DNA from: Phycicoccus elongatus Lp2
GTDB taxonomy: Bacteria > Actinomycetota > Actinomycetes > Actinomycetales > Dermatophilaceae
Direction of reading: 5' to 3'
DNA: 64,000 bases
Assembly: GCF_000367525.1 (NCBI RefSeq)
Contig: NZ_HF570956.1
Coordinates: 495,559 to 559,558, forward strand
The notes under the pieces are model-generated. The model was not told the DNA's origin. It worked only from the letters and a program-made list of their open reading frames with translations, and searched no databases. The position numbers and the translations under genes were made by a program. Shown here piece by piece: positions 1 through 64,000 of the stretch; position 1 is the first letter of the stretch, and each line of letters begins with the position of its first letter.

Positions 1-9
1 GAGTTGAGT

Positions 10-1432
10 CCGTAGCGTTGGTGTACGTCGACACCGGTGGCGTGTCCCTGCTGGATGCAGGTGCGGTCACCGCGTGATCCTTCGAGTGAACCTCTCACAG
101 CACTCTCGAATGGAGCATCGCGATGACCGCGAACCTCAGTATCGACCCTGACGTGTTCTTGCACGAGCAGCTCGCGCAGGCCAGCCCGGACTTGATGCGT
201 GACCTGCTCTCCACCTTCGTCAACGCCTTGTTGTCGGCGCAGGCCGACAGTGTGTGCGGCGCCGACTATGGGACCCGGTCAACCGAGCGGACGAACCGGC
301 GCAACGGGTACCGGCATCGGGACCTGGACACTCGCACCGGCACTCTCGACATCGCGATCCCCAAGCTGCGTGAAGGCAGCTTCTTCCCGGAGTGGCTGCT
401 GGAACGGCACCGCCGCGCTGAAGCCGCCCTGACCACCGTCGTGGCCACCTGCTACCTGCTTGGGGTCTCCACCCGCCGGATGGACAAACTGGTGCGCACG
501 CTGGGCATCACCGGCTTGTCGAAGTCAAAGGTCTCCGAGATGGCCAAGGACCTGGACGCCCAGGTCGAGGCGTTCCGGACCCGACCCTTGGACGAGGGGC
601 CGTACACGTTCGTGGCCGCCGACGCGCTCACGATGAAGGTGCGTGAGAACGGGCGGGTGGTCAAGGTCGCGGTCATGGTCGCCACCGGCGTCAACGCCGA
701 CGGCTACCGCGAAATCCTCGGTATCCAGTGCGCGACAACCGAATCCGGTGCGGGCTGGCTGGGGTTCTTCCGCGACCTCGTCGCCCGCGGCCTGACCAAA
801 GAAGGCCCGGTCGGCCTGGTCACCAGTGACGCCCACACCGGCTTGGTCGAGGCCATCGGCGCGACCCTGCCAGCTGCGTCCTGGCAACGCTGCCGCACCC
901 ACTACGCCGCGAACCTCATGGCCGCGACCCCCAAATCGCAGTGGGGTTGGGTCAAAGCCCTCCTGCACTCGGTGTACGACCAACCCGACGCCCAAGCCGT
1001 CCACGCCCAGTTCGACCGCGTCCTCGAGGGGCTGCACGACAAGCTCCCCGCAGTAGCCGAGCACCTCGAGGACGCCCGCGCCGACATCCTCGCCTTCACG
1101 ATCTTCCCGAAAGTGTTGTGGCGACAGATCTGGTCCAACAACCCCAACGAACGGTTGAACCGCGAGATCCGCCGGCGCACTGATGTCGTGGGCATCTTCC
1201 CCAACCGCGAAGCGATCATCCGCCTCGTCGGTGCCGTCCTGGCCGAGCAACACGACGAATGGGCCGAACAACGCCGCTACCTCGGACTCGAGGCCCTCAA
1301 ACAAGCCCGCGCAGCCCTCGCCGACCGCGAGACAGTCCTCCTGACCGAGGAGGTGAACCCCGACCTGATCGCCCGCGCCATCAGCGCCTGAACATCACCA
1401 TCGAACGATCACCTCGTACACCACCGCTCCGG
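10..1432 (+). mobile_element. IS256-family insertion sequence
   Basis: A single transposase gene is bracketed by imperfect terminal inverted repeats. The left repeat at 10-27 and the complement of the right repeat at 1415-1432 agree at 16 of 18 positions (shared core TTGGTGTACG on the left, GTGGTGTACG on the right). Further outward matching is poor, so the exact ends are uncertain and no convincing 8-9 bp target duplication directly abuts the repeats. The transposase is full length, so the element could be active. Genes to its right are decayed. Confidence 0.75.
123..1391 (+). CDS. IS256-family (mutator-type) DDE transposase
   Basis: This 422-residue protein has the length and layout of IS256 transposases, which cut and paste the element through a DDE active site. 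The catalytic residues can be placed as D167 (in FVAADALT), D236 (in LVTSDAHTG) and E343 (in NNPNERLNRE). The C-x2-H cluster WQRCRTHYAANL lies between the second and third, as usual for the family. An N-terminal basic region around residues 50-70 probably contacts the terminal repeats. A GGAG stretch lies just upstream of the ATG. It is the only gene of the element. No frameshift or truncation is visible, so it may be functional. Confidence 0.93.
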   Translation: MTANLSIDPDVFLHEQLAQASPDLMRDLLSTFVNALLSAQADSVCGADYGTRSTERTNRRNGYRHRDLDTRTGTLDIAIPKLREGSFFPEWLLERHRRAEAALTTVVATCYLLGVSTRRMDKLVRTLGITGLSKSKVSEMAKDLDAQVEAFRTRPLDEGPYTFVAADALTMKVRENGRVVKVAVMVATGVNADGYREILGIQCATTESGAGWLGFFRDLVARGLTKEGPVGLVTSDAHTGLVEAIGATLPAASWQRCRTHYAANLMAATPKSQWGWVKALLHSVYDQPDAQAVHAQFDRVLEGLHDKLPAVAEHLEDARADILAFTIFPKVLWRQIWSNNPNERLNREIRRRTDVVGIFPNREAIIRLVGAVLAEQHDEWAEQRRYLGLEALKQARAALADRETVLLTEEVNPDLIARAISA

Positions 1433-1829
1433 GCTTGACCTCGGCTCGCAAGCCCGGGTGCGGCACCCCCTTCCATGCCGGCCACGACGGCCAATCCACT
1501 ATCGGTCCGGCCGGACCTATCGGAATCGTCGCGCGTCAGCGATGAGGCAGCGCCTTGCGCAACCGACCTCCGTTCACCCACCGCCGCCGCGAACCAGCCG
1601 GGTCGACTCGTGCTTGCCAGCAGTCCTCGCAACGCTATGCCTCGTTTGCCTCACCTTCATTGGCATCTGGGTTATCGGGGAGGCAGGGTGAGTTGAGTCG
1701 TTGGGAATGGCCCGCCCGGAACGCAGCCATCCGGCGCCCGCCAGCGCGACCCCAGCGAAGGAGCGAGCACCCGGGCTAGGGGGCGGAACGACACCCTTGC
1801 CTGAGTCCGCGCACTGGATCGGGGGTTCT
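1392..1829. other. Gene-poor stretch right of the insertion sequence
   Basis: No convincing gene is seen here. An 8-bp perfect stem (CGGGCTTG at 1430-1437 pairing with 1449-1456) overlaps the right end of the insertion element and could act as a terminator. A short reading frame ending at 1691 has one hydrophobic C-terminal stretch but no recognisable ribosome site or family. The ten bases at 1-10 recur at 1690-1699. The stretch looks like decayed or junction DNA. Confidence 0.4.
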
Positions 1830-1994
1830 CACATCTGCGATGGAACCCCGTACTTCTTCACCGCCCCCTCCAACACCGGCATCCCCAGCGGATTCGACCT
1901 CAACAACAACGGGGTCGTCGGCGGGGGAGACGACGACTTCGGCTTCGGGCTGTTCCCGGGGCAGTACGGCATGGTCACACCGCGACAGGCCTGA
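1830..1994 (+). pseudogene. Remnant of an endonuclease/exonuclease/phosphatase-family protein
   Basis: About 50 residues are recognisable: a segment reading FFTAPSNTGIPSGFDLNNNG, then a Gly/Asp-rich loop and GFGLFPGQYGM. I know this pattern from the middle of large secreted EEP-fold nuclease or phosphatase proteins. The frame stops right after GQYGMV, and nothing on either side resembles the rest of such a protein, which normally has several hundred residues. It is therefore a short internal fragment, not a gene. The family call rests on recall of the motif and is moderately sure. Confidence 0.55.
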
Positions 1995-2030
1995 ACTGGT
2001 GTGACAGGCTGGGCGTATGGGGGCCGTGCC

Positions 2031-3248
2031 GTGAGTGCACCCGAGACCGAGCGGGTCGTGATTGTGTTGCGGGAGCGACCGCCCGCGGCGGTCGCGATGC
2101 GTCTTCATCGACTGCTCAGCATCGGCGCTGCCGAGGTGCTCAAGCGCGCCGACGACGCGCAGCCGCTGCTGGACCGGGGATTGTGGTTGAACGACCGCAT
2201 CCCGCTCGCGCACCTGCTGCGGGACGTTGTCGATGCTGTCGCGGGGCTGGCATTCGACGTGCACGTCGTCGCTCCCGAGGGTGCGGCCGGGCCCGACACC
2301 GTGACGGACGTGCAGGTCTTGTGGAACATGCTGCTCGCCGATCGCGAGGCGCCGCCGGCCGTGCGCCCGGAACCCGATCTGGAGCTCGCCCGAGCCATAG
2401 CTGACGCAACCCGGGCCGCGCTGTCGGAGCTGCCTGGGAGCGTGGCGGACGACCTGTGCGCGGTGGCGCTTGTCACGACCGGTGACGGACTGCGCCCATA
2501 CCTCACCGTCACGGTCGACGGCGACGAGCGGTGGGATCTCGCCGCCAGCGAGTTCGCGCTCATCGGCGACGAGCACTTCGAAGCCCTGAGAGATGTCTGG
2601 GATGCCCGCGGCGACCTGTACGAGCTCGACGACGAAGCCCTCGACGTCGAATTCGCGGTGCGGCTCGCGACCCTCGAAGAGGCGCTGCGCCTCCTCGACA
2701 TCGAGGGCGTGTTCGGCGCGGGCGAAGCGCGGCAGCAGGTGCTGCTGCTCGTCGCCACCATGCCGCCCGACCCCTCCGACGCGGCATATGCACGCCGACT
2801 CAACCCGGATGGGCCGCGCTTTCGGGACTGGCTGCGGGAAGCATCCGAGGCGCCCGAGCTCGTCCCGGCGCCGCCGTACCCGGAGGCAACCCCGACCGTC
2901 GACGTCACGCCACCGGTGCCGGTGCTCGCCGAACTGTGGTCGATCTCGCGCGGGGTTCTGCTCGCAGACGGCACGCAGATCTACGCACCCGAGGACATCG
3001 AGGAACGCAACGAGACCTTCCAGGTCGCCGAGTACGCGCCAGGATGGGTGCTCGTCGGCGACGACGGCGGGGGCCTGGGCTACCTCATGCGCCGCGCTGC
3101 CGGCGGATTCGATCCGGTCGAGTCCCGCGCGGTCGCCGAGGTGTATCGCCTCGACGTCGGTGCACTGTCGGACAGAATCACGGACGACGGCGAATACATC
3201 ACCGACGACCTCATCGGATGGCTCGCGACACGGAACGGAGACTGCTGA
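2031..3248 (+). CDS. DUF4303 plus SUKH-like immunity-type protein
   Basis: The protein has about 405 residues. The middle section (roughly residues 140-280, including DDLCAVALVTTGDG and an acidic helical stretch) resembles DUF4303. The last 100 residues, with APEDIEERNETFQVAEYAPG and VGDDGGGLGYL, look like a SMI1/KNR4 (SUKH) fold. Both families are common as immunity proteins beside polymorphic toxins. No toxin gene is recognisable nearby, so the partner may be lost. The GTG at 2031 is preferred because GGGGG lies about 7 bases upstream; an in-frame GTG at 2001 is the alternative. It overlaps the next, broken gene by one base. It is the only apparently intact gene among remnants. The function is inferred from fold resemblance only. 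Confidence 0.65.
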   Translation: MSAPETERVVIVLRERPPAAVAMRLHRLLSIGAAEVLKRADDAQPLLDRGLWLNDRIPLAHLLRDVVDAVAGLAFDVHVVAPEGAAGPDTVTDVQVLWNMLLADREAPPAVRPEPDLELARAIADATRAALSELPGSVADDLCAVALVTTGDGLRPYLTVTVDGDERWDLAASEFALIGDEHFEALRDVWDARGDLYELDDEALDVEFAVRLATLEEALRLLDIEGVFGAGEARQQVLLLVATMPPDPSDAAYARRLNPDGPRFRDWLREASEAPELVPAPPYPEATPTVDVTPPVPVLAELWSISRGVLLADGTQIYAPEDIEERNETFQVAEYAPGWVLVGDDGGGLGYLMRRAAGGFDPVESRAVAEVYRLDVGALSDRITDDGEYITDDLIGWLATRNGDC

Positions 3249-3540
3249 TGGTGCAGGTGCGGGCCGCGGGCGTCGCGTTGGATCAGTCCGGCCAGCACGT
3301 CATTCTGCTGAAGCCCATCGACGAGCTTCCGGGGGAGGGGCGGATCCTGCCGATCTGGATCGGTGCGCAGGAGGCGACCTCGATCCTCATCGCCGTCGAA
3401 GGCGCCGCCACCCCGCGGCCGCTCGCCCACGACCTCATGCGGGCGATGCTCGAAACCCCCCGCCGACGTCGACCGCGTCGAGGTGACCCGCATCGACGAC
3501 GGCACCTTCTACGCCGAGATCGGGCTGCGCGATCCAGATG
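3248..3540 (+). pseudogene. Broken bifunctional nuclease (DUF151) gene
   Basis: The start reads as the DUF151 bifunctional-nuclease fold: MVQVRAAGVALDQSG, then GRILPIWIGAQEATSI and a PRPLAHDLM block. After LETP the frame is lost at a run of six C at 3456-3461. Removing one C restores ADVDRVEVTRIDDGTFYAEI, the expected continuation. Homology then stops near 3540, about 60 residues short of a normal protein of roughly 160 residues, and the DNA runs into a reverse-strand mraY fragment. The gene therefore carries both a one-base insertion and a 3' truncation. The ATG overlaps the stop of the upstream gene as TGATG, so the two were once co-translated. Confidence 0.75.
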
Positions 3541-3735
3541 ACGAGGATGCCGGAGATCGTGGGGGGCGACCCGCCCGTGAACGTGCCGACGAGATAGCCG
3601 GTGATTGCTCCTGCGATGAGACGAGCCCGCCCATCGTGGGCGTGCCGCGCTTCGCGCCGTGCGACGGGTTGGCGGGGTCTTCGGGCGTGCGGATGACCTG
3701 CCCCCAGCCGAGCTTCTCGCCAATGGCACCTCCTT
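3540..3735 (-). pseudogene. Fragment of a second mraY
   Basis: On the reverse strand the translation reads [28 protein letters not shown] and, after a one-base frame change, LIAGAITGYLVGTF and PPTISGILVIW. This matches the conserved early part of MraY (phospho-MurNAc-pentapeptide transferase), where the intact gene at 46177 has [20 protein letters not shown] and WSGILVLF. Only about 65 of some 360 residues remain, with a frameshift in the middle, so it cannot work. It differs from the intact copy too much to be a recent duplicate. It more likely came from a divergent paralogue or from transfer. Confidence 0.7.
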
Positions 3736-4011
3736 CCACGTCGTCGACGGCACGCCCGAAGAAGTGCGGGCGTTGGCGCGTGAGGCGGCTGGCGGGAAGG
3801 ACGTGCGGATCGGCGGTGGGCCGACCACGGTGCGTGAGTTCCTTTCGTTGGACTGGCCGACGTCATGCAGGTCGTGCTCGTGCCGATCGTCCCGGGTCGA
3901 GGGGTGTCGCTGTGGGAGGGACTCGCAGGCCTCGAAGACGGTTACGACGTCGAGTCGATCGCGTCGGCGACCACGGGCGTGATGCACCTGATCGTCCGAC
4001 TCAAGGCCTGA
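3731..4011 (+). pseudogene. Remnant of a RibD-C/DHFR-like reductase
   Basis: The first part reads FHVVDGTPEEVRALAREAAG, then GKDVRIGGGPTTVREFL, typical of the C-terminal half of the dihydrofolate-reductase-like RibD-C family. The frame is lost around 3848. The next frame continues with GLADVMQVVLVPIVPGRGVS, LWEGL and EDGYDVES, ending at the TGA at 4009-4011. The N-terminal half with the cofactor-binding start is missing, because its place is occupied by the mraY fragment. It is a truncated and frameshifted pseudogene. Confidence 0.72.
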
Positions 4012-4072
4012 CCTGTTGGGGGGCTGTGCATAACCGGAAGGGCACTGCTCGCGTTCGGGCACAGTGAAGGAC

Positions 4073-4488
4073 ATGACCTTCGAGGACCTGCCATCAGACA
4101 TCCGCACGACACCGCTCATCGATCCTCAACTCCGTGCCGATCTCATCGACCTCATCGTCGGCGAGGAGGACCGCGAGTTCGGCAGCATCGCCATCTGGTT
4201 GTGTGACGAGGACCTGATCGGTGTGCAGCCGATGGTCTGCCACCAGTTGGGGCGGGCGACGCGCGCCAAGACCAAGAGGGTGCTCGAGGTCGCTCTGGAG
4301 GTCGCCATGGGCCCGCTCTTCGTCGCTGTGGGTAGGCCCGGATCGCCGCTGTTCACTCGCGACGACCTTGCCTTCGCCAACGAGGTGGTCGAACTCTGTG
4401 AGTCTCGGGGAGTTTTTGCCTCGGCGTCTTCGTCGCGACACCGGCATCGGTTCGTGAGGTTCCCGAGGCGTTGCGTCGTGTCGCCTAA
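4073..4488 (+). pseudogene. Frameshifted small RadC-like or hypothetical protein
   Basis: The first 115 residues from ATG 4073 (or GTG 4064) are well formed: LIDLIVGEEDREFGSIAIWL, MGPLFVAVGRPGSPLFTRDD and a helix ending CESRGV. At a run of T near 4412-4416 the frame shifts; the alternative frame continues sensibly as LGVFVATPASVREVPEALRR and stops with TAA at 4486-4488. The joined product would have about 140 residues. The pattern recalls small actinobacterial proteins related to RadC/JAB domains, but that family call is weak. A single homopolymer change could equally be a recent mutation or a sequencing error. Confidence 0.5.
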
Positions 4489-4504
4489 CGCGACCACGCT
4501 CGAG

Positions 4505-4873
4505 TCAGAGGCGGGTGCAGTCGTTCTGGCAACCGGTCGGCGGGGGAGGCCCGTCGCTGTGGGCCGCCGGCCGATGCAGGACTGCCGACTGTGGGGTCAC
4601 GGCAATCCCGGCGTCGGTGGCTGCCGCGGTGCCGTCGACGATGAGGGAGTAACCCTGTGCCTCCCGCGGCGGGAAGAGGACCGTTGCCGTCGGGTTGGTC
4701 GAGAGGTTCGACGCGCTCCCCTTCGAGGGGCCAACCAGGAGTATGCCGTCGACGCACGTGGGTTCGACCGTCACCGCCTTGACTCGACCGTCCGGGGACG
4801 TGGTCAGGAGATATCCGGCGCCGAAGTCCGCCAGCGCCTGCTCCAAGCGGTCGAGATCCACCGCGATGGTCAT
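4505..4873 (-). CDS. Pyridoxamine 5'-phosphate oxidase-like protein (split-barrel flavin fold)
   Basis: The 122-residue protein opens with MTIAVDLDRLEQALADFGAG, followed by YLLTTSPDGRVKAVTVEPTC and a VLFPPREAQGYSLIVDG strand. This layout fits the small PPOX-like split-barrel family, whose members bind FMN or F420 and reduce or oxidise small substrates. The substrate is not evident. The length is short but normal for the single-domain members, and the frame is intact. It is convergent with the broken small gene to its left and divergent from the lipoprotein gene. The first GTATGCCG octamer of the window lies inside it at 4741. Confidence 0.75.
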   Translation of the reverse strand: MTIAVDLDRLEQALADFGAGYLLTTSPDGRVKAVTVEPTCVDGILLVGPSKGSASNLSTNPTATVLFPPREAQGYSLIVDGTAAATDAGIAVTPQSAVLHRPAAHSDGPPPPTGCQNDCTRL

Positions 4874-4982
4874 GGACTCACCGTAGCCACCTGCCCCACC
4901 TCGCCCTGTGGATTGACCATCCCTTTACCTTTGATTGCTTAGGCTCGTGACAGTTCGGTTTCTTTGGGGGAAGGGCCTTCGG

Positions 4983-5561
4983 GTGAGGAAACAGCGATTT
5001 TGGTATGCCGCGGCCGCGGCGACGGTGCTGCTGGCGGCAGGGTGCAACGGTGGGGGTGACAACCAGCCGAGCCCCACGCCGACGCCGACGGTGAGCAGCC
5101 CGACGGCTTCGCCGTCTGACTCCGGCAGCCCCAGCCCGAGTGCGTCGGTGTCCATCCCTGCCGAGGCGATGGCGCAGACGCCCGAGGGTGCCGTGGCGTT
5201 CGTGCGCTTCTACTACGACCAACTGAATGCAGCCTGGGCGGCACCCAATTCTTCCAGTCTGGAAGGCTTGGCCGACCCGACCTGTGGCACATGTTCAAAC
5301 AACCGTGAGCATGCCAAGGAGCTTCTGACCGCTGGTGAGCGAGTCAAGGGCGACTCGGTGACATTGATCTCCGCCAGTCCTGCTGCAGGAGCCCCGGAGG
5401 GGCAGGAATTCGTTGACGTCGAGTTACATCAGCTTCCCGCCGAGATAGTTGCAGCCGATGGCTCTGTGGTCCGGACGGTCAACGATCGAAAGGGAATGCT
5501 GCGGGCAGTCGTGATCTGGCGCAACGACGGATGGCTCATCTACGGGATCGCCACGCCATGA
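4983..5561 (+). CDS. DUF6318-type secreted lipoprotein
   Basis: The product (192 residues from GTG 4983) begins VRKQRFWYAAAAATVLLAAG followed by Cys, a clear lipoprotein signal with the lipobox LAAGC. A Ser/Thr/Pro-rich linker follows, then a domain from about residue 70 containing TPEGAVAFVRFYYDQLN and a C-x2-C pair (PTCGTC). This matches the actinobacterial DUF6318 family of unknown role. GGGGGAAGGG at 4966-4975 places the ribosome 7 bases before this GTG, which is why it is chosen over the upstream GTG at 4935. It overlaps the next gene as ATGA, so the two are translationally coupled and probably act together at the cell surface. Confidence 0.8.
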   Translation: MRKQRFWYAAAAATVLLAAGCNGGGDNQPSPTPTPTVSSPTASPSDSGSPSPSASVSIPAEAMAQTPEGAVAFVRFYYDQLNAAWAAPNSSSLEGLADPTCGTCSNNREHAKELLTAGERVKGDSVTLISASPAAGAPEGQEFVDVELHQLPAEIVAADGSVVRTVNDRKGMLRAVVIWRNDGWLIYGIATP

Positions 5562-6499
5562 GCTTCCGGAGGCTGATCTTCGCGTTGGTTCCCATCGCTT
5601 TGTTGTTGCTCGGGGCCGGGCCGGCCACCGCCGACTCGCCTAATGATGAGCTGTTCTCACAAGTCGATGACGAGGCTGACAAGACCAAGATCGTCGGCAT
5701 GAGCAAGGCGCGTCTGGCGGAACTGGGTGACGAGATGGTCGGCTCAGCCGCGCAGGCGGGCGACTTCGCCGGTCCGTGGTCCAGGTTTGGTGCTACGTCA
5801 CCGTGTAGCGATGCGCCACCCGGTCCCGCGGCAAGCGACGACATGTGTCCACGGGCCGTGAGCATGTGCGCCAGGAACAGCAGCCCTGAAGCGCTTGGTC
5901 CCGCGGTCTTTGTCTGGCGAGCGCTGGTTGACCGAGACGGCAACCCCGTCGATGGCAGCGCAAACCCGATTCCCGCACTGGTCTGGAGCAACATCGGCTT
6001 CACGTGTTTCCCCGCCGCTGTTCCGGGTGCAGCACCGACGCTCACGATGGAGATGATCCTCAAGCAGTACCACGACACGAACTTCGCGCACCCGACGGTC
6101 AGTGTGCAGCCGGTGAATGGGCGGACCTTGGTCAACCTACCGACGTACTTCGAGCTGAAGTGGCCGGAGGCCGGCTTCCAGCCAGACGAGGTCGACACAA
6201 CAACGCTCATCGGGCGGCAGGTTCGGATCAAGCCTGCGCTGAAGCAGGCGGTCTATGTCTTCGGCGACGGCCAGTCGTTCGGTCCCACGACGAGCTTGGG
6301 CGGTCCTCACCCCACGGGCGACGTCACGCACACGTACAGGTCCACGGCCAATGCCCAGGTGCGGGTCGACGTCACCTACTCGGGTCAGTTCAGTGTCGAC
6401 GGGGGGCCGTGGATCGACGTGCCGGGCGAGGCCACCGTCGCAGGTGACCCCTTCCCGCTCGAGGTTCTCGAGGCGCACGCCCAACTCGTCACCCGCTGA
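5558..6499 (+). CDS. Secreted protein with PKD-like C-terminal domain
   Basis: The ATG at 5558 overlaps the stop of the lipoprotein gene. The 313-residue protein starts with a signal peptide (MSFRRLIFALVPIALLLLG, cleavage likely after ATA near residue 26). The middle part has cysteines that may pair (SPCSDAPPG, DDMCPRAVSMC, GFTCFP). From about residue 215, YVFGDGQSFGPTT and THTYRSTANAQVRVDVTYSG have the pattern of a PKD-like beta-sandwich. No catalytic motif is seen. Being coupled to a DUF6318 lipoprotein suggests a shared envelope role, but the function is unknown. A long hairpin follows the stop. Confidence 0.75.
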   Translation: MSFRRLIFALVPIALLLLGAGPATADSPNDELFSQVDDEADKTKIVGMSKARLAELGDEMVGSAAQAGDFAGPWSRFGATSPCSDAPPGPAASDDMCPRAVSMCARNSSPEALGPAVFVWRALVDRDGNPVDGSANPIPALVWSNIGFTCFPAAVPGAAPTLTMEMILKQYHDTNFAHPTVSVQPVNGRTLVNLPTYFELKWPEAGFQPDEVDTTTLIGRQVRIKPALKQAVYVFGDGQSFGPTTSLGGPHPTGDVTHTYRSTANAQVRVDVTYSGQFSVDGGPWIDVPGEATVAGDPFPLEVLEAHAQLVTR

Positions 6500-6514
6500 C
6501 AAGGCCAGCCCCAT

Positions 6515-6564
6515 CTTGGGTGTCGGGTTGAGGGGGTCAGGACCCCCTCAACCCGACACCCAAG
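6515..6564. terminator. Perfect 24-bp hairpin terminator
   Basis: Positions 6515-6538 pair perfectly with 6541-6564 across a two-base centre; the arms begin CTTGGGTGTCGG. It lies 15 bases after the stop of the secreted-protein gene. There is no T run, as is common for actinobacterial terminators, and the hairpin would work in either orientation. Confidence 0.8.
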
Positions 6565-6769
6565 TTGAGCCGGCCTCCTGACGGGACCCCGCGGCGCACC
6601 CACGGCTCACTGGCGGCACACCCACGCGCCCTCGCCGCGCTCACCGCGCCGACAGACCAGTGCGCCCACGCAGACGCCCCATGGCTCCAGTGGCCTTCGG
6701 AATCGCACGGCTGCAGATTTTTAACTTTCCTTTACGTTCGCGCCGATCGTGCGACCCACCCGTCTCTCC

Positions 6770-6775
6770 TAGGGT
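6770..6775 (+). promoter_or_regulatory. Possible -10 element for the aminopeptidase gene
   Basis: The 264 bases between the hairpin and the aminopeptidase start hold no gene. They include an AT-richer stretch (about 6716-6735) and TAGGGT at 6770-6775, which fits TANNNT. That would give a leader of roughly 45 bases containing GGAGACGACGAC before the ATG at 6829. No clear -35 is seen. Confidence 0.35.
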
Positions 6776-6828
6776 CGAGGGGCCCCCGGCACACCGCTGG
6801 GGAACCCTGACGAAACGGAGACGACGAC

Positions 6829-8352
6829 ATGCGTGTGCAACGACGCACAGCAGCATCCACCGCCGCCTTGGCCCTCACCGGGCTGATCGCCACCAGCATT
6901 GCGGCCGCTCCCGCCCAGGCGGGCAACCCCAACAGCGCGCGCAAACTCGCCGATGCTGTCACCACTCAGGGCGTCATGCGCCACCTCAAGACACTCCAGG
7001 GCATCGCCGACGCCAACGACGGCAACCGCGGCGCCGGCACCTCCGGCTACGAGGCCTCCGGCGCCTACGTCGAGCAGCAGCTCCGCGCGGCCGGCTACAG
7101 CCCACAGCGTCAGTACTTCGACTTCTTCTACGAGGAGGTCCACGCGACCAGCCTCACCGAGGTCGCACCAGGCAGCGGGCCGATCGAGAACAACCCGATG
7201 AGCTACAGCCAGGGCACCGGCCCTGGCGGCGTCACGGGTGAACTCGCCTCGCCGGCCGTCAACGTGCAGGGCTGTGACGCGGCTGCCTACGGTGGGGCCA
7301 ACCTCACCGGCAAGATCGCGCTCGTCAGCCGTGGCACCTGCTCCTTCGCGCAGAAGGCACAGGTGGCCCACCAGGTCGGCGCCGCCGCCGTCATCGTCTA
7401 CAACAACGCCGCTGGCGCCCTCAACGGCACTCTCGGTGGAGTCGACCCGGCGACCGCTCCGGCCACAGGGGTCACGCAAGCGACGGGCCAGTCCCTGCTC
7501 GCCAAGATGGCCAACGGCTCAGTGACGGTGAAGTTCGTCCTCGACAAGTCGATGGAGACCCGCCAGACCTTCAACATCACCACCGAGACCAAGACCGGTG
7601 ACCCCAACAACGTGGTCATGATGGGCGCCCACCTCGACGGCGTGCACGACGGCCCGGGCATCAACGACAACGGTTCCGGCACGGCTTCGATCCTCGAGAC
7701 CGCGATCCAGCTCGGCAAGGCCAACAAGGTCAACAACAAGGTCCGTTTCGCGTGGTGGGGCGCAGAGGAGCTCGGTCTCCTGGGCTCCGAGCACTACGTC
7801 TACGACCTCGCCGAGAACAACCCGGCCGAACTCGCCAAGATCGCGACCTACCTCAACTACGACATGGTCGCCTCGCCGAACTACATCATCGGGGTCTACG
7901 ACGCGAACGAGTCGACCTACACGGCGCCGGTCGACGTGCCCGAGGGCTCGATCCAGACCGAGAAGATCCTCACGGACTACTTCGACAGCATCGGTCAGCC
8001 CTGGGTCGACACCGCGTTCTCCGGTCGCTCCGACTACGCCGCCTTCATCGAGTTGGGCGTCGCATCGTCGGGCCTCTTCACCGGCGCCGACGGCAGCAAG
8101 ACCGCCGACGAGGTCGCGAAGTTCGGCGGGACCGAGGGCATCATGTATGACCCGAACTACCACACCCCGCAGGACGACATCAACAACGTCAACGCCGAGG
8201 CCCTGGGCATCATGAGTAAGGCGATCGCCTTCTCGACCGGCACCCTGGCCTACGACACGTCGATGATCAACGGCAAGCGCAGCGCCGGCAAGTCCGGCAA
8301 GCCGCACCCCACCAAGGGCACGCAGATCGCGCCCGATGAGGCTGCCGCCTGA
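6829..8352 (+). CDS. Secreted M28-family zinc aminopeptidase with PA domain
   Basis: A signal peptide (residues 1-31, ending PAQA) sends this 507-residue protein out of the cell. An N-terminal helical part is followed by a PA (protease-associated) domain around residues 140-245 with GKIALVSRGTCSFAQKA. The M28 catalytic domain carries the two-zinc ligands in order: GAHLDGV near 266, NDNGSG near 279, EELG near 312, a YDMV aspartate near 345 and NYHTPQDD near 443. This is the arrangement of Streptomyces-type aminopeptidases that release N-terminal residues from peptides. A short Lys/Gly-rich tail ends the protein. A strong hairpin follows the stop, so it is probably a single-gene unit used for scavenging peptides. 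Confidence 0.9.
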   Translation: MRVQRRTAASTAALALTGLIATSIAAAPAQAGNPNSARKLADAVTTQGVMRHLKTLQGIADANDGNRGAGTSGYEASGAYVEQQLRAAGYSPQRQYFDFFYEEVHATSLTEVAPGSGPIENNPMSYSQGTGPGGVTGELASPAVNVQGCDAAAYGGANLTGKIALVSRGTCSFAQKAQVAHQVGAAAVIVYNNAAGALNGTLGGVDPATAPATGVTQATGQSLLAKMANGSVTVKFVLDKSMETRQTFNITTETKTGDPNNVVMMGAHLDGVHDGPGINDNGSGTASILETAIQLGKANKVNNKVRFAWWGAEELGLLGSEHYVYDLAENNPAELAKIATYLNYDMVASPNYIIGVYDANESTYTAPVDVPEGSIQTEKILTDYFDSIGQPWVDTAFSGRSDYAAFIELGVASSGLFTGADGSKTADEVAKFGGTEGIMYDPNYHTPQDDINNVNAEALGIMSKAIAFSTGTLAYDTSMINGKRSAGKSGKPHPTKGTQIAPDEAAA

Positions 8353-8376
8353 GGTTGTCGCACAGCGCAATTGACG

Positions 8377-8407
8377 TGGCCCCGGCTCGCAACGCGAGCC
8401 GGGGCCA
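8377..8407. terminator. Hairpin terminator after the aminopeptidase gene
   Basis: A perfect 14-bp stem (8377-8390 with 8394-8407, arms starting TGGCCCCGGC) encloses a three-base loop. It lies 25 bases past the stop codon, between convergent genes, and a short pyrimidine-rich stretch follows. Confidence 0.85.
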
Positions 8408-8417
8408 TCCCCTTTGT

Positions 8418-8482
8418 TCCGGTATGCCGTGTTGCCCGACCGCCGAAAGTGCACTATTGGCGGGTTCCGGTATGCCGTGGTG
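8418..8482. repeat. Intergenic repeat unit with two GTATGCCG octamers
   Basis: Between the convergent aminopeptidase and transporter genes, two copies of CCGGTATGCCGTG (around 8420 and 8468) flank the segment 8443-8470, which holds CCGAAAGTGCACTATTGG then CGGGTTCCGG. The same core (GCACTATTGG, one variable base, GGGTT) occurs twice more at 19577-19652. It is non-coding and its role is unknown. Confidence 0.7.
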
Positions 8483-8494
8483 ACCGACCCAGGG

Positions 8495-10075
8495 TCAGGC
8501 GACGATGGTCAGGATCTGCGTGATGACGATCTTGGTGACCATGGCCACCGGGTAGACGAGGGCATAGCCCAGGGCCACGCGCTCGTCGAAGCGCGAGGTC
8601 GAGTTGGCGAAGGCGAGGATCGCCGGCTGCGTCTGGGACCCGGAGATGAAGCCGGCCAGTCGAGGGCCACCGACACCGAGGAAGCCGCGCGAGATGACGA
8701 GCAGGGCCGCCGCGTGCACCGCCGAGACCACGGCGCCCGCAGCAATGATCTTGAGCCCGAGCGGGGTCTGCACCGCGGCGAGGAAGGCCGACCCGGCCCG
8801 GCCACCGGCATACGCGAGGAAGAGCAGGAGGCCGAGCTGCGTCAGCACCTCCGAGGCCTGGTGGGGGAGGGTCCACACGACGCGACCCGTGCGCTGCAAC
8901 CGTCCGAGCACGAGACCCACCACAAGGGGACCGGCGGCCGAGCCGAGGGTCATCGCGCCCAGCCCCGGGATGAGGATCGGCAGGGCCCCGAGCGCCAGTC
9001 CGATGGCCAGACCCAGCGCCAACCCGAGGGGGTTGATGTCGGCGGAGCCGTGCTCGGAGTCACCGAGATAGCTCGCCACTTCGTTCATCCGCTCACGGGG
9101 TGCGGCGACGCGGATCCGGTCGCCGGCCTGCAGGACGAAACCGTCGGTCGCGAGGAAGTCGTGGTCGGCCCTTCGCACCCGCGTGGGCCGAGCCTCGAAG
9201 GTGCTCCAGAGATCGAGGTCGCCCACCGTCCGACCGAAGAACCGCTTCTCCGACAATACGATCCGCCGGAAATCGACATCGTGCCGCTCCTCGTCCAGGC
9301 GCAGACCCGAGCGCCTCCCGAGTTGCTTGATGGCGTGCTCGACCGCCAGCGCCGGACCGACGGCCAGGACGCGGTCACCGGGCCGCAGAACCGTGTCCCC
9401 GTGTGACATGTCGATCTCCCCGTCACCCACCTGGTGTCGTGAGAAGAGCACCCGGCCGTGGGGTGTCCAGGTCAGTTCGCTGACCGTCAGGGGGTTGTCG
9501 TGGGTGACCTTGATCGTCGCGTTGACGATCGGCTCGGGCCCGGTCTCGTCATCGCTCTCACGGGAGGGCTGTCGGATGCCCCACGCGGCCGCGGCCAGGA
9601 GGAAGGCGACGCCCAGGACATAGGTCATCGAGTAGGCCACGGTCGGCTCCGGAGCCCCCTCGAGCCGCTCGATCGCCGCGGCGAGGGCCGGGGTGTTGGT
9701 GTTGGCGCCGGCATACAAACCGGCGACCGTCCCGGCGTCGAAGCCGAGGACGCGCCCGAGCACGCCGGCGAGCACGCCCACGCCCACGAGGGTCCCGAAG
9801 ACCATGAACACCGGTTTGGCCCCCGAGCGCAGCGAGGAGAAGAAGGACGGCCCGGCGACCAGCCCCACGCAGTACGCAAAGAGCGCCAGCCCGAAGGTGC
9901 CCAGGACTTCGGGGAGCGCAAGATCCTTGTGCCAGGCCGAGAATCCGAGAGCCGTGAAGAGCACCGCGGCGGGGCCGATCGAGATGCCGCGCACGCGGAT
10001 CTGGCCCACGACGGTGCCGATGGCCAAGATGACGAAGAGCAGAAGGACCGAATGTTCGGCCAGGAACGTCCTCAC
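8495..10075 (-). CDS. AspT/YidE-YbjL-type membrane transporter
   Basis: The 526-residue protein has about five membrane helices in its N-terminal half (SVLLLFVILAIGTVVGQIRV onward, with NTNTPALAA in a repeat loop), two soluble RCK-C/TrkA-C-like domains in the middle, and a second set of helices at the end with SGSQTQPAIL as the matching repeat loop. This duplicated layout is that of the AspT exchanger family and E. coli YidE/YbjL. The substrate, probably an organic anion or amino acid, cannot be told from sequence. The GTG at 10075 is chosen because TACGCT sits 8 bases upstream on the reverse strand, fitting a leaderless transcript; an in-frame GTG lies at 10081. It is divergent from the DUF4921 gene. 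Confidence 0.85.
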   Translation of the reverse strand: MRTFLAEHSVLLLFVILAIGTVVGQIRVRGISIGPAAVLFTALGFSAWHKDLALPEVLGTFGLALFAYCVGLVAGPSFFSSLRSGAKPVFMVFGTLVGVGVLAGVLGRVLGFDAGTVAGLYAGANTNTPALAAAIERLEGAPEPTVAYSMTYVLGVAFLLAAAAWGIRQPSRESDDETGPEPIVNATIKVTHDNPLTVSELTWTPHGRVLFSRHQVGDGEIDMSHGDTVLRPGDRVLAVGPALAVEHAIKQLGRRSGLRLDEERHDVDFRRIVLSEKRFFGRTVGDLDLWSTFEARPTRVRRADHDFLATDGFVLQAGDRIRVAAPRERMNEVASYLGDSEHGSADINPLGLALGLAIGLALGALPILIPGLGAMTLGSAAGPLVVGLVLGRLQRTGRVVWTLPHQASEVLTQLGLLLFLAYAGGRAGSAFLAAVQTPLGLKIIAAGAVVSAVHAAALLVISRGFLGVGGPRLAGFISGSQTQPAILAFANSTSRFDERVALGYALVYPVAMVTKIVITQILTIVA

Positions 10076-10081
10076 GTCCAC

Positions 10082-10144
10082 CAAGCGTAAACACGATGCG
10101 TAAGCGTTTCCACTGAGGCGGACCTCACGGCCTACGCTGGGTTC
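10082..10144. promoter_or_regulatory. Divergent promoter region with two leaderless-type -10 boxes
   Basis: These 63 bases separate divergent genes. TACGCT at 10133-10138 lies 6 bases before the GTG at 10145 on the + strand. On the reverse strand another TACGCT lies 8 bases before the transporter GTG at 10075. Such TANNNT-to-start spacing places transcription initiation at or near the start codon, as in many actinobacterial leaderless messages. Confidence 0.5.
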
Positions 10145-11437
10145 GTGCCCGAGCCGACCCCGAGCGAACCGCTGGTCCGGATGGCCGATGGGACGGTCAA
10201 GCAGGTCAATCCGCTCTCGGGCACCCAGGTGTGGACCGTGCCCGGGCGCGCCGACCGCCCGCTGCCCACGCTGGCCGGCAGCGATCGCCCGATCGACCAC
10301 GGTCTCGACGGCCGCTTCTGCGCGTTCTGCGAGCAGCGTTATCTCGACACCACCCCGGAGAAGGCTCGGCTCATCCGCGAGGGCCACGGCTGGCACACCC
10401 TGACCGGACTGACTGCCGAGGAGCTCTTCGACACGGTCGCGCAGTTCCGGCTCATCGCCAATCTCTTCGAGATCGTCTCGGTGGACTACTGGCGGCTCAA
10501 CCACGGTCTGGAGTTCTCGGAGTTGGCGGTCGCGCGATGGGCGCACTACGTGAGCACCCCCGGCGGGCGGGCCCACCTCGACCATCTCCTCACCCTGCGC
10601 TCGCAGAGCAACGACCCTCGGTATGCCGCGGGCTCACCGCAGCGGCGGCGGCTCACCGAACTGGGGTTCTTCGGCGGCTTCCACGATGTCGTCGTCGCCC
10701 GTCGTCACCATGTCGACGGTGCGGAGCGCGAGGACCAATTGGCCGGGTCGGGGACGCTGACACCGGGCGAGCATCGCGAGTACATCGATTTCACCGTCGG
10801 GGCCATCGAGTGGATGTTCGAGATGAACCCGCTCATCCGCAATGTCGCGGCCTTCCAGAACTGGCTGCGGCCGGCCGGGGCGTCCTTCGACCACCTCCAC
10901 AAGCAGGTCGTCGGCATCGATGCTCTCGGGCAGCGCCGCGAGGAGGAGATCGCCCGGCTGGCCAGCGATCCCGATCTCTTCCGTCACGCGATCCTCGAGC
11001 CCGTTGCCAGGCACCGCCTGCAGGTCGCCGAGACCGAGAGTGCGTTGGCCTTCATCGGGATCGGTCACCTCTTCCCGAGCATCGAGGTGTGGGCCAAGCG
11101 GATGGATGCCACCCCGTGGGAACTCACGCCCGAGGAACTCGACGGATGGTCCGACCTCCTGCATGCGGTCCACGTCGCGACCGGCCCGGCCGTCCCGACG
11201 AACGAGGAATGGCACTATCGGCCCCCCGAGGTCCGCGGACGCATCCCACTGCGGGCGATCGTCAAGTGGCGGATCAACACGCCGGCCGGCTTCGAGGGTG
11301 GCACCAAGATCCACATCAACACGATCGACCCGTGGACCTTGCGTGACCGCGTCCGCGTCGGCATCGAGACCGGCCTGGCCGGCGGTCTGGTGGCCGACAC
11401 CGTGCGGCTCACGGGGGCTGTCGGTGGCGGCCCATAG
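10145..11437 (+). CDS. DUF4921 family protein, HIT/GalT-like
   Basis: The protein has 430 residues. Near residue 58, FCAFCEQRY forms a C-x2-C that could bind zinc. The central SFDHLHKQ (about residue 247) resembles the His-x-His motif region of HIT and galactose-1-phosphate uridylyltransferase enzymes. I recognise the overall protein as actinobacterial DUF4921. These features suggest a nucleotidyl-transfer or hydrolysis role, which is unproven. The GTG start has no ribosome site but has TACGCT 6 bases upstream, fitting leaderless expression. The TAG stop is part of TAGGGT, a possible -10 for the SprT-like gene that follows 36 bases later. Confidence 0.75.
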   Translation: MPEPTPSEPLVRMADGTVKQVNPLSGTQVWTVPGRADRPLPTLAGSDRPIDHGLDGRFCAFCEQRYLDTTPEKARLIREGHGWHTLTGLTAEELFDTVAQFRLIANLFEIVSVDYWRLNHGLEFSELAVARWAHYVSTPGGRAHLDHLLTLRSQSNDPRYAAGSPQRRRLTELGFFGGFHDVVVARRHHVDGAEREDQLAGSGTLTPGEHREYIDFTVGAIEWMFEMNPLIRNVAAFQNWLRPAGASFDHLHKQVVGIDALGQRREEEIARLASDPDLFRHAILEPVARHRLQVAETESALAFIGIGHLFPSIEVWAKRMDATPWELTPEELDGWSDLLHAVHVATGPAVPTNEEWHYRPPEVRGRIPLRAIVKWRINTPAGFEGGTKIHINTIDPWTLRDRVRVGIETGLAGGLVADTVRLTGAVGGGP

Positions 11438-11473
11438 GGTTGGTCACACCAGGTCAGAGGAGGTGAGCGCCGG

Positions 11474-12199
11474 ATGCGAATGGACCACGCGTTGGCGATG
11501 GCGCGACGACTGATGGCCGATCACGAGCTCCACGGCTGGACTGTCGTGGCCGATCGAGCCAAGACCCGGGCCGGCGTCTGCCGGTTCGGCAAGCGGCAGA
11601 TCGGGCTCTCCCGTCCGCTGACCGAGCTGCACTCCGAGGAGGAGGTGCGCGACACGATCCTCCACGAGATCGCCCACGCCCTCGTCGGCCCCGAGCACGG
11701 CCACGACCGCGTGTGGCGCGCCAAGGCGCGAGCGATCGGGTCCTCGGGTGAGCGGTGCGTCTCCCTCGACGCGCCACGGGTGGTCGGCGACTGGGTCGGC
11801 ACCTGCCCGGCCGGACACACCTCGACGCGACACCGAGCCCCCCAGCGGGTGGCCACCTGCAGCCGGTGCTCACGTCGCTTCGACCTGCGCAACCTCATCC
11901 GCTGGCGCTATCAGGGCGCCTCGGTGCCCATGCCCGAGCGGTATGCCGCGGAGTTGCGACGGCTGCTCGGCACCTCCGGTGACAGGGTGGTCGCGGGGGC
12001 GCCGGAGCGCACCTTCGCGGTCGGGGACATCGTCGAGGTGGTCGCGCCGTCGTCGACCTGGCACGGGGCCGTCGGCGAGATCGAGCTCGTCGGCGCTGCG
12101 AAGTGTCAGGTCCGATTCGAGGGCGGTGATCTGGTGGCCGTGCCGGTCCCGGTCCTGCGGCTGGCCGACCCTCTGGCCAGTGAGGGCGTGAGCGCCTGA
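11474..12199 (+). CDS. SprT-like zinc metallopeptidase-domain protein
   Basis: HEIAHALVGPEHGH (residues 65-78) is the SprT zinc motif HExxH with the downstream third His. Cysteines further on (GTCPAGH and TCSRCSRR, residues 113-140) look like the zinc ribbon that follows in the family. The C-terminal 60 residues (FAVGDIVEVVAPSSTWHGAV) form a small KOW/SH3-like barrel, an uncommon addition. SprT-domain proteins include DNA-protein crosslink proteases such as Spartan; a repair role here is inference. AGAGGAGGTGAG at 11456-11467 gives a strong ribosome site 6 bases before the ATG. The protein has 241 residues. Confidence 0.85.
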   Translation: MRMDHALAMARRLMADHELHGWTVVADRAKTRAGVCRFGKRQIGLSRPLTELHSEEEVRDTILHEIAHALVGPEHGHDRVWRAKARAIGSSGERCVSLDAPRVVGDWVGTCPAGHTSTRHRAPQRVATCSRCSRRFDLRNLIRWRYQGASVPMPERYAAELRRLLGTSGDRVVAGAPERTFAVGDIVEVVAPSSTWHGAVGEIELVGAAKCQVRFEGGDLVAVPVPVLRLADPLASEGVSA

Positions 12200-12276
12200 G
12201 CCACCTCCTCACGGGGCGCCGGTGTCTTCAGGATCACAACACCTGTGGTACTGGCCGGTAGTCTCACGGGTTCATC

Positions 12277-13233
12277 ATGGACACGAGCCATGGAAACCAG
12301 CCATGCGTGAGTCCGATGAGTGAGGTGAGTGTGGTGACGCAGGTGCACGAGCGAGTGTGGACGGCCTACGGCCGCTCCTCCTGGGCGAGCAACCTCACCC
12401 TGCCCACGCCCAGCCGCGCGCTCGTGCTCGGTGGCGGCGGCGCCACCGGCATCGGCTGGCTCGGGGGCCTCATCATCGGCCTGCGCGAGCAGGGGATCGA
12501 CCTGGGCACCGCCGACACCGTCATCGGCACCTCGGCCGGCTCGGTCGTCGGCACACACGTCGCCCTGCAGACACCGCTCGACCTCGCCTTCGCCCGCCTC
12601 CACGGTCGGGAGCCCCTCAAGCTCGGCCGGCTCGGTCTGGGGGATGCCGAGCGCTTCCTGCGGGGCGCCTTCGACCCGGGGCGCAGTCACGGCCGCGCCG
12701 TCATCGGGCGGGCGGCCCTGAAGGCCAGGACGGCGACCGAGGAGGAGTTCATCGACGTCGTGGCCGTCGACCTCAGGGACACGCCCTGGCCGAGCAAGCG
12801 CCTCATCATCACGACGGTGGACGCCGTGACCGGCGAACTCACCCTCTTCACCAATGACAGCGAAGTGCCGCTGGATCGGGCCGTCGCGGCGAGCTGCGCC
12901 GTCCCGGGAGTCTTCCCCGCCGTGACGATACGGGGTCGGCAATATGTCGACGGGGGAGTGCGCAGCGCCGCCAACGCCGACCTGGCGATCGGTCACGAAC
13001 GCGTCCTCACCCTGGCGCCGATCCCGCTGGCCGTCCGCCGCTACGACCGGCCGGCGATCCAGACCAAGCGCTTGGGTCCGAGCGCGCGATCCCTGGTCAT
13101 CGCCCCCGACCGCCGGGCCCGCGCGCTCATCGGCTTCAACCCGCTCGACATGAGCAAGGCCTCAGCCAGCGTCATGGCCGGCCGCGACCAGGCCGACCGC
13201 ATCGCCGAGCGGGTCGCCGACCTTTGGCAGTGA
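12277..13233 (+). CDS. Patatin-like phospholipase/acyl hydrolase
   Basis: The patatin catalytic dyad is visible: the oxyanion stretch GGGGATGIGW from residue 52, the nucleophile elbow GTSAG at 84-88 and the DG motif in YVDGGV near 225. Enzymes of this family hydrolyse acyl esters of lipids with a Ser-Asp dyad. The protein has 318 residues from the ATG used here, with no signal peptide. The start is uncertain: ATG 12316 and GTG 12334 are also in frame, the last with GAGGTGAG just upstream, while TAGTCT at 12259-12264 would start transcription very near 12277. The substrate is unknown. Confidence 0.85.
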   Translation: MDTSHGNQPCVSPMSEVSVVTQVHERVWTAYGRSSWASNLTLPTPSRALVLGGGGATGIGWLGGLIIGLREQGIDLGTADTVIGTSAGSVVGTHVALQTPLDLAFARLHGREPLKLGRLGLGDAERFLRGAFDPGRSHGRAVIGRAALKARTATEEEFIDVVAVDLRDTPWPSKRLIITTVDAVTGELTLFTNDSEVPLDRAVAASCAVPGVFPAVTIRGRQYVDGGVRSAANADLAIGHERVLTLAPIPLAVRRYDRPAIQTKRLGPSARSLVIAPDRRARALIGFNPLDMSKASASVMAGRDQADRIAERVADLWQ

Positions 13234-13251
13234 CGGCGGCATACTGCGCGG

Positions 13252-14007
13252 GTGAGGTCACGCCGGAGTCGCAGCTGGGCGGTCCTGATCGCCGGCCTGC
13301 TCGTCGTCGGCCTCGCCGCCTGGTTGCTTCGCCGGGAACACCCAGCGCCCGACGACACCCCCACCCCGTCACCCGACGCGGGTCGTGAGACCGGCTGGGC
13401 GGCCCGCTGGATCATCGACGGGGACACCCTCGACATCGAGCGAGACGGTCAGGTGGTCCGGCTGCGCCTGCTCAACATCGACGCACCCGAGCGACGCACC
13501 GCCGACCACGGACCCCAGTGCCTGGCCGAGGCCGCGACCACCCGCTTGATCGAACTCGCCCCTCGCGGCACCGAACTCACCATCCTCACTGCGGGGCAGG
13601 ACCGTTACGGCCGCACCCTGGGTGAAGCCTGGCTCCCGGACGGCCGCATGCTCGGCGCCGAGATCGTCCGCTCCGGGTTGGCCGCCCCGGTCACGATCGG
13701 CGGTCAGGACACCTTCCGCGCCGAGATGGACGTGGCCCAGGCCGAGGCCGCCGCGAACGCGCGCGGGATGCATGACCCCAAGGAGAACTGCTCACTCCCC
13801 GCGCACGTCGTGTCCCTCGAAGGGCGAGCACACGGCATACTTCCCGAGGACGCCGCTGGGAGGGGAGCGCTGTCGACCGACGCCGCCACCGTCCTGGCCG
13901 ACCTGACCAGCGCGCGCCCCCGCGCGGGCGTTGCAGCCCTCACTGCTGCCGAGCGCGACGACCTCGTCACGCGCACCCGTGCCGTGCTGACGGCAATCCA
14001 GAAGTAG
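13252..14007 (+). CDS. Membrane-anchored thermonuclease (SNase-like)
   Basis: An N-terminal membrane segment or signal anchor (SWAVLIAGLLVVGLAAWLL, residues 8-26) and a Pro/Asp-rich linker precede a staphylococcal-nuclease fold. IIDGDTLDIE (from 55) carries a metal aspartate, RLLNIDAPER an active-site arginine and aspartate, and DRYGRTLGEAW the second arginine. Such enzymes cut DNA and RNA outside the membrane with calcium. A C-terminal extension of about 70 residues follows the fold. The gene starts 18 bases after the patatin stop. Its TAG stop forms TAGGCT, a possible -10 for the ornithine aminotransferase gene. Confidence 0.88.
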   Translation: MRSRRSRSWAVLIAGLLVVGLAAWLLRREHPAPDDTPTPSPDAGRETGWAARWIIDGDTLDIERDGQVVRLRLLNIDAPERRTADHGPQCLAEAATTRLIELAPRGTELTILTAGQDRYGRTLGEAWLPDGRMLGAEIVRSGLAAPVTIGGQDTFRAEMDVAQAEAAANARGMHDPKENCSLPAHVVSLEGRAHGILPEDAAGRGALSTDAATVLADLTSARPRAGVAALTAAERDDLVTRTRAVLTAIQK

Positions 14008-14043
14008 GCTGGCCGGGTTCCCTGCTCACCGAAGGAGAAACGC

Positions 14044-15276
14044 ATGTCCGACGGCCTCGCCGGTGTCGAAGGCACCGAGTTCCACATCGAGATCACCGAG
14101 AGGTATGCCGCGCACAACTACCACCCGCTGCCGGTCGTCCTCGCCTCGGGCGAGGGTGCGTGGGTCACCGACGTCGACGGCAACCGATACCTGGACTGCT
14201 TGGCCGGCTATTCGGCGCTCAACTTCGGGCACTCCCACCCGCGCCTGGTCGCCCGTGCCCAGCAGCAGCTCGGCACCCTGACCCTCACCAGCCGCGCCTT
14301 CTTCAACGACCAACTCGGCCCCTTCGCCCTGGCGCTCTCCGAGCTCACGGGCAAGGAGATGATGCTGCCGATGAACTCCGGCGCCGAGGCGGTCGAGACC
14401 GCGCTCAAGGTCAGCCGGAAGTGGGGCTACCAGGTCAAGGGCGTCCCCGAGAACCAGGCGAACATCATCGTCATGGAGGGCAACTTCCACGGCCGGACGA
14501 CGACGATCATCTCGTTCTCCGACGACAAGGTCGCGCACGACAACTACGGCCCCTACACGCCCGGTTTCCGTGCGGTGACCTATGGCGACATCGAGGCGGT
14601 GCGCGCTGCCGTCGACGAGCACACCGTCGCCGTTCTCTTCGAGCCGATCCAGGGCGAAGGCGGCGTCGTCATCCCGCCGGAGGGCTTCCTGCGTGACCTG
14701 CGCGAGTTGTGCACGCAGGAGAACGTGCTCATGGTCGCCGACGAGATCCAGTCCGGGCTCGGACGCACCGGCAAGACCTTTGCCTGTGACCACGAGGGCG
14801 TCGTGCCCGACCTCTACATCCTGGGCAAGGCGCTCGGCGGCGGGCTCTACCCCGTCAGCGCGGTCTGCGCCGACCGGGACGTGCTCGGCGTCATCACGCC
14901 CGGCTCGCACGGCTCGACCTTCGGCGGCAACCCGCTCGCCGCAGCGATCGGGCACGAGGTCGTCCTCATGCTCCTGGAGGGCGAGTTCCAGGAGCGGGCC
15001 GCCCGCCTCGGGGCGCGACTCGAAGCCGGCCTGAGCGCGCTCGTCGGCCACGGCCTGCGCGCCGTGCGAGTGCGCGGACTGTGGGCCGGCCTGGACGTGG
15101 AGCCCGGTGGCCCCAGCGGTCGCGAACTCTGCAAGGCCTTGTCGCAGAGGGGAATCCTCGCCAAGGACACCCACGGCATGACGATCCGCCTCGCACCGCC
15201 GATCTGCATCACGGAGGAAGAGGTCGACCTGCTCGTCGACACCGTCCGCGAGATCGTCACCGCCTCCGCTTCGTGA
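14044..15276 (+). CDS. rocD: Ornithine aminotransferase (ornithine--oxo-acid transaminase)
   Basis: This class-III PLP aminotransferase (410 residues) moves the delta-amino group of ornithine to 2-oxoglutarate, giving glutamate semialdehyde for proline or glutamate synthesis. Diagnostic stretches are the N-terminal ERYAAHNYHPLPVVLASGEG, MNSGAEAVETALK, FHGRTT, the cofactor loop VADEIQSGLGRTGK and ILGKALGGG, whose lysine (about residue 262) binds PLP. AAGGAG at 14032-14037 fixes the ATG start. It is the first gene of a run with two small membrane-protein genes, the next overlapping as GTGA. No other arginine or proline genes are nearby. Confidence 0.92.
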   Translation: MSDGLAGVEGTEFHIEITERYAAHNYHPLPVVLASGEGAWVTDVDGNRYLDCLAGYSALNFGHSHPRLVARAQQQLGTLTLTSRAFFNDQLGPFALALSELTGKEMMLPMNSGAEAVETALKVSRKWGYQVKGVPENQANIIVMEGNFHGRTTTIISFSDDKVAHDNYGPYTPGFRAVTYGDIEAVRAAVDEHTVAVLFEPIQGEGGVVIPPEGFLRDLRELCTQENVLMVADEIQSGLGRTGKTFACDHEGVVPDLYILGKALGGGLYPVSAVCADRDVLGVITPGSHGSTFGGNPLAAAIGHEVVLMLLEGEFQERAARLGARLEAGLSALVGHGLRAVRVRGLWAGLDVEPGGPSGRELCKALSQRGILAKDTHGMTIRLAPPICITEEEVDLLVDTVREIVTASAS

Positions 15277-15638
15277 TCTCGGCCCTCACCTGGGCGATCG
15301 TCGCCCTGTCCGCCCTGCTCATGATCGTCGCCGGGGTCTATGCCCTGCGCGACCGCCTGCTCGACGACCTCGTCCTCGGCCTGGCAGCGCTCATCGAGCT
15401 CGGCGTCATCGTCCAGACCATCAAGGGGTTGATCGGGATGGGCGCCATCGGTGACGGCGACGAGCGGGCGACCTTCGCGGCATACCTCGTGACGCTCGTC
15501 GTCGTGCCCATCGGCACCGGCTTCCTGGCCCTCAAGGAAAAGACGCGCTGGGCCATGGGAGCCGTCGCGGTCGGTGCGTTCGCCGTGGCGGTCATGACGA
15601 TCCGCTGCCAGCAGATCTGGGATGTGGCCCGTGGCTGA
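15273..15638 (+). CDS. Small integral membrane protein (about four helices)
   Basis: The product of 121 residues (GTG start overlapping the rocD stop) consists almost entirely of hydrophobic helices: ALTWAIVALSALLMIVAGVY, LVLGLAALIELGVIVQTIKG, AYLVTLVVVPIGTGFLALKE and AMGAVAVGAFAVAVMTIRC. No functional motif is seen. It is translationally coupled to rocD and to the next membrane protein, a pair I recognise loosely as conserved in related actinobacteria. The function is unknown. Confidence 0.7.
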   Translation: MISALTWAIVALSALLMIVAGVYALRDRLLDDLVLGLAALIELGVIVQTIKGLIGMGAIGDGDERATFAAYLVTLVVVPIGTGFLALKEKTRWAMGAVAVGAFAVAVMTIRCQQIWDVARG

Positions 15639-16038
15639 GTCGACGCTCGGGAGCGGGCCGGGCCGGATCCTCGTCGCGGTGTATGCCGTGTTGGCGCTCG
15701 CCGCGACCGGGCGATCGATCATGCAGATCGCGCTCTCCTTCGACCGGGCTCCCGTCGCCTATCTGCTCAGCGCCCTCGCGGCGGCCATCTACATCGTCGC
15801 GACAGTCGCACTGGCGCGAGGGAGCCGCACCTCGGCGAAGGTGGCGTGGGTGTCGATCACGACCGAGCTCGTCGGTGTGCTCGCCGTCGGCGCGCTCTCG
15901 TATGCCGTGCCCGCGGCCTTCCCGGACAAGACCGTCTGGTCCCACTTCGGTTCCGGATACGGCTTCGTGCCGCTCGTGCTCCCGGTCCTCGGCCTGTGGT
16001 GGCTGCGCCGCCACGGCAGGGACAACATCACGGGTTGA
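15631..16038 (+). CDS. Small integral membrane protein
   Basis: About 135 residues with four predicted helices, including ILVAVYAVLALAATGRSIMQ, AYLLSALAAAIYIVATVALA, TTELVGVLAVGALSYAVP and a last one at FVPLVLPVLGLWWLRRHG. The GTG at 15631 (VAESTLG) is preferred; an ATG at 15622 is in frame. It overlaps the preceding small membrane gene by 8 bases, so the two are probably co-translated and may form a complex. It converges with a broken gene on the other strand. The function is unknown. Confidence 0.7.
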   Translation: MAESTLGSGPGRILVAVYAVLALAATGRSIMQIALSFDRAPVAYLLSALAAAIYIVATVALARGSRTSAKVAWVSITTELVGVLAVGALSYAVPAAFPDKTVWSHFGSGYGFVPLVLPVLGLWWLRRHGRDNITG

Positions 16039-16361
16039 CCTGGTCCAACCAGGCGGAGTCGAGGACGCACGCCCCGGAGGACTTCACCGGGTCGTCCAGG
16101 ATGGCCACGGTGTCGCCATCGATGGAGATCGTGCAACCACCCGCCTCGGCACCGGGATAGGCGAGGGTCCACCGACCATCGCCATAGGCCTGGGTGACCA
16201 ACACCGCGCCGGACTGCCCGAAGCCCTCGACCTCCTGGTTCCATGCCCGCGTTGCCCGGCGGCTGGAAGAGCACGTCACCGCCGGGGATGCCACCGAGGG
16301 CAAAGGAGTCGTCGTAAGGACTGCTCGTCGGTGGCCCGTCGGTGCCGCTGGGGGTGCTCAT
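16028..16361 (-). pseudogene. Frameshifted small hypothetical gene
   Basis: From the reverse-strand ATG at 16361 the translation MSTPSGTDGPPTSSPYDDS, then GGIPGGDVLFQPP, looks like a normal protein start. Near 16230 the frame must shift by one base to continue as NQEVEGFGQSGAVLVTQAYG, GGCTISIDGDTVAIL and SACVLDSAWLDQ-like coding, ending at 16028. Both halves have coding-like composition and neither makes sense alone. The joined product would have about 110 residues and no known family. It is a recent one-base lesion or a sequence error. Confidence 0.5.
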
Positions 16362-16392
16362 GTGACTGTGACGCGCCGCAGGACGCCTCGGT

Positions 16393-16848
16393 TCACGGGG
16401 CTGTGTCCCCGGGCTCCTCCTCGAGCAGGAAGAGGGGGATGGTGCGCCCGGCCGCCGAGGCGGTGCGCACGTAGTCGGCATACGGCGGGAAGGCGTCGAC
16501 GGCGCGGCTCCACCATGTGGCGTACTCGTCGCCGCTGATCCGCCGTGCCACCCGATCGCTGCTCAGGGTGCCGTCGAGGAGGGTGAGGTGTGGCTCGGCA
16601 TCGAGGTTGCGCACCCACTGCGGGTCGGTGGGTGCCCCACCCCGGGAGCCGACGGCGGCATACACACCGTCGTGCTCGACCCGCATCAGGGGCACCTTGC
16701 GCGTCGCACCTGTGCGGGCGCCGGTCATCGTCAACAGCACAACCTGCCGACCTTGGATGCTCGCGGCCTCCGTCGTGCCGGACGCCTCGATGGCCTCGAC
16801 CTGGGTGCGCACCCAATCGGTCGGGCTCGGGACGTAGTCATTGCTCAT
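16393..16848 (-). CDS. F420-type nitroreductase/deazaflavin-dependent oxidoreductase
   Basis: This 151-residue split-barrel protein matches the DUF385/deazaflavin-dependent nitroreductase family: VVLLTMTGARTGATRKVPLM, then GVYAAVGSRGG, PQWVRNLDAEPHLTLL and a Trp pair before the C-terminal helix. Members (such as Ddn of mycobacteria) bind F420 and reduce quinones or nitro compounds. The GARTG and W-x-RNL motifs that contact the cofactor are present. This suggests the organism makes F420. It is downstream of an aldo/keto reductase gene in the same direction, 30 bases away, so the two may be one redox operon. Confidence 0.87.
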   Translation of the reverse strand: MSNDYVPSPTDWVRTQVEAIEASGTTEAASIQGRQVVLLTMTGARTGATRKVPLMRVEHDGVYAAVGSRGGAPTDPQWVRNLDAEPHLTLLDGTLSSDRVARRISGDEYATWWSRAVDAFPPYADYVRTASAAGRTIPLFLLEEEPGDTAP

Positions 16849-16878
16849 GCTGTTCCCCTGTCTCGAATGCCTTGCCTG

Positions 16879-17928
16879 CTACTTCTTCGACGATCCGGCC
16901 CACAGATTGATTCCGGACTCCACCGCATGCCGGTCGATGGACTTCAGCTCCGCGGCCGTGAACTCGAGGTTCCTGACGGCGTCGAGGCTGTCGTCGAGTT
17001 GCGCGACGCTGCTCGCGCCGATGAGGGCGGAGGTGATCCGCGGGTCCCGGAGCACCCACGCGATCGCCATCTGGGCCAGCGACTGGCCGCGCTTCTTGGC
17101 GAGTCGGTCAAGGGCTCGGATGTGCTTGAGCGTGTCCTCCCTGAGGAGGTTCTTGTCGAGCGATTTCCCCTGCGCTGCACGCGAATTCGCAGGCACACCT
17201 TTGAGGTACTTGTTGGTGAGCATGCCTTGGGCCAAGGGGGAGAAGGCGATGCAGCCCGTGCCGGTTGCCTCGAGAACGTCGAGCAGGCCATCGTCCTCCA
17301 CCCAGCGGTTCAGCATCGAATAGCTCGGCTGGTGGATGAGCAGGGGAGTGCCGAGCGAGCGCAGGATCTCGACGGCCTCGAGGGTCCGCGCACCGGAGTA
17401 GGACGAGATGCCGATGTAGAGGGCCTTGCCTGCCCGCACGAGCGCATCGAGCGCTCCCATCGTCTCCTCGAGCGGGGTGGTCTCGTCGAAGCGGTGACTG
17501 TAGAAGATGTCGACGTAGTCGAGTCCGAGGCGGCCCAGCGACTGGTCACACGAGGCGATGACGTACTTGCGCGACCCACCGCCCTGGCCATAGGGGCCGG
17601 GCCACATGTCCCAACCGGCCTTGGACGAGATGATCAGCTCGTCGCGGTAGGGGCGGAAGTCGCGGGCGAAGAGGGTGCCGAAGTTGCGCTCGGCGCTGCC
17701 GTAGGGCGGGCCGTAGTTGTTCGCGAGGTCGAAGTGGGTCACGCCCCGGTCGAAGGCCCGCCGCAGGACGGCCTGCTGCCGCTCCAGCGGCACGTCATCC
17801 CCGAAGTTGTGCCACAGCCCGAGCGAGATCGCGGGCAGGTCCAGCCCGGAGACCCCCGTTCGGCGATAGGGCATTCCGGCGCCGTAGCGCCCCGGCGCAG
17901 CTTGGTACTCGTTCTGCACGAAGGTCAT
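16879..17928 (-). CDS. Aldo/keto reductase (YghZ/Kv-beta-like)
   Basis: This TIM-barrel NADPH reductase (349 residues) has the catalytic tetrad D67 and Y72 (HFDLANNYGPP), K103 (ISSKAGWD) and H145 (YSHRFDE). The AISLGLWHNFG start and the insertion with WPGPYGQGGGSRKYV place it with the E. coli YghZ (GpmA/methylglyoxal reductase) subgroup. The C-terminal RITSALIGASSVAQLDDSL holds the NADP phosphate-binding end. The ATG at 17928 is chosen because it gives the usual family N-terminus; ATG 17940 is also in frame. It is divergent from the SAM-IV-controlled metY and upstream of the deazaflavin oxidoreductase. Confidence 0.9.
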   Translation of the reverse strand: MTFVQNEYQAAPGRYGAGMPYRRTGVSGLDLPAISLGLWHNFGDDVPLERQQAVLRRAFDRGVTHFDLANNYGPPYGSAERNFGTLFARDFRPYRDELIISSKAGWDMWPGPYGQGGGSRKYVIASCDQSLGRLGLDYVDIFYSHRFDETTPLEETMGALDALVRAGKALYIGISSYSGARTLEAVEILRSLGTPLLIHQPSYSMLNRWVEDDGLLDVLEATGTGCIAFSPLAQGMLTNKYLKGVPANSRAAQGKSLDKNLLREDTLKHIRALDRLAKKRGQSLAQMAIAWVLRDPRITSALIGASSVAQLDDSLDAVRNLEFTAAELKSIDRHAVESGINLWAGSSKK

Positions 17929-17968
17929 GGGGCCCATCATGACAAAGTGCCCACGTCGTGGTGGGGAG

Positions 17969-17999
17969 TTGACCTCAACCCGGCCCCGCGGCATACGAT
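17969..17999 (+). promoter_or_regulatory. Candidate metY promoter
   Basis: TTGACC at 17969-17974 and TACGAT at 17994-17999, with 19 bases between, precede the riboswitch by 6 bases. The -10 overlaps one CGGCATAC octamer. The layout matches the promoter before the second SAM-IV leader at 30181-30210. Confidence 0.5.
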
Positions 18000-18005
18000 C
18001 TGGGG

Positions 18006-18120
18006 AGGTCATGAGTCCCAGCACCAAGCCCCGGCTTGCTGGGCGGCAACCCTCCTCCGCGGTGGGGTGCCCCGGGTGAAGACTTGGCGTTCGGCACCCG
18101 CCGGACGCAAGCGCGGGTCA
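18006..18120 (+). promoter_or_regulatory. SAM-IV riboswitch upstream of metY
   Basis: The leader has the SAM-IV signature I know from Actinobacteria: GGTCATGAGT, CCAGC, AAGCCCCGGCTTGCTGG, CGGCAACCCTCC, GCGGTGGGGTGCCCCGGGTGA and a closing GAC (P1 pairs GGTC 18007-18010 with GAC 18081-18083). A second, nearly identical core lies before metX at 30216. SAM binding should shut off metY. Because the region to the start codon lacks an obvious terminator, control is probably at translation. Confidence 0.9.
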
Positions 18121-18196
18121 CCTCCCCGGTTCCCGCTCACGGTATGCCGTGTGCCACCGTGCCTGTGGCGCACCCGAATTCACGAGGAGCACTCCC

Positions 18197-19561
18197 ATGT
18201 CCGACCCGACCACCTGGGGTTTCGAGACCCGGCAGATCCACGCCGGCCAGCAGCCCGACCCGACGACCGGCGCGCGCGCCCTGCCGATCTACCAGACGAC
18301 GAGTTACGTCTTCAACAGCACCGAGCACGCCGCGAACCTTTTCGCGCTCAAGGAGCTCGGCAACATCTACACCCGGATCATGAACCCCACCCAGGCCGTG
18401 GTCGAGGAGCGGATCGCGGCGCTCGAGGGCGGCATCGGTGCCCTGCTCGTCGCCAGCGGCCAGGCCGCGACGACCTTGGCCCTGCTCAACATCGCCGAGG
18501 CAGGCGACCACATCGTCTCCTCGTCGGCGCTCTACGGGGGCACCCTCAACCTGCTGAAGTACTCCTTCAAGCGCTTGGGCGTCGAGGTGACCTTCGTCGA
18601 GGCCCAGAACGACCCGGACGCCTGGCGGGCTGCCGTGCAGCCGAACACCAAGGCCTTCTTCGCCGAGTCCATCGCCAACCCCAAGGCCGACGTCCTCGAC
18701 ATCGAGGCCGTCGCCGCGGTGGCCCATGAGGTCGGTGTGCCCCTCGTCGTCGACAACACCATCGCGACCCCGTTCGTCCTCAACCCCCTGGCGCACGGTG
18801 CGGACGTCGTCGTGCACTCGGCGACGAAGTACATCGGCGGCCACGGCACGTCGATCGCCGGCGTCATCGTCGACGGTGGGACCTTCGACTTCGGCGCCGA
18901 CCCGGAGAAGTTCCCGACGTGGAACACCCCGGACGAGAGCTACCACGGGCTGGTCTACGCACGTGACCTGGGCAAGGACGGCGCTTTCGGCGCCAATGTG
19001 TCCTTTGGGCTCAAGGCGCGAGTGCAGTTGCTGCGCGACCTGGGTCCGGCCGCGGCCCCCTTCAATGCCTTCCTCATCGCGCAGGGGCTCGAGACGCTCA
19101 GCCTGCGCCTCGAGCGGCACCTGGCCAACGCCAAGGCGGTCGCGGCCTTCCTCAGCGACCACCCGCAGGTGGAGGTCGTGCACTGGGCCTCGCTGCCGGG
19201 TCATCCGGCCCACGAGCGGGCCGCGAAGTACGCGCCCAAGGGCGCGGGTGCGGTGCTCGCCTTCGAGATCAAGGGTGGGGTCGATGCCGGTCGCGCCTTC
19301 GTCGAAGGGCTCGAACTGCACAGTCACGTCGCCAACATCGGTGACGTGCGTTCCCTGGCCATCCACCCGGCCACGACGACGCACAGCCAGGGTGGCGACG
19401 AGGACCGGCTGGCCGCGGGCGTCACGCCAGGGCTCGTGCGCCTGGCGGTCGGGCTCGAGACGATCGACGACATCCTCGCCGACCTGGCGACCGGCTTCGC
19501 CGCCGCGGCCGAGGCCGTCGCGCAGGCCCCAGCCGAGGCGGAGGCCACGACCGTCTCCTGA
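18197..19561 (+). CDS. metY: O-acetylhomoserine sulfhydrylase (aminocarboxypropyltransferase)
   Basis: The 454-residue protein belongs to the Cys/Met-metabolism PLP family and has the long form typical of MetY, which makes homocysteine directly from O-acetylhomoserine and sulfide. The PLP lysine is K211 in HSATKYIGGHGT. TRIMNPTQAVVEERIAALEG, ASGQAATTLALL and the middle insertion with TWNTPDESYHGLVY are typical of OAH sulfhydrylases and not of cystathionine gamma-synthase. GAGGAG at about 18184 supports ATG 18197. It is the only gene after the SAM-IV leader. The acetyl donor is made by metX at 30345, also under SAM-IV control. Confidence 0.93.
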   Translation: MSDPTTWGFETRQIHAGQQPDPTTGARALPIYQTTSYVFNSTEHAANLFALKELGNIYTRIMNPTQAVVEERIAALEGGIGALLVASGQAATTLALLNIAEAGDHIVSSSALYGGTLNLLKYSFKRLGVEVTFVEAQNDPDAWRAAVQPNTKAFFAESIANPKADVLDIEAVAAVAHEVGVPLVVDNTIATPFVLNPLAHGADVVVHSATKYIGGHGTSIAGVIVDGGTFDFGADPEKFPTWNTPDESYHGLVYARDLGKDGAFGANVSFGLKARVQLLRDLGPAAAPFNAFLIAQGLETLSLRLERHLANAKAVAAFLSDHPQVEVVHWASLPGHPAHERAAKYAPKGAGAVLAFEIKGGVDAGRAFVEGLELHSHVANIGDVRSLAIHPATTTHSQGGDEDRLAAGVTPGLVRLAVGLETIDDILADLATGFAAAAEAVAQAPAEAEATTVS

Positions 19562-19576
19562 CCGGGAGCCCGCCAC

Positions 19577-19652
19577 GGGCACCGAAACCGCACTATTGGC
19601 GGGTTTCGGCGGGACCGGTGGGCACCGAAACTGCACTATTGGTGGGTTTGGG
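19577..19652. repeat. Two tandem copies of the CACTATTGG repeat
   Basis: Copies at 19577-19609 and 19620-19652 (43-base period) share GGGCACCGAAA, two variable bases, GCACTATTGG, one variable base, and GGGTTT. The first copy can fold through CCGAAAC and GTTTCGG with ACTATTG in the loop. A third copy lies at 8443-8470. The position just after metY would suit a terminator, but the conserved loop suggests something more specific. Confidence 0.75.
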
Positions 19653-19703
19653 CCCCTGTGGAAAACCTCGAGGCGTCGTCATGGATCGGCCTACCGTCGA
19701 TCC

Positions 19704-19994
19704 ATGACGACGTTTCGGGTGGATGCCGATCAGGTGGCGGCGTTGGGTGCTGGCCTCGCCGACCTGGCCGTGGCCCTGGCAGGGCAGGGTGAGGACGCGC
19801 GAGCCGACTCGTGGGCCCTGGGTGGTGGTGAGGCGACAGCCGCTTTCGAAGTCGCGGTGGGTCATTGGCGTCACGAGCGCCTGGCACTGGCCCGCGCCCT
19901 CGACTCCCTCGGGGCCGCGGCCGCGACCGCTGGAGCGGTCTATGTGGACACCGAAGTGGGCGTTGGTCGCTCACTGATCGGCGGGGTGCAGTGA
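19704..19994 (+). CDS. WXG100-like small protein
   Basis: The 96-residue all-helical protein (MTTFRVDADQVAALGAGLAD onward) has the size and hairpin form of ESX/WXG100 proteins. W37 sits in SWALGGGEA at the expected turn, a W-x-x-G variant of WXG, and a Trp (residue 55) opens the second helix. Such proteins are secreted by type VII systems, often as a pair with a larger effector. TACCGT lies 6 bases before the ATG, suggesting a leaderless message. It overlaps the next gene, which carries a canonical WXG. No EccC-type secretion ATPase is in the window. Secretion is therefore inferred. Confidence 0.6.
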   Translation: MTTFRVDADQVAALGAGLADLAVALAGQGEDARADSWALGGGEATAAFEVAVGHWRHERLALARALDSLGAAAATAGAVYVDTEVGVGRSLIGGVQ

Positions 19995-21199
19995 TGCTGG
20001 AGTCGATCCCCGGCGACCCGGACTCCGTGCTCGTGCTGGCTGATGCCCTCCAGGCCTCGGCCGTGCGTCTGGGCGCGACGGCCGACGCTGTGCGTGGTCT
20101 CGGGCCGGGGGCGGTGTGGGACGGGCCGGCCGGCACCGCGTTCGGTGGTCAGGTCGCTGCCCTCGCACCCCTGCTGGCCGCGGCTGCCGACCGAAGTGCC
20201 GGCAGTGCGGCTGCCTTGCGCGCCTTTGCCCCAGCCCTCGACCGGGCGCAAGCAGCGATCGCCAGGGCGGTGGACCAGCATCTGGTCGCCGAACGTCGGT
20301 ATGCCGCGCTCGAGGAGGAGGCCTACACCCTCCTCACGCTGGGGCGCACCGAACTCGACCCCGAGGTGATCGTCGTGCGTCAGGCACAGTGCGGCGCCCT
20401 CGCCGTCCAGACGGATGCGCTCGCCACGCACCGCGCCGCCGTGGCCGACTTCGAGGCCGCTGATGCCACCTGTGGCGCGGCCCTGCGGAGGGCGTCGGCG
20501 GACGCGATCGGTGACTCCGCGGCATACCGGATGGTGCTGGGTGCCTCCAGCGAGGGCAGAGCCCAGGACCTGATCAGCGTGCCCGGCCTGCTCCTTCCTC
20601 CGGTGGGTGCGGCGGCCGGGGTCGTCGGCGCGGGCGCGGACGCGATGCTCGCGGGGTTCTGGGACGAAGGTGGTTGGGACAAGGTGGCGGTCAATATTGC
20701 CCTCGCCGGGATCGGGTCCTGGGGCAAGGTGTTGAAGGCCGGGGCTCTGGCCGGGTCCACGCGCACGGTGACGCGTGGCGCGCAGCGCACGAGCACCGTC
20801 ACGGGGGCCTCGATGACGACCCGGGATCGGCTCCGCGCCGGGGTGCGTGCGGAGGTCGATGACTTCACCGACAGCTTGCGCGGTGGGAGCGGCAAGCCGT
20901 TCCTCAAGCTGTCGGCGGGTGAATCGGCGCGCGTCACACCAGAATTCGTGGCCCGGCAGAAGGTCCCCTGGCGCGTTCGGGCCGCAGCCCTGCCCGACCG
21001 GGCGCGGGAATGGTCCCGGCATGTGGCGGCCACCGGCCGGGAGAAGACGATCCTCGGCCAGTGGGAACTCGCGTCCGCGGGCGGGACCAACGCCAAGCAG
21101 ATGTATGCCGCGGGCGTCACCCTCGAGGTCTCCGCGACCGTCACCGGAAAGGTCACCGAGCAAGTCGATGAGTTCCGCGCCGAGGACCGTCGACGATGA
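19994..21199 (+). CDS. Putative WXG-domain protein, possible type VII substrate
   Basis: The 401-residue product starts at ATG 19994 (or GTG 19991, overlapping the previous stop). Residues 1-120 form a helical WXG-like domain with VWDGPAGTAF (W42-x-G44) and long Ala-rich helices. Residues 120-200 continue helical. A Gly/Ala-rich hydrophobic segment at about 200-255 (LLPPVGAAAGVVGAGADAM and IALAGIGSWGKVLKAGALAG) recalls the pretoxin linker of polymorphic toxins. The final 140 residues are basic, without a catalytic motif I recognise. No immunity gene follows: hrpA starts 22 bases on. It may be an effector of unknown activity or a structural partner of the small upstream protein. Confidence 0.6.
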   Translation: MLESIPGDPDSVLVLADALQASAVRLGATADAVRGLGPGAVWDGPAGTAFGGQVAALAPLLAAAADRSAGSAAALRAFAPALDRAQAAIARAVDQHLVAERRYAALEEEAYTLLTLGRTELDPEVIVVRQAQCGALAVQTDALATHRAAVADFEAADATCGAALRRASADAIGDSAAYRMVLGASSEGRAQDLISVPGLLLPPVGAAAGVVGAGADAMLAGFWDEGGWDKVAVNIALAGIGSWGKVLKAGALAGSTRTVTRGAQRTSTVTGASMTTRDRLRAGVRAEVDDFTDSLRGGSGKPFLKLSAGESARVTPEFVARQKVPWRVRAAALPDRAREWSRHVAATGREKTILGQWELASAGGTNAKQMYAAGVTLEVSATVTGKVTEQVDEFRAEDRRR

Positions 21200-21221
21200 T
21201 GCTCGGCCTATCGTTGGGCGG

Positions 21222-24200
21222 GTGTCCACTCCCGCGCCGATTCCCGCCGCGGACCTGAACTATCCCGAGCACCTGCCGGTCGTCGCCCGCCGTGAGGACC
21301 TGCTCGCCGCTCTGCGCGACCACCAGGTCGTCGTCATCGCGGGGGAGACCGGGTCGGGGAAGACGACACAGTTGCCCAAGATGTGCTTGGAGCTCGGTTT
21401 CGGCAGCCACGGCCAGATCGGCCACACGCAGCCGCGGCGGATCGCGGCGCGGTCGGTCGCGGAGCGGATCGCGGAGGAACTGGGCGAGCCGCTGGGGCCG
21501 GAGGGCACCGGGATCATCGGCTTCCAGGTGCGCTTCACCGACCACAGCAGTGATCGCACCCGCGTGAAGGTGATGACCGACGGCATCCTGCTCGGCGAGA
21601 TGCAGCGTGATCGTGACCTGCGGCGCTACGACACGATCATCATCGACGAAGCGCACGAGCGCTCGCTCAACATCGACTTCATCCTGGGCTACCTCAAACA
21701 GCTGCTGCCGCGGCGGCCGGACCTCAAAGTCATCGTGACGTCGGCCACCATCGACCCCGAGCGCTTCCAACGTCACTTCGCCACCGACGATCAGGGCCAC
21801 GTCGTGCGGGACGTGCCGATCATCGAGGTGTCAGGCCGGACCTACCCGGTGGAGGTGCGCTACCGGCCGCTCGTCGATCTCTCCCCTGACGGCAAGACGG
21901 TTGTCGCAGAACGTGATCAGGTGGCCGGTGTCGTCGACGCGGTCGAGGAGCTGTGGACCGAGATCCCTCCGGGGTCCGACGCGACCGACATCCTGTGCTT
22001 CTTCTCCGGGGAACGCGAGATCCGCGACGCGGCAGATGCGCTCACCGCCTTGAAACTGCCCGGCACCGAGGTGCTGCCGCTCTACGCGCGCCTCAGTGCC
22101 GCTGAGCAGCACCGCGTCTTCCGACGCAGCGGACAGCGCCGCATCATCCTGGCCACGAACGTCGCGGAGACCTCGTTGACCGTGCCAGGCATCGGCTTCG
22201 TCGTCGACACCGGCACGGCCCGCATCTCCCGCTACAGCCAGCGGACCAAGGTGCAACGGTTGCCGATCGAGCCGATCAGCAAGGCGAGCGCTGCCCAGCG
22301 CACTGGTCGATGCGGGCGGGTGGCCGAGGGCATCTGCATCCGGCTCTACTCCACGGAGGACTTCGAGGCCCGCCCCGACTTCACCGAGCCCGAGGTGCAG
22401 CGCACCTCCCTGGCCTCCGTCATCCTGCAGATGACGGCCCTGGGACTCGGTGATGTCGCGAAGTTTCCCTTCGTCGATGCCCCGGACCCGCGTCAGGTCG
22501 CCGACGGAGTCAGACTCCTGGAGGAACTCGGTGCACTCTCCGGACGCCGACTGACCAATGTCGGGCGCACGTTGGCGCGGCTACCCGTGGACCCTCGCCT
22601 CGGCAGGATGCTCATCGAGGCCGGCAAGCGAGGCTGCACGCGTGAGGTCCTCGTCATCGTCGCTGCCCTGTCGATCCAGGATCCGCGGGAGCGCCCCGTC
22701 GACAAGGAAGCCCAGGCCGACCAGCAGCACGCCCGCTTCAAGGCCAAGGACTCCGACTTCGCCACCCTCCACAACCTGTGGCGCTACCTCAAGGACCAAC
22801 AGAAAGCCCTGTCCCACAGTGCCTTCCGGCGTCTGTGCAGGGCCGAGTACCTCCATTACCTGAGAGTGCGTGAATGGCAGGACCTGCACCAGCAGCTGCG
22901 TCAGGCCTGCAAGAGCCAGCGCATCGATCCCGACGTCGGGACGGCGGCCCACGGCCACGAACCCGATTGGGACACCGTCCACCAGGCGCTCCTCGCCGGT
23001 CTCCTCAGCCATGTCGGCGTGCGGGACGAACTCAAGCGCGACTACGCCGGTGCCCGCGGCGCCCATTTCGCGATCAGCCCCGGCTCGGCACTCTTCCGTT
23101 CTCGACCGGACTTCGTCGTGGCGGCCGAACTGGTCGAGACCTCACGCCTGTGGGCACGAACCAACGCCAGGATCGAGCCGGAGTGGGCCGAGGATGTCGG
23201 TCGGCACGTCGTGAAACGCACGGTCAGCGAGCCGCGCTGGTCCAAGAAGCAGGGTGCGGTCGTCGCGAGCGAGCGAGTGACGCTCTATGGCGTGACGCTC
23301 GTGGCTGATCGGACGATCCAGTACGCCCGGGTCAACGCGCAAGAGGCGCGTGAGATCTTCCTTCGCAGAGCGCTCGTCGAGGGTGACTGGGCGCCGGTCC
23401 ACCAGTTCTGGAAGGACAACCAACGCACGCTCGCCCGGGTGACCGAGCTCGAGGAGCGGGCTCGGCGTCGTGACCTCACGGTGCACGACGACGTCATCTT
23501 CGAGTTCTTCGACGCACGTATCCCGGCAGACGTCGTCAGCGAACGGCACTTCGACCGGTGGTGGCGCGGTGAGCGCAAACGGCGCCCGCACCTGCTCGAC
23601 TTCACCGCGGACATGCTGCGCAGCGACACCGCCCCGGAGGTCTCGGCCGACGACTATCCCAAGGTCTGGCGGCAGGGGGAGCTGTCCCTGCCGGTGACCT
23701 ACCAGTTCTCGCCGGGCGCAGCCGCCGACGGGGTGACGGTGCACATCCCCGCGGCCGTCCTCAACCAGGTGGAGGACACCGGCTTCGATTGGCAGGTGCC
23801 CGGCCTGCGTGAGGAACTCGCCGTCGCCCTGATCAAGTCGCTGCCCAAGGTGACCCGTCGCCATTTCGTGCCGGCCCCCAATCACGCCATGGCGGCACTT
23901 GCCGACGCGGACCCGGGATCGGGACGTTCCTTCACCGAGGAGTTGGCGCGAGTCTTGTTCGCGCGCAGCGGTGTTCGCATCGACGCGGGGGAGTGGGGCA
24001 CGACACCTGTGCCCGATCATCTGCGCATCACCTTCAGCGTGGAGGCTCCCGGTGGTCGGGTCGTCGCCAGTGGAAAGGACCTCTCCACTCTGCGCGAACG
24101 CTCGGCCGGTGCGGTCCGGTCGAGGATGGCTGCCGCGGGCGAACGACTGGAGAAGCGTGGCTTGGTCGACTGGACCATCGGCACCGTGCCTGAGACCTTC

Positions 24201-25013
24201 GAGGGGCGCTCCGGTGGCCACACGGTCCAGGGCTTCCCCGCACTCGTCGACGAGGGCTCCTCGGTCGCCCTCAAGGTCCTCGCGGATTCCGGTTCGGCGG
24301 AGGCCGCCCACCGCCGCGGGGTGCGACGACTGCTCATCCTCAACACGTCGCCACCGTGGAAGCGAGTGCTCGCCCGCCTCACCAACACGCAGAAGGTCGT
24401 CCTCGCCACCAGCCCACACGGCAGCGTCCCGGCCCTCCTCGAGGACTGCCTGGCCGCGGCCGTCGACGCCATCGTCGCCGAGCACGTGCCCGGTCAGGTC
24501 CGCACCCCCGAGTCGTATGCCGCGGCGCTGGCCGCCGTGCGCACCCACATCGCCACGCGAGTGCTCACCGTCGTGGACGGCGTGATCCCCGTCCTGGAGG
24601 CCGCCACTCGGGTCCGTCATCTGCTCGAGGCCACGGGGTCGCGACTGCCGGCGACGACCGCGGACGTTCGTGCCCAACTCGGGAGTCTCGTCCGTCCGGG
24701 CTTCGTCGCCGACACCGGCGAGGACCGACTGCGCCACCTCACCCGCTACCTGCGCGCCATGGAGGTCCGCCTGGAGCGGGCCGCGAGGAACCCGCGCGAG
24801 GCGCAACTGCAGGCCACCATCGACAGCGTCGAGACGGCATACGCAGACCTGCTGGACACCCTGCCCGAGCCGCGCCGACGCTCCCAAGCCGTGCTCGACC
24901 TCGCGTGGCTCATCGAGGAGCTGCGCGTGTCCCTCTTCGCCCAGGGGCTCGGCACCGCGGAGAAGGTCTCCGACAAGCGCGTCCTCGCCGCGATCGCCGC
25001 CCAACGCCCCTGA
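21222..25013 (+). CDS. hrpA: ATP-dependent DEAH-box RNA helicase HrpA
   Basis: The 1263-residue protein carries the helicase motifs in order: GETGSGKTTQ (Walker A, from about 41), TQPRR, IIDEAHERS (DEAH, about 143), TSATID, and SAAQRTGRCGR (motif VI). An HA2/OB region follows. The last 570 residues form the DUF3418 extension found in HrpA. E. coli HrpA resolves stalled or collided ribosomes, and this length fits that group. The GTG at 21222 is preferred because the protein begins there as VSTPAPIPAADLNYPEHLPV and TATCGT sits 7 bases upstream (leaderless pattern); the long upstream open frame is in another gene's region. Confidence 0.92.
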   Translation: MSTPAPIPAADLNYPEHLPVVARREDLLAALRDHQVVVIAGETGSGKTTQLPKMCLELGFGSHGQIGHTQPRRIAARSVAERIAEELGEPLGPEGTGIIGFQVRFTDHSSDRTRVKVMTDGILLGEMQRDRDLRRYDTIIIDEAHERSLNIDFILGYLKQLLPRRPDLKVIVTSATIDPERFQRHFATDDQGHVVRDVPIIEVSGRTYPVEVRYRPLVDLSPDGKTVVAERDQVAGVVDAVEELWTEIPPGSDATDILCFFSGEREIRDAADALTALKLPGTEVLPLYARLSAAEQHRVFRRSGQRRIILATNVAETSLTVPGIGFVVDTGTARISRYSQRTKVQRLPIEPISKASAAQRTGRCGRVAEGICIRLYSTEDFEARPDFTEPEVQRTSLASVILQMTALGLGDVAKFPFVDAPDPRQVADGVRLLEELGALSGRRLTNVGRTLARLPVDPRLGRMLIEAGKRGCTREVLVIVAALSIQDPRERPVDKEAQADQQHARFKAKDSDFATLHNLWRYLKDQQKALSHSAFRRLCRAEYLHYLRVREWQDLHQQLRQACKSQRIDPDVGTAAHGHEPDWDTVHQALLAGLLSHVGVRDELKRDYAGARGAHFAISPGSALFRSRPDFVVAAELVETSRLWARTNARIEPEWAEDVGRHVVKRTVSEPRWSKKQGAVVASERVTLYGVTLVADRTIQYARVNAQEAREIFLRRALVEGDWAPVHQFWKDNQRTLARVTELEERARRRDLTVHDDVIFEFFDARIPADVVSERHFDRWWRGERKRRPHLLDFTADMLRSDTAPEVSADDYPKVWRQGELSLPVTYQFSPGAAADGVTVHIPAAVLNQVEDTGFDWQVPGLREELAVALIKSLPKVTRRHFVPAPNHAMAALADADPGSGRSFTEELARVLFARSGVRIDAGEWGTTPVPDHLRITFSVEAPGGRVVASGKDLSTLRERSAGAVRSRMAAAGERLEKRGLVDWTIGTVPETFEGRSGGHTVQGFPALVDEGSSVALKVLADSGSAEAAHRRGVRRLLILNTSPPWKRVLARLTNTQKVVLATSPHGSVPALLEDCLAAAVDAIVAEHVPGQVRTPESYAAALAAVRTHIATRVLTVVDGVIPVLEAATRVRHLLEATGSRLPATTADVRAQLGSLVRPGFVADTGEDRLRHLTRYLRAMEVRLERAARNPREAQLQATIDSVETAYADLLDTLPEPRRRSQAVLDLAWLIEELRVSLFAQGLGTAEKVSDKRVLAAIAAQRP

Positions 25014-25076
25014 GCAGGAATCACCACGCCGACGGACACGTTGAGCAGGGCAGTTCCCTCCTGAGAGGCTTGACCC

Positions 25077-25985
25077 GTGCAGAACCCCTCTTCGCTCTAT
25101 CACTTCGAGACCGACGGCACCGGCGCAGTGCACCAACCGGGCGTCTTGCTCGTGCTGCTCGGCGCGTTCATCGACGCCGGCAACATCCAACGCACCCTGG
25201 GCTCCCACCTGCTCGAGACCGGCGAGCCCCAGATCGTCGCGTCCTTCGACGTCGACCAGCTCCTCGATTACCGCGGACGTCGCCCGATGATGGTCTTCGA
25301 CGCCGATCGCTGGGTGTCCTACGACGACCCCGCGATCCTCCTGCACCGGCTCACCGACCGCGACGGCCAGACGTATTACGTCCTCACCGGCCCGGAGCCC
25401 GACTACCAGTGGGAACGCTTCATCGAGGCCCTGCGCCAGGTGATGGATGTCTTCGGCATCACGCTGGCGGTGAGCGCGCACGGTATCCCGATGGGTGTTC
25501 CCCACACGCGACCGGTCGGCATGACCGCCCACGCCACCGACCCCCGCCTCATCGGCGAGGCGCAATCGCCCTTCGGCCGTGTCCAGGTGCCCGGCAGCCT
25601 CCCCGCGCTGCTCGAACTCCGCCTCGGTGAGGCCGGTCGCGAGGCCCTCGGCTTCGCCGTCCACGTGCCGCACTACCTGGCCCAGGCCGAATGGGCCGAG
25701 GGGGCGCTCGCCGTCCTCAACGCCGTTGTCGACCACACCGGGCTGAACCTGCCCAATGACGACCTCATCGCCAAGGCGGGAGCCAACACGCGCGAGATCG
25801 CGCGCGAGCTCTCGGACAACACCGAGGCGGCCCAGTTGGTGCAGGCGCTGGAGCAGCAGTACGACACCTTCATGGAGGGCAAGGAGCGCCCGAGCCTGCT
25901 GGCGACCGAGGCGTCGGAGTTGCCGAGCGCCGAGGAGCTGGGGGCCGAGTTCGAGCAGTTCCTGCGCAACAACCCGGAGGCGTGA
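25077..25985 (+). CDS. PAC2 family protein (proteasome assembly chaperone-like)
   Basis: The 302-residue protein shows the PAC2 fold: GVLLVLLGAFIDAGNIQRTL, IVASFDVDQLLDYRGRRPMM and, in the middle, GITLAVSAHGIPMGVPHTRP. In actinobacteria these proteins are widespread and resemble archaeal and eukaryotic proteasome assembly chaperones; their client here is unknown. An acidic helical C-terminus follows (EELGAEFEQFLRNN). The gene is 63 bases after hrpA. A GAGAGG about 11 bases upstream is a weak ribosome site for the GTG. It converges with a DNA polymerase gene 4 bases away. Confidence 0.85.
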   Translation: MQNPSSLYHFETDGTGAVHQPGVLLVLLGAFIDAGNIQRTLGSHLLETGEPQIVASFDVDQLLDYRGRRPMMVFDADRWVSYDDPAILLHRLTDRDGQTYYVLTGPEPDYQWERFIEALRQVMDVFGITLAVSAHGIPMGVPHTRPVGMTAHATDPRLIGEAQSPFGRVQVPGSLPALLELRLGEAGREALGFAVHVPHYLAQAEWAEGALAVLNAVVDHTGLNLPNDDLIAKAGANTREIARELSDNTEAAQLVQALEQQYDTFMEGKERPSLLATEASELPSAEELGAEFEQFLRNNPEA

Positions 25986-25989
25986 CCGG

Positions 25990-27714
25990 TCAGCCCTTGG
26001 CGTCCGACCACCGCTCGATGACGGAGGTGTCGGCGACGAAGCGCACGGGTGCACCGCCGGACCACCGGCGAGATGCGTCGGCGAGCGCCTGATCCACGAC
26101 CGCGGCCACCTCGGCTGCTCGCTCTGCGGGGGCATGGACGAGCAACTCGTCATGGAGGCAGAGCACGATCTGCGCGCCGAGGGGTGCGCCGAGAGCTCGA
26201 ACCGTCGCGGCCCACGCCTTGAAGAGCTCGGCGGCTGCTCCCTGGATGATCGCGTTGCGCGCGAACCGTCCCCGTGCCGCATCGAGGGCCGGGTCGGTCC
26301 CGATCGGGACGCCGCGCAGGAAGCGGCCGGTGGGGATGAGTCGACCACCGAAGGTGCGCAGGTCACCGCCACGCACCCCCACGGCATACGCATCGTCGAG
26401 GAGGCGCATCGCGACCGGATAGGCACGCTCCAGCCCGGCGAGGGCCTCACCGGCGGCTCCGGATCGCTGGCCGTACATCGCGGCCAGCACGGCCACCTTG
26501 GCGATCGGTCGCTCGACGCCCAAGCGGGCGGCGACCGGCGCGTAGAGGTCGTCGGCTCGGGTTGCCTCGGCAAAGGTCCGGTCGCCCGACACGACGGCGA
26601 GGACTCGCGGCTCGATCTGACCGAGATCAGCGCGGACGAGAACCTGCCCCAAGTGGGCAGCCACACCCGGTCGCAGCGCCGCCGGCAGGTTGTGCAGGCC
26701 GTTGTCGGCGGTCATCCGCCCTCCGGCACCGTCACAGGCCGTCCATGATCCGCGCAGCCGGTCGTCGGCGCCGACGTGCTCGGCCAACCAACGGTGCCCA
26801 TAGGTGGTGGCGATCCGCTCCCGCTTGCGCCAGTCGAGGAGGGCGCCGACGACCGGGTGCACCGCACGCTGGTCCTCGAGCACCCACTTGCGGGTGTTGG
26901 GCACCTCGACCCCGACTCCGTGGAGCAGCGCCTTGACCGCTGCGGGATTGCGCAGGTCCGTGGCCTCGCGGCCCGGCACGAGGTCGAGTACCGCCTTGTC
27001 CCGGTGGGCTCGCGCCGCCACTTCGTCGGCGACCGACTGCGGACGCGGGCCGGCCGCCTCCTCGATCAGGGCTTCGATGCGGGGCCGGTCGAGCGGCAGC
27101 CCGTCGTGGGCCAGGTCGACGCACAGGAGGGCCGCCGCGGACTCCGAGGCGATCGTGCCGATCACCCGAGGGCCGAGGGCAGCGGCCTGTTCCCGCTGAC
27201 GCAGGGCGGTCACGAGCGCTGCCCGTGCCCAGGCGATGAGGCGGTCGTCGGTCTCGAGCCAGGTGCCGTGGACCGCGTCGGGTCGGAGGTGACCGTCCGC
27301 CCGGACCAGTTCACCGCGTTCGCCGGTGTCCGCAGCGAACTCGAAGAGGTCGCCGGTGGGTGGGGGCGGCACCTGATCCAGCGGTATGCCGTGCGCTCCC
27401 GCCCAGGCGGTCCCGGCGTCGGCGCGCCATCCGCCGTGGAGCACGCGGTGGGCCTCGGCGATGTCCCAGGAGCGGGCTGGGCGGATGCCGGCCGCGACGA
27501 AGGGCCGCAGGGCCGGGTCGGCGGACCAGAGGACCCAGCGTGGCCGAAGGCGTCCCTCGATCGAGCGCACCGTGTCGACGCCCTTCGACGTGTCGACGAC
27601 GGTGAGGGCGGAAGGTGACCCCACGGCATACCGCTGGAAGGTGCGGTCGCCGACGAGCACGGCGACCGGGGACCCCCACGAACCGACGTCGTCTTCGGTC
27701 ACAAGGGGGAGCAT
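25990..27714 (-). CDS. DNA polymerase I-like bifunctional 3'-5' exonuclease/DNA polymerase
   Basis: This 574-residue family-A polymerase lacks a 5' nuclease domain. Palm and finger motifs are present: motif A RADLGQIEPRV near 358 (DYSQIELR in PolA), motif B-like VAVLAAMYGQRSGAAGEAL near 425 and motif C LHDELLVHAP near 521. The N-terminal 190 residues occupy the exonuclease position but I cannot identify the acidic residues needed for activity. Such proteins are a known actinobacterial addition to PolA with an unproven repair role. The ATG at 27714 has TAACCT 7 bases upstream on its strand, a leaderless-type -10. Confidence 0.88.
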   Translation of the reverse strand: MLPLVTEDDVGSWGSPVAVLVGDRTFQRYAVGSPSALTVVDTSKGVDTVRSIEGRLRPRWVLWSADPALRPFVAAGIRPARSWDIAEAHRVLHGGWRADAGTAWAGAHGIPLDQVPPPPTGDLFEFAADTGERGELVRADGHLRPDAVHGTWLETDDRLIAWARAALVTALRQREQAAALGPRVIGTIASESAAALLCVDLAHDGLPLDRPRIEALIEEAAGPRPQSVADEVAARAHRDKAVLDLVPGREATDLRNPAAVKALLHGVGVEVPNTRKWVLEDQRAVHPVVGALLDWRKRERIATTYGHRWLAEHVGADDRLRGSWTACDGAGGRMTADNGLHNLPAALRPGVAAHLGQVLVRADLGQIEPRVLAVVSGDRTFAEATRADDLYAPVAARLGVERPIAKVAVLAAMYGQRSGAAGEALAGLERAYPVAMRLLDDAYAVGVRGGDLRTFGGRLIPTGRFLRGVPIGTDPALDAARGRFARNAIIQGAAAELFKAWAATVRALGAPLGAQIVLCLHDELLVHAPAERAAEVAAVVDQALADASRRWSGGAPVRFVADTSVIERWSDAKG

Positions 27715-27796
27715 GCAAAGGAGGTTACGCGGGCCCACTCTGGCAGGATTGGCGGCGATCCAAGTCGCTCAGATCGGGCGACGGGAAGGACGTCAC

Positions 27797-28507
27797 GTGT
27801 TCGGCAACGACAAGAAGGCTCGGTCCACCCAGAGCGCCCTCGAGCAGGCTCAGGCGCCGCAGGAGAGCGGCTTCGTCGGTGGCAAGGCCATGGCGATGGT
27901 CGAGAAGTTACTCGACGTCGGCATCGACGGCAGGGGTCCTTTCGACTCGGCGACCGAGGTCGCCGCGAAGGCTCTGGCCAAGGAGCCAGACCCCGAGCGC
28001 GCGGTCGACGCCATCGTCAAGAGCCACCTCAAGTTGGCGATGGCCAATGGTTTCGTCACCAGTCTCGGCGGCTTCATCACGATGCCGGTCGCGCTGCCCG
28101 CGAACGTCACTGGCTTCTACCTTCTCGCCACCCGCATGGTCGCGGCCGTCGCCAAGGCCCGGGGCTACGACCTCACCCAGCCGCACATCCGTTCGGCCGT
28201 CCTGCTCAGCCTCGTCGGCGCGGACGCCGACGACCTGCTCGCCAAGGCCGGCGTCGTCGTGCCCACCGGTCGACTGACGGCACTGGCCGCCGAGCGGCTG
28301 CCCGGCCCGGCCCTGATGGTCGTCAACAAGGCGATCGGTTTCCGGATCCTCGCCACCTCGGGCAAGTCGATCTTCAAGCGGTTCGGCCGCAACGTGCCCC
28401 TCATCGGTGGTGCCGTGGGGGCCGGGCTCGACGGTTGGGTGCTGCACAAGATCGCGGACAAGGCTCGTGAGGAGTTCGTGACCGCCGCACCCCAGATCAC
28501 GGCCTGA
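27797..28507 (+). CDS. EcsC family protein
   Basis: The 236-residue protein has the EcsC pattern: a helical start (FVGGKAMAMVEKLLDVGIDG), LGGFITMPVALPANVTGFYL, then GYDLTQPHIRSAVLLSLVGA, and a glycine-rich end, RFGRNVPLIGGAVGAGLDGW. EcsC was named from the Bacillus ABC exporter operon but its biochemical role is unknown; the glycine-rich hydrophobic segments suggest membrane association. GGAAGGA at 27783-27789 sits 7 bases before the GTG start, which rules out the longer upstream frame. It is divergent from the polymerase gene and not clearly in an operon. Confidence 0.85.
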   Translation: MFGNDKKARSTQSALEQAQAPQESGFVGGKAMAMVEKLLDVGIDGRGPFDSATEVAAKALAKEPDPERAVDAIVKSHLKLAMANGFVTSLGGFITMPVALPANVTGFYLLATRMVAAVAKARGYDLTQPHIRSAVLLSLVGADADDLLAKAGVVVPTGRLTALAAERLPGPALMVVNKAIGFRILATSGKSIFKRFGRNVPLIGGAVGAGLDGWVLHKIADKAREEFVTAAPQITA

Positions 28508-28632
28508 GGTTCTCAACCCACTCTCAACGACGCGCCATGGTCCGACCGGAACCGGGATGGACCGCAAAGCGTCCGTTGTTGAGGAAGAAGACGCCGCCGA
28601 TCACTGGTGGCGCGTGACCCGTGGAGGACCCC

Positions 28633-29001
28633 ATGGCCAGCCCCCGTCTGAGCATCATTCGCAACCTGTTCGCCGCGTTCCGGCTCGCCTCGCGACCCGG
28701 CGGCCCTTCAGTGGGTGAGCGGCTCTCCTCCCTCCCGCGCCTCGTGCGCGCGGTCGCACGCGGGGAGTATGTCGGCGCCACGACCGGCAGGCTGCTGTTG
28801 ATGGTCGGCGCCCTCGCGTGGTTGGTCTCACCTCTGGACCTCCTGCCGGAGGCGGTCCTGGGCGTCTTCGGGCTGGTCGACGATGCGGTGATCGCGTCCT
28901 GGCTGGTGACCACGGTGGTCAACGAGACCGAAGCCTTCATCGGCTGGGAGCGCGGGATCACCGCCACCTCGGAGACGGTGCCAGGACACGTCCTGCGCTG
29001 A
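28633..29001 (+). CDS. DUF1232 (YkvA-like) membrane protein
   Basis: The protein of 122 residues has the DUF1232 core LLLMVGALAWLVSPLDLLPE, in which the S-P-x-D-L-x-P-[DE] motif is the family mark, followed by LGVFGLVDDAVIASWLV. The family is small, membrane-associated and of unknown function. GGAGG at 28623-28627 gives a 5-base spacing to ATG 28633, so this start is preferred over GTG 28621. A strong hairpin follows the stop. Confidence 0.85.
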   Translation: MASPRLSIIRNLFAAFRLASRPGGPSVGERLSSLPRLVRAVARGEYVGATTGRLLLMVGALAWLVSPLDLLPEAVLGVFGLVDDAVIASWLVTTVVNETEAFIGWERGITATSETVPGHVLR

Positions 29002-29023
29002 ACACACCTGATCGGCCTTCGCT

Positions 29024-29058
29024 CGGCGGGGGCGGCCATGCACAGGCCGCCCCCGCCG
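29024..29058. terminator. Hairpin terminator after the DUF1232 gene
   Basis: A perfect 14-bp GC-rich stem (29024-29037 with 29045-29058, arms starting CGGCGGGGGC) surrounds a seven-base loop, 22 bases after the stop codon. Confidence 0.85.
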
Positions 29059-29126
29059 ACGTGTGTCGTCCACAGGGTGTGGCTGTTGCAGGTGCGCCGC
29101 TCCCGGGTGGCGACAACGGTCGGGGC

Positions 29127-30209
29127 ATGACGACGACACTGCCCCAGCGCATCCGCTCCATCGACGAACTCATCACCTGGTTGCCCTACCAACTGGGCCA
29201 CCAGCCGACGCAATCACTCGTGCTCGTGGCTCTCACCCGGGGCCGCTTGCTGGGTGTCTGCCGCATCCCACTGACCAACGAGCTTGCTGGCGAGGAACTC
29301 GGCGTCGACGAGGTCCTCGACGTCGTGTCCGGCGCACTGAAAACACTGGCACGCGAGGGAAGTGACCAGGTCCACGCGGTCGCCTACGAGGAGTTTCCGG
29401 GCCAGTCCGGTCTCGCCGTCGGAGCCCTCGAGGCCGCAGCCCAGTTCATGGACGTCGAGTTGGCCGGCCTTGCCGTCGTGCACGCTGGCTGCCGCCGGCT
29501 GCCCTGGTCGTCCGATCCCGCCGATCGTCGCGGATCGCCGGTCCAACCCGTGGAGACATGTCCGGCCGCCCTCCACCTGCTCGTCGACGGCCAGGCGCCG
29601 ATGCCTGATCGCGCTGCCCTGCGCACCCTGGTGCACGAGGACAGCACCCTCAGTGAGCCGGTCCGCCCCGCGCTCGCCCGTCTGGTCACGCGCAGGTCGC
29701 GCCGCCCCGCGCGCGCCGGTCGGCTCTGGCAGCGGCTCCTGGCTGATGGTGGGTCGCCGGCGCAGGTCGCGGCACTCTCCGGCGATGACCGCGCCAAGCT
29801 CCTCGCCTCGCTGGCCGACGTGCACTGGCGGGATGCCATCATCGCCTGGGTTGCGCCCGGATCGCTCCCGCTGGCGGCCCTGCCAGCCACTGCTCGAGCC
29901 GGCCTGCGCACCTGGCTGCCCGATCCGGTCTCCGACGAGACCGCGGCTCTCGGCAAGCTCATGACACTGGCACGATCGGCACCGTCGGACCAACCGGTGT
30001 GTGCCCACGTCTGCGCAGTCGTGGGCTGCATCGCCTGGCACCTGGGAAACGGCGCGACCGGCCGGGACGCGCATGAGCGTGCCCTCATCATCGATCCCGC
30101 GCACCGACTGGCCCGGCTCGGGTTGCGGGCCATCGACCTGGGCATGCGTCCCGGTGACCGTCCACACCCTGGATCAGCGGCTGACGTTCGACCACGCCCG
30201 GCCGTATAG
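29127..30209 (+). CDS. DUF4192 family protein
   Basis: The 360-residue protein begins IRSIDELITWLPYQLGHQPT with QSLVLVALTRGRLLGVCRIP next, which is the DUF4192 opening. The C-terminal third is helical and repeat-like (ALIIDPAHRLARLGLRAIDL), similar to a TPR-type tail. The family is actinobacterial and uncharacterised. No ribosome site is obvious before the ATG. The TAG stop lies within TATAGT, the likely -10 of the promoter for the metX riboswitch, so the two genes are functionally separate but physically interlocked. Confidence 0.82.
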   Translation: MTTTLPQRIRSIDELITWLPYQLGHQPTQSLVLVALTRGRLLGVCRIPLTNELAGEELGVDEVLDVVSGALKTLAREGSDQVHAVAYEEFPGQSGLAVGALEAAAQFMDVELAGLAVVHAGCRRLPWSSDPADRRGSPVQPVETCPAALHLLVDGQAPMPDRAALRTLVHEDSTLSEPVRPALARLVTRRSRRPARAGRLWQRLLADGGSPAQVAALSGDDRAKLLASLADVHWRDAIIAWVAPGSLPLAALPATARAGLRTWLPDPVSDETAALGKLMTLARSAPSDQPVCAHVCAVVGCIAWHLGNGATGRDAHERALIIDPAHRLARLGLRAIDLGMRPGDRPHPGSAADVRPRPAV

Positions 30210-30210
30210 T
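30181..30210 (+). promoter_or_regulatory. Candidate metX promoter
   Basis: CTGACG at 30181-30186 and TATAGT at 30205-30210 are separated by 18 bases. The -10 contains the stop codon of the DUF4192 gene. Transcription would begin a few bases before the SAM-IV leader, as at metY. Confidence 0.6.
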
Positions 30211-30215
30211 GGCCG

Positions 30216-30330
30216 CAGGTCATGAGCGCCAGCGCACAGCCCCGGCTTGCTGGCCGGCAACCCTCCTCGCGGTGGGGTGCCCCGGGTGAGGACCGGGCCG
30301 GGCGGGATCCACGCCCCGGCAAGCGCGAGC
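30216..30330 (+). promoter_or_regulatory. SAM-IV riboswitch upstream of metX
   Basis: The core repeats the metY leader almost exactly: GGTCATGAG, GCCAGC, AGCCCCGGCTTGCTGG, CGGCAACCCTCC, GCGGTGGGGTGCCCCGGGTGA and GACC, with P1 formed by GGTC 30218-30221 and GACC 30291-30294. The metX start codon is about 50 bases past P1, with AGGGAG just before it; sequestration of this site on SAM binding is the likely mechanism. Confidence 0.9.
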
Positions 30331-30344
30331 AGGGAGTCCATCAC

Positions 30345-31472
30345 ATGTCGGTCCATCACCTGCCACCGCCGGCCTCGCCATGGCCTGAGGATGAGCCAGC
30401 CGGTGAGCGTCAGTTCCTCGACATCGGCGCCATCGACCTCGAGCGTGGAGGCCACCTCCCTGACGTGACCGTCGCCTACGAGACCTGGGGGACCCTGAAT
30501 GCGGCCGGCGACAATGCCGTGCTCGTCGAGCACGCGTTGACCGGGGACAGCCACGTCGTCGGCGAGGCCGGCCCGGGCCACCCGACAGCCGGCTGGTGGC
30601 AGGGGCTCATCGGAACGGGGGCCCCGCTCGACACCGATCGCCACTTCGTCGTGGCCACCAACGTCCTGGGTGGCTGTCGCGGCACCACCGGGCCATCCAC
30701 GGCCGCACCCGACGGGCGCCCTTGGGGCTCCCGCTTCCCCTTCGTCACGATCCGTGACCAAGTTGCCGTCGAGAGCGTGGTGGCCGATCGCCTCGGGATC
30801 CAGCGGTGGTCAGCGGTCCTGGGCGGGTCGATGGGTGGGATGCGGGCCCTTGAATGGGCGGTGGGGCACCCCGATCGTGTGGCCCGTGCGATCGTCCTGG
30901 CCTCCACCGCGGCGGCCTCGGCCGACCAGATCGCCTGGAGCCACCCACAGTTGCTCGCCATCCGCAGTGATCCCGCCTTTGACGGTGGCGACTACTACGG
31001 CGGCCCGGGTCCGATCGGTGGGCTGGGGATTGCTCGCCGAATCGCTCACCTGACCTATCGCAGCGAGACCGAACTCGCCGACCGCTTCGGTCGGAGGGTC
31101 CAGGGCGCCGAGGACCCGCTCGGCGGCGGTGGGCGCTTCGCTGTCGAGAGTTACCTGGACCACGCTGCCGGCAAGTTGGTCGGCCGCTTTGACGCCAACA
31201 GCTACCTGGTGTTGACCGAGGCCATGAACTCCCACGATGTGGGCCGCGACCGAGGCGGGCTCGGCGCGGCGCTGGGCCGGGTCACGGGCGCCCTGGTCGT
31301 CGCCGACGTCGACTCCGACCGGTGTTATCCGCCGCGGCTGTCCGACGACATCGCCGCCCGGGTGCCGGGTGCCGATCGCGTCACGATCCGGTCCGGGCAC
31401 GGCCATGACGGATTCCTGATCGAAACCGAGCAGGTCGGGGCGATCATCGAAGGCGCCTTGGCGTCGTCCTGA
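30345..31472 (+). CDS. metX: Homoserine O-acetyltransferase
   Basis: This alpha/beta hydrolase-fold acyltransferase (375 residues) acetylates homoserine, the first committed step to methionine. VAYETWGTLN, HALTGDSHV and NVLGGCRGTTGPS are typical of MetX. The triad is Ser162 in GGSMGGMRALEW, Asp in ADVDSDRCYPP and His in GHGHDGFLIE. The ATG is preceded by AGGGAG. Its product feeds MetY at 18197, so the two SAM-IV-controlled genes together form the direct sulfhydrylation route to homocysteine although they lie 12 kb apart. Confidence 0.93.
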   Translation: MSVHHLPPPASPWPEDEPAGERQFLDIGAIDLERGGHLPDVTVAYETWGTLNAAGDNAVLVEHALTGDSHVVGEAGPGHPTAGWWQGLIGTGAPLDTDRHFVVATNVLGGCRGTTGPSTAAPDGRPWGSRFPFVTIRDQVAVESVVADRLGIQRWSAVLGGSMGGMRALEWAVGHPDRVARAIVLASTAAASADQIAWSHPQLLAIRSDPAFDGGDYYGGPGPIGGLGIARRIAHLTYRSETELADRFGRRVQGAEDPLGGGGRFAVESYLDHAAGKLVGRFDANSYLVLTEAMNSHDVGRDRGGLGAALGRVTGALVVADVDSDRCYPPRLSDDIAARVPGADRVTIRSGHGHDGFLIETEQVGAIIEGALASS

Positions 31473-31571
31473 GGCGGGACCACGTCCGTGCGCCACAGGG
31501 GCACGCCCGTTGGGGTAGCGTCTGCGGCGGGTGCGCGCGGTGCGAACCCGTTTGGACCAGGAGGAGGATCA

Positions 31572-31967
31572 GTGACGATCGTCGTCGGGTATGTGTCCAC
31601 CAAGGAGGGTCAGGCTGCGCTTCAGCGAGCCCTCGCCGAGGCCAAGCTTCGTCGGACGAACCTTGTCGTCATCAACTCGAACCGCGGCGGACGCGACTTC
31701 GACGGTGACGCCAGCGCACGCAGCGAGTCGGAGCTCGAGCGCATCGCCACCGATGCCGCGGCCGACGGGGTCGACATGGAGGTGAGGCAACTCGTGCGAG
31801 GGAACGAGCCCGCAGAGGACCTGATCTCCGTGGCCGACGAGACCGGTGCCGACCTCATCGTCATCGGCCTGCGCCGCCGAACCCCGGTCGGCAAGCTCAT
31901 CCTCGGCTCCAACGCCCAGCGCATCCTGCTCGATGCGCCATGTGCCGTCCTGGCCGTCAAGGCCTGA
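31572..31967 (+). CDS. Universal stress protein (UspA family)
   Basis: The single-domain Usp protein has 131 residues: VTIVVGYVSTKEGQAALQRA at the start, and near the end a nucleotide-binding loop ADLIVIGLRRRTPVGKLILG followed by SNAQRILLDAPCAVLAV. The G-x2-G-x9-G-S/T pattern is close (GLRRRTPVGKLILGSNAQ), so ATP binding is possible. GGAGGAGGATC precedes the GTG. TAGCGT at 31516-31521 may be its -10. It stands alone between metX and the sigma factor gene, with a terminator after it. Confidence 0.88.
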   Translation: MTIVVGYVSTKEGQAALQRALAEAKLRRTNLVVINSNRGGRDFDGDASARSESELERIATDAAADGVDMEVRQLVRGNEPAEDLISVADETGADLIVIGLRRRTPVGKLILGSNAQRILLDAPCAVLAVKA

Positions 31968-31980
31968 ATCGGTCGACGCC

Positions 31981-32005
31981 GTGGACCCCGCCATGCGGGG
32001 TCCAC
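31981..32005 (+). terminator. Hairpin terminator after the stress protein gene
   Basis: A perfect 11-bp stem (31981-31991 with 31995-32005, arms starting GTGGACCCCG) has a three-base loop and lies 13 bases past the stop. The sigma factor promoter begins immediately after it. Confidence 0.85.
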
Positions 32006-32018
32006 GCCGTGTGCGTTT

Positions 32019-32024
32019 TATAAT
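32019..32024 (+). promoter_or_regulatory. Consensus -10 of the principal sigma factor gene
   Basis: TATAAT at 32019-32024 is a perfect -10, striking in DNA of about 70 percent GC. No -35 consensus is seen at the expected distance, where the upstream terminator stem lies. Initiation near 32031 would give a leader of about 115 bases before the GTG used here. Confidence 0.7.
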
Positions 32025-32146
32025 GGTCACAGAACTGCGACCGGGGTTCGCGCGAAACTGACTCGCTCGGGCCCATCGCGGTGCCCCGTCCTTACGCCTT
32101 CGCGGTGCTTTGCGTGCCCGGAAGCGATCGCGCCCAGAGATTGTTG

Positions 32147-33868
32147 GTGTCATCGGTGCCGTCGAAAGAACCCGCCCTCCCCGCGGAGTTCAGCCATCCT
32201 GCGCTCCAGACCTTGGTGAAGCGGGGCAGGGTCGACGGACGGGTGTCGGGTGAAGACGTCGCCGTGGCCATCACGACGGCAGGCGTCAAGCCCGCACGGG
32301 GTCGAGTAGTCATGAATGCGTTCGCTGATCAGGGAATCGAGGTCACATTGACTGCCAGCGCAGAAAAGAAGGTTGCCGGTCGCTCCGGCACGAAGGCTGC
32401 TGTCAAGGCACCGGTGAAGAAGGCCGCCGCGTCGGCGAAGAAGGCCGCTCCGGCGAAGAAGGCTGCGCCGGCGAAGGCCGCCGCCACGGCCGCGCCCGCG
32501 AAGAAGGCTGCGCCGGCGAAGGCTGCTGCCACCCCCGCCGCTGCGAAGGCAGCAACCAAGAGCGCCCCCGCGAAGGCTGCGCCTGCCAAGAAGGCCGCCA
32601 CCACCAAGGCCGCCGTGAAGGCCGCCGCAGCTCCGGTGGCCCCGGCGAAGAAGGCGGCAGCACGCAAGGCGACCGCCAAGAAGGCGGCCCCTGCCGCGGC
32701 CACTCCCGAGGTCGTCGACGAGGACCAGGAGAGCGTCGAGGACACCGACGAGGGTGAACCGGCGGAGACCGAGTTGGAGGAGGTCGAGGTCGAGGAGACC
32801 CTCGACGCCACCGACACCGCGGATGACGACGATTCCGACGAGGAGAGTGCCGCCAAGCCGGCACCCGCCGCAGCCGAAGAGGACGAATCATCGGCGGCCT
32901 TCGTCATTCGTGACGACGACGAGGACGATGCTCCCGCGCAGCAGGTGGTCACCGCTGGCGCCACTGCCGACCCGGTCAAGGACTACCTGAAGCAGATCGG
33001 CAAGGTCGCCCTGCTCAATGCGGAGCAAGAGGTCGAGCTGGCCAAGCGGATCGAGGCCGGTCTCTTCGCGGAGGAGAAGTTGAACGCCGGCGAGAAGATC
33101 GACATGACGCTCAAGCGCGAGCTGTGGTGGATCTCCCAGGACGGCAAGAAGGCCAAGAACCACCTGCTCGAGGCCAACCTTCGTCTGGTTGTTTCGCTGG
33201 CCAAGCGTTACACCGGGCGCGGCATGCTCTTCCTCGACCTGATCCAAGAAGGCAACCTGGGCTTGATCCGTGCGGTCGAGAAGTTCGACTACACCAAGGG
33301 CTACAAGTTCTCGACCTACGCCACGTGGTGGATCCGTCAGGCGATCACGCGGGCGATGGCCGATCAGGCCCGGACCATCCGAATCCCGGTCCACATGGTC
33401 GAAGTGATCAACAAACTCGCCCGCGTGCAGCGCCAGATGCTCCAGGACCTGGGTCGAGAGCCCACCCCGGAGGAACTGGCCAAGGAACTCGACATGACCC
33501 CCGAGAAGGTCGTCGAAGTCCAGAAGTACGGCCGCGAGCCCATCTCCCTCCACACCCCTCTCGGCGAGGATGGCGACAGCGAATTCGGTGACCTCATCGA
33601 GGACTCCGAAGCCGTGGTGCCCGCCGACGCCGTGAGCTTCACGCTGCTCCAGGAGCAGTTGCACTCGGTGTTGGACACCCTGTCCGAGCGCGAGGCGGGC
33701 GTCGTCTCGATGCGCTTCGGTCTCAGCGATGGCCAGCCGAAGACCTTGGACGAGATCGGCAAGGTCTACGGCGTCACCCGTGAGCGGATTCGGCAGATCG
33801 AGTCCAAGACGATGAGCAAGCTGCGTCACCCCAGCCGCAGCCAGGCCCTTCGCGACTATCTCGACTGA
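32147..33868 (+). CDS. sigA: Principal sigma factor (RpoD/SigA) with Lys-Ala-Pro tract
   Basis: The 573-residue sigma-70 factor directs housekeeping transcription. Region 1.2 starts near residue 276 ([17 protein letters not shown]). Region 2 follows ([39 protein letters not shown] and [14 protein letters not shown]), then region 3 ([19 protein letters not shown]) and region 4 ([20 protein letters not shown] and [15 protein letters not shown]). The N-terminal 275 residues hold a short helical domain, a histone H1-like tract of KKAAPAKKA repeats (about 73-185) and an acidic stretch (about 186-265). GTG 32147 is used, with in-frame GTG 32156 close by; the ATG-like start at 32081 lies upstream of conserved sequence. 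Confidence 0.95.
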
Positions 33869-33881
33869 GCCTGAGCGGACC

Positions 33882-36161
33882 TCACCGACCCCGTCGGTCG
33901 ACCGATTTCCACATCTCACCCCATGCCCGTCGGCCCTCCAAGGGCCACAGCCAGGCGCGAATCCGCATCGTCAATCGACGACGTGATCTCGCGGTCTTGG
34001 CGACCAACTCGGAGTCGGCGGTGACGTCGGGCAGGTCAGCGCCGGGCGCGGCATACCGGGCGCGTTCGAGGGTGGCGACCACGGTGTCGAGCGCCGCTGT
34101 CGACGCCCCGTCCAAGTAGGCCGATCGCGTCAGGGTGTCACGGGCCTGTCGCGGCGTCTCACCGGGGCCTGCCCTCACCTCTATGTCGTCGAGGCGGTCG
34201 AGGAGGGACTGCCACAGCACCTCGGTGCGTTCGGCGTCGTCCCGGGCGCGCCGGAGCGCGCGACGCCGCCGAATCGAGCCCAGGAGGGGCGTGATCAGGA
34301 CGCTGATCGCGACCAGCAGGATTGTCGTCGAGGGGATCCAGGTCGCGCGCAGCCATCCACCGACATCGGCGATCACCCCTGCCAGCCCCGGCTCTTCGGA
34401 GGTGGTGGGCGCGGGCGCGGCGCTGTCGCTTGCTTCGGCCGTCGCGCTCGTTGACGGCGCACTCGTCGTGGCCGAAGGTCCCGTGGTCGGCGCGGCGTCG
34501 ATCGTCCAGCCGGGTGCCTGACCCGTGTGTGTGCCCGGAGTGGGTTCGAAGCGCACCCATCCGATCGACGGGAAGTAGAGCTCTGGCCAGGCGTGCGCGT
34601 CGGCCGACCGCACCGTCCACTCCCGGCCGTTGAGCGTGCCGGGCAGGAAGCCGATCGCGACGCGAGCCGGAATCCCTCGGTGCCGGGCCATCATGACCAT
34701 CGCCGTGGCGAACTGCACGCAGTAGCCACGTCGAGTCGCGAGGAACTGGCTGAGCGGGTCGAGCGGCACCGCTCGACCCGTGTCGTCGAAGGCCACGGGT
34801 GTGGCGAGGTCGAGCGAATAGGTGAACCGTGCGCTGCGCAGCCATGCCTGGATCCGCCAGGCCTGTTCGGCGGCGTCGAGGTCGGCCGGCGCCACCTGGT
34901 CGAGGATCGCGGACACGTAGTCGGCCGACATGGCGTCGATGGCCAGATCGTCGGCTCGGTCCGAGCCACGCGGATCGGCGGCCCGAAGTTGCGCCTGGGA
35001 GGGTTCGACCAGCTCGTAGTTGACGGCATACGAGTCCATCTCCCCGACCCGTTTGACCATCCCGTTGGCGTCGACCCGCAGCCGATCGGCGGCGACGTCG
35101 ATGGTCAGTGGGGTGCCGGGCAGGGGCAATTGCGGAGCAGCCATGCGGTTGTCGGTGACGCGCGTGGTCGGGGTCCGGCGCGCGATGGCCTCGCTGGCGT
35201 CGGTCGCGGGCAACTCACCCCCGGTGTCGAAGAGTTGGCCGCTGGTCGGCCGCCAGACTCCGTCGGAGTACTGGTTGAGCACGTCGACGCGCATCGGTGG
35301 AGGGTTGGGGTCGTCGGTCTCGTAACGAAGGACCGGCTGGGTCGAACGGTCACCGAGATGCTGGGCCACCGCCAAGGTGTCCTGCAGTGACGATCCCACC
35401 CCATTGCCTCCGCGATCCCCGCGAGCCAACCCGTCGGCGATGAAGCGAGGTGGGAGGTGGGGGAGCACCCCCGGCAGGACGACCGCAGCCGCAATGGCGA
35501 TGAGCGCGACACCACGGGCCCAAGTGAGGATGCCGGGGGCTGGGTTGCGGACCTGGCCACCGCGAGGACGGGCGATCACTGCCCCCCAGCGCACGAGCCG
35601 GGAGGTCCCCTCATGGGCGAGAAGGGCGACCCACGCCGCGGCCGGGATGAGGAAGTAGGTGAAGGCCAGACCCTCGGTGCTGTTGGACGCCGCCGCCACG
35701 TATGCCGTGAGCAACGGAATCCCGGCGGCGCCCGGCATCCGTTTGGTCACCGCGAGGGCGTCGACGCTCACGGCCAGCAGGACGAAGACGACAGCCAGCA
35801 CGAGGATCACCGGGGCGGTGGCGGCGACCGGCGCGGCCTGCTCGGTCACCGAGCGCACAAAGGCAGGGACGGCCGCGGTCACAGTGGTCACCGTGTCGAC
35901 GGTGGGCAGGGCGTACCAGAGGGTCGATCGGAGCAGCAGGAGCAAGATGGCAACCAGCCCGATGACGAGCTGCCCGGCGACGACGATCGCGGCCGAGCGA
36001 CTGACCCGACGCATGCCCACGCCGGCCACGCCGACGATGAGGACGAGCAGGACGGTGACGCGCAGCCACGAATTCGGTTGGAAGAGAGGGAGGAAGGGCA
36101 GCGCAACACCGATGGTGGCACCCGCCGCGAGCGCGGCCGGTACCACGCGGAGCCGAGTCAT
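33882..36161 (-). CDS. Transglutaminase-like membrane protein (DUF3488/TgpA type)
   Basis: The 759-residue protein has about six N-terminal membrane helices, an extracytoplasmic transglutaminase-core domain, another helix (TILLVAISVLITPLLG) and a cytoplasmic DUF4129-like tail. The triad is visible as Cys in RRGYCVQFATAMVMMARHRG, His in SADAHAWPELYF and an acidic residue in VRFEPTPG, where many relatives have Asp. The reaction in actinobacteria is not established. It overlaps the DUF58 gene start by 4 bases and closes a moxR-DUF58-transglutaminase operon, a common triad thought to assemble or remodel surface proteins. It converges with the sigma factor gene, 13 bases away. Confidence 0.88.
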   Translation of the reverse strand: MTRLRVVPAALAAGATIGVALPFLPLFQPNSWLRVTVLLVLIVGVAGVGMRRVSRSAAIVVAGQLVIGLVAILLLLLRSTLWYALPTVDTVTTVTAAVPAFVRSVTEQAAPVAATAPVILVLAVVFVLLAVSVDALAVTKRMPGAAGIPLLTAYVAAASNSTEGLAFTYFLIPAAAWVALLAHEGTSRLVRWGAVIARPRGGQVRNPAPGILTWARGVALIAIAAAVVLPGVLPHLPPRFIADGLARGDRGGNGVGSSLQDTLAVAQHLGDRSTQPVLRYETDDPNPPPMRVDVLNQYSDGVWRPTSGQLFDTGGELPATDASEAIARRTPTTRVTDNRMAAPQLPLPGTPLTIDVAADRLRVDANGMVKRVGEMDSYAVNYELVEPSQAQLRAADPRGSDRADDLAIDAMSADYVSAILDQVAPADLDAAEQAWRIQAWLRSARFTYSLDLATPVAFDDTGRAVPLDPLSQFLATRRGYCVQFATAMVMMARHRGIPARVAIGFLPGTLNGREWTVRSADAHAWPELYFPSIGWVRFEPTPGTHTGQAPGWTIDAAPTTGPSATTSAPSTSATAEASDSAAPAPTTSEEPGLAGVIADVGGWLRATWIPSTTILLVAISVLITPLLGSIRRRRALRRARDDAERTEVLWQSLLDRLDDIEVRAGPGETPRQARDTLTRSAYLDGASTAALDTVVATLERARYAAPGADLPDVTADSELVAKTARSRRRLTMRIRAWLWPLEGRRAWGEMWKSVDRRGR

Positions 36162-37405
36162 CGCTGCACCCCCACCAAGGACGCGCCGGTCAACTCGGAC
36201 CAGACGCGTGCCGGAGGCTCGAATCCGGATACTTCCGCGGTGAGCCACCCCGCCGAGCCCAAGGTGGCGATCGTCCGTCCGGCGAGCCGGGCGGACGATT
36301 CCTCGCCGCGTCGGGGTGCATGCACCATTCCGATGGCGGTCGAGCCGTGCTGGCGAAGGGACGACAGGGCTCGAGTCGCCCCGTCGTCCAGGCCAGTTGT
36401 CAGCGCCACGAGGAGCCCTCCGGACCCGGTGAACCCGTGTGCGGCATGAAGCACTGCGCGGAAACCGTCATCGGGACCGGTGCGGATCCTGGCCAGGGTC
36501 TCGAGCATGGCGTCCACGCTCTCGTCGTTGCGAACTCCGGCGTCGTTGGTGAGGTCGGGGGTGAGCAGGTGGACGGCATACCCGAGGTCTGCGGTATGGG
36601 CCATGACAGAGGCGGCCATCGTGACGAACCACTCGAAGCTGCTCGTGGCGCCGTGCCCGGAGTGGCCGCTCTCACGGGCGTCGAGGAGGATCACGGCCCG
36701 ACGACGGGCTGGTCGATCCTCCTGGCGGACCATGAGCTCACCCATCCGCGCCGTGGCCGGCCAGTGGATGCGGCGCAGGTCGTCGCCTTCGCGGTAGCCG
36801 CGGATCGATTGGTCGTCCTCACCGTGAAGGGCCACCTGATGCGGGATCGAGCCTTCCGTGCCGACGCCGCGTCCCAGTGCGCGCCCGGTGGTGAGGGGAT
36901 GGATGCGTGGGGTGACGAGGATGGATCCGGTGCCCTCGACAATCGAGGCTGCGGACGTGATCCCGAAGGGGTCGCGGGTCCAGACCCGGAGGGGGCCGAG
37001 GGGGTGGGCACCGCGGACGTGCGGGCGTACGGAGTACTCGACCTCGCTGAACTGACCGAGTCCGATGGGCGGAATGGTGAAGCGGGGGCGGTCGCCGAGT
37101 GAGGGATCGAGGATCTCCTCACCGACGGCCAAGGCAGTCCGGCGCTGGCCGACGTTGTGCAACGACAGCGAGATCCGGGCCGTTTCGTCGACTCCCATCC
37201 GCGCCGGCGTGGCCACTCTGGCCACCTCGAGAACCGGTGCGCCCGTCCGGGCCAGGGTGCGACAGACGAGCAGGAGCGCCAGCACCAGGATGCCGATCCG
37301 AGTCAAGTCCCGTTGACCGAGAGCCATGCCGGCGACGAGCAGCACCACCCCCGAGGCCAGGAAGGCGGACCCCCGCTGGGTGAGCAGGCCCGATCGACGG
37401 GCCAC
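36158..37405 (-). CDS. DUF58 domain protein (vWA-like)
   Basis: The protein of 415 residues has two N-terminal membrane helices (FLASGVVLLVAGMALG and IGILVLALLLVCRTLA) and then a beta-rich region. The DUF58 signature EGDDLRRIHWPATARMGELM lies near residue 215. A vWA-like segment follows, with VILLDARESGHSG, whose D-x-R-x-S replaces the usual metal site. DUF58 proteins act with MoxR ATPases. The GTG start lies 2 bases after the moxR stop and the end overlaps the transglutaminase gene, so the three are co-transcribed. Confidence 0.88.
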   Translation of the reverse strand: MARRSGLLTQRGSAFLASGVVLLVAGMALGQRDLTRIGILVLALLLVCRTLARTGAPVLEVARVATPARMGVDETARISLSLHNVGQRRTALAVGEEILDPSLGDRPRFTIPPIGLGQFSEVEYSVRPHVRGAHPLGPLRVWTRDPFGITSAASIVEGTGSILVTPRIHPLTTGRALGRGVGTEGSIPHQVALHGEDDQSIRGYREGDDLRRIHWPATARMGELMVRQEDRPARRRAVILLDARESGHSGHGATSSFEWFVTMAASVMAHTADLGYAVHLLTPDLTNDAGVRNDESVDAMLETLARIRTGPDDGFRAVLHAAHGFTGSGGLLVALTTGLDDGATRALSSLRQHGSTAIGMVHAPRRGEESSARLAGRTIATLGSAGWLTAEVSGFEPPARVWSELTGASLVGVQR

Positions 37406-37407
37406 TG

Positions 37408-38496
37408 TCAGCGGGGTTGCGCGGGGACGCGCGTGCGGTCGAGGAGATCGGACAGAACGTCAGCCGCCGAGCGGCGAGAGAGTTGCGACTCCCCAGAGAG
37501 GATCACCCGGTGGGCCAGGACGGGGATCGCGATGGCCTTGATGTCGTCCGGCAGGACGTGGTCGCGGCCCCTCAGAGCGGCATGTGCGCGCCCCGCCCGC
37601 AGGAGGTGGAGCGTGGCTCGCGGCGAGATCCCCAGACGGAGGGCGGAGGTCGACCGAGTCGCTGCGGCGAGGTCGACGATGTACTGGCGCACCGCCGGCG
37701 ACGCGTGCACGCGGCGGACCGCGTGGACCATCGCCTCGACCCCGGCGGCATCCACGACCGGTTTGAGGTCGGCGAGCGGGTCACCGGCTCCGTGGCTGTC
37801 CAGGAGTGCGAGTTCGGCGCGTGCGTTGGGATAGCCCATTGAGATGCGCGCCATGAAACGGTCGCGTTGCGCCTCGGGCAGGGGATAGGTCCCCTCCATC
37901 TCGATCGGGTTCTGGGTGGCCATCACCATGAATGGGCGTGGGAGCGCATAGGTGGTCCCGTCGACGGTCACCTGCGCCTCCTCCATCGACTCCAGCAGCG
38001 CGGACTGGGTCTTGGGGGAGGCGCGATTGATCTCGTCGCCGACGACGACATTGGCGAAGATTGCGCCCGGCCGGAACTCGAAACTGCGCAGGTCCTGGTT
38101 CCAGACGCTCACTCCGGTGATGTCGCTTGGGAGCAGGTCGGGGGTGAACTGAACCCGCCGGACGGTGGCATCGACAGAACGGGCCAAGGTCTTGGCGAGC
38201 ATCGTCTTGCCGACACCGGGCACGTCCTCGACCAAGAGGTGGCCCTCGGCGAGCAACGCGACCAGCGCCGTCCTGATGACGTCGTCCTTGCCCTCGATGA
38301 CCGTGGCCATGGCCCGGGCCAGGTCCGTGGTGACCTGCAGCACGCGATCCAAGGCCACCCCGAGCGCGTCAGGGGTGGCGGCTTCGCCGTCGGGGGGTGC
38401 CGACCTGCTCGTCGCGGCCTCGGTCTGCCAGTCACCCACGCGCTCACCCTCCCCGGTGGCCATGACGGCCCTGTCGGGGCGTCTCGTCTCAGACAT
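37408..38496 (-). CDS. MoxR-family AAA+ ATPase
   Basis: The 362-residue ATPase has Walker A in EDVPGVGKTMLAKTLA, Walker B in VVVGDEINRASPKTQSALL, sensor 1 in MVMATQNPIEMEGTYPLPEA and the arginine finger in QRDRFMARISMGYPN. A Thr/Ala-rich 45-residue N-terminal extension precedes the core. MoxR proteins act as chaperones, often with vWA or DUF58 partners, here the next gene. It is the first gene of the operon; its upstream region is shared with mraZ and holds a GTGGTGGAAAGTGGGG box that reads toward it. Confidence 0.9.
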   Translation of the reverse strand: MSETRRPDRAVMATGEGERVGDWQTEAATSRSAPPDGEAATPDALGVALDRVLQVTTDLARAMATVIEGKDDVIRTALVALLAEGHLLVEDVPGVGKTMLAKTLARSVDATVRRVQFTPDLLPSDITGVSVWNQDLRSFEFRPGAIFANVVVGDEINRASPKTQSALLESMEEAQVTVDGTTYALPRPFMVMATQNPIEMEGTYPLPEAQRDRFMARISMGYPNARAELALLDSHGAGDPLADLKPVVDAAGVEAMVHAVRRVHASPAVRQYIVDLAAATRSTSALRLGISPRATLHLLRAGRAHAALRGRDHVLPDDIKAIAIPVLAHRVILSGESQLSRRSAADVLSDLLDRTRVPAQPR

Positions 38497-38555
38497 CGAT
38501 CTTGCCTCACGGCTGGCCGGAAAGGGAGGGAGGAGGCGAAGCCATTCGACGCGAA

Positions 38556-38576
38556 TTTTGCCCCACTTTCCACCAC
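38556..38576 (-). promoter_or_regulatory. MraZ-type box facing moxR
   Basis: Read on the reverse strand, this 21-base segment begins GTGGTGGAAAGTGGGG and matches the box before mraZ at 17 of 21 positions. AAAGTGGGG-like repeats are the known form of MraZ operators. It lies about 60 bases before the moxR start, so MraZ may also control this operon. Confidence 0.5.
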
Positions 38577-38647
38577 CGCCTCTGACCTGCAGAAATACTA
38601 AATCAAGGCGAAGAATACTGGTCTCAACCAGCGCAAATAGGTAACAG

Positions 38648-38673
38648 GTGGAGTAAAGTGGGGGAAACGGGCG
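38648..38673 (+). promoter_or_regulatory. MraZ operator before mraZ
   Basis: Three boxes spaced by 10 bases, GTGGAG at 38648, GTGGGG at 38658 and CGGGCG at 38668, lie 44-69 bases before the mraZ start. The TGGG-N5-TGGG type of array is what MraZ binds in its own promoter in E. coli and other bacteria. AT-richer DNA just upstream (38590-38640) probably holds the promoter of the cluster. Confidence 0.6.
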
Positions 38674-38716
38674 GCGAGAGGTCGTGAAGGGTCGATGTCA
38701 GGGGAGGTGAGGGTCG

Positions 38717-39148
38717 GTGTTCCTCGGGACGCACACGCCGCGGTTGGACGACAAAGGACGGCTCTTCCTCCCCGCCAAGTTCCGCGACCAGTTGGAGCGC
38801 GGCCTGGTCGTCACCCGAGGCCAGGAGCGCTGCCTGTTCGTCTTCCCGATCGCCGAGTTCGAGCAGGTCACGACGGCCATGCGCGAGGCCCCCACCACCA
38901 ATCGCAATGTCCGCGACTTCATGCGGGTCTTTCTCTCCGGCGCCTCGGACGAGGTCCCCGACAAGCAGGGGCGGGTGACGATTCCCGCTCACTTGCGGCA
39001 GTACGCCGGACTCACCAAGGACTGCACGGTCATCGGGCAGGGCAGCCGTATCGAGGTCTGGGACACCGACGCCTGGACGACCTGGCTCGCCGAGCACGAG
39101 CAGGCCTACTCCGACACCTCCGAGGAGGTCGTGCCAGGACTGATCTGA
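38717..39148 (+). CDS. mraZ: Transcriptional regulator MraZ
   Basis: This 143-residue protein has the two SpoVT/AbrB-like halves of Mra[21 protein letters not shown] at the start and [17 protein letters not shown] from about residue 75, each with the [DE]-x-K/Q-G-R-x-x-[IL]-P motif. It binds repeats in its own promoter and regulates the division and cell wall cluster. The GTG is preceded by AGGGGAGGTGAGGG. It is the first gene of the dcw cluster, followed after 161 bases by rsmH. Confidence 0.95.
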
Positions 39149-39309
39149 CGCCGCCCGCCCAGCCTGCCCGCCCGACCCCCACGACCCCGTTCCTCGGCCT
39201 CCAGCCGGACGATCCCGACGCGACTTCCCCCGCGCCGGGCCCGACCGGATGGGGACCCGGGCACGGGGACGCACCGCCACCCAGACCCAGCCCGTCGAAG
39301 GAACACGCG

Positions 39310-40293
39310 ATGAACGCCACCCGCGGACCGGCCGCCCAGCGCCACGTTCCGGTTCTGCGCGATCGCATCGTGGAGTTGCTCGCTCCGGCCGCGGCGCGTC
39401 CGGGGGCTGTCCTCGTCGATGCGACGCTCGGCATGGGCGGCCACAGCGAGGCCCTGCTCACGGCCTGCCCGAACGCGCGGGTGGTCGGCATCGACCGGGA
39501 CACCGAGGCGTTGGCCCTCGCCGGTGAGCGTCTGGCCGCATTCGGTGACCGCTTCACCACCGTCCACGCCGTCTATGACGACATTGCCCACCTGCTCGTC
39601 GACCTCGATGTCCCGCAGGTCGACGGCATCCTCTTCGACCTGGGGGTCTCGAGTCTGCAACTCGACGAGGCCGACCGCGGCTTCGCCTACGCCCAGGACG
39701 CCCCCCTCGACATGCGCATGGACCAGCAGTCGGGGCTCACCGCGGCGGAGGTCGTCAACACGTATGCCGCGGCCGACCTCGCGCGCATCCTGCGCGACTA
39801 CGGCGAGGAGCGGTTCGCCGGACGCATCGCCTCGGCCATCGTCCGGGAGCGGGAGAAGGAGCCGTTCACCACGTCTGGGCGTCTGGTCGACCTGCTTCGG
39901 GATGCCGTTCCGGCAGCCTCGCAACGCACCGGTGGCCACCCCGCCAAGCGGACCTTCCAAGCGCTGCGCATCGAGGTCAACGGCGAACTCGCGGTCTGGG
40001 AGCGCGCCCTTCCTGCCGCGATCGAGGCCCTCGGGGTCGGCGGCCGCATCGCGGTCCTGTCCTACCACTCGCTCGAGGACCGCATCACCAAGCGAGCGCT
40101 CGTGGCGGGGGCCACCTCTCGCACCCCCAAGGGGATGCCGGTCGAGTTGCCCGAGCACGCGGCATACCTGCGGCTACTGACCCGAGGCGCCGAGGAGGCC
40201 GACGCCACCGAAGTCGCCGAGAACCCCCGATCTGCCTCGGTCCGGCTGCGGGCCGCCGAACGAATCACCACGACGAAGGGATCGACGCGATGA
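39310..40293 (+). CDS. rsmH: 16S rRNA (cytosine(1402)-N(4))-methyltransferase
   Basis: The 327-residue SAM-dependent enzyme methylates N4 of C1402 in the ribosomal P site. It shows [13 protein letters not shown], the SAM motif [46 protein letters not shown] and, near the end, [20 protein letters not shown] sits just before ATG 39310. The upstream frame stays open with Pro-rich coding but offers no ATG or GTG, so an N-terminal extension is unlikely. It overlaps ftsL as ATGA. Confidence 0.94.
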
Positions 40294-41009
40294 GCCAAAT
40301 GGCGACGGCACGCGCTCTGCCGCGCTCGGGGGCCACCAAGGCGCCACGGCCGCTGAGGCTCATCGCGCCGGCGCCTCCGGGCCACGCCGGGCTGGTCGCG
40401 ACCTGCCTGGTGCTGCTCACCGCGGGGTTCGTGGCGGTGTTGCTCCTCAACACGTCCATGGCCACCGGGGCGTTCACCGTCAGCCGGCTGCAGGACCGGG
40501 CCGACGAGCTCTCGGACACCCGCACGGCCCTGCAGCACGCGGTCGATGCCCAGAGCGCTCCTGCCGAACTGGCCAAGCGGGCGCTCGACCTCGGGATGGT
40601 CCCGTCGACGAGTGCGGCCTTCCTGCGGATCAGCGATGGCCAGGTCCTCGGCGTGGCGGAACCCGCCGCAGCGGACACCGGTTTTACGGTGGTGGCTCAG
40701 GCCGGATCGGCCCGAGCAGCAGCACCCGCATCACCGGCAACACCCGCAGCACCGGCGGAGCAGGCGACCGCCGCGGCCCCGGCCGCACCGCCCGTCCCGG
40801 AGTCGGGGACGACCGTGACCACCGAGGGCACGGTGACCCGGACCACCGTGACGATGGTGCGTGGCGATGTCGTGGAGAGCACGGTCACCAGCGTCGACAG
40901 TGCGACGGGAGCCACGACCAGCACCACCTCCCGCACGCCCATCCCCGCGACACCGACCGCACCCGAATCGACACCCGCGCAGCCTGCGCCACCCGCCCCG
41001 ACCAACTGA
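40290..41009 (+). CDS. ftsL: FtsL-like cell division protein with long C-terminal tail
   Basis: The position between rsmH and ftsI, one membrane helix ([20 protein letters not shown], residues 36-55) and a following coiled coil ([20 protein letters not shown]) identify FtsL, a bitopic protein that with DivIC and FtsQ activates septal synthesis by FtsW and FtsI. At 239 residues it is twice the usual size: after the coiled coil, about 110 extracytoplasmic residues are Ala/Pro/Thr-rich, then Thr/Val-rich repeats ([19 protein letters not shown]). The ATG overlaps the rsmH stop. Confidence 0.85.
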
Positions 41010-41031
41010 TCGACCTCGACGGAGCCAGACC

Positions 41032-43188
41032 GTGACCCCACCCAGGACGCCCCCGGGCGCTGGCCGTGGTGGTTCGGCGACCCCACGCAGTCGACAAGGT
41101 GGGCGACCCGCCAGGTCCACGGGCGGCAGCACTGAGAGTCGCGCCGCTCGCCCGGTGTCGCGCTCACGGACTCCCGAGAGCCCGCGACCGGCCGCGCCTG
41201 GGCGGGCAGCGACGCCGAGGAGGCCCGTGGCCGCCAAGACCACCGCCAAGGGTCGTCCGTCTCCTCGTGCTCACGCGACCGGTGGGGGCGGTCCGCGCCG
41301 ACCGAAGGGGCCCACCTCGAGGTGGTCGCAGCGGCCCGGGCGACCTCAGCGCCTGGTGCCCCCACACCGTCGGATGCGGACGCTGCTCATCGCTGTGGCC
41401 TTCGTGTTGTCGATCTTCGCCGCTCAACTGGTCCGGATCCAGGGTTTTGACGCCTCGGCGGTGGCCGCCGAGGCCCGCAAGCAGCGCACGGCCACCGTCG
41501 CCATCCCCGCCCTTCGGGGTCAGATCCTGTCCTCCGACGGGGTCGTTCTGGCGGCCAGTCAGGAGCGGATCACCGTGGTGGCCGACCTGACTGCCATCTG
41601 CACCTATCAGACCAAGAAGAACAAATGCGACGACGCCAGTTCGGGGGAGGCGGTGGGCAAGGCAGCGGCTGCCCTGGCCCCGCTCCTGGGCCAGGACGAG
41701 GCCAAGCTTCGCGAGAACCTCACCGGCACGGCCCGCTATCGGATCCTCGAGCGGCAGGCAACGCCCCTCACCTGGCGCAAGATCGCCGACCTGCGCATCC
41801 CCGGGATCTACAAGGACCAGACACCTGGCGCTGACGTGTCCGTGCCCCAGCGGACCTATCCGACCGGACCGGCAGCCGCCTCGCTCGTCGGGTTCGTCAC
41901 CAACGACGGCAAGGCGGGGGGTGGTGTCGAGCAGTTGATGGACGCCACGCTGCAGGGCACCGTCGGCCAGGTCGAGTACGAAACCTCGGCCACCGGCGAA
42001 GTCATCCCGGCGGCCGGCCAGACCCGCAAGGAGGCCGTCAACGGCACCGATGTGCGACTGACGATCAACTCCGGGCTGCAGTGGTATGCCCAGAACGCTC
42101 TCGCCCAGAAGATGGAGCAGACCAACGCCCTGTCCGGCACGGTCGTCGCGATGAACGCCAAGACCGGTGACCTGCTGGCTGTCGCGTCCTACCCGACTTA
42201 CGACCCCAATGACATCGGCCGCGCCAACGGCAGCCTGACGAATAAGGCCTTTGGCGAGGTCTTCGAGCCCGGCTCGACGGCCAAGCTCATGACGATTGCC
42301 GCGGCCATGCAGGACGGCACTGTCACTCCCGACACCCCGGTCATCGTCCCCCCGACCCTCCCTCGCTACGACCAGGTCTTCAACGACTCTCACGCGCACC
42401 CGACCGAGTATCGAACTGTTACAGGCGTTCTCGCCGAGTCCAGCAACATCGGAACGGTTCTGGTCAGTGAGACCCTGACCCCGAAGCGCCTCGAGGAGTA
42501 CTTCCGGAAGTTCGGACTGGGCACCAAGTCCGGCACCGGCTTCCCGGGGGAGTCCGCCGGTCTGCTGACCAAGTCAGAGGACTGGAGTGGCACTCAACGG
42601 GCTACGGTGGCCTTCGGTCAGGGACTTTCCGTCACGGCCATCCAGGCCGCTGGTGTCTTCCAGACGATCGCCAACAACGGGGTTCGCGTCGAGCCACGGC
42701 TCATCGAGTCGACCACGGACAAGGACGGCACCGTCAAGCAGACACCGGCGTCGAAGGGCAGCCGGGTCGTCGACGAGAAGGTCGCCAAGCAGGTCAGCGA
42801 GATGCTCGAAGGAGTCGTCAGCCCCAACGGCACCGCCCCCCAGGCACAGATCGCGGGCTACCGGGTCGCCGGCAAGACCGGCACGGCTGACCGCTACGAC
42901 CCCACGGTCGGCGGCTACAGCGGCAAGACCGCGAGTTTCATCGGCTACGCCCCCGCGGATGACCCCCAGATCGTCGTCGCGGTGATCCTTCAGCGGCCCA
43001 CCAACGGCTACTTCGGCGGGTCGACGGCGGGCCCGGTGTTCCATGACGTGATGACGTATGCGCTCCAGGAACTCAAGATCCCACCGACCGGCACGGCCGC
43101 GCCACAACTGGTCCTGGACGTCGAGCCCTCAGCGGCCGAGGCCGACCCGACCACGCTGCGTAACAAGCCCAAGGGTTCGGGCGGGTAG
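41032..43188 (+). CDS. ftsI: Septal peptidoglycan transpeptidase FtsI (class B PBP)
   Basis: This class-B penicillin-binding protein (718 residues) cross-links septal peptidoglycan. It has a basic cytoplasmic tail, one membrane helix (LLIAVAFVLSIFAAQLVRIQ, about 120-139), the PBP dimer domain and a transpeptidase domain with S415-T-A-K418, the SxN motif in ESSNIG and KTG in VAGKTGTADRY. The first 115 residues are very rich in Arg, Pro, Gly and Ser, a longer tail than usual. GGAG at 41020-41023 fixes GTG 41032. The TAG stop forms TAGGGT, a likely -10 for leaderless murE. Confidence 0.94.
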   Translation: MTPPRTPPGAGRGGSATPRSRQGGRPARSTGGSTESRAARPVSRSRTPESPRPAAPGRAATPRRPVAAKTTAKGRPSPRAHATGGGGPRRPKGPTSRWSQRPGRPQRLVPPHRRMRTLLIAVAFVLSIFAAQLVRIQGFDASAVAAEARKQRTATVAIPALRGQILSSDGVVLAASQERITVVADLTAICTYQTKKNKCDDASSGEAVGKAAAALAPLLGQDEAKLRENLTGTARYRILERQATPLTWRKIADLRIPGIYKDQTPGADVSVPQRTYPTGPAAASLVGFVTNDGKAGGGVEQLMDATLQGTVGQVEYETSATGEVIPAAGQTRKEAVNGTDVRLTINSGLQWYAQNALAQKMEQTNALSGTVVAMNAKTGDLLAVASYPTYDPNDIGRANGSLTNKAFGEVFEPGSTAKLMTIAAAMQDGTVTPDTPVIVPPTLPRYDQVFNDSHAHPTEYRTVTGVLAESSNIGTVLVSETLTPKRLEEYFRKFGLGTKSGTGFPGESAGLLTKSEDWSGTQRATVAFGQGLSVTAIQAAGVFQTIANNGVRVEPRLIESTTDKDGTVKQTPASKGSRVVDEKVAKQVSEMLEGVVSPNGTAPQAQIAGYRVAGKTGTADRYDPTVGGYSGKTASFIGYAPADDPQIVVAVILQRPTNGYFGGSTAGPVFHDVMTYALQELKIPPTGTAAPQLVLDVEPSAAEADPTTLRNKPKGSGG

Positions 43189-43199
43189 GGTCCGAGACC

Positions 43200-44768
43200 G
43201 TGACCGCCTTGCGACCCACCCCTGCCGGGTCGACCTCGATCGCTGTGCTCGCGAACGCCCTCAGTGTCGACCCACCGGCCGGCCCCGACACTGTCGTGTC
43301 CGGGGTGACGCTCGACTCGCGTTCGGTGCAGTCCGGTGACCTGTATGCCGCGCTGCCGGGCGCCACGACACACGGCGCCCGCTTTGCGTCGGGGGCCCGG
43401 GATGCCGGTGCGACAGCGATTCTGACCGACCCGGTCGGCGCGCAGCTCGTGGCCGAGCAGGGGGTGGTCCTGCCCGTGTTGGTCCACCCGGAGCCGCGCG
43501 CGGTGCTCGGACACCTCAGTGCCCTTGTCTACGGCACCGACCGCCTCAAGATGCCGCTGATCGGGATCACGGGGACGAACGGCAAGACGACCACGGCATA
43601 CCTCATCCACTCGGCTCTGGTGGCCCTGGGTCGGCAGGTCGGCCTCATCGGCACGGTCGAGACCCGTATCGGGGATGAGCGGGTGCGCAGCGTGCGCACC
43701 ACCCCCGAGGCTCCCGACCTGCACGCGCTGCTCGCCACGATGGCGCAACGTGGGATGGACGCCTGCGTGATGGAGGTGTCGTCCCACGCCCTGTCCCAGC
43801 ACCGGGTGGACGGAGTGATCTACGACCTGGCGCTCTTCACCAACCTCTCCCAGGATCACCTCGACTTCCACCACGACATGGAGGACTACTTCGCGGCGAA
43901 GGCCTCGCTCTTCACGCCTGCACGATCGCAGTCCGGCTTGGTCTGCGTCGACGACGACTGGGGCCTGCGACTGGCCGGGCAGAGCGAGATCCCGATCGAC
44001 ACCCTGACCACGCAACCCGGGGGACTGGCCGACTGGACCGTGACCGTCGACCCCCACGACCCCCACCGATTCGTGCTGCGCGGGCGCGGTGACGAACTGC
44101 ACTTGGTGTCCGCGCTGCCGGGCGCCTTCAACGTCACGAACACCGCCATGGCCGCCGCCGCTCTCCTCCTCCTGGGAGTGGACGGCGCGGCGGCTCAACG
44201 CGCAGTCCTGGCGGACCCGCACGTGCCGGGACGCATGGAGCGGGTGGTGGTGGACGACGGTCGGGACGACCTGCCGGCGGTTGTCGTGGACTACGCGCAC
44301 ACACCGGACGCGATCCGGGCCGCCCTGGAGGCCCTTCGACCGGTGACCGCGGGAACCCTGGTGTGCGTGACCGGCGCCGGTGGTGACCGGGACCGCGACA
44401 AGCGCGCAGCGATGGGACGGGCAGCTGCCCTCGCCGACGTCGTCATAGTCACCGACGACAACCCGCGCTCGGAGGACCCGGGCTCGATCAGGGAGGCCGT
44501 CCTGCGCGGTGCGCGCGCCGAGACCGGCGGCGGGACTGTTCTCGAGGTGGGTGATCGACGGGAAGCGATTGCCCGGGCCGTGGCCATCGCGGCCGGCGTC
44601 GAGCCAGGGGGCGATGCGCCCGGGGCCACGGCGCTGGTCGCGATCATGGGCAAGGGCCACGAAACCGGCCAGGAGATCGGCGGTGAGGTCCACCCCTTCG
44701 ACGACCGGGCCGAAGCCCTCAGTGCGCTCGAGGCCGCCGCCACGCAACTGGGGGAGGCTTCGGCGTGA
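43200..44768 (+). CDS. murE: UDP-MurNAc-tripeptide synthetase
   Basis: MurE (522 residues) adds the third amino acid of the stem peptide. The ATP loop [14 protein letters not shown] lies near residue 120, and the substrate-selecting motif reads DNPRSEDP near 419. DNPR is the form associated with meso-diaminopimelate, so this organism probably has meso-DAP peptidoglycan. GTG 43200 has no ribosome site but TAGGGT ends 8 bases before it, fitting a second, leaderless promoter inside the cluster. It overlaps murF as GTGA. Confidence 0.94.
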   Translation: MTALRPTPAGSTSIAVLANALSVDPPAGPDTVVSGVTLDSRSVQSGDLYAALPGATTHGARFASGARDAGATAILTDPVGAQLVAEQGVVLPVLVHPEPRAVLGHLSALVYGTDRLKMPLIGITGTNGKTTTAYLIHSALVALGRQVGLIGTVETRIGDERVRSVRTTPEAPDLHALLATMAQRGMDACVMEVSSHALSQHRVDGVIYDLALFTNLSQDHLDFHHDMEDYFAAKASLFTPARSQSGLVCVDDDWGLRLAGQSEIPIDTLTTQPGGLADWTVTVDPHDPHRFVLRGRGDELHLVSALPGAFNVTNTAMAAAALLLLGVDGAAAQRAVLADPHVPGRMERVVVDDGRDDLPAVVVDYAHTPDAIRAALEALRPVTAGTLVCVTGAGGDRDRDKRAAMGRAAALADVVIVTDDNPRSEDPGSIREAVLRGARAETGGGTVLEVGDRREAIARAVAIAAGVEPGGDAPGATALVAIMGKGHETGQEIGGEVHPFDDRAEALSALEAAATQLGEASA

Positions 44769-46174
44769 TCCCCGTGACCTTGGCCCAGATCGCTGCGCTG
44801 ACCGGTGGAGTGGTCGTCGGGACCGATGACCCCGACGCGGTCCTGGTCACCGGTGACGTCGTCACCGATTCCAGGGCGGCCCAGGCGGGCTCGCTGTATG
44901 TCGCCCGCATCGGCGAGCATGCTGACGGTCATGCCTTCATCCCGTCGGCGCTCGCCAACGGGGCCGTCGCTGCGCTCGTGTCTCGCGTCGCTCCGGATGA
45001 GGTGCCGCAGGTCGTCGTCGACGACGTGCAGGCGGCCTTCGCGAGCCTCGCCCGCTGGGTCATCGACACGCATCCGGACCTGCTCGTCGTCGGGATCACC
45101 GGCTCGAGTGGAAAGACGAGCACCAAGGACCTCCTCGGCGAGGTCCTGCGCCTCACCGGTCCGACGATTGCCCCCGAAGGATCGTTCAACTCCGAGGTGG
45201 GCGTGCCCCTGACGGTATGCCGCGTGCGCCCGGAGACCCGCAACCTCGTCGTGGAGATGGGGGCCAGAGGGTTGGGGCACATCCGCTATCTCACCCAGAT
45301 CGCGCCCCCCCGAATCGGGGTCGTGCTCAACGTCGGCACCGCCCACATGGGTGAGTTCGGCTCGCGGGAGGCCATCGCCGTCGCCAAGGCCGAGCTCGTC
45401 GAGGCGCTGCCTGCTCACGGGGTCGCCGTCCTCAACGGCGACGACCCCGCCGTTCGGGCGATGGCCGCCCGGACGCGCGCACAGGTCGTGCTCGTCGGTG
45501 AGGCTGCGGACTGCGTCGTTCGGGCCGAGCACGTCGACCTCGACGACAGAGGCAGGCCCCGCTTCGACCTGGTCACCCCCGAGGGCCAGGTGCCTGTGGC
45601 CCTGGACTTGGTCGGACGGCACCACGTCGGCAACGCGCTCGCCGTGGCCGCGGTCGCCCGCGAGGTCGGCATGTCGCTCGCCGACATCGCGGACACGCTG
45701 GCCGCTGCCCGCCCCATCAGCCGGTGGCGGATGGAGGTGACCGTCCGGTCTGACGGCGTGACGGTCGTCAACGACGCCTACAACGCGAACCCGGATTCCA
45801 TGCGCGCGGCCCTCGAGGCACTGGCCGCGATGGCGTCCGGGCGACGCACGTGGGCGGTGCTCGGCTCGATGCTCGAGCTCGGTGAGGAGTCGGAGGCCGA
45901 GCACGAGGCCATCGGTGCCCATGCCGCGCACACCGGGGTGGACGAACTGCTCGTCGTCGGCGACGGCGCGCGCGCCATGGTGGGAGGTGCCACCGGATCC
46001 GCGACCGTGGTCCGTTGGGTCGCCGACGCAGCCCGGGCCGGAGCACTGCTGGAGGCAGAACTTCGATCCGGTGACGTCGTGTTGTTCAAGTCGAGCCGGG
46101 ACGCAGGACTACGGTGGCTCGGTGAAGAGGTCGCAGCCGCGACCACAGACCCCGACCCGGAAGGAGGGCGCTGA
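44765..46174 (+). CDS. murF: UDP-MurNAc-pentapeptide synthetase
   Basis: MurF (469 residues) ligates D-Ala-D-Ala to the UDP-MurNAc-tripeptide. The N-terminal domain ([27 protein letters not shown]) is followed by the ATP loop [19 protein letters not shown], then [13 protein letters not shown] and, in the C-terminal domain, [20 protein letters not shown], all typical. The GTG overlaps the murE stop. No ddl gene is in the cluster, so the dipeptide comes from elsewhere. mraY follows 2 bases later. Confidence 0.94.
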
Positions 46175-46176
46175 GA

Positions 46177-47259
46177 GTGCTCACCGTCCTCGTGGCCGCG
46201 GTCGTCTCGCTCATCATCTCCCTCTTCGGGACCCCGGCCTTCATCAAGGTGTTGGTCAAGCGAGGTTTCGGCCAGTTCATCCGGGACGACGGCCCCACCT
46301 CGCACCACACCAAGCGCGGCACGCCCACGATGGGTGGCGCCGTCATCGTCCTGTCGACCCTGCTGGCCTATGGCGCCGCGCACCTGGCCTTCTGGACCCA
46401 ACCCACCTGGTCCGGGATCCTCGTGCTGTTCCTCATGACCGGGCTGGGCCTGGTCGGGTTCCTCGATGACTACATCAAGATCTCCAAGCAGCGCAGCCTG
46501 GGCCTGCGCTCGAAGCAGAAACTCGCCGGCCAGACCCTCGTTGCCGTGCTCTTCGCGGTCCTCGTGCTGCAGTTCCCCAATGGCTCCAACCGGACCCCGG
46601 CCTCGACCAAGGTCTCCTTCGTCCGCGACACCAACCTGGACCTCGCCTTCGCGGGGACGGTCGGCGGGCTCATCCTCTTCATCATCTGGGCGAACCTCAT
46701 CGTCGCGGCCACCTCGAATGCCGTGAACCTCACCGACGGACTCGACGGCCTGGCGACGGGCGCGTCGGTGATGGTCTTCGCGGCATACATCCTCATCGGT
46801 GTCTGGGAGTTCAACCAGAACTGCCAGTTCAACCCCGGGCTCAAGTGCTACGAGGTCCGTGACCCGCACGATCTGGCCACCGTGGCAGCGGCCGCCATGG
46901 GTGCCTGCTTCGGCTTCCTGTGGTGGAACACCTCGCCCGCGAAGATCTTCATGGGGGACACCGGATCGCTTGCGCTGGGCGGCCTCATGGCCGGCCTGGC
47001 GATCACGTCGCGGACCCAACTTCTCGTCATCATCCTCGGCGGGCTCTTCGTCATCATCACGCTGTCCGTGATCATCCAGGTCGCGTCCTTCAAGGCCACG
47101 GGCAAACGGGTCTTCCGCATGGCGCCACTGCAACATCACTTCGAGTTGCTCGGGTGGCAAGAGGTGACGATCGTCGTGCGGTTCTGGATCATTGCCGGAC
47201 TGTGCGTGGCTCTCGGTCTGGGCCTGTTCTATGCGGAGTGGGTGGTGGGCGGCTCATGA
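46177..47259 (+). CDS. mraY: Phospho-N-acetylmuramoyl-pentapeptide transferase
   Basis: MraY (360 residues, ten membrane helices) moves the phospho-MurNAc-pentapeptide to undecaprenyl phosphate, giving lipid I. Conserved stretches are the [16 protein letters not shown] loop, FLDDYIKI with the catalytic aspartates, [28 protein letters not shown] and [23 protein letters not shown] at 46158-46166 precedes the GTG. This is the functional copy; a decayed fragment of another mraY lies at 3540-3735. The stop overlaps murD. Confidence 0.95.
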
Positions 47260-48755
47260 CCGTCCCGCCGAGCGCCGTCGGGCGCACGGCCACGCTGACC
47301 CATCGCGACGCCGACTGGCGCGGCCTTCGGGTGCTCGTGGCGGGTCTTGGGATCAGTGGCTTCGCGGCCGCCGATGCCCTCCTGGAGCGTGGCGCGCACG
47401 TGGTCGTCGTGGATGCAGGAGCCCCGAGCGAGAACATCGCTCTGGGTGAGCGCGCCCGAATCCTCGACATCCTCGGGGCCGACCTGCGTTTCGGCCCCGA
47501 GCAGGTCGCCTCCCTGCCCACCGACGACCTCGACCTGGTCGTCACCTCACCGGGCTGGGCGCCCCACCAGCCGCTACTTGCCGCCGCGGCTGCCGCCGGC
47601 CTGCCCATCTGGGGCGAGGTGGAGCTCGCCTGGCGGCTGCGCCCGGCCGAGGGCGCGGCACCGTGGCTGGTCATCACCGGGACCAACGGCAAGACCACGA
47701 CGACCCAGATGCTCACCTCGATGCTGCGAGCCGCTGGCCTGCGCGCGATGAGTGTCGGCAATGTGGGCACGCCGATCCTCGAGGCGATCATGGATCCCAC
47801 GCCGTATGACGTTCTCTCGGTGGAACTCTCCAGCTTTCAATTGCACTGGTCGGAGTCGATCGCCGCCCGCGCGTCTGTGTGCCTCAACATCGCGCCGGAC
47901 CATGTCGACTGGCACGGGTCCCTGGAGGCCTACATCCAGGCCAAGGGCAAGGTCTACGAGCGCACTGAGGTCGCGTGCATCTACAACGACCAGGACCCGA
48001 CGACTCGGCGTCTCGTCGAGGAGGCGGAGGTCCAGGAGGGGTGTCGCGCCATCGGTTTCACCCTCGGGGTCCCGGACCTGTCGATGCTCGGCGTCGTCGA
48101 TGATGTCCTCGCCGATCGTGCGTTCGTCGAGGAACGCCGCACCTCGGCCGCGGAACTGGCCACCCTGGACGACGTCCGTGGCGAAGCACCCACCTTGGCG
48201 CCGCATCAGGTGGCCAACGCCTTGGCCGCGGCCGCTCTCGCGCGCGCCCACGGCATACCGCCGATCGCGGTACGTGACGGACTGCGGGCCTTCAGGCCCG
48301 AGCCGCACCGGATCGCCGAGGCCGGCATCGTCGGCGGTGTTCGCTACATTGATGACTCCAAGGCCACGAACCCGCATGCCGCCTCGGCGAGCCTGGCCGC
48401 CTTCGCGTCGATCGTCTGGGTCGCCGGTGGCCTGCTCAAGGGAGCCGAGGTCGACGAGCTCGTGCGCGAGCACGCAGATCGCTTGCGCGGGGTCGTGCTG
48501 ATCGGCCAGGACCGCGCCAAGATCGCCGACGCGCTGGCCCGACACGCGCCCGATGTCCCGGTCGTCGACCTTGCCGCCACGGACACTGGAGCCATGGATC
48601 TCGTCGTTGCCCGGGCCGCAGACCTCGCCCACGAGGGCGATGTCGTGTTGCTCGCGCCGGCCGCCGCATCCATGGACATGTTCGACAACTACGGTGCCCG
48701 TGGTGATGCCTTCGTGGCGGCCGTGCGCAGGCTGGCCCGCGCGGCGGGGGAGTAG
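47256..48755 (+). CDS. murD: UDP-MurNAc-L-alanine:D-glutamate ligase
   Basis: MurD (499 residues) adds D-Glu. It has the N-terminal Rossmann start [20 protein letters not shown], the ATP loop [41 protein letters not shown] and [13 protein letters not shown] in the C-terminal domain. The ATG overlaps the mraY stop as ATGA. It is slightly long because of a 20-residue N-terminal lead. Its TAG stop, unlike most TAG stops here, is not in a TANNNT hexamer; ftsW follows after 2 bases. Confidence 0.94.
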
Positions 48756-48757
48756 CC

Positions 48758-50011
48758 ATGACGAGCACGGCCGCCAAGGCTCGGGCGTCCGGCTCACGGT
48801 TCGCACGGGTTCGTCATTGGTTCGGGCGCTTCGAGTCGCCGACCACGACCTACTACCTGCTGCTCGCGACGACCGCGATCCTGGTCGTCTTCGGTCTGAT
48901 CATGGTGTTGTCGGCCTCCGCCATCACCTCGTTGACACAGAGCAAGTCCGGCTCGGCCTTCACCATCTTCCGCAGCCAGTTGCTCTATGCGGGCATCGGG
49001 ACCGTGGGGCTGCTCATCGCGAGCCGGATCGCCGTGCCCCTGTGGAAGAAGCTCGCCCTTCCCATCCTCGGGGGCGCTCTCGTCCTGCAGTTGCTCGTGG
49101 CCTTCATCGGCACCACCGTCAACGGCAACCGCAACTGGCTCCGCTTCGGGCCGGTGTCGATCCAGCCCTCGGAGTTGGTCAAGTTCGGGTTGGTCCTCTT
49201 CGGGGCTCTGGCCCTGACGGCCAAACGCGACAAACTCGGCCAGATCGGCCATGTCGTGGTCCCCTACCTCGTCCCCGGGGCCGCCATCGCGCTGGCCTTG
49301 GTGCTCCTCGGCGGCGACCTGGGCACCAGCATCATCCTCGCTGCCATCATCGCGGCCACCCTCTGGGCAGCCGGGGTCCCCTTGCGATGGTTCCTCGCCA
49401 GTGCCCTCGTCTTCGGTGTGATCGCCAGCGCGTTCGTCATCTCGAGTCCGAACCGGCTCGGCCGTTTCGACGTGTGGTTGGGTCGGGACACCGACATGTT
49501 CGGGGCAGCACGACAGCCCATGCAAGGCCGCTTCGCCCTCGCCGACGGTGGATGGTTCGGGCTCGGCCTGGGCGCCTCCCGCGAGAAATGGCAGTGGCTG
49601 TCCGAGCCGCACAACGACTTCATCTTCGCCATCATCGGTGAGGAACTCGGCCTACCGGGAACCCTGCTCATCCTGCTGCTCTTCGGCCTGCTCGCCTACG
49701 CCTGCTACCGCCTGGTGCTCCGCTCAAAGGACATGTTCGTCCGCCTCGCCACCGCGGGAGCCATGGCGTGGATCGTCGCTCAGGCGATGGTCAACATCGG
49801 GGCCGTCATCGGCCTGCTCCCGGTCATCGGGGTGCCGCTGCCGCTGGTGTCCTCGGGCGGTTCCTCCCTGATCACGACGATGGGCATCCTCGGGATGCTC
49901 ATCGCCTTCGCGCGTCACGAACCTGACTGTGCCAAGCAATTGGCCGGCCGCCCCTCGATCCTGCGCCGCTCCGCCACGGTCGCGACCTCACGCGGGCGGC
50001 GATCGGAGTGA
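48758..50011 (+). CDS. ftsW: Septal peptidoglycan glycosyltransferase FtsW
   Basis: This SEDS-family polymerase (417 residues, about ten helices) makes septal glycan strands together with FtsI. The signature NGNRNWLRFGPVSIQPSEL and the central GDLGTSIILAAI with the catalytic aspartate are present; WLSEPHNDFIFAIIGEELGL and PLPLVSSGGSS near the end complete the family pattern. The basic C-terminal tail may bind partners. It sits between murD and murG and overlaps murG as GTGA. Confidence 0.94.
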   Translation: MTSTAAKARASGSRFARVRHWFGRFESPTTTYYLLLATTAILVVFGLIMVLSASAITSLTQSKSGSAFTIFRSQLLYAGIGTVGLLIASRIAVPLWKKLALPILGGALVLQLLVAFIGTTVNGNRNWLRFGPVSIQPSELVKFGLVLFGALALTAKRDKLGQIGHVVVPYLVPGAAIALALVLLGGDLGTSIILAAIIAATLWAAGVPLRWFLASALVFGVIASAFVISSPNRLGRFDVWLGRDTDMFGAARQPMQGRFALADGGWFGLGLGASREKWQWLSEPHNDFIFAIIGEELGLPGTLLILLLFGLLAYACYRLVLRSKDMFVRLATAGAMAWIVAQAMVNIGAVIGLLPVIGVPLPLVSSGGSSLITTMGILGMLIAFARHEPDCAKQLAGRPSILRRSATVATSRGRRSE

Positions 50012-51123
50012 GCGCGGCCGGGATGACGGCGCGATCGGTGCTTCTCGCCGGAGGCGGAACCGCCGGACACGTCTCACCACTTCTGGCGCTGGCCGACTGC
50101 CTGCGCCGAGAGGACCCCACGGTGACCATTGCGGCGCTGGGCACGGCCGAAGGTCTGGAGTCTCGACTCGTGCCCGGCCGTGGCTATGACCTGGCCCTGG
50201 TGCCCAAGGTGCCGTTACCCCGCAAGCCTTCGGCAGACCTGCTTCGACTGCCCCGAAACCTGGGGGCTGCCGTTCGTGCAGCAGCGACCGCGATCGAGGA
50301 CATCGATGCCGACGTGGTTGTGGGGTTCGGCGGGTATGTCTCGACTCCCGCCTACCTTGCTGCTCGTCGCCGCGGCATACCGATCGTCGTCCACGAGCAG
50401 AACGCGCGACCCGGCATCGCCAACCGCCTCGGCGCCCGTTTCGCCACCCACGTGGCGGTCACCTTCCCCGACACGCCCCTCCCACGGGCGGTCGTCACCG
50501 GTATGCCGCTGCGCCGCGAGATCGCCCTCCTGGACCGGCCCGGGTTGCGCCCGAAGGCCTTGGCGCACTTCGGTCTCGACCCGCAATGGCCGACCGTTCT
50601 GGTCACGGGTGGGTCCTTGGGTGCAGCGCGGATCAACGCCGCGTTCGAAGCGTCGGTGAGCGCCCTGCGGGCGGCCGGCGTCCAGGTCCTCCACGTGACC
50701 GGTCAGGGCAAGGAGATCGAGGTTTCCGCCGCCCGCGATGGCGAACCGCCCTACGTCGTCGTGCCCTATGCCGACCGGATGGACCTGGCGTATGCCGCGG
50801 TCGACCTTGTCGTCGGGCGCGCCGGAGCCAACACGGTGTGTGAACTCACCGCGGTTGGGCTGCCCGCGGTCTATGTGCCCCTCCCGATCGGCAACGGCGA
50901 GCAGCGCTTGAACGTGAGCACTGTCGTCGCGGCCGGTGGCGGGATCCTCGTCGACGACGCAAGGATGACCGCAAATTGGGTGTGCGACAACCTTCCGTTG
51001 CTGCTGCGGGATTCCACTCGACTGGCCGCAATGGCCAGCGCGGCGGCCTCGGTGGGGGAGCGCGGTGGTGACCAATTGCTCGCCGATCTCGTTCACCGCG
51101 CGGCACGGACGGTGCGGCGCTGA
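50008..51123 (+). CDS. murG: Lipid II synthase MurG (GlcNAc transferase)
   Basis: MurG (371 residues) adds GlcNAc to lipid I on the inner membrane face. GGGTAGHVSPLLALADCLR, VVGFGGYVSTPAYLAA, VVHEQNARPGIANRLGARF and, in the C-terminal domain, VTGGSLGAARINAAF and VGRAGANTVCELTAVGLP are the family motifs. The GTG overlaps ftsW. murC follows almost directly. Confidence 0.95.
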   Translation: MSAAGMTARSVLLAGGGTAGHVSPLLALADCLRREDPTVTIAALGTAEGLESRLVPGRGYDLALVPKVPLPRKPSADLLRLPRNLGAAVRAAATAIEDIDADVVVGFGGYVSTPAYLAARRRGIPIVVHEQNARPGIANRLGARFATHVAVTFPDTPLPRAVVTGMPLRREIALLDRPGLRPKALAHFGLDPQWPTVLVTGGSLGAARINAAFEASVSALRAAGVQVLHVTGQGKEIEVSAARDGEPPYVVVPYADRMDLAYAAVDLVVGRAGANTVCELTAVGLPAVYVPLPIGNGEQRLNVSTVVAAGGGILVDDARMTANWVCDNLPLLLRDSTRLAAMASAAASVGERGGDQLLADLVHRAARTVRR

Positions 51124-51124
51124 C

Positions 51125-52546
51125 GTGAACGGGATCAACGACCGCTTTGATTTCTCGGGTGTGCCACCGCGGGTGGAGGACCTCGGGACCGTGCACCTCA
51201 TCGCCATCGGGGGCGCGGGGATGTCCGCCGTGGCGCGTCTGCTGATGGCCCGCGGTATCCCGGTGCAGGGTTCCGATGCCAAGGACTCGCCCCTGCTGCG
51301 TGCCCTTGCCGCCGAGGGAGCCCGAGTGTGGGTGGGACACGACCGGCGTCACCTCGAGGGAGCCGACACGGTTGTCATCTCGAGCGCCATCAGGGACTCG
51401 AACCCTGAACTCTCACAGGCCAAATCGCAAGGTCTCAGGATCATGCACCGAAGCCAGGCCTTGGCGGCGACGGCCTGGGACCAGGTGCGGCTCGCCGTGG
51501 CGGGGGCGAACGGCAAGACCACGACGACCTCTCTCCTGATCGCCGCCCTCGATGGGGCCGGCGCATCCCCGTCGTTCGCCTCGGGTGGGGAACTCGCAGA
51601 CCGAGGCACCAATGCGGACTGGCACGCCGACTCGCCCTTCGTGATCGAAGCGGACGAGAGCGACGGCAGCTTCCTTGTCTATCACCCCCACGTGGCGGCG
51701 ATCACGAACGTGCAACCGGACCACCTTGACTTCTATGGAACCTTCGACAACGTCCGCGCCGCGTATGCCGCGTTCGCGGCGACCGTGCCCCCCGGTGGGC
51801 TCGTCGTGGCCTGCGCAGACGACGAGGGATCGAATGCGCTGGCGGCGCAGGTGTCGGACCGGCGGGTCCTCACCTATGGTCATGCCCTGCACGCGGACCT
51901 GGTCATCCTCGAGTCGGCGTTGGCGAGCACGGGAAGCACCACGACGTTCCGTGACCCGGGTGGAGTGGAACGCACGATGACCCTGGCGGTGCCGGGCGCC
52001 CACAACGTGCTCAATGCCTGCGCGGCATACCTCTGCGCGACGGAGGGAGTTGGCGCCCACCCCGACGGTGTAATCGCGGGACTTGCGCGCTTTGCCGGCG
52101 CACGACGCCGATTCGAGGTGATCGGTGAGGCTGGTGGGATCACGGTCGTCGACGACTATGCCCACAACGCCGGCAAGGTGGAGGCTGTGGTCGCGACCGC
52201 GACCAAGATCGCTCACGACCGTGGCGGTCGATTGATTGCCATCTTCCAGCCCCATCTCTACAGCCGGACCAGGGATTTCGCCGAGGGCTTCGCCGCCGGG
52301 TTGGCGCCTGCCGATGAGATCGCCCTGCTCGACATCTACGGCGCGCGGGAGGAGCCGATCCCCGGGGTGGACTCACGGCTCATCGCCGACCGGCTGGCGG
52401 GGCGAGCTGACGTCCTGTCGCCGGACGCGGCCGTCGAGTGGGTCGCGAGCATCGCGAAGCCGGGTGACGTCGTCCTCACCATCGGCGCCGGTGACATCAC
52501 AGTGATTGCGCCGCACATCCTCGAGCGATTGGGGTCGCGCCGATGA
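51125..52546 (+). CDS. murC: UDP-MurNAc:L-alanine ligase
   Basis: MurC (473 residues) adds the first amino acid, L-Ala. The start HLIAIGGAGMSAVARLLMAR, the ATP loop VAGANGKTTTTSLL (N where most have H), EADESDGSFLVYHP, NVQPDHLDFYG and the C-terminal VVDDYAHNAGKVEA and FQPHLYSRTRDFAEGFAAGL are typical. GTG 51125 lies one base after the murG stop; an earlier in-frame ATG inside murG is unlikely. The end overlaps ftsQ as ATGA. Confidence 0.94.
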   Translation: MNGINDRFDFSGVPPRVEDLGTVHLIAIGGAGMSAVARLLMARGIPVQGSDAKDSPLLRALAAEGARVWVGHDRRHLEGADTVVISSAIRDSNPELSQAKSQGLRIMHRSQALAATAWDQVRLAVAGANGKTTTTSLLIAALDGAGASPSFASGGELADRGTNADWHADSPFVIEADESDGSFLVYHPHVAAITNVQPDHLDFYGTFDNVRAAYAAFAATVPPGGLVVACADDEGSNALAAQVSDRRVLTYGHALHADLVILESALASTGSTTTFRDPGGVERTMTLAVPGAHNVLNACAAYLCATEGVGAHPDGVIAGLARFAGARRRFEVIGEAGGITVVDDYAHNAGKVEAVVATATKIAHDRGGRLIAIFQPHLYSRTRDFAEGFAAGLAPADEIALLDIYGAREEPIPGVDSRLIADRLAGRADVLSPDAAVEWVASIAKPGDVVLTIGAGDITVIAPHILERLGSRR

Positions 52547-53322
52547 CCTCGGGGACCGAGGCTCGTTCCCGCCCGCTGGGCGAAGGAGTGCGTGCACACG
52601 CCGAACGCGCCAGCAGTGTCGACCGCTTCGCAGCCCGAGCCAGGGCCCGCCGACGAGCCCCGTGGCGCCGTGTCCTGATCGGCCTGCTTGCCGCAGCGAT
52701 CATGGCCGGGGTCATCTGGCTGCTGTGGTTCAGCCCGTACGTCGTCGTCCGCGACGTGCACGTCGAGGGCGTCGGGGGCGAGGAGGCCGCGGCTGTGGAG
52801 AACGTGGCCAAGGTGCCGCTGGGGCAGCCGATGATGCAGGTGGACACCGGAGCCATCACCGACCGGGTCAGGGGTCGACTGACCGTCGCGGAAGCTCGAA
52901 CGAGCCGGTCGTGGCCGGCCACCATCACGATCACGGTGCGGCCTCGCACGCCCGCTCTTGTGCTCAAGAACTCTCAGGGTCAACTAGAGGTTGTCGATGC
53001 CACCGGGGTGGCCTACGACCAGGTGGGCGCACCACCGGCCGGTGTCCCGCTGGTGACCGCCAGCTCGGATGCGGGATCCTCCAAGGACGCCCTGAAAGCT
53101 GCCCTCTCGCTGATCCGTGCACTGCCGGCTGACCTGGCGGACCAGATCACGACGATCTCCGTGAGCAGCGCCAACCTCGTGACCTTCAAGCTCGGTGAGG
53201 TCGACGTCGTCTGGGGTGGAGCGGACCAGCCGACCCGCAAGGTCGCGATCCTGCGCGCGCTGCTCAAGACAGGCCCGACGGCGATCGACGTGAGCGCACC
53301 GGACACCCCGGTCACCCGCTGA
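52543..53322 (+). CDS. ftsQ: Cell division protein FtsQ
   Basis: FtsQ (259 residues) is a bitopic protein of the divisome that binds FtsL and FtsB/DivIC. A basic 45-residue cytoplasmic tail, a helix at VLIGLLAAAIMAGVIWLLWF and the POTRA domain beginning VVVRDVHVEGVGGEEAAAVE can be seen, followed by the beta domain. ATG 52543 overlaps murC. A 320-base gap with repeats separates it from ftsZ, the largest break in the cluster, so ftsZ has its own promoters. Confidence 0.92.
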   Translation: MTSGTEARSRPLGEGVRAHAERASSVDRFAARARARRRAPWRRVLIGLLAAAIMAGVIWLLWFSPYVVVRDVHVEGVGGEEAAAVENVAKVPLGQPMMQVDTGAITDRVRGRLTVAEARTSRSWPATITITVRPRTPALVLKNSQGQLEVVDATGVAYDQVGAPPAGVPLVTASSDAGSSKDALKAALSLIRALPADLADQITTISVSSANLVTFKLGEVDVVWGGADQPTRKVAILRALLKTGPTAIDVSAPDTPVTR

Positions 53323-53407
53323 GTTGCGGGCGAGATCTGTTCCGGGTGGGACACATCACGCAGCCGCCCATAGCCATACCTGTGGTTGCGGGCGAGATCT
53401 GTTCCGG
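53323..53407. repeat. Two 23-base direct repeats upstream of ftsZ
   Basis: The same 23 bases (GTTGCGGGCGAGATCTGTTC plus CGG) occur at 53323-53345 and 53385-53407, 62 bases apart, right after the ftsQ stop. The remaining gap to ftsZ (53408-53642) contains no gene but must hold the ftsZ promoter; AT-rich stretches at 53480-53500 and 53590-53630 are candidates. The repeats could be operators or members of a dispersed intergenic family. Confidence 0.75.
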
Positions 53408-53642
53408 CGTGTGCTGTTGCCCCGTGGACGTGATCCGGGCGATGGGGCGGGTGGGGTTGGGGAGACTGTTGAGGCGAACTGGTGAGCAATAGCGCGAGAT
53501 TTCTCGGATCGGTTGGCGACACGCCGTAGCCCTCGTTGCTTGCCCTGTGCTCGCCGCCTAGCGTCATCCCGACGGAGCCGTGACCGAACTGTTACCGTCA
53601 AGTGAAGATCGAGACTTGGATATCCAACGAGAGGCCCCGACC

Positions 53643-54890
53643 GTGGCAACACCCCAGAACTATTTGGCCGTCATCAAGGTCGTCGGCGTCGGCGGCGGCG
53701 GTGTGAACGCCATCAACCGCATGATCGAGGTCGGTCTCAAGGGCGTCGAGTTCATCGCGATCAACACCGACGCCCAGGCTCTGTTGATGAGCGACGCCGA
53801 CGTCAAGCTCGACGTGGGCCGCGAGCTCACCCGCGGGCTCGGAGCCGGGGCTGACCCCGAGGTCGGGAAGAAGGCCGCCGAGGACCACGCCGAGGAGATC
53901 GAAGAGGTCCTCAAGGGGGCCGACATGGTCTTCGTCACCGCCGGCGAGGGTGGCGGCACCGGGACCGGTGGCGCGCCTGTTGTGGCCAAGATCGCCAAGA
54001 ATCTCGGCGCCCTGACGATCGGCGTGGTCACCCGCCCCTTCACCTTCGAGGGTCGTCGCCGGGCCAACCAGGCCGAGACCGGCATCGGAGCGTTGCGCGA
54101 AGAGGTGGACACCCTCATCGTCATCCCCAACGACCGACTGCTCTCCATCAGCGATCGCAGCGTCTCGATGATGGATGCCTTCCGGAGCGCTGACCAGGTG
54201 CTGCTCTCAGGTGTCCAGGGCATCACCGACCTGATCACGACGCCCGGACTGATCAACCTCGACTTCGCCGACGTCAAGTCGGTCATGCAGGGTGCGGGCT
54301 CGGCGCTCATGGGCATCGGCTCGGCCCGCGGCGAGGACCGCGCCATCCAGGCGGCCGAATTGGCCATCTCCAGCCCCCTGCTCGAGGCGAGCATCGACGG
54401 CGCTCACGGTGTGCTGCTCTCGGTCCAGGGCGGCAGCGACCTCGGTCTCTACGAGATCAACGAGGCCGCCAAGCTGGTCCAGGAAGCGGCGCACCCGGAG
54501 GCCAACATCATCTTCGGTGCGGTCATCGACGACGCCCTCGGCGACGAGGTGCGCGTGACGGTGATTGCCGCCGGCTTCGATGGGGGCACACCCAATCGCC
54601 GCGAGGACGGTCGGGCACTCGGCTCGATCCAGTCGCGCACGACCTCCCCGGCCCCGACCTCGGCGACACAGGGCGGGTCTTCACTGAACACGGCGCCCGC
54701 GACTCGACCCGACGCAGCCGACAACGCCACGTCCTCGCCGTCCACGGCTGCCCCGACGGCCGGGAGCTCCGAGACCCAGCCTCGTCACGCAGGGGAGCCG
54801 GGCGCACCCGCGCAACCGCGGCAGGTCCCACCGCGCACCGTGACCTTCGAGGACGGCGACGACCTGGACGTCCCCGACTTCCTCAAGTGA
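53643..54890 (+). CDS. ftsZ: Cell division GTPase FtsZ
   Basis: FtsZ (415 residues) polymerises into the Z-ring. [20 protein letters not shown] opens the GTPase domain; the tubulin signature is [12 protein letters not shown] and the T7 loop contains [17 protein letters not shown] Ser/Thr/Pro-rich linker leads to the C-terminal tail [10 protein letters not shown], the binding site for SepF and FtsW. GTG 53643 is chosen because the protein then starts [10 protein letters not shown] like other actinobacterial FtsZ; the longer frame from 53580 adds a non-conserved 21 residues. A terminator hairpin follows. Confidence 0.96.
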
Positions 54891-54928
54891 AACCAGGTAC
54901 CTGATCGCAAGATCGGACACATCCACCA

Positions 54929-54964
54929 GAGGCGGGGTGGGCGAGTCATCGCCCACCCCGCCTC
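54929..54964 (+). terminator. Hairpin terminator after ftsZ
   Basis: A perfect 16-bp stem (54929-54944 with 54949-54964, arms starting GAGGCGGGGT) with a GTCA loop lies 39 bases past the ftsZ stop. It shows that pgeF cannot start at the earlier open frame beginning at 54937. Confidence 0.9.
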
Positions 54965-54981
54965 GCGTCTACGGTGGAGGC

Positions 54982-55695
54982 GTGTTCCATTGGCGCGACG
55001 ACAGTGAGGGGCTGACCCGTGCCTTCACCAGCAGGAGCGGGGGAGTCAGCGCTGCCCCCTATGACTCGCTCAATCTGGGGTCGCGCGTTGGTGACGACCC
55101 GGCCGATGTGACGGAGAACCGGAACCGGGTCGCGTCCGCCTTGGGAGTACCGGCCGTGGCCTTCATGAACCAGTGTCATGGAGCGGACGTGGCCGTCATC
55201 GAGGCGGTGCCGGATTGCACCCCCGATGCCGATGCACTTGTCACGCTCACCCCCGGGCTGGCGCTGGCGGCCCTCGTCGCCGATTGCACGCCCGTCCTGC
55301 TCTGGGATGTGGCGGGGCCGGCTGTGGCCGCCGTCCATGCGGGCCGCCCCGGGATGATGAAAGGTGTTGTCGGACAGGTGGTTTCGACGATGCGCGACCT
55401 CGGTGCCCAGAGCATCAGTGCGGTCGTCGGGCCGTCGGTGTGCAGTCGCTGCTACGAAGTACCGCTCGAGCTGCGCGAGGAGGCCGCCTCTGTCACTCCC
55501 GAGTCCAGGGCCGTGAGCTGGACGGGGACCCCAGCCATCGACGTGGCTGGCGGTGTTGTCGCCCAGTTGCACGACCTCCATGTCGACATCTCATGGGTTG
55601 CAGGTTGTGCGCGCGAGGATCTTCGCCTGTTCTCGCATCGTCGCGACGGTGTCACCGGCAGATTCGGTGGCTTCATCGTGCGGAAGGCACCGTGA
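54982..55695 (+). CDS. pgeF: Multicopper-type laccase-domain protein (PgeF/YfiH)
   Basis: The protein (237 residues) matches the YfiH family: RAFTSRSGGVSAAPYDSLNL, NQCHGADVAVIE, VADCTPVLLWD, AAVHAGRPGM and GPSVCSRCYEVPLELREE, with the metal-binding Cys/His set (CHG, DC, VHAG). E. coli PgeF removes mis-incorporated L-Ser precursors from peptidoglycan synthesis, which suits its place beside mur genes. GTG 54982 is chosen because it follows the ftsZ terminator and has TACGGT 6 bases upstream, fitting leaderless expression. The end overlaps yggS by a base. Confidence 0.9.
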   Translation: MFHWRDDSEGLTRAFTSRSGGVSAAPYDSLNLGSRVGDDPADVTENRNRVASALGVPAVAFMNQCHGADVAVIEAVPDCTPDADALVTLTPGLALAALVADCTPVLLWDVAGPAVAAVHAGRPGMMKGVVGQVVSTMRDLGAQSISAVVGPSVCSRCYEVPLELREEAASVTPESRAVSWTGTPAIDVAGGVVAQLHDLHVDISWVAGCAREDLRLFSHRRDGVTGRFGGFIVRKAP

Positions 55696-56381
55696 TGTCG
55701 CGCGCGCAGGAATTGCGCGACAACCTTGCCCGAGTGCTCCAGCGGATCGACGAGGCACGCTCGGCCGCTGAGCGGGCCGATCCGGTCTCGTTGATCGTCG
55801 TGACCAAGCGGTTCCCGGTGAGCGACATCACGATCCTGCGTGAGTTAGGGGTCACCGACATCGGGGAGAACAAGGAGCAGGAACTGCGCGCCAAGGCGGC
55901 CGAGTGGGACGGCGAAGCGCACCCTCGCGTCCACTTCATCGGACAACTCCAGAGCAACAAGGCGGCGGCCGTGGCGCGCGCGGCCGATGTGGTCCATTCC
56001 CTCGACCGGTCCAAACTGGTCCGTGCGTTGGCGCGGGTTGATCGCGTCGACCCCCTCGAGGTCCTCGTCCAGGTCTGCCTCGACGCTGAGCCCGGCAGGG
56101 GTGGTGTGGCACCCGCCGGCCTCGACGATCTGGTCGACGAGGTGGCGGCCGAGCCTGCCCTGCGCCTTCGGGGACTGATGGCGGTGGCCCCGCTCGGTGG
56201 CGACCCCGAGGTCGCGTTCGCCCGCCTGGCCGACCTCCACGCCGGCGTGCTCGAGCGGCATACCGAGGCGACGTGGTTGTCCGCAGGGATGAGTGGGGAT
56301 CTCGAGGCGGCGGTGCGGCACGGCGCGACACACCTGCGTGTCGGGACCGCAATCCTCGGTTCTCGTCCGTCACTTGGGTAA
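55695..56381 (+). CDS. yggS: PLP homeostasis protein (YggS/PLPBP family)
   Basis: This single-domain alanine-racemase-like barrel (228 residues) binds PLP without catalysis and balances vitamin B6 pools. [20 protein letters not shown] contains the PLP lysine, with [27 protein letters not shown] and [20 protein letters not shown] completing the pattern. GGAAGG 7 bases before ATG 55695 supports the start. The place between ftsZ and sepF is conserved in actinobacteria. The TAA stop lies inside TAACTT, a possible -10 for sepF. Confidence 0.92.
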
Positions 56382-56440
56382 CTTCGAACGCGACAGGACG
56401 GCCAGCTGACTCAAGGGCCACCGCAAGCGAAGGAGTTCCA

Positions 56441-56899
56441 ATGAGCGGCGCGCTCCGCAAGACGATGGTCTACCTCGGCTTGGCCGAGGACCAGGGTCGG
56501 CATGACTACGACTATGACGGCCACTACGAAGAGCACTATGACGATGCGCCAGCTGCTCCCGTGACCTCGATCGACTCACACCGTCCCGTCGCGTCGGTCG
56601 TTCGTCAGCACGCCGGGCTGGGGGTCTCGCGGATCACGACCATTCACCCGCGCACCTACAACGAGGCCAAGACGATCGGTGAGAACTTCCGGGAGGGCGT
56701 GCCGGTCATCATGAACCTCACCGACATGGACGACGCCGACGCCAAGCGTCTCGTGGACTTCGCCGCCGGTTTGGTCTTCGGTCTGCATGGCTCGATCGAG
56801 CGGGTCACGAGCAAGGTCTTCCTTCTCTCGCCGGAGACCCTCGAGGTCAACGCGGAGGAGTATGCCGCACCCAACCGTCCGCTCTTCAACCAGAGCTGA
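56441..56899 (+). CDS. sepF: Cell division protein SepF
   Basis: SepF (152 residues) tethers FtsZ to the membrane in bacteria without FtsA. The N-terminal helix [17 protein letters not shown] is the membrane anchor, an acidic Tyr/Asp-rich linker ([16 protein letters not shown]) follows, and the C-terminal domain has [20 protein letters not shown] and [26 protein letters not shown] at 56430-56435 sets the ATG. It belongs to the ftsZ-yggS-sepF-yggT-divIVA series. Confidence 0.94.
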
Positions 56900-56946
56900 G
56901 GCCTCCCGCTCAGGGAATCCCCAGTTCCACTGGTGAGACTGTCGAC

Positions 56947-57222
56947 ATGTATGCCGTCCGCCAACTCCTCCACCTGATCGTCTGGGTCTACCTTCTGGTT
57001 GTCTTCGGGCGGCTGATCCTGGACTGGATCCGGGTCTTCGCCCGCGACTGGCGACCCAAGGGCGTGATGCTGGTGGTCGCCGAGACCGTCTACACCCTGA
57101 CGGACCCGCCGCTGCGGGCCCTGCGCAAGGTGGTGCCGCCCTTGCGGATCGGGGGGGTGGCCCTCGACCTGGCATTCCTGCTGTTGGTGGTCGTGCTCTA
57201 CGTTCTGCTCGCGATCCTCTAG
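56947..57222 (+). CDS. YggT family membrane protein
   Basis: A 91-residue protein with two membrane segments (LLHLIVWVYLLVVFGRLILD and LDLAFLLLVVVLYVLLAIL) separated by the family loop TDPPLRALRKVVPPLRIG. YggT proteins are found beside sepF and divIVA; their role in envelope or division is unproven. ATG 56947 is 47 bases after sepF. The TAG stop sits within TAGGCT, a candidate -10 for divIVA. Confidence 0.9.
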   Translation: MYAVRQLLHLIVWVYLLVVFGRLILDWIRVFARDWRPKGVMLVVAETVYTLTDPPLRALRKVVPPLRIGGVALDLAFLLLVVVLYVLLAIL

Positions 57223-57292
57223 GCTTGCTCTCCGGGCCCCACCTGTCACATGGTGGCCCACCCACATCAACAGGCCTGAATGAGGAGTTGAG

Positions 57293-58468
57293 ATGGCCCT
57301 CTCACCCGAGGACGTCCTGAACAAGACGTTCACCACCACGCAGTTCCGTCGTGGCTACGACGAGCGCGAGGTCGACGACTTCCTCGACGACATCGTGGTC
57401 GAGATGCGTCGCGCCGCCAAGGAGGGTGACGAACTCCGAAACCAGCTCAACGACTGCCGCGAAGGACACGGTCTCGAGCCGGTTGCCGCCGGAGGGGCCG
57501 TCGTCGACAGCGGCGAAGCCGACGAGTTGCGTTCTCGCAACGGTGAGCTCGAGGCCAGGATTGCCGAGCTCGAGGGCCAGGTGCGCGAGTCCGGCGAGGC
57601 CTACGCCGCCCTCACTCAGGCGCATGACAACGACCGCTCCGCCTGGGAGCAGGAGCGGGCGTCCTTCGCCGACGAGCGGTCCGCCTGGGACCAGCAGCAG
57701 GCAGAGCGCGCGCAGGCTGGCGAGCAGCAGGCAGCCCACGACGAGCACGTGGCCATGTTGCGCGAGCGCGCCCAGGAGGCGCAGCAGGAGGCGGAGCAGC
57801 GCATTCAAGAGGCGCACGCTCGGGCCGAGCAGGCCGAGCGTGAGGCCGAAGAGCGAGTCGCTGCTGCTGCCCAGCGGACGGCAGAGGCGGCTGCTGCCCA
57901 AGCCTCGGGTGGCGAGGGTATGGGCGCCGCTGCCCAGGTCGGTGCTGGCGCTGCGGGTGCTGGCTCTGCCGCCGGAGTCCTGGCCCTGGCGCAGCGCCTT
58001 CACGACGAGCACGTTGCCGCGGGCGAAAGCCGCCGTGACGAACTCATCAACGCCGCGCAGACGCGCCACGACACGCTGATCTCCGAAGGTCAGAGCCGAC
58101 ACGACGAGCTCATCGCCACCGGTCAGCAGCAGTACGACGAGTTCCTGTCGACCGGCCAGACCAAGCACGATGAGTTGCTCGCCGCCGCCCAGTCGCGTCA
58201 TGACGAGCTCATCACCGAAGCTCGCGAGCGATCGACGGGGATGGTCCACGAGGCCCAGCAGCGCAAGGCCTCCATCCTCGACGAGCTGACCAGTGCCAAG
58301 AACCTCCTCGAGCGCAAGATCGAGGAGTTGCGCAGCTTCGAGAAGGACTACCGCTCACGCCTGAAGGGCTTCATCTCCGAGCAGCTCGAAAAGCTCGAGC
58401 ACACGGCCGTCGACCCGGCCGCGAACCAGGCCGAGGGTGACGCGGAGGACGACGCACAGCAGTCCTGA
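57293..58468 (+). CDS. divIVA: Polar growth/septum-site protein DivIVA (Wag31-like)
   Basis: DivIVA proteins bind curved membrane at poles and septa. The N-terminal lipid-binding domain MALSPEDVLNKTFTTTQFRR with YDEREVDDFLDDIVVEM is unmistakable. The rest is coiled coil, at 391 residues longer than many. A Gly/Ala-rich break lies near 205-230, and between about 246 and 313 there are six 11-residue repeats of the form RHDELIxxxQS. The C-terminal coil ends with an acidic tail. GAGGAG before the ATG is a good ribosome site. Confidence 0.94.
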   Translation: MALSPEDVLNKTFTTTQFRRGYDEREVDDFLDDIVVEMRRAAKEGDELRNQLNDCREGHGLEPVAAGGAVVDSGEADELRSRNGELEARIAELEGQVRESGEAYAALTQAHDNDRSAWEQERASFADERSAWDQQQAERAQAGEQQAAHDEHVAMLRERAQEAQQEAEQRIQEAHARAEQAEREAEERVAAAAQRTAEAAAAQASGGEGMGAAAQVGAGAAGAGSAAGVLALAQRLHDEHVAAGESRRDELINAAQTRHDTLISEGQSRHDELIATGQQQYDEFLSTGQTKHDELLAAAQSRHDELITEARERSTGMVHEAQQRKASILDELTSAKNLLERKIEELRSFEKDYRSRLKGFISEQLEKLEHTAVDPAANQAEGDAEDDAQQS

Positions 58469-58481
58469 CGTCAGCCACTTG

Positions 58482-58513
58482 CGCAGGGGTGGGGCATTTG
58501 CCCCACCCCTGCG
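58482..58513 (+). terminator. Hairpin terminator after divIVA
   Basis: A perfect 15-bp stem (58482-58496 with 58499-58513, arms starting CGCAGGGGTG) with AT-rich centre lies 14 bases past the stop and separates the division cluster from the DksA-like gene. Confidence 0.88.
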
Positions 58514-58642
58514 GGTGTCTGCGGGGTGGGCTTCGTCCCACTTTGGTGTGTTCGCGTTGTGGCTGCGTTGGCGGACCCGTATCTTGTGCCGAACTGCACT
58601 TGCCCGCCACCACGTCATCGACGACGAAATGAGGATCCAGGG

Positions 58643-59293
58643 ATGGTTGCCACGCGAGTCATGGCCGCGGCCAAGTCGGCTGTCTCGTCGGCCCGCAGGG
58701 CCGTGAGCAAAGCATCCGCTCCGGCCAAGCAGGCGGCGCCGGCCAAAAAGGCTGCCACCGCGGCGAAGAAGGCCGCGCCGGCCAAGAAGGCTGCTACCGC
58801 GAACAAGGCGGCGCCCGTGGCTCCGGCCAAGAAGGCGGCTCCCGCGGCCAAGAAGGTCGCCCCGGCGAAGAAGGTCGCCCCGGCGAAGAAGGCGGAACCC
58901 AGATCTCTGGTCGTCCTCGAGGACGAGACACCGTGGACCGCCGCCGAACTGAAGGCCATCCGGGCCGAGATCGAGGCGCACATCGCCGAGCTGCAGGCAG
59001 AGATCGACCAAGCGGAGTCCGAGATCGTCGACCTCATGCGTGACTCCGGCGACGGTGCCGGTGACGACCAGGCGGACGCGGGCGCCAAAACCTACGAGCG
59101 TGAGCAGGAGCTCGCGCTGGCCGACAACGCCCGAGAGGTGTTGCGCCAGAACGAACACGCGCTGGAGCGGATCGCCGACGGCACCTACGGTGTCTGCGAG
59201 TCGTGCGGCAAGCCGGTGGGCAAGCTTCGACTCCAAGCCTTCCCTCGTGCGACGCTGTGCATGCCATGCAAGACGAAGCAGGAACGACGCTGA
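58643..59293 (+). CDS. TraR/DksA-type zinc finger protein with Lys-Ala-Pro N-terminus
   Basis: The C-terminal 110 residues have DksA form: a helical hairpin (AELKAIRAEIEAHIAELQAE), ALERIADGTYGVCESCGK and [11 protein letters not shown], giving a four-cysteine zinc finger. DksA proteins bind RNA polymerase in the secondary channel. The N-terminal 90 residues are KKAAPAKKA-type repeats like a bacterial histone H1, similar to the tract in SigA of this window. ATG 58643 follows GAGGATCCAGGG; ATG 58661 is a possible alternative. The protein has 216 residues. Confidence 0.88.
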   Translation: MVATRVMAAAKSAVSSARRAVSKASAPAKQAAPAKKAATAAKKAAPAKKAATANKAAPVAPAKKAAPAAKKVAPAKKVAPAKKAEPRSLVVLEDETPWTAAELKAIRAEIEAHIAELQAEIDQAESEIVDLMRDSGDGAGDDQADAGAKTYEREQELALADNAREVLRQNEHALERIADGTYGVCESCGKPVGKLRLQAFPRATLCMPCKTKQERR

Positions 59294-59850
59294 CCCCTTC
59301 CGATCCCATCGACTCGCGACCGGCCTCGGCAACTGCCAGGGGCCGGTCCGGTCTGTATGCCGTGCTCGGGTTCTTCGCGCTCGTCACGCTGGTCGCCGAT
59401 CAGGCGAGCAAGATCTGGGCGCTGGACACCCTTGAGCCGGGCGTCGCCAAGCCCTTCATCGGCCAGTGGATCCAACTCCACCTGATCCGCAACAGTGGTG
59501 CCGCCTTCTCCCTCGGCAACAGCATGACCTGGGTTCTCACCATCTTGTCGGTGCTCATCGTCGCCGCGATCCTCGCGTCGTTGAGGCGCATCACGACGGG
59601 CGCCTGGGCCGCGACGATCGGCCTGTTGCTCGGCGGGGCGGCCGGCAACCTCGTCGATCGCGTCTTCCGCGCTCCGGGTCTGTTCCGCGGCCACGTCGTG
59701 GACTTCCTCGACTACTTCGGTCTGTTCATCGGCAATGTCGCCGACATCGCGATCGTCGTGGCTGCTGGCCTGGTCGTCATCCTCTCTTTCCGCAGCCCTC
59801 ACCCGGGGGACAAGGGTGAGCCAACGGCATACCGGAGTGACGATGACTGA
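59266..59850 (+). CDS. lspA: Signal peptidase II
   Basis: LspA removes the signal peptide of lipoproteins. The protein (194 residues) has four membrane helices and the conserved patches [32 protein letters not shown] and [10 protein letters not shown], which carry both catalytic aspartates. A 25-residue hydrophilic lead precedes the first helix. ATG 59266 lies inside the end of the DksA-like gene and has no ribosome site, so the true start is uncertain. It overlaps the pseudouridine synthase gene by 8 bases. Confidence 0.9.
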
Positions 59851-60778
59851 CCGACGCACCATGCTCGTCCCGGATGGTCTGGCCGGCGAGCGGGTCGACG
59901 CGGCGATCTCCCGCCTCTTCGGGCTCTCCAGATCACGAGCGGCCGACCTCGCCACCGACGGCGAGGTGAGCGTCAACGGCTCCACCGTCTCGAAGTCACA
60001 CCGGGTCCACGCCGAGGACCTGCTCGAGGTCGTCCTCCCGGGGACCGAGCCCAGTGTGACCCTCGAGATCGTCGCCGAACCGGTCCCCGGCATGCGGATC
60101 GTCCACGACGACGACGAGATCGTCGTCGTCGACAAGCCAGTGGGCGTGGCCGCCCACCCCAGCCTGAACTGGACCGGCCCCAACGTCCTGTCCGGGCTCA
60201 AGGCCGCGGGTTACCGGATCAGCACCAGTGGCGCAAGCGAGCGCCAGGGCATCGTGTCGCGCCTCGATGTGGGCACGAGTGGCCTCATGGTCGTCTGCAA
60301 GAGCGAGCGGGCCTACACGGTGCTCAAACGGGCCTTCAAGGAGCGCCGGGTCGACAAGACCTATCACGCGCTCGTGCAAGGCCTGCCCGATCCCCTGGTG
60401 GGCACCATCGACGCGCCCATCGGGCGCAAACCCGGTGCTGAGTTCAAGTTCGCCGTCATGGACTCGGGCAAGCCCTCGGTGACGCACTACGAGCTGATCG
60501 AGGCCTTCCGTTTCGCCAGCCTCCTCGAGGTCAAACTCGAGACCGGGCGGACCCACCAGATCCGCGTCCACATGGCCGCGATCAAGCATCCGTGCGTGGG
60601 TGACCCGCTCTACGGAGCCGACCCGAATCTGGCCAGGCGGCTCGGCCTGGAACGGCAGTGGTTGCACGCCATGGCCCTGGGTTTCGAGCACCCCGGCTCC
60701 GGCGAATGGGTCACCTTCGAATCGTCCTACCCGGCCGACCTGGACGAGGCGCTGGAGCGACTGGCGGCCGCCCACTGA
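59843..60778 (+). CDS. rluD: RluA-family pseudouridine synthase (RluD-like)
   Basis: An N-terminal S4 RNA-binding domain ([20 protein letters not shown]) is followed by the catalytic domain. The active aspartate is in [18 protein letters not shown], where S replaces the usual H before R, and [19 protein letters not shown] is the second conserved block. RluD types modify helix 69 of 23S rRNA; the exact target is inferred. The lspA-rluD order is conserved widely. ATG 59843 overlaps the lspA stop. The protein has 311 residues. Confidence 0.92.
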
Positions 60779-60865
60779 GCCCCGCGGCATACCTCAGTCG
60801 CCCCATCCGTCACAGCGCGGCGAGGCGGTGAAGGCTGTCGGGGGAGCGACCTAGGATGGCTGGCG

Positions 60866-63800
60866 ATGTCCGCGATCCCCGCCTCCGAGAACTTCGTGCA
60901 CCTGCACGTCCACACCGAGTACTCCATGCTCGACGGCGCCGCGCGGATCGGGGACCTCTACAAGCGCGCGGCCGAGATGGGGATGCCCGCGATCGCGACA
61001 ACTGATCACGGCTACCTCTTCGGCGCCTACGACTTCTGGAAGAAGTCCAAGGACACCGGCGTCAAGCCGATCATCGGCGTCGAGGCCTATGTGACGCCGG
61101 GGACGCACCGCACCGACAAGACGCGCACGTTGTGGGGGGACGAGCGCACTGCGCGGTCCGACGACGTCTCCGCGGGCGGCGCCTACACGCACATGACGAT
61201 GTTGGCCACCGACAACGCGTCGATGGCCAACCTCTTCACGATGAGTTCGCTCGCGAGCCTGGACCAGGTCTACGCCAAATGGCCCCGCATCGACCGTGAG
61301 CTGCTCCATCGCTACGGCAAGGGGATGATCGCGACGACCGGCTGCCCCAGCGGTGAGATCCAGACACGCCTGCGGTTGGGTCAGTACGACCTGGCCCGGG
61401 AGGCAGCGGCGGAGTTCCGCGACATCTTCGGCGCCGAGAACTACTTCCTCGAGCTCATGGACCACGGCAACAGCATCGAGCGCCGCACCCGCGAGGACCT
61501 CATGCGCCTCGGCAAGGATCTCGGTCTGCCGCTGCTGGCGACCAATGACCTGCACTACGTCAAGCCCGAGGACGACAAGGCCCAGGACGCACTGCTCTGC
61601 ATCAACTCGGGCAACACCCTGCTCGACCCGGGCCGGTTCAAGTTCGAGGGCACGGGCTACTACCTCAAGTCGCCCGCGGAGATGCGTCATCTCTTCCGGG
61701 AGCTGCCGGAGGCCTGCGACAACACCCTGCTCATCGCCGAGCGGTGCGAGGTGTCCTTCACCGAGCAGGAGGGGCGCTACATGCCGCGCTTCCCCTGCCC
61801 CGAGGGAGAGGACGAGCAGACCTGGTTCGTCAAGGAGGTCAACGCCGGGCTGCGCCGGCGCTTCCCCGAGGGCGTGCCGGAGTATGCCGCGACCCAGGCC
61901 ACCTTCGAGATCGACGTCATCGTCTCCAAGGGGTATGCCGGCTACTTCCTCGTCGTCGCCGACTTCATCAACTGGGCCAAGGACAACGGAATTCGGGTCG
62001 GACCGGGCCGTGGATCGGGTGCCGGCTCGATGTGTGCCTACGCGATGGGGATCACCGACCTCGACCCCGTCCCGCACGGCCTGATCTTCGAGCGTTTTCT
62101 CAATCCCGAGCGCATGTCCATGCCCGACTTCGACGTCGACTTCGACGAGCGCCGCCGTGGCGAGGTCATCCAGTACGTCACCAGGAAGTACGGCTCCGAG
62201 CGCGTCGCGCAGATCGTCACCTACGGCACGATCATGGCCAAGCAGGCGGTCAAGGACTCCGCGCGGATCATGGGTCACCCCTTCGCGATGGGGGAGAAGC
62301 TCACCAAGGCGATGCCGGCCGTGGTGATGGGCAAGGGTGTCTCGCTCGCCGACCTCTACGACCCCGAGGCCAAGAGGTATGCCGAGGGCGTCGAGTTCCG
62401 CGGCGTGGTCGCCGAGGACCCGGCGGCCGGCGAGGTCGTCGAACTGGCCAAGGGCATCGAGGGCCTGAAGCGGCAGTGGGGCGTGCACGCCGCGGGCGTC
62501 ATCATGTCGAGCGAGCCCCTCATCGATGTCATCCCGATCATGCGCCGGCTGCAGGACGGCCAGGTCATCACCCAGTTCGACTACCCCAGCTGTGAGTCCC
62601 TCGGCCTGGTCAAGATGGACTTCCTCGGCCTGCGGAACCTCACGATCCTCGACGACGCACTCGAGAACGTGAAGGCCAACCGGGGCGAGGACATCGACCT
62701 CGACGCCCTGTCCAAGGACATGACCGACAAGGCGACCTACCAGTTGCTGGGGCGCGGCGACACCCTCGGGGTCTTCCAGCTCGACGGTGGCGGCATGCGC
62801 TCGCTGCTGCGGCTCATGCAGCCGGACAACTTCGAGGACATCTCGGCCGCCCTCGCCCTCTATCGACCCGGCCCCATGGGCGTCAACGCCCACACTAACT
62901 TTGCCCTGCGCAAGAACGGCAAGCAGGAGCTCATCCCGCTCGACCCGCAACTCAAGGGCAAGTTGCAACCGGAGATGGTGGCGGCCCTCGAGCCGATCCT
63001 CGGCATGACCCATGGCCTGGTGATCTACCAGGAGCAGGTGATGGAGATCGCCCAGAAGCTGGCGGGCTACACCCTGGGCAATGCCGACCTGCTGCGACGC
63101 GCCATGGGCAAGAAGAAGAAGGAAGTGCTCGACAAGGAGTACGTCCCCTTCTCCGAAGGGATGAAGGCCAAGGGCTTCAACGAGGCGTCGGTCGCGGCGC
63201 TCTGGGGTGTCCTCGTCCCCTTCTCGGACTACGCGTTCAACAAGGCGCACACCGCGGCATACGGGCTGGTGTCGTACTGGACCGCCTACCTCAAGGCGAA
63301 CTACCCGGCCGAGTACATGGCGGCCCTGCTCACCAGCGTCGGCGACGACAAGGACAAGTCCGCCCTCTACTTGGGGGAGTGCCGGCGGATGGGCATCAAG
63401 GTCCTCCCGCCGGACGTCAACGAGTCGGTCGCACGCTTCGCCGCCGTTGGCGCCGACATCCGCTTCGGCCTCCAGGCCGTCCGCAACGTCGGGCACAACG
63501 TCGTCGACGAGATCATCCGGGCCCGAGAGGAGAAGGGCGCCTTCACGTCCTTCAAGGACTTCCTCTCCAAGTGCGGCGCGGTCGTCGCCAACAAGCGCAC
63601 CATCGAGTCGCTCATCAAGGGGGGCGCCTTCGACGGTTTGACCGAGAAGCGGATGGGCCTGCTGCGGATCCACGAGGAGTATGTCGACGCCTTCGTCGCG
63701 ATCAAGAAGCAGGAGGCGATCGGGCAGGACAGCCTCTTCGGCTCCTTCGGCGACGACGACGGGGGCGGTTCGGAGACTGACATGCTCGGCCTGACACCCG

Positions 63801-64000
63801 TGCCTGCCGTGGAATGGGACAAGCAGACGCTCCTCACCTTCGAGCGCGAGATGCTCGGTCTCTACGTCTCCGACCACCCACTCTTCGGCGTCGAACACGT
63901 CCTGGCGCAGCACGCCGACACCGAGATCTCGGCGCTGACCGCTGAGGACGGCAAGCCCGATGGGTCGATGGTGACCGTGGCCGGCCTCATCACCGGTCTG
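60866..64000 (+). CDS. dnaE: DNA polymerase III alpha subunit (partial, 3' end outside the window)
   Basis: The replicative polymerase runs in one unbroken frame to the window end (1045 of about 1180 residues). The N-terminal PHP domain retains its metal ligands: H14, H16 and D23 (HLHVHTEYSMLDG), H48 (TTDHGY), then EAYVTPG, THMTML, TTGCPSG and NDLHYV, so proofreading by PHP as in mycobacterial DnaE1 is likely. The catalytic palm has MPDFDVDFDERRRGEVIQYV, and GPGRGSGAGS and RQWGVHAAGVIM are further conserved blocks. ATG 60866 has TAGGAT 8 bases upstream, a leaderless pattern. Confidence 0.95.
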   Translation, partial: MSAIPASENFVHLHVHTEYSMLDGAARIGDLYKRAAEMGMPAIATTDHGYLFGAYDFWKKSKDTGVKPIIGVEAYVTPGTHRTDKTRTLWGDERTARSDDVSAGGAYTHMTMLATDNASMANLFTMSSLASLDQVYAKWPRIDRELLHRYGKGMIATTGCPSGEIQTRLRLGQYDLAREAAAEFRDIFGAENYFLELMDHGNSIERRTREDLMRLGKDLGLPLLATNDLHYVKPEDDKAQDALLCINSGNTLLDPGRFKFEGTGYYLKSPAEMRHLFRELPEACDNTLLIAERCEVSFTEQEGRYMPRFPCPEGEDEQTWFVKEVNAGLRRRFPEGVPEYAATQATFEIDVIVSKGYAGYFLVVADFINWAKDNGIRVGPGRGSGAGSMCAYAMGITDLDPVPHGLIFERFLNPERMSMPDFDVDFDERRRGEVIQYVTRKYGSERVAQIVTYGTIMAKQAVKDSARIMGHPFAMGEKLTKAMPAVVMGKGVSLADLYDPEAKRYAEGVEFRGVVAEDPAAGEVVELAKGIEGLKRQWGVHAAGVIMSSEPLIDVIPIMRRLQDGQVITQFDYPSCESLGLVKMDFLGLRNLTILDDALENVKANRGEDIDLDALSKDMTDKATYQLLGRGDTLGVFQLDGGGMRSLLRLMQPDNFEDISAALALYRPGPMGVNAHTNFALRKNGKQELIPLDPQLKGKLQPEMVAALEPILGMTHGLVIYQEQVMEIAQKLAGYTLGNADLLRRAMGKKKKEVLDKEYVPFSEGMKAKGFNEASVAALWGVLVPFSDYAFNKAHTAAYGLVSYWTAYLKANYPAEYMAALLTSVGDDKDKSALYLGECRRMGIKVLPPDVNESVARFAAVGADIRFGLQAVRNVGHNVVDEIIRAREEKGAFTSFKDFLSKCGAVVANKRTIESLIKGGAFDGLTEKRMGLLRIHEEYVDAFVAIKKQEAIGQDSLFGSFGDDDGGGSETDMLGLTPVPAVEWDKQTLLTFEREMLGLYVSDHPLFGVEHVLAQHADTEISALTAEDGKPDGSMVTVAGLITGL

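Follow-up and report, generated by a model that had tools for sequence, protein, structure and literature searches.

A scrap of Microbacterium-type mraY in a probable patchwork of foreign gene pieces in Phycicoccus elongatus Lp2

The window analysed here, a stretch of 64,000 nucleotides from the genome of Phycicoccus elongatus Lp2, carries a short internal piece of an mraY gene of Microbacterium type, in addition to the intact native gene. Our preferred reading, to which we give a probability of about 0.6, takes this piece to be a scrap of foreign DNA without function, lying within a patchwork of such scraps, which would have been captured and joined at a DNA break and would then have decayed. 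That the foreign patchwork is real is regarded as very likely, and the end-joining step is less sure than the patchwork itself. A scrap of foreign DNA is of an already known and ordinary kind, and the structure is mildly interesting. The features on which the argument rests are the following (coordinates are those of the window).

2..1440, plus strand: IS256-family insertion sequence, with its transposase at 123-1391
1441..1448, plus strand: TCGGCTCG, the 8 bases to the right of the window IS256, identical to the 8 bases to the left of the IS copy at G000:C1:2230212
1847..1976, plus strand: internal 130-bp piece of an endonuclease/exonuclease/phosphatase gene (up to 85% at the DNA level, G096)
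2001..3248, plus strand: intact gene with a DUF4303 domain, before the bfn piece (PF14136, E 6.2e-15)
3248..3530, plus strand: 5' part, including the start codon, of a bfn (bifunctional nuclease) gene of Microbacteriaceae type (PF02577, E 4.7e-12), with a frame break near 3458
3532..3719, minus strand: internal mraY piece of Microbacterium type, about 188 bp or about 62 codons, with one frame break
3719..4011, plus strand: 3' part, down to the stop codon, of a RibD_C (dihydrofolate-reductase-like) gene, with a frame break near 3850
46177..47259, plus strand: native mraY, intact, 360 aa, in the dcw cluster, the comparison gene (PF00953 present)

Extent and Reading Frame of the mraY Fragment

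The fragment consists of internal codons only, with neither gene end present, and is covered by a minus-strand frame that is open from 3509 to 3739. At the DNA level the region matches genome G124 (E 6.8e-19), and the homology to the mraY genes of the Microbacterium group extends over 3532-3719 (78.8% over 189 columns to G472) and stops at these two positions. The first-pass annotation, which had drawn the fragment from 3540 to 3735, was right that a piece of mraY lies here and wrong about its end, since the last 16 or so bases before 3735 already belong to the neighbouring piece; the true extent is also shorter than the one drawn. In a Pfam search, the fragment frame matches MraY signature 1 (PF10555; 23.3 bits against a cut-off of 20.1, E 4.1e-5) and nothing else; neither PF00953 (Glycosyl transferase 4) nor the full length of an MraY was found. 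Past the TPTMGG motif there is a single frame break (near 3618), beyond which the homology to mraY resumes in another frame as IAGAITGYLVGTFTGGSPPTISGILVIW. Compared with a functional MraY of some 360-370 codons, the fragment has signature 1 and the sequence of the early loops, whereas it is only about 62 codons long, has a broken frame and is without the catalytic remainder.

Descent of the mraY Fragment

At the protein level the fragment is 65-80% identical to ten Microbacterium-type loci, as against 44% to the native MraY, the latter over 61 positions. Its top DNA matches belong to g79, a single genus group from a different family (G472, 78.8%; G499, 78.3%; G524, 77.1%), and one Microbacterium record matches it at 81% over a shorter stretch; the group is called Microbacterium here because DNA is shared between its member G359 and Microbacterium sp. 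K24. A short loop insertion that precedes the sequence KRGTPTMGG in the fragment is present in nine of nine Microbacterium-type MraYs and in none of 30 others, a count that covers the genomes and records in which a motif search found mraY and leaves out G308 of the Microbacterium group, whose row was missed. In an mraY tree of 42 rows, which includes G308 and was built from matches covering at least 70% of the piece, with duplicates and shorter matches dropped, the fragment falls among the Microbacterium rows with a support of 100/98; the tree rests on 58 columns and its bootstrap had not fully settled. An AU test did not reject the host family by itself (p-AU 0.118) but did reject a placement of the fragment with it (0.0029).

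Judged from its sequence, the fragment is a Microbacterium-type mraY by descent, since the grouping in the tree and the loop insertion were both found, and what remains of it reads as an ordinary housekeeping mraY of that type. The foreign origin surmised in the first-pass annotation is borne out by the Microbacterium clade, the AU test and the loop insertion, and the phylogeny against actinobacterial MraY that had been proposed as a check is the tree just described. The annotation had also held that the fragment differs clearly from the intact gene at 46177, which is the case: only 38 bases of the native gene can be aligned with it at the DNA level (87%), and a search of the host genome with positions 1441-5000 returned, besides the query itself, only these 38 bases. 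The outcome named beforehand as speaking against the claim was that the fragment would be nearly identical to the native gene; it is not, and therefore the claim withstood its own check. A copy of the native mraY duplicated long ago and since diverged would be of the same protein family, and pseudogenes can evolve fast, but the AU test rejects the grouping with the host family that such a duplicate predicts, the fragment bears the Microbacterium-type insertion, and its identity to the native protein is low, so that this origin is rejected as scarcely credible.

Among the Microbacterium records is one of 465 kb that is called a plasmid (L023, NZ_CP072877.1) and carries rsmH, an ftsW-type gene and mraY of the cell-division cluster; its mraY is unannotated and has a broken frame, and the record may be chromosomal.

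The Pieces Joined to the Fragment

The mraY fragment is flanked on both sides by parts of unrelated genes. The bfn piece, which is cut off at the mraY piece, has its nearest rows in G804, G440 and G524 and groups with the Microbacterium-group rows at an SH-aLRT of 89 in a quick tree without bootstrap (95 columns), apart from the intact BFN of the host, which sits elsewhere in the genome. The RibD_C piece has its closest locus in G681, a member of the host family (77% DNA); its own frames in the window gave no Pfam match, and its family is named through the protein of the G681 locus, which matches PF01872 (RibD_C). The RibD_C tree, again a quick one without bootstrap (88 columns), was poorly resolved. 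An origin of all three pieces from Microbacteriaceae was rejected, the RibD_C piece being nearest to the host family and not to Microbacterium, so that one donor does not explain all three, a point that counts against the preferred reading.

The bfn, mraY and RibD_C pieces, each with one frame break, tile with abrupt ends and abut within a few bases, and no insertion sequence and no evident repeat were seen at the bfn/mraY and mraY/RibD_C joints. The joints are abrupt in comparison with homologues, the true donor sequence not being among the genomes searched. In the Microbacterium group, each of the seven genomes listed with both a bfn and an mraY match has the two separated by at least 1.1 Mb or placed on separate contigs, namely 1.12 Mb apart on one contig in G308 and in G440, 1.20 Mb apart in G721, and on different contigs in G524, G765, G773 and G804. 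Among the best two candidates per genome from 398 Microbacteriaceae or 396 genomes of the order, no match spans two pieces, and one intact donor stretch with bfn, mraY and ribD_C was rejected on this result; the exception is that the mraY matches of G128 and G622 overrun the bfn/mraY joint by about 20 bases, that of G128 being its ordinary mraY.

The same observations bear on the further proposal of the first-pass annotation, that a whole second mraY was once present here, perhaps as part of a foreign cell-wall cluster or as a gene for resistance to MraY-directed antibiotics. That the piece is foreign, divergent and placed in a remnant zone speaks for it and stands. The rest does not, since only some 62 internal codons are left, joined directly to unrelated genes on both sides, and their sequence is that of an ordinary Microbacterium-type mraY. 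In the Microbacterium-group genomes, bfn and mraY homologues stand well apart, and the search for further mur remnants around the insertion element that had been suggested found none, either in window 1-5560 (Pfam, selected frames) or among the ORFs listed for the left side given by the scaffold and for the left side now inferred to be the true one (see below). As to resistance, there is only the fragment itself, and the neighbouring frames given to Pfam belong to other families or are unnamed. A literature search on a second mraY as such gave nothing among the papers listed. The proposal is therefore considered very improbable, and with it falls a misleading suggestion of a second mraY or of resistance; if the chain of pieces is real, it also shows annotators that a fragment of an essential gene may carry a known motif and yet be debris.

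The zone to the left of the joined pieces holds another scrap, the 130-bp piece at 1847-1976, whose homology ends sharply on both sides (the corresponding gene of G096 matches PF03372). Between this scrap and the bfn piece lies the DUF4303 gene, whose stop codon overlaps the start of bfn.

Origin of the Patchwork

In the preferred reading of capture and joining at a break, a Microbacterium-like cell that had lysed would have released short pieces of DNA, and these would have entered the host or an ancestor of it; there they would have been joined, without homology, both to one another and to a break in the chromosome, either through Ku/LigD end joining or in some other illegitimate way; the ligated pieces would then have decayed, and an IS256 element would have inserted beside them. 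Genes for the Ku/LigD route are present elsewhere in the genome, where Ku, the LigD ligase domain and the LigD polymerase domain pass the NCBIfam cut-offs (TIGR02772, TIGR02779 and TIGR02778), but their presence does not show that Ku/LigD made the joints. At this locus (L188, 7496-10380), Ku lies beside the LigD ligase and polymerase domains, which are found on two separate, slightly overlapping ORFs.

A stronger form of this reading, in which 3248-4011 would be a natural record of multi-piece repair, with several outside pieces, at least two of them from loci more than 1 Mb apart in one Microbacterium-like cell, ligated in a row into one break by Ku/LigD, is put forward only tentatively. If it were true, a genome-wide search for such chains of scraps could show with whose DNA a species patches its breaks. 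If the chain is real, it would be a compact example of the entry of short foreign DNA into an actinobacterial genome without a mobile-element carrier.

Alternatively, the patchwork might have been formed elsewhere, for example on a plasmid or island of Microbacteriaceae or of related bacteria, and have entered as one stretch that later decayed. This would agree with the adjoining intact DUF4303 gene, which has its best match in yet another family (G671, 58% over residues 9-414), and with the presence of a short bfn-domain ORF close to IS256-family transposase genes on a plasmid of Microbacterium. However, such an origin is unlikely, as the search of the Microbacteriaceae and of the order, limited to the best two candidates per genome, gave no two-piece match, the mraY matches of G128 and G622 pass the joint by the short overrun only (in G128 within an ordinary mraY), and a plasmid search with positions 3200-4100 gave two partial matches only. 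Such a bfn-domain ORF, of about 86 aa, lies at L024 3023-3283 on plasmid B of Microbacterium sp. No. 7, between IS256-family transposase genes.

Failed horizontal transfer is a known source of prokaryotic pseudogenes (Liu et al., 2004, PMC522871). The mraY fragment shows the foreign origin and the disabling change expected of such pseudogenes, and resembles them in its foreign type, its disabling changes and its lack of any sign of function; it differs from them in the direct joining of several internal pieces, all very small and from unrelated genes. In transformation, HFIR and SPDIR are illegitimate routes that are considered rare in nature (PMC7192050). The likeness here lies in the insertion of short foreign pieces that lack flanking homology along their full length, whereas in the present case several pieces of about 190-290 bp stand in a row, and in an actinobacterium. 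Bacteria with Ku homologues have been proposed to be able to take in outside DNA (PMC1378119), and with Ku/LigD end joining the patchwork shares the encoded Ku and LigD domains and joints without an IS or evident repeat; unlike in that system, a role of Ku/LigD in the present joints is putative. In a literature search that covered few subscription papers, none of the papers listed dealt with chains of foreign pieces in bacteria.

Genomic Location and Scaffold Gaps

The one-contig genome is a scaffold with gaps of 100 N. Six full copies of the IS256 element were found in it, at least 99.9% alike over 1440 bases; each of the five other copies borders on a gap at one of its ends, and the window itself begins beside a scaffold gap. 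The repetition of TCGGCTCG is probably a target duplication, to judge by the sequences, and the 8-base identity would put the true left neighbour of the window IS256 at G000:C1:2230212; sampling from the window gives a chance of about 0.0006 that nine comparisons yield one or more matches of this kind. To the left of that copy lie genes that we take to match nrdR and nrdJ, while the left neighbour of the window in the scaffold presumably consists of nadA and a glycerate-kinase-like frame. The latter was rejected as a guide because it lies behind the gap, and is probably wrong. An 8-base flank (cgacccag) also pairs L070 with L067, the IS copies concerned being at 2929319 and 3112777. Such paired flanks suggest misordered scaffold joins, and the scaffold neighbours beside IS256 gaps are not to be trusted.

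Most probably, the site of the patchwork is a variable one, bounded by nrdJ and by a conserved gene at window 8500. The distance from the end of nrdJ to the homologue of that gene is 261 bp in G001 and about 19.6 kb, on one contig, in G002, and the site differs strongly among the three genomes of the genus. No tRNA genes were found at the variable site in the five loci scanned. The stretch from nrdJ to window 8500 (L089, L087, L161 and window 1441-8500) has the appearance of a hotspot of accessory genes.

The condition of the scaffold also raises the question of an assembly or library artefact, in which contaminant Microbacterium reads would have been joined into the contig near a repeat. The 100-N gaps, the gap-flanked IS copies, the start of the window next to a gap and the frame break in each of the three pieces would all suit such an event. 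Nevertheless, the 64-kb stretch is free of gaps and the pieces are 1.8-2.6 kb inside it; their donors are of two kinds or more, with the host's own family among them, and the surrounding gene before 4500 looks broken too, as would be expected from natural decay; contamination has been put at 0.04%. An artefact is accordingly judged quite improbable, less so than a second mraY and more so than a patchwork formed elsewhere.

Two repeated sequences were also observed. At window 6512-6567 there is a 27-nt inverted repeat with near copies at several further sites in the genome, which is perhaps a dispersed terminator or repeat, and a stretch of about 50 bases at L081 (about 9824-9874) recurs at dozens of places in the genome.
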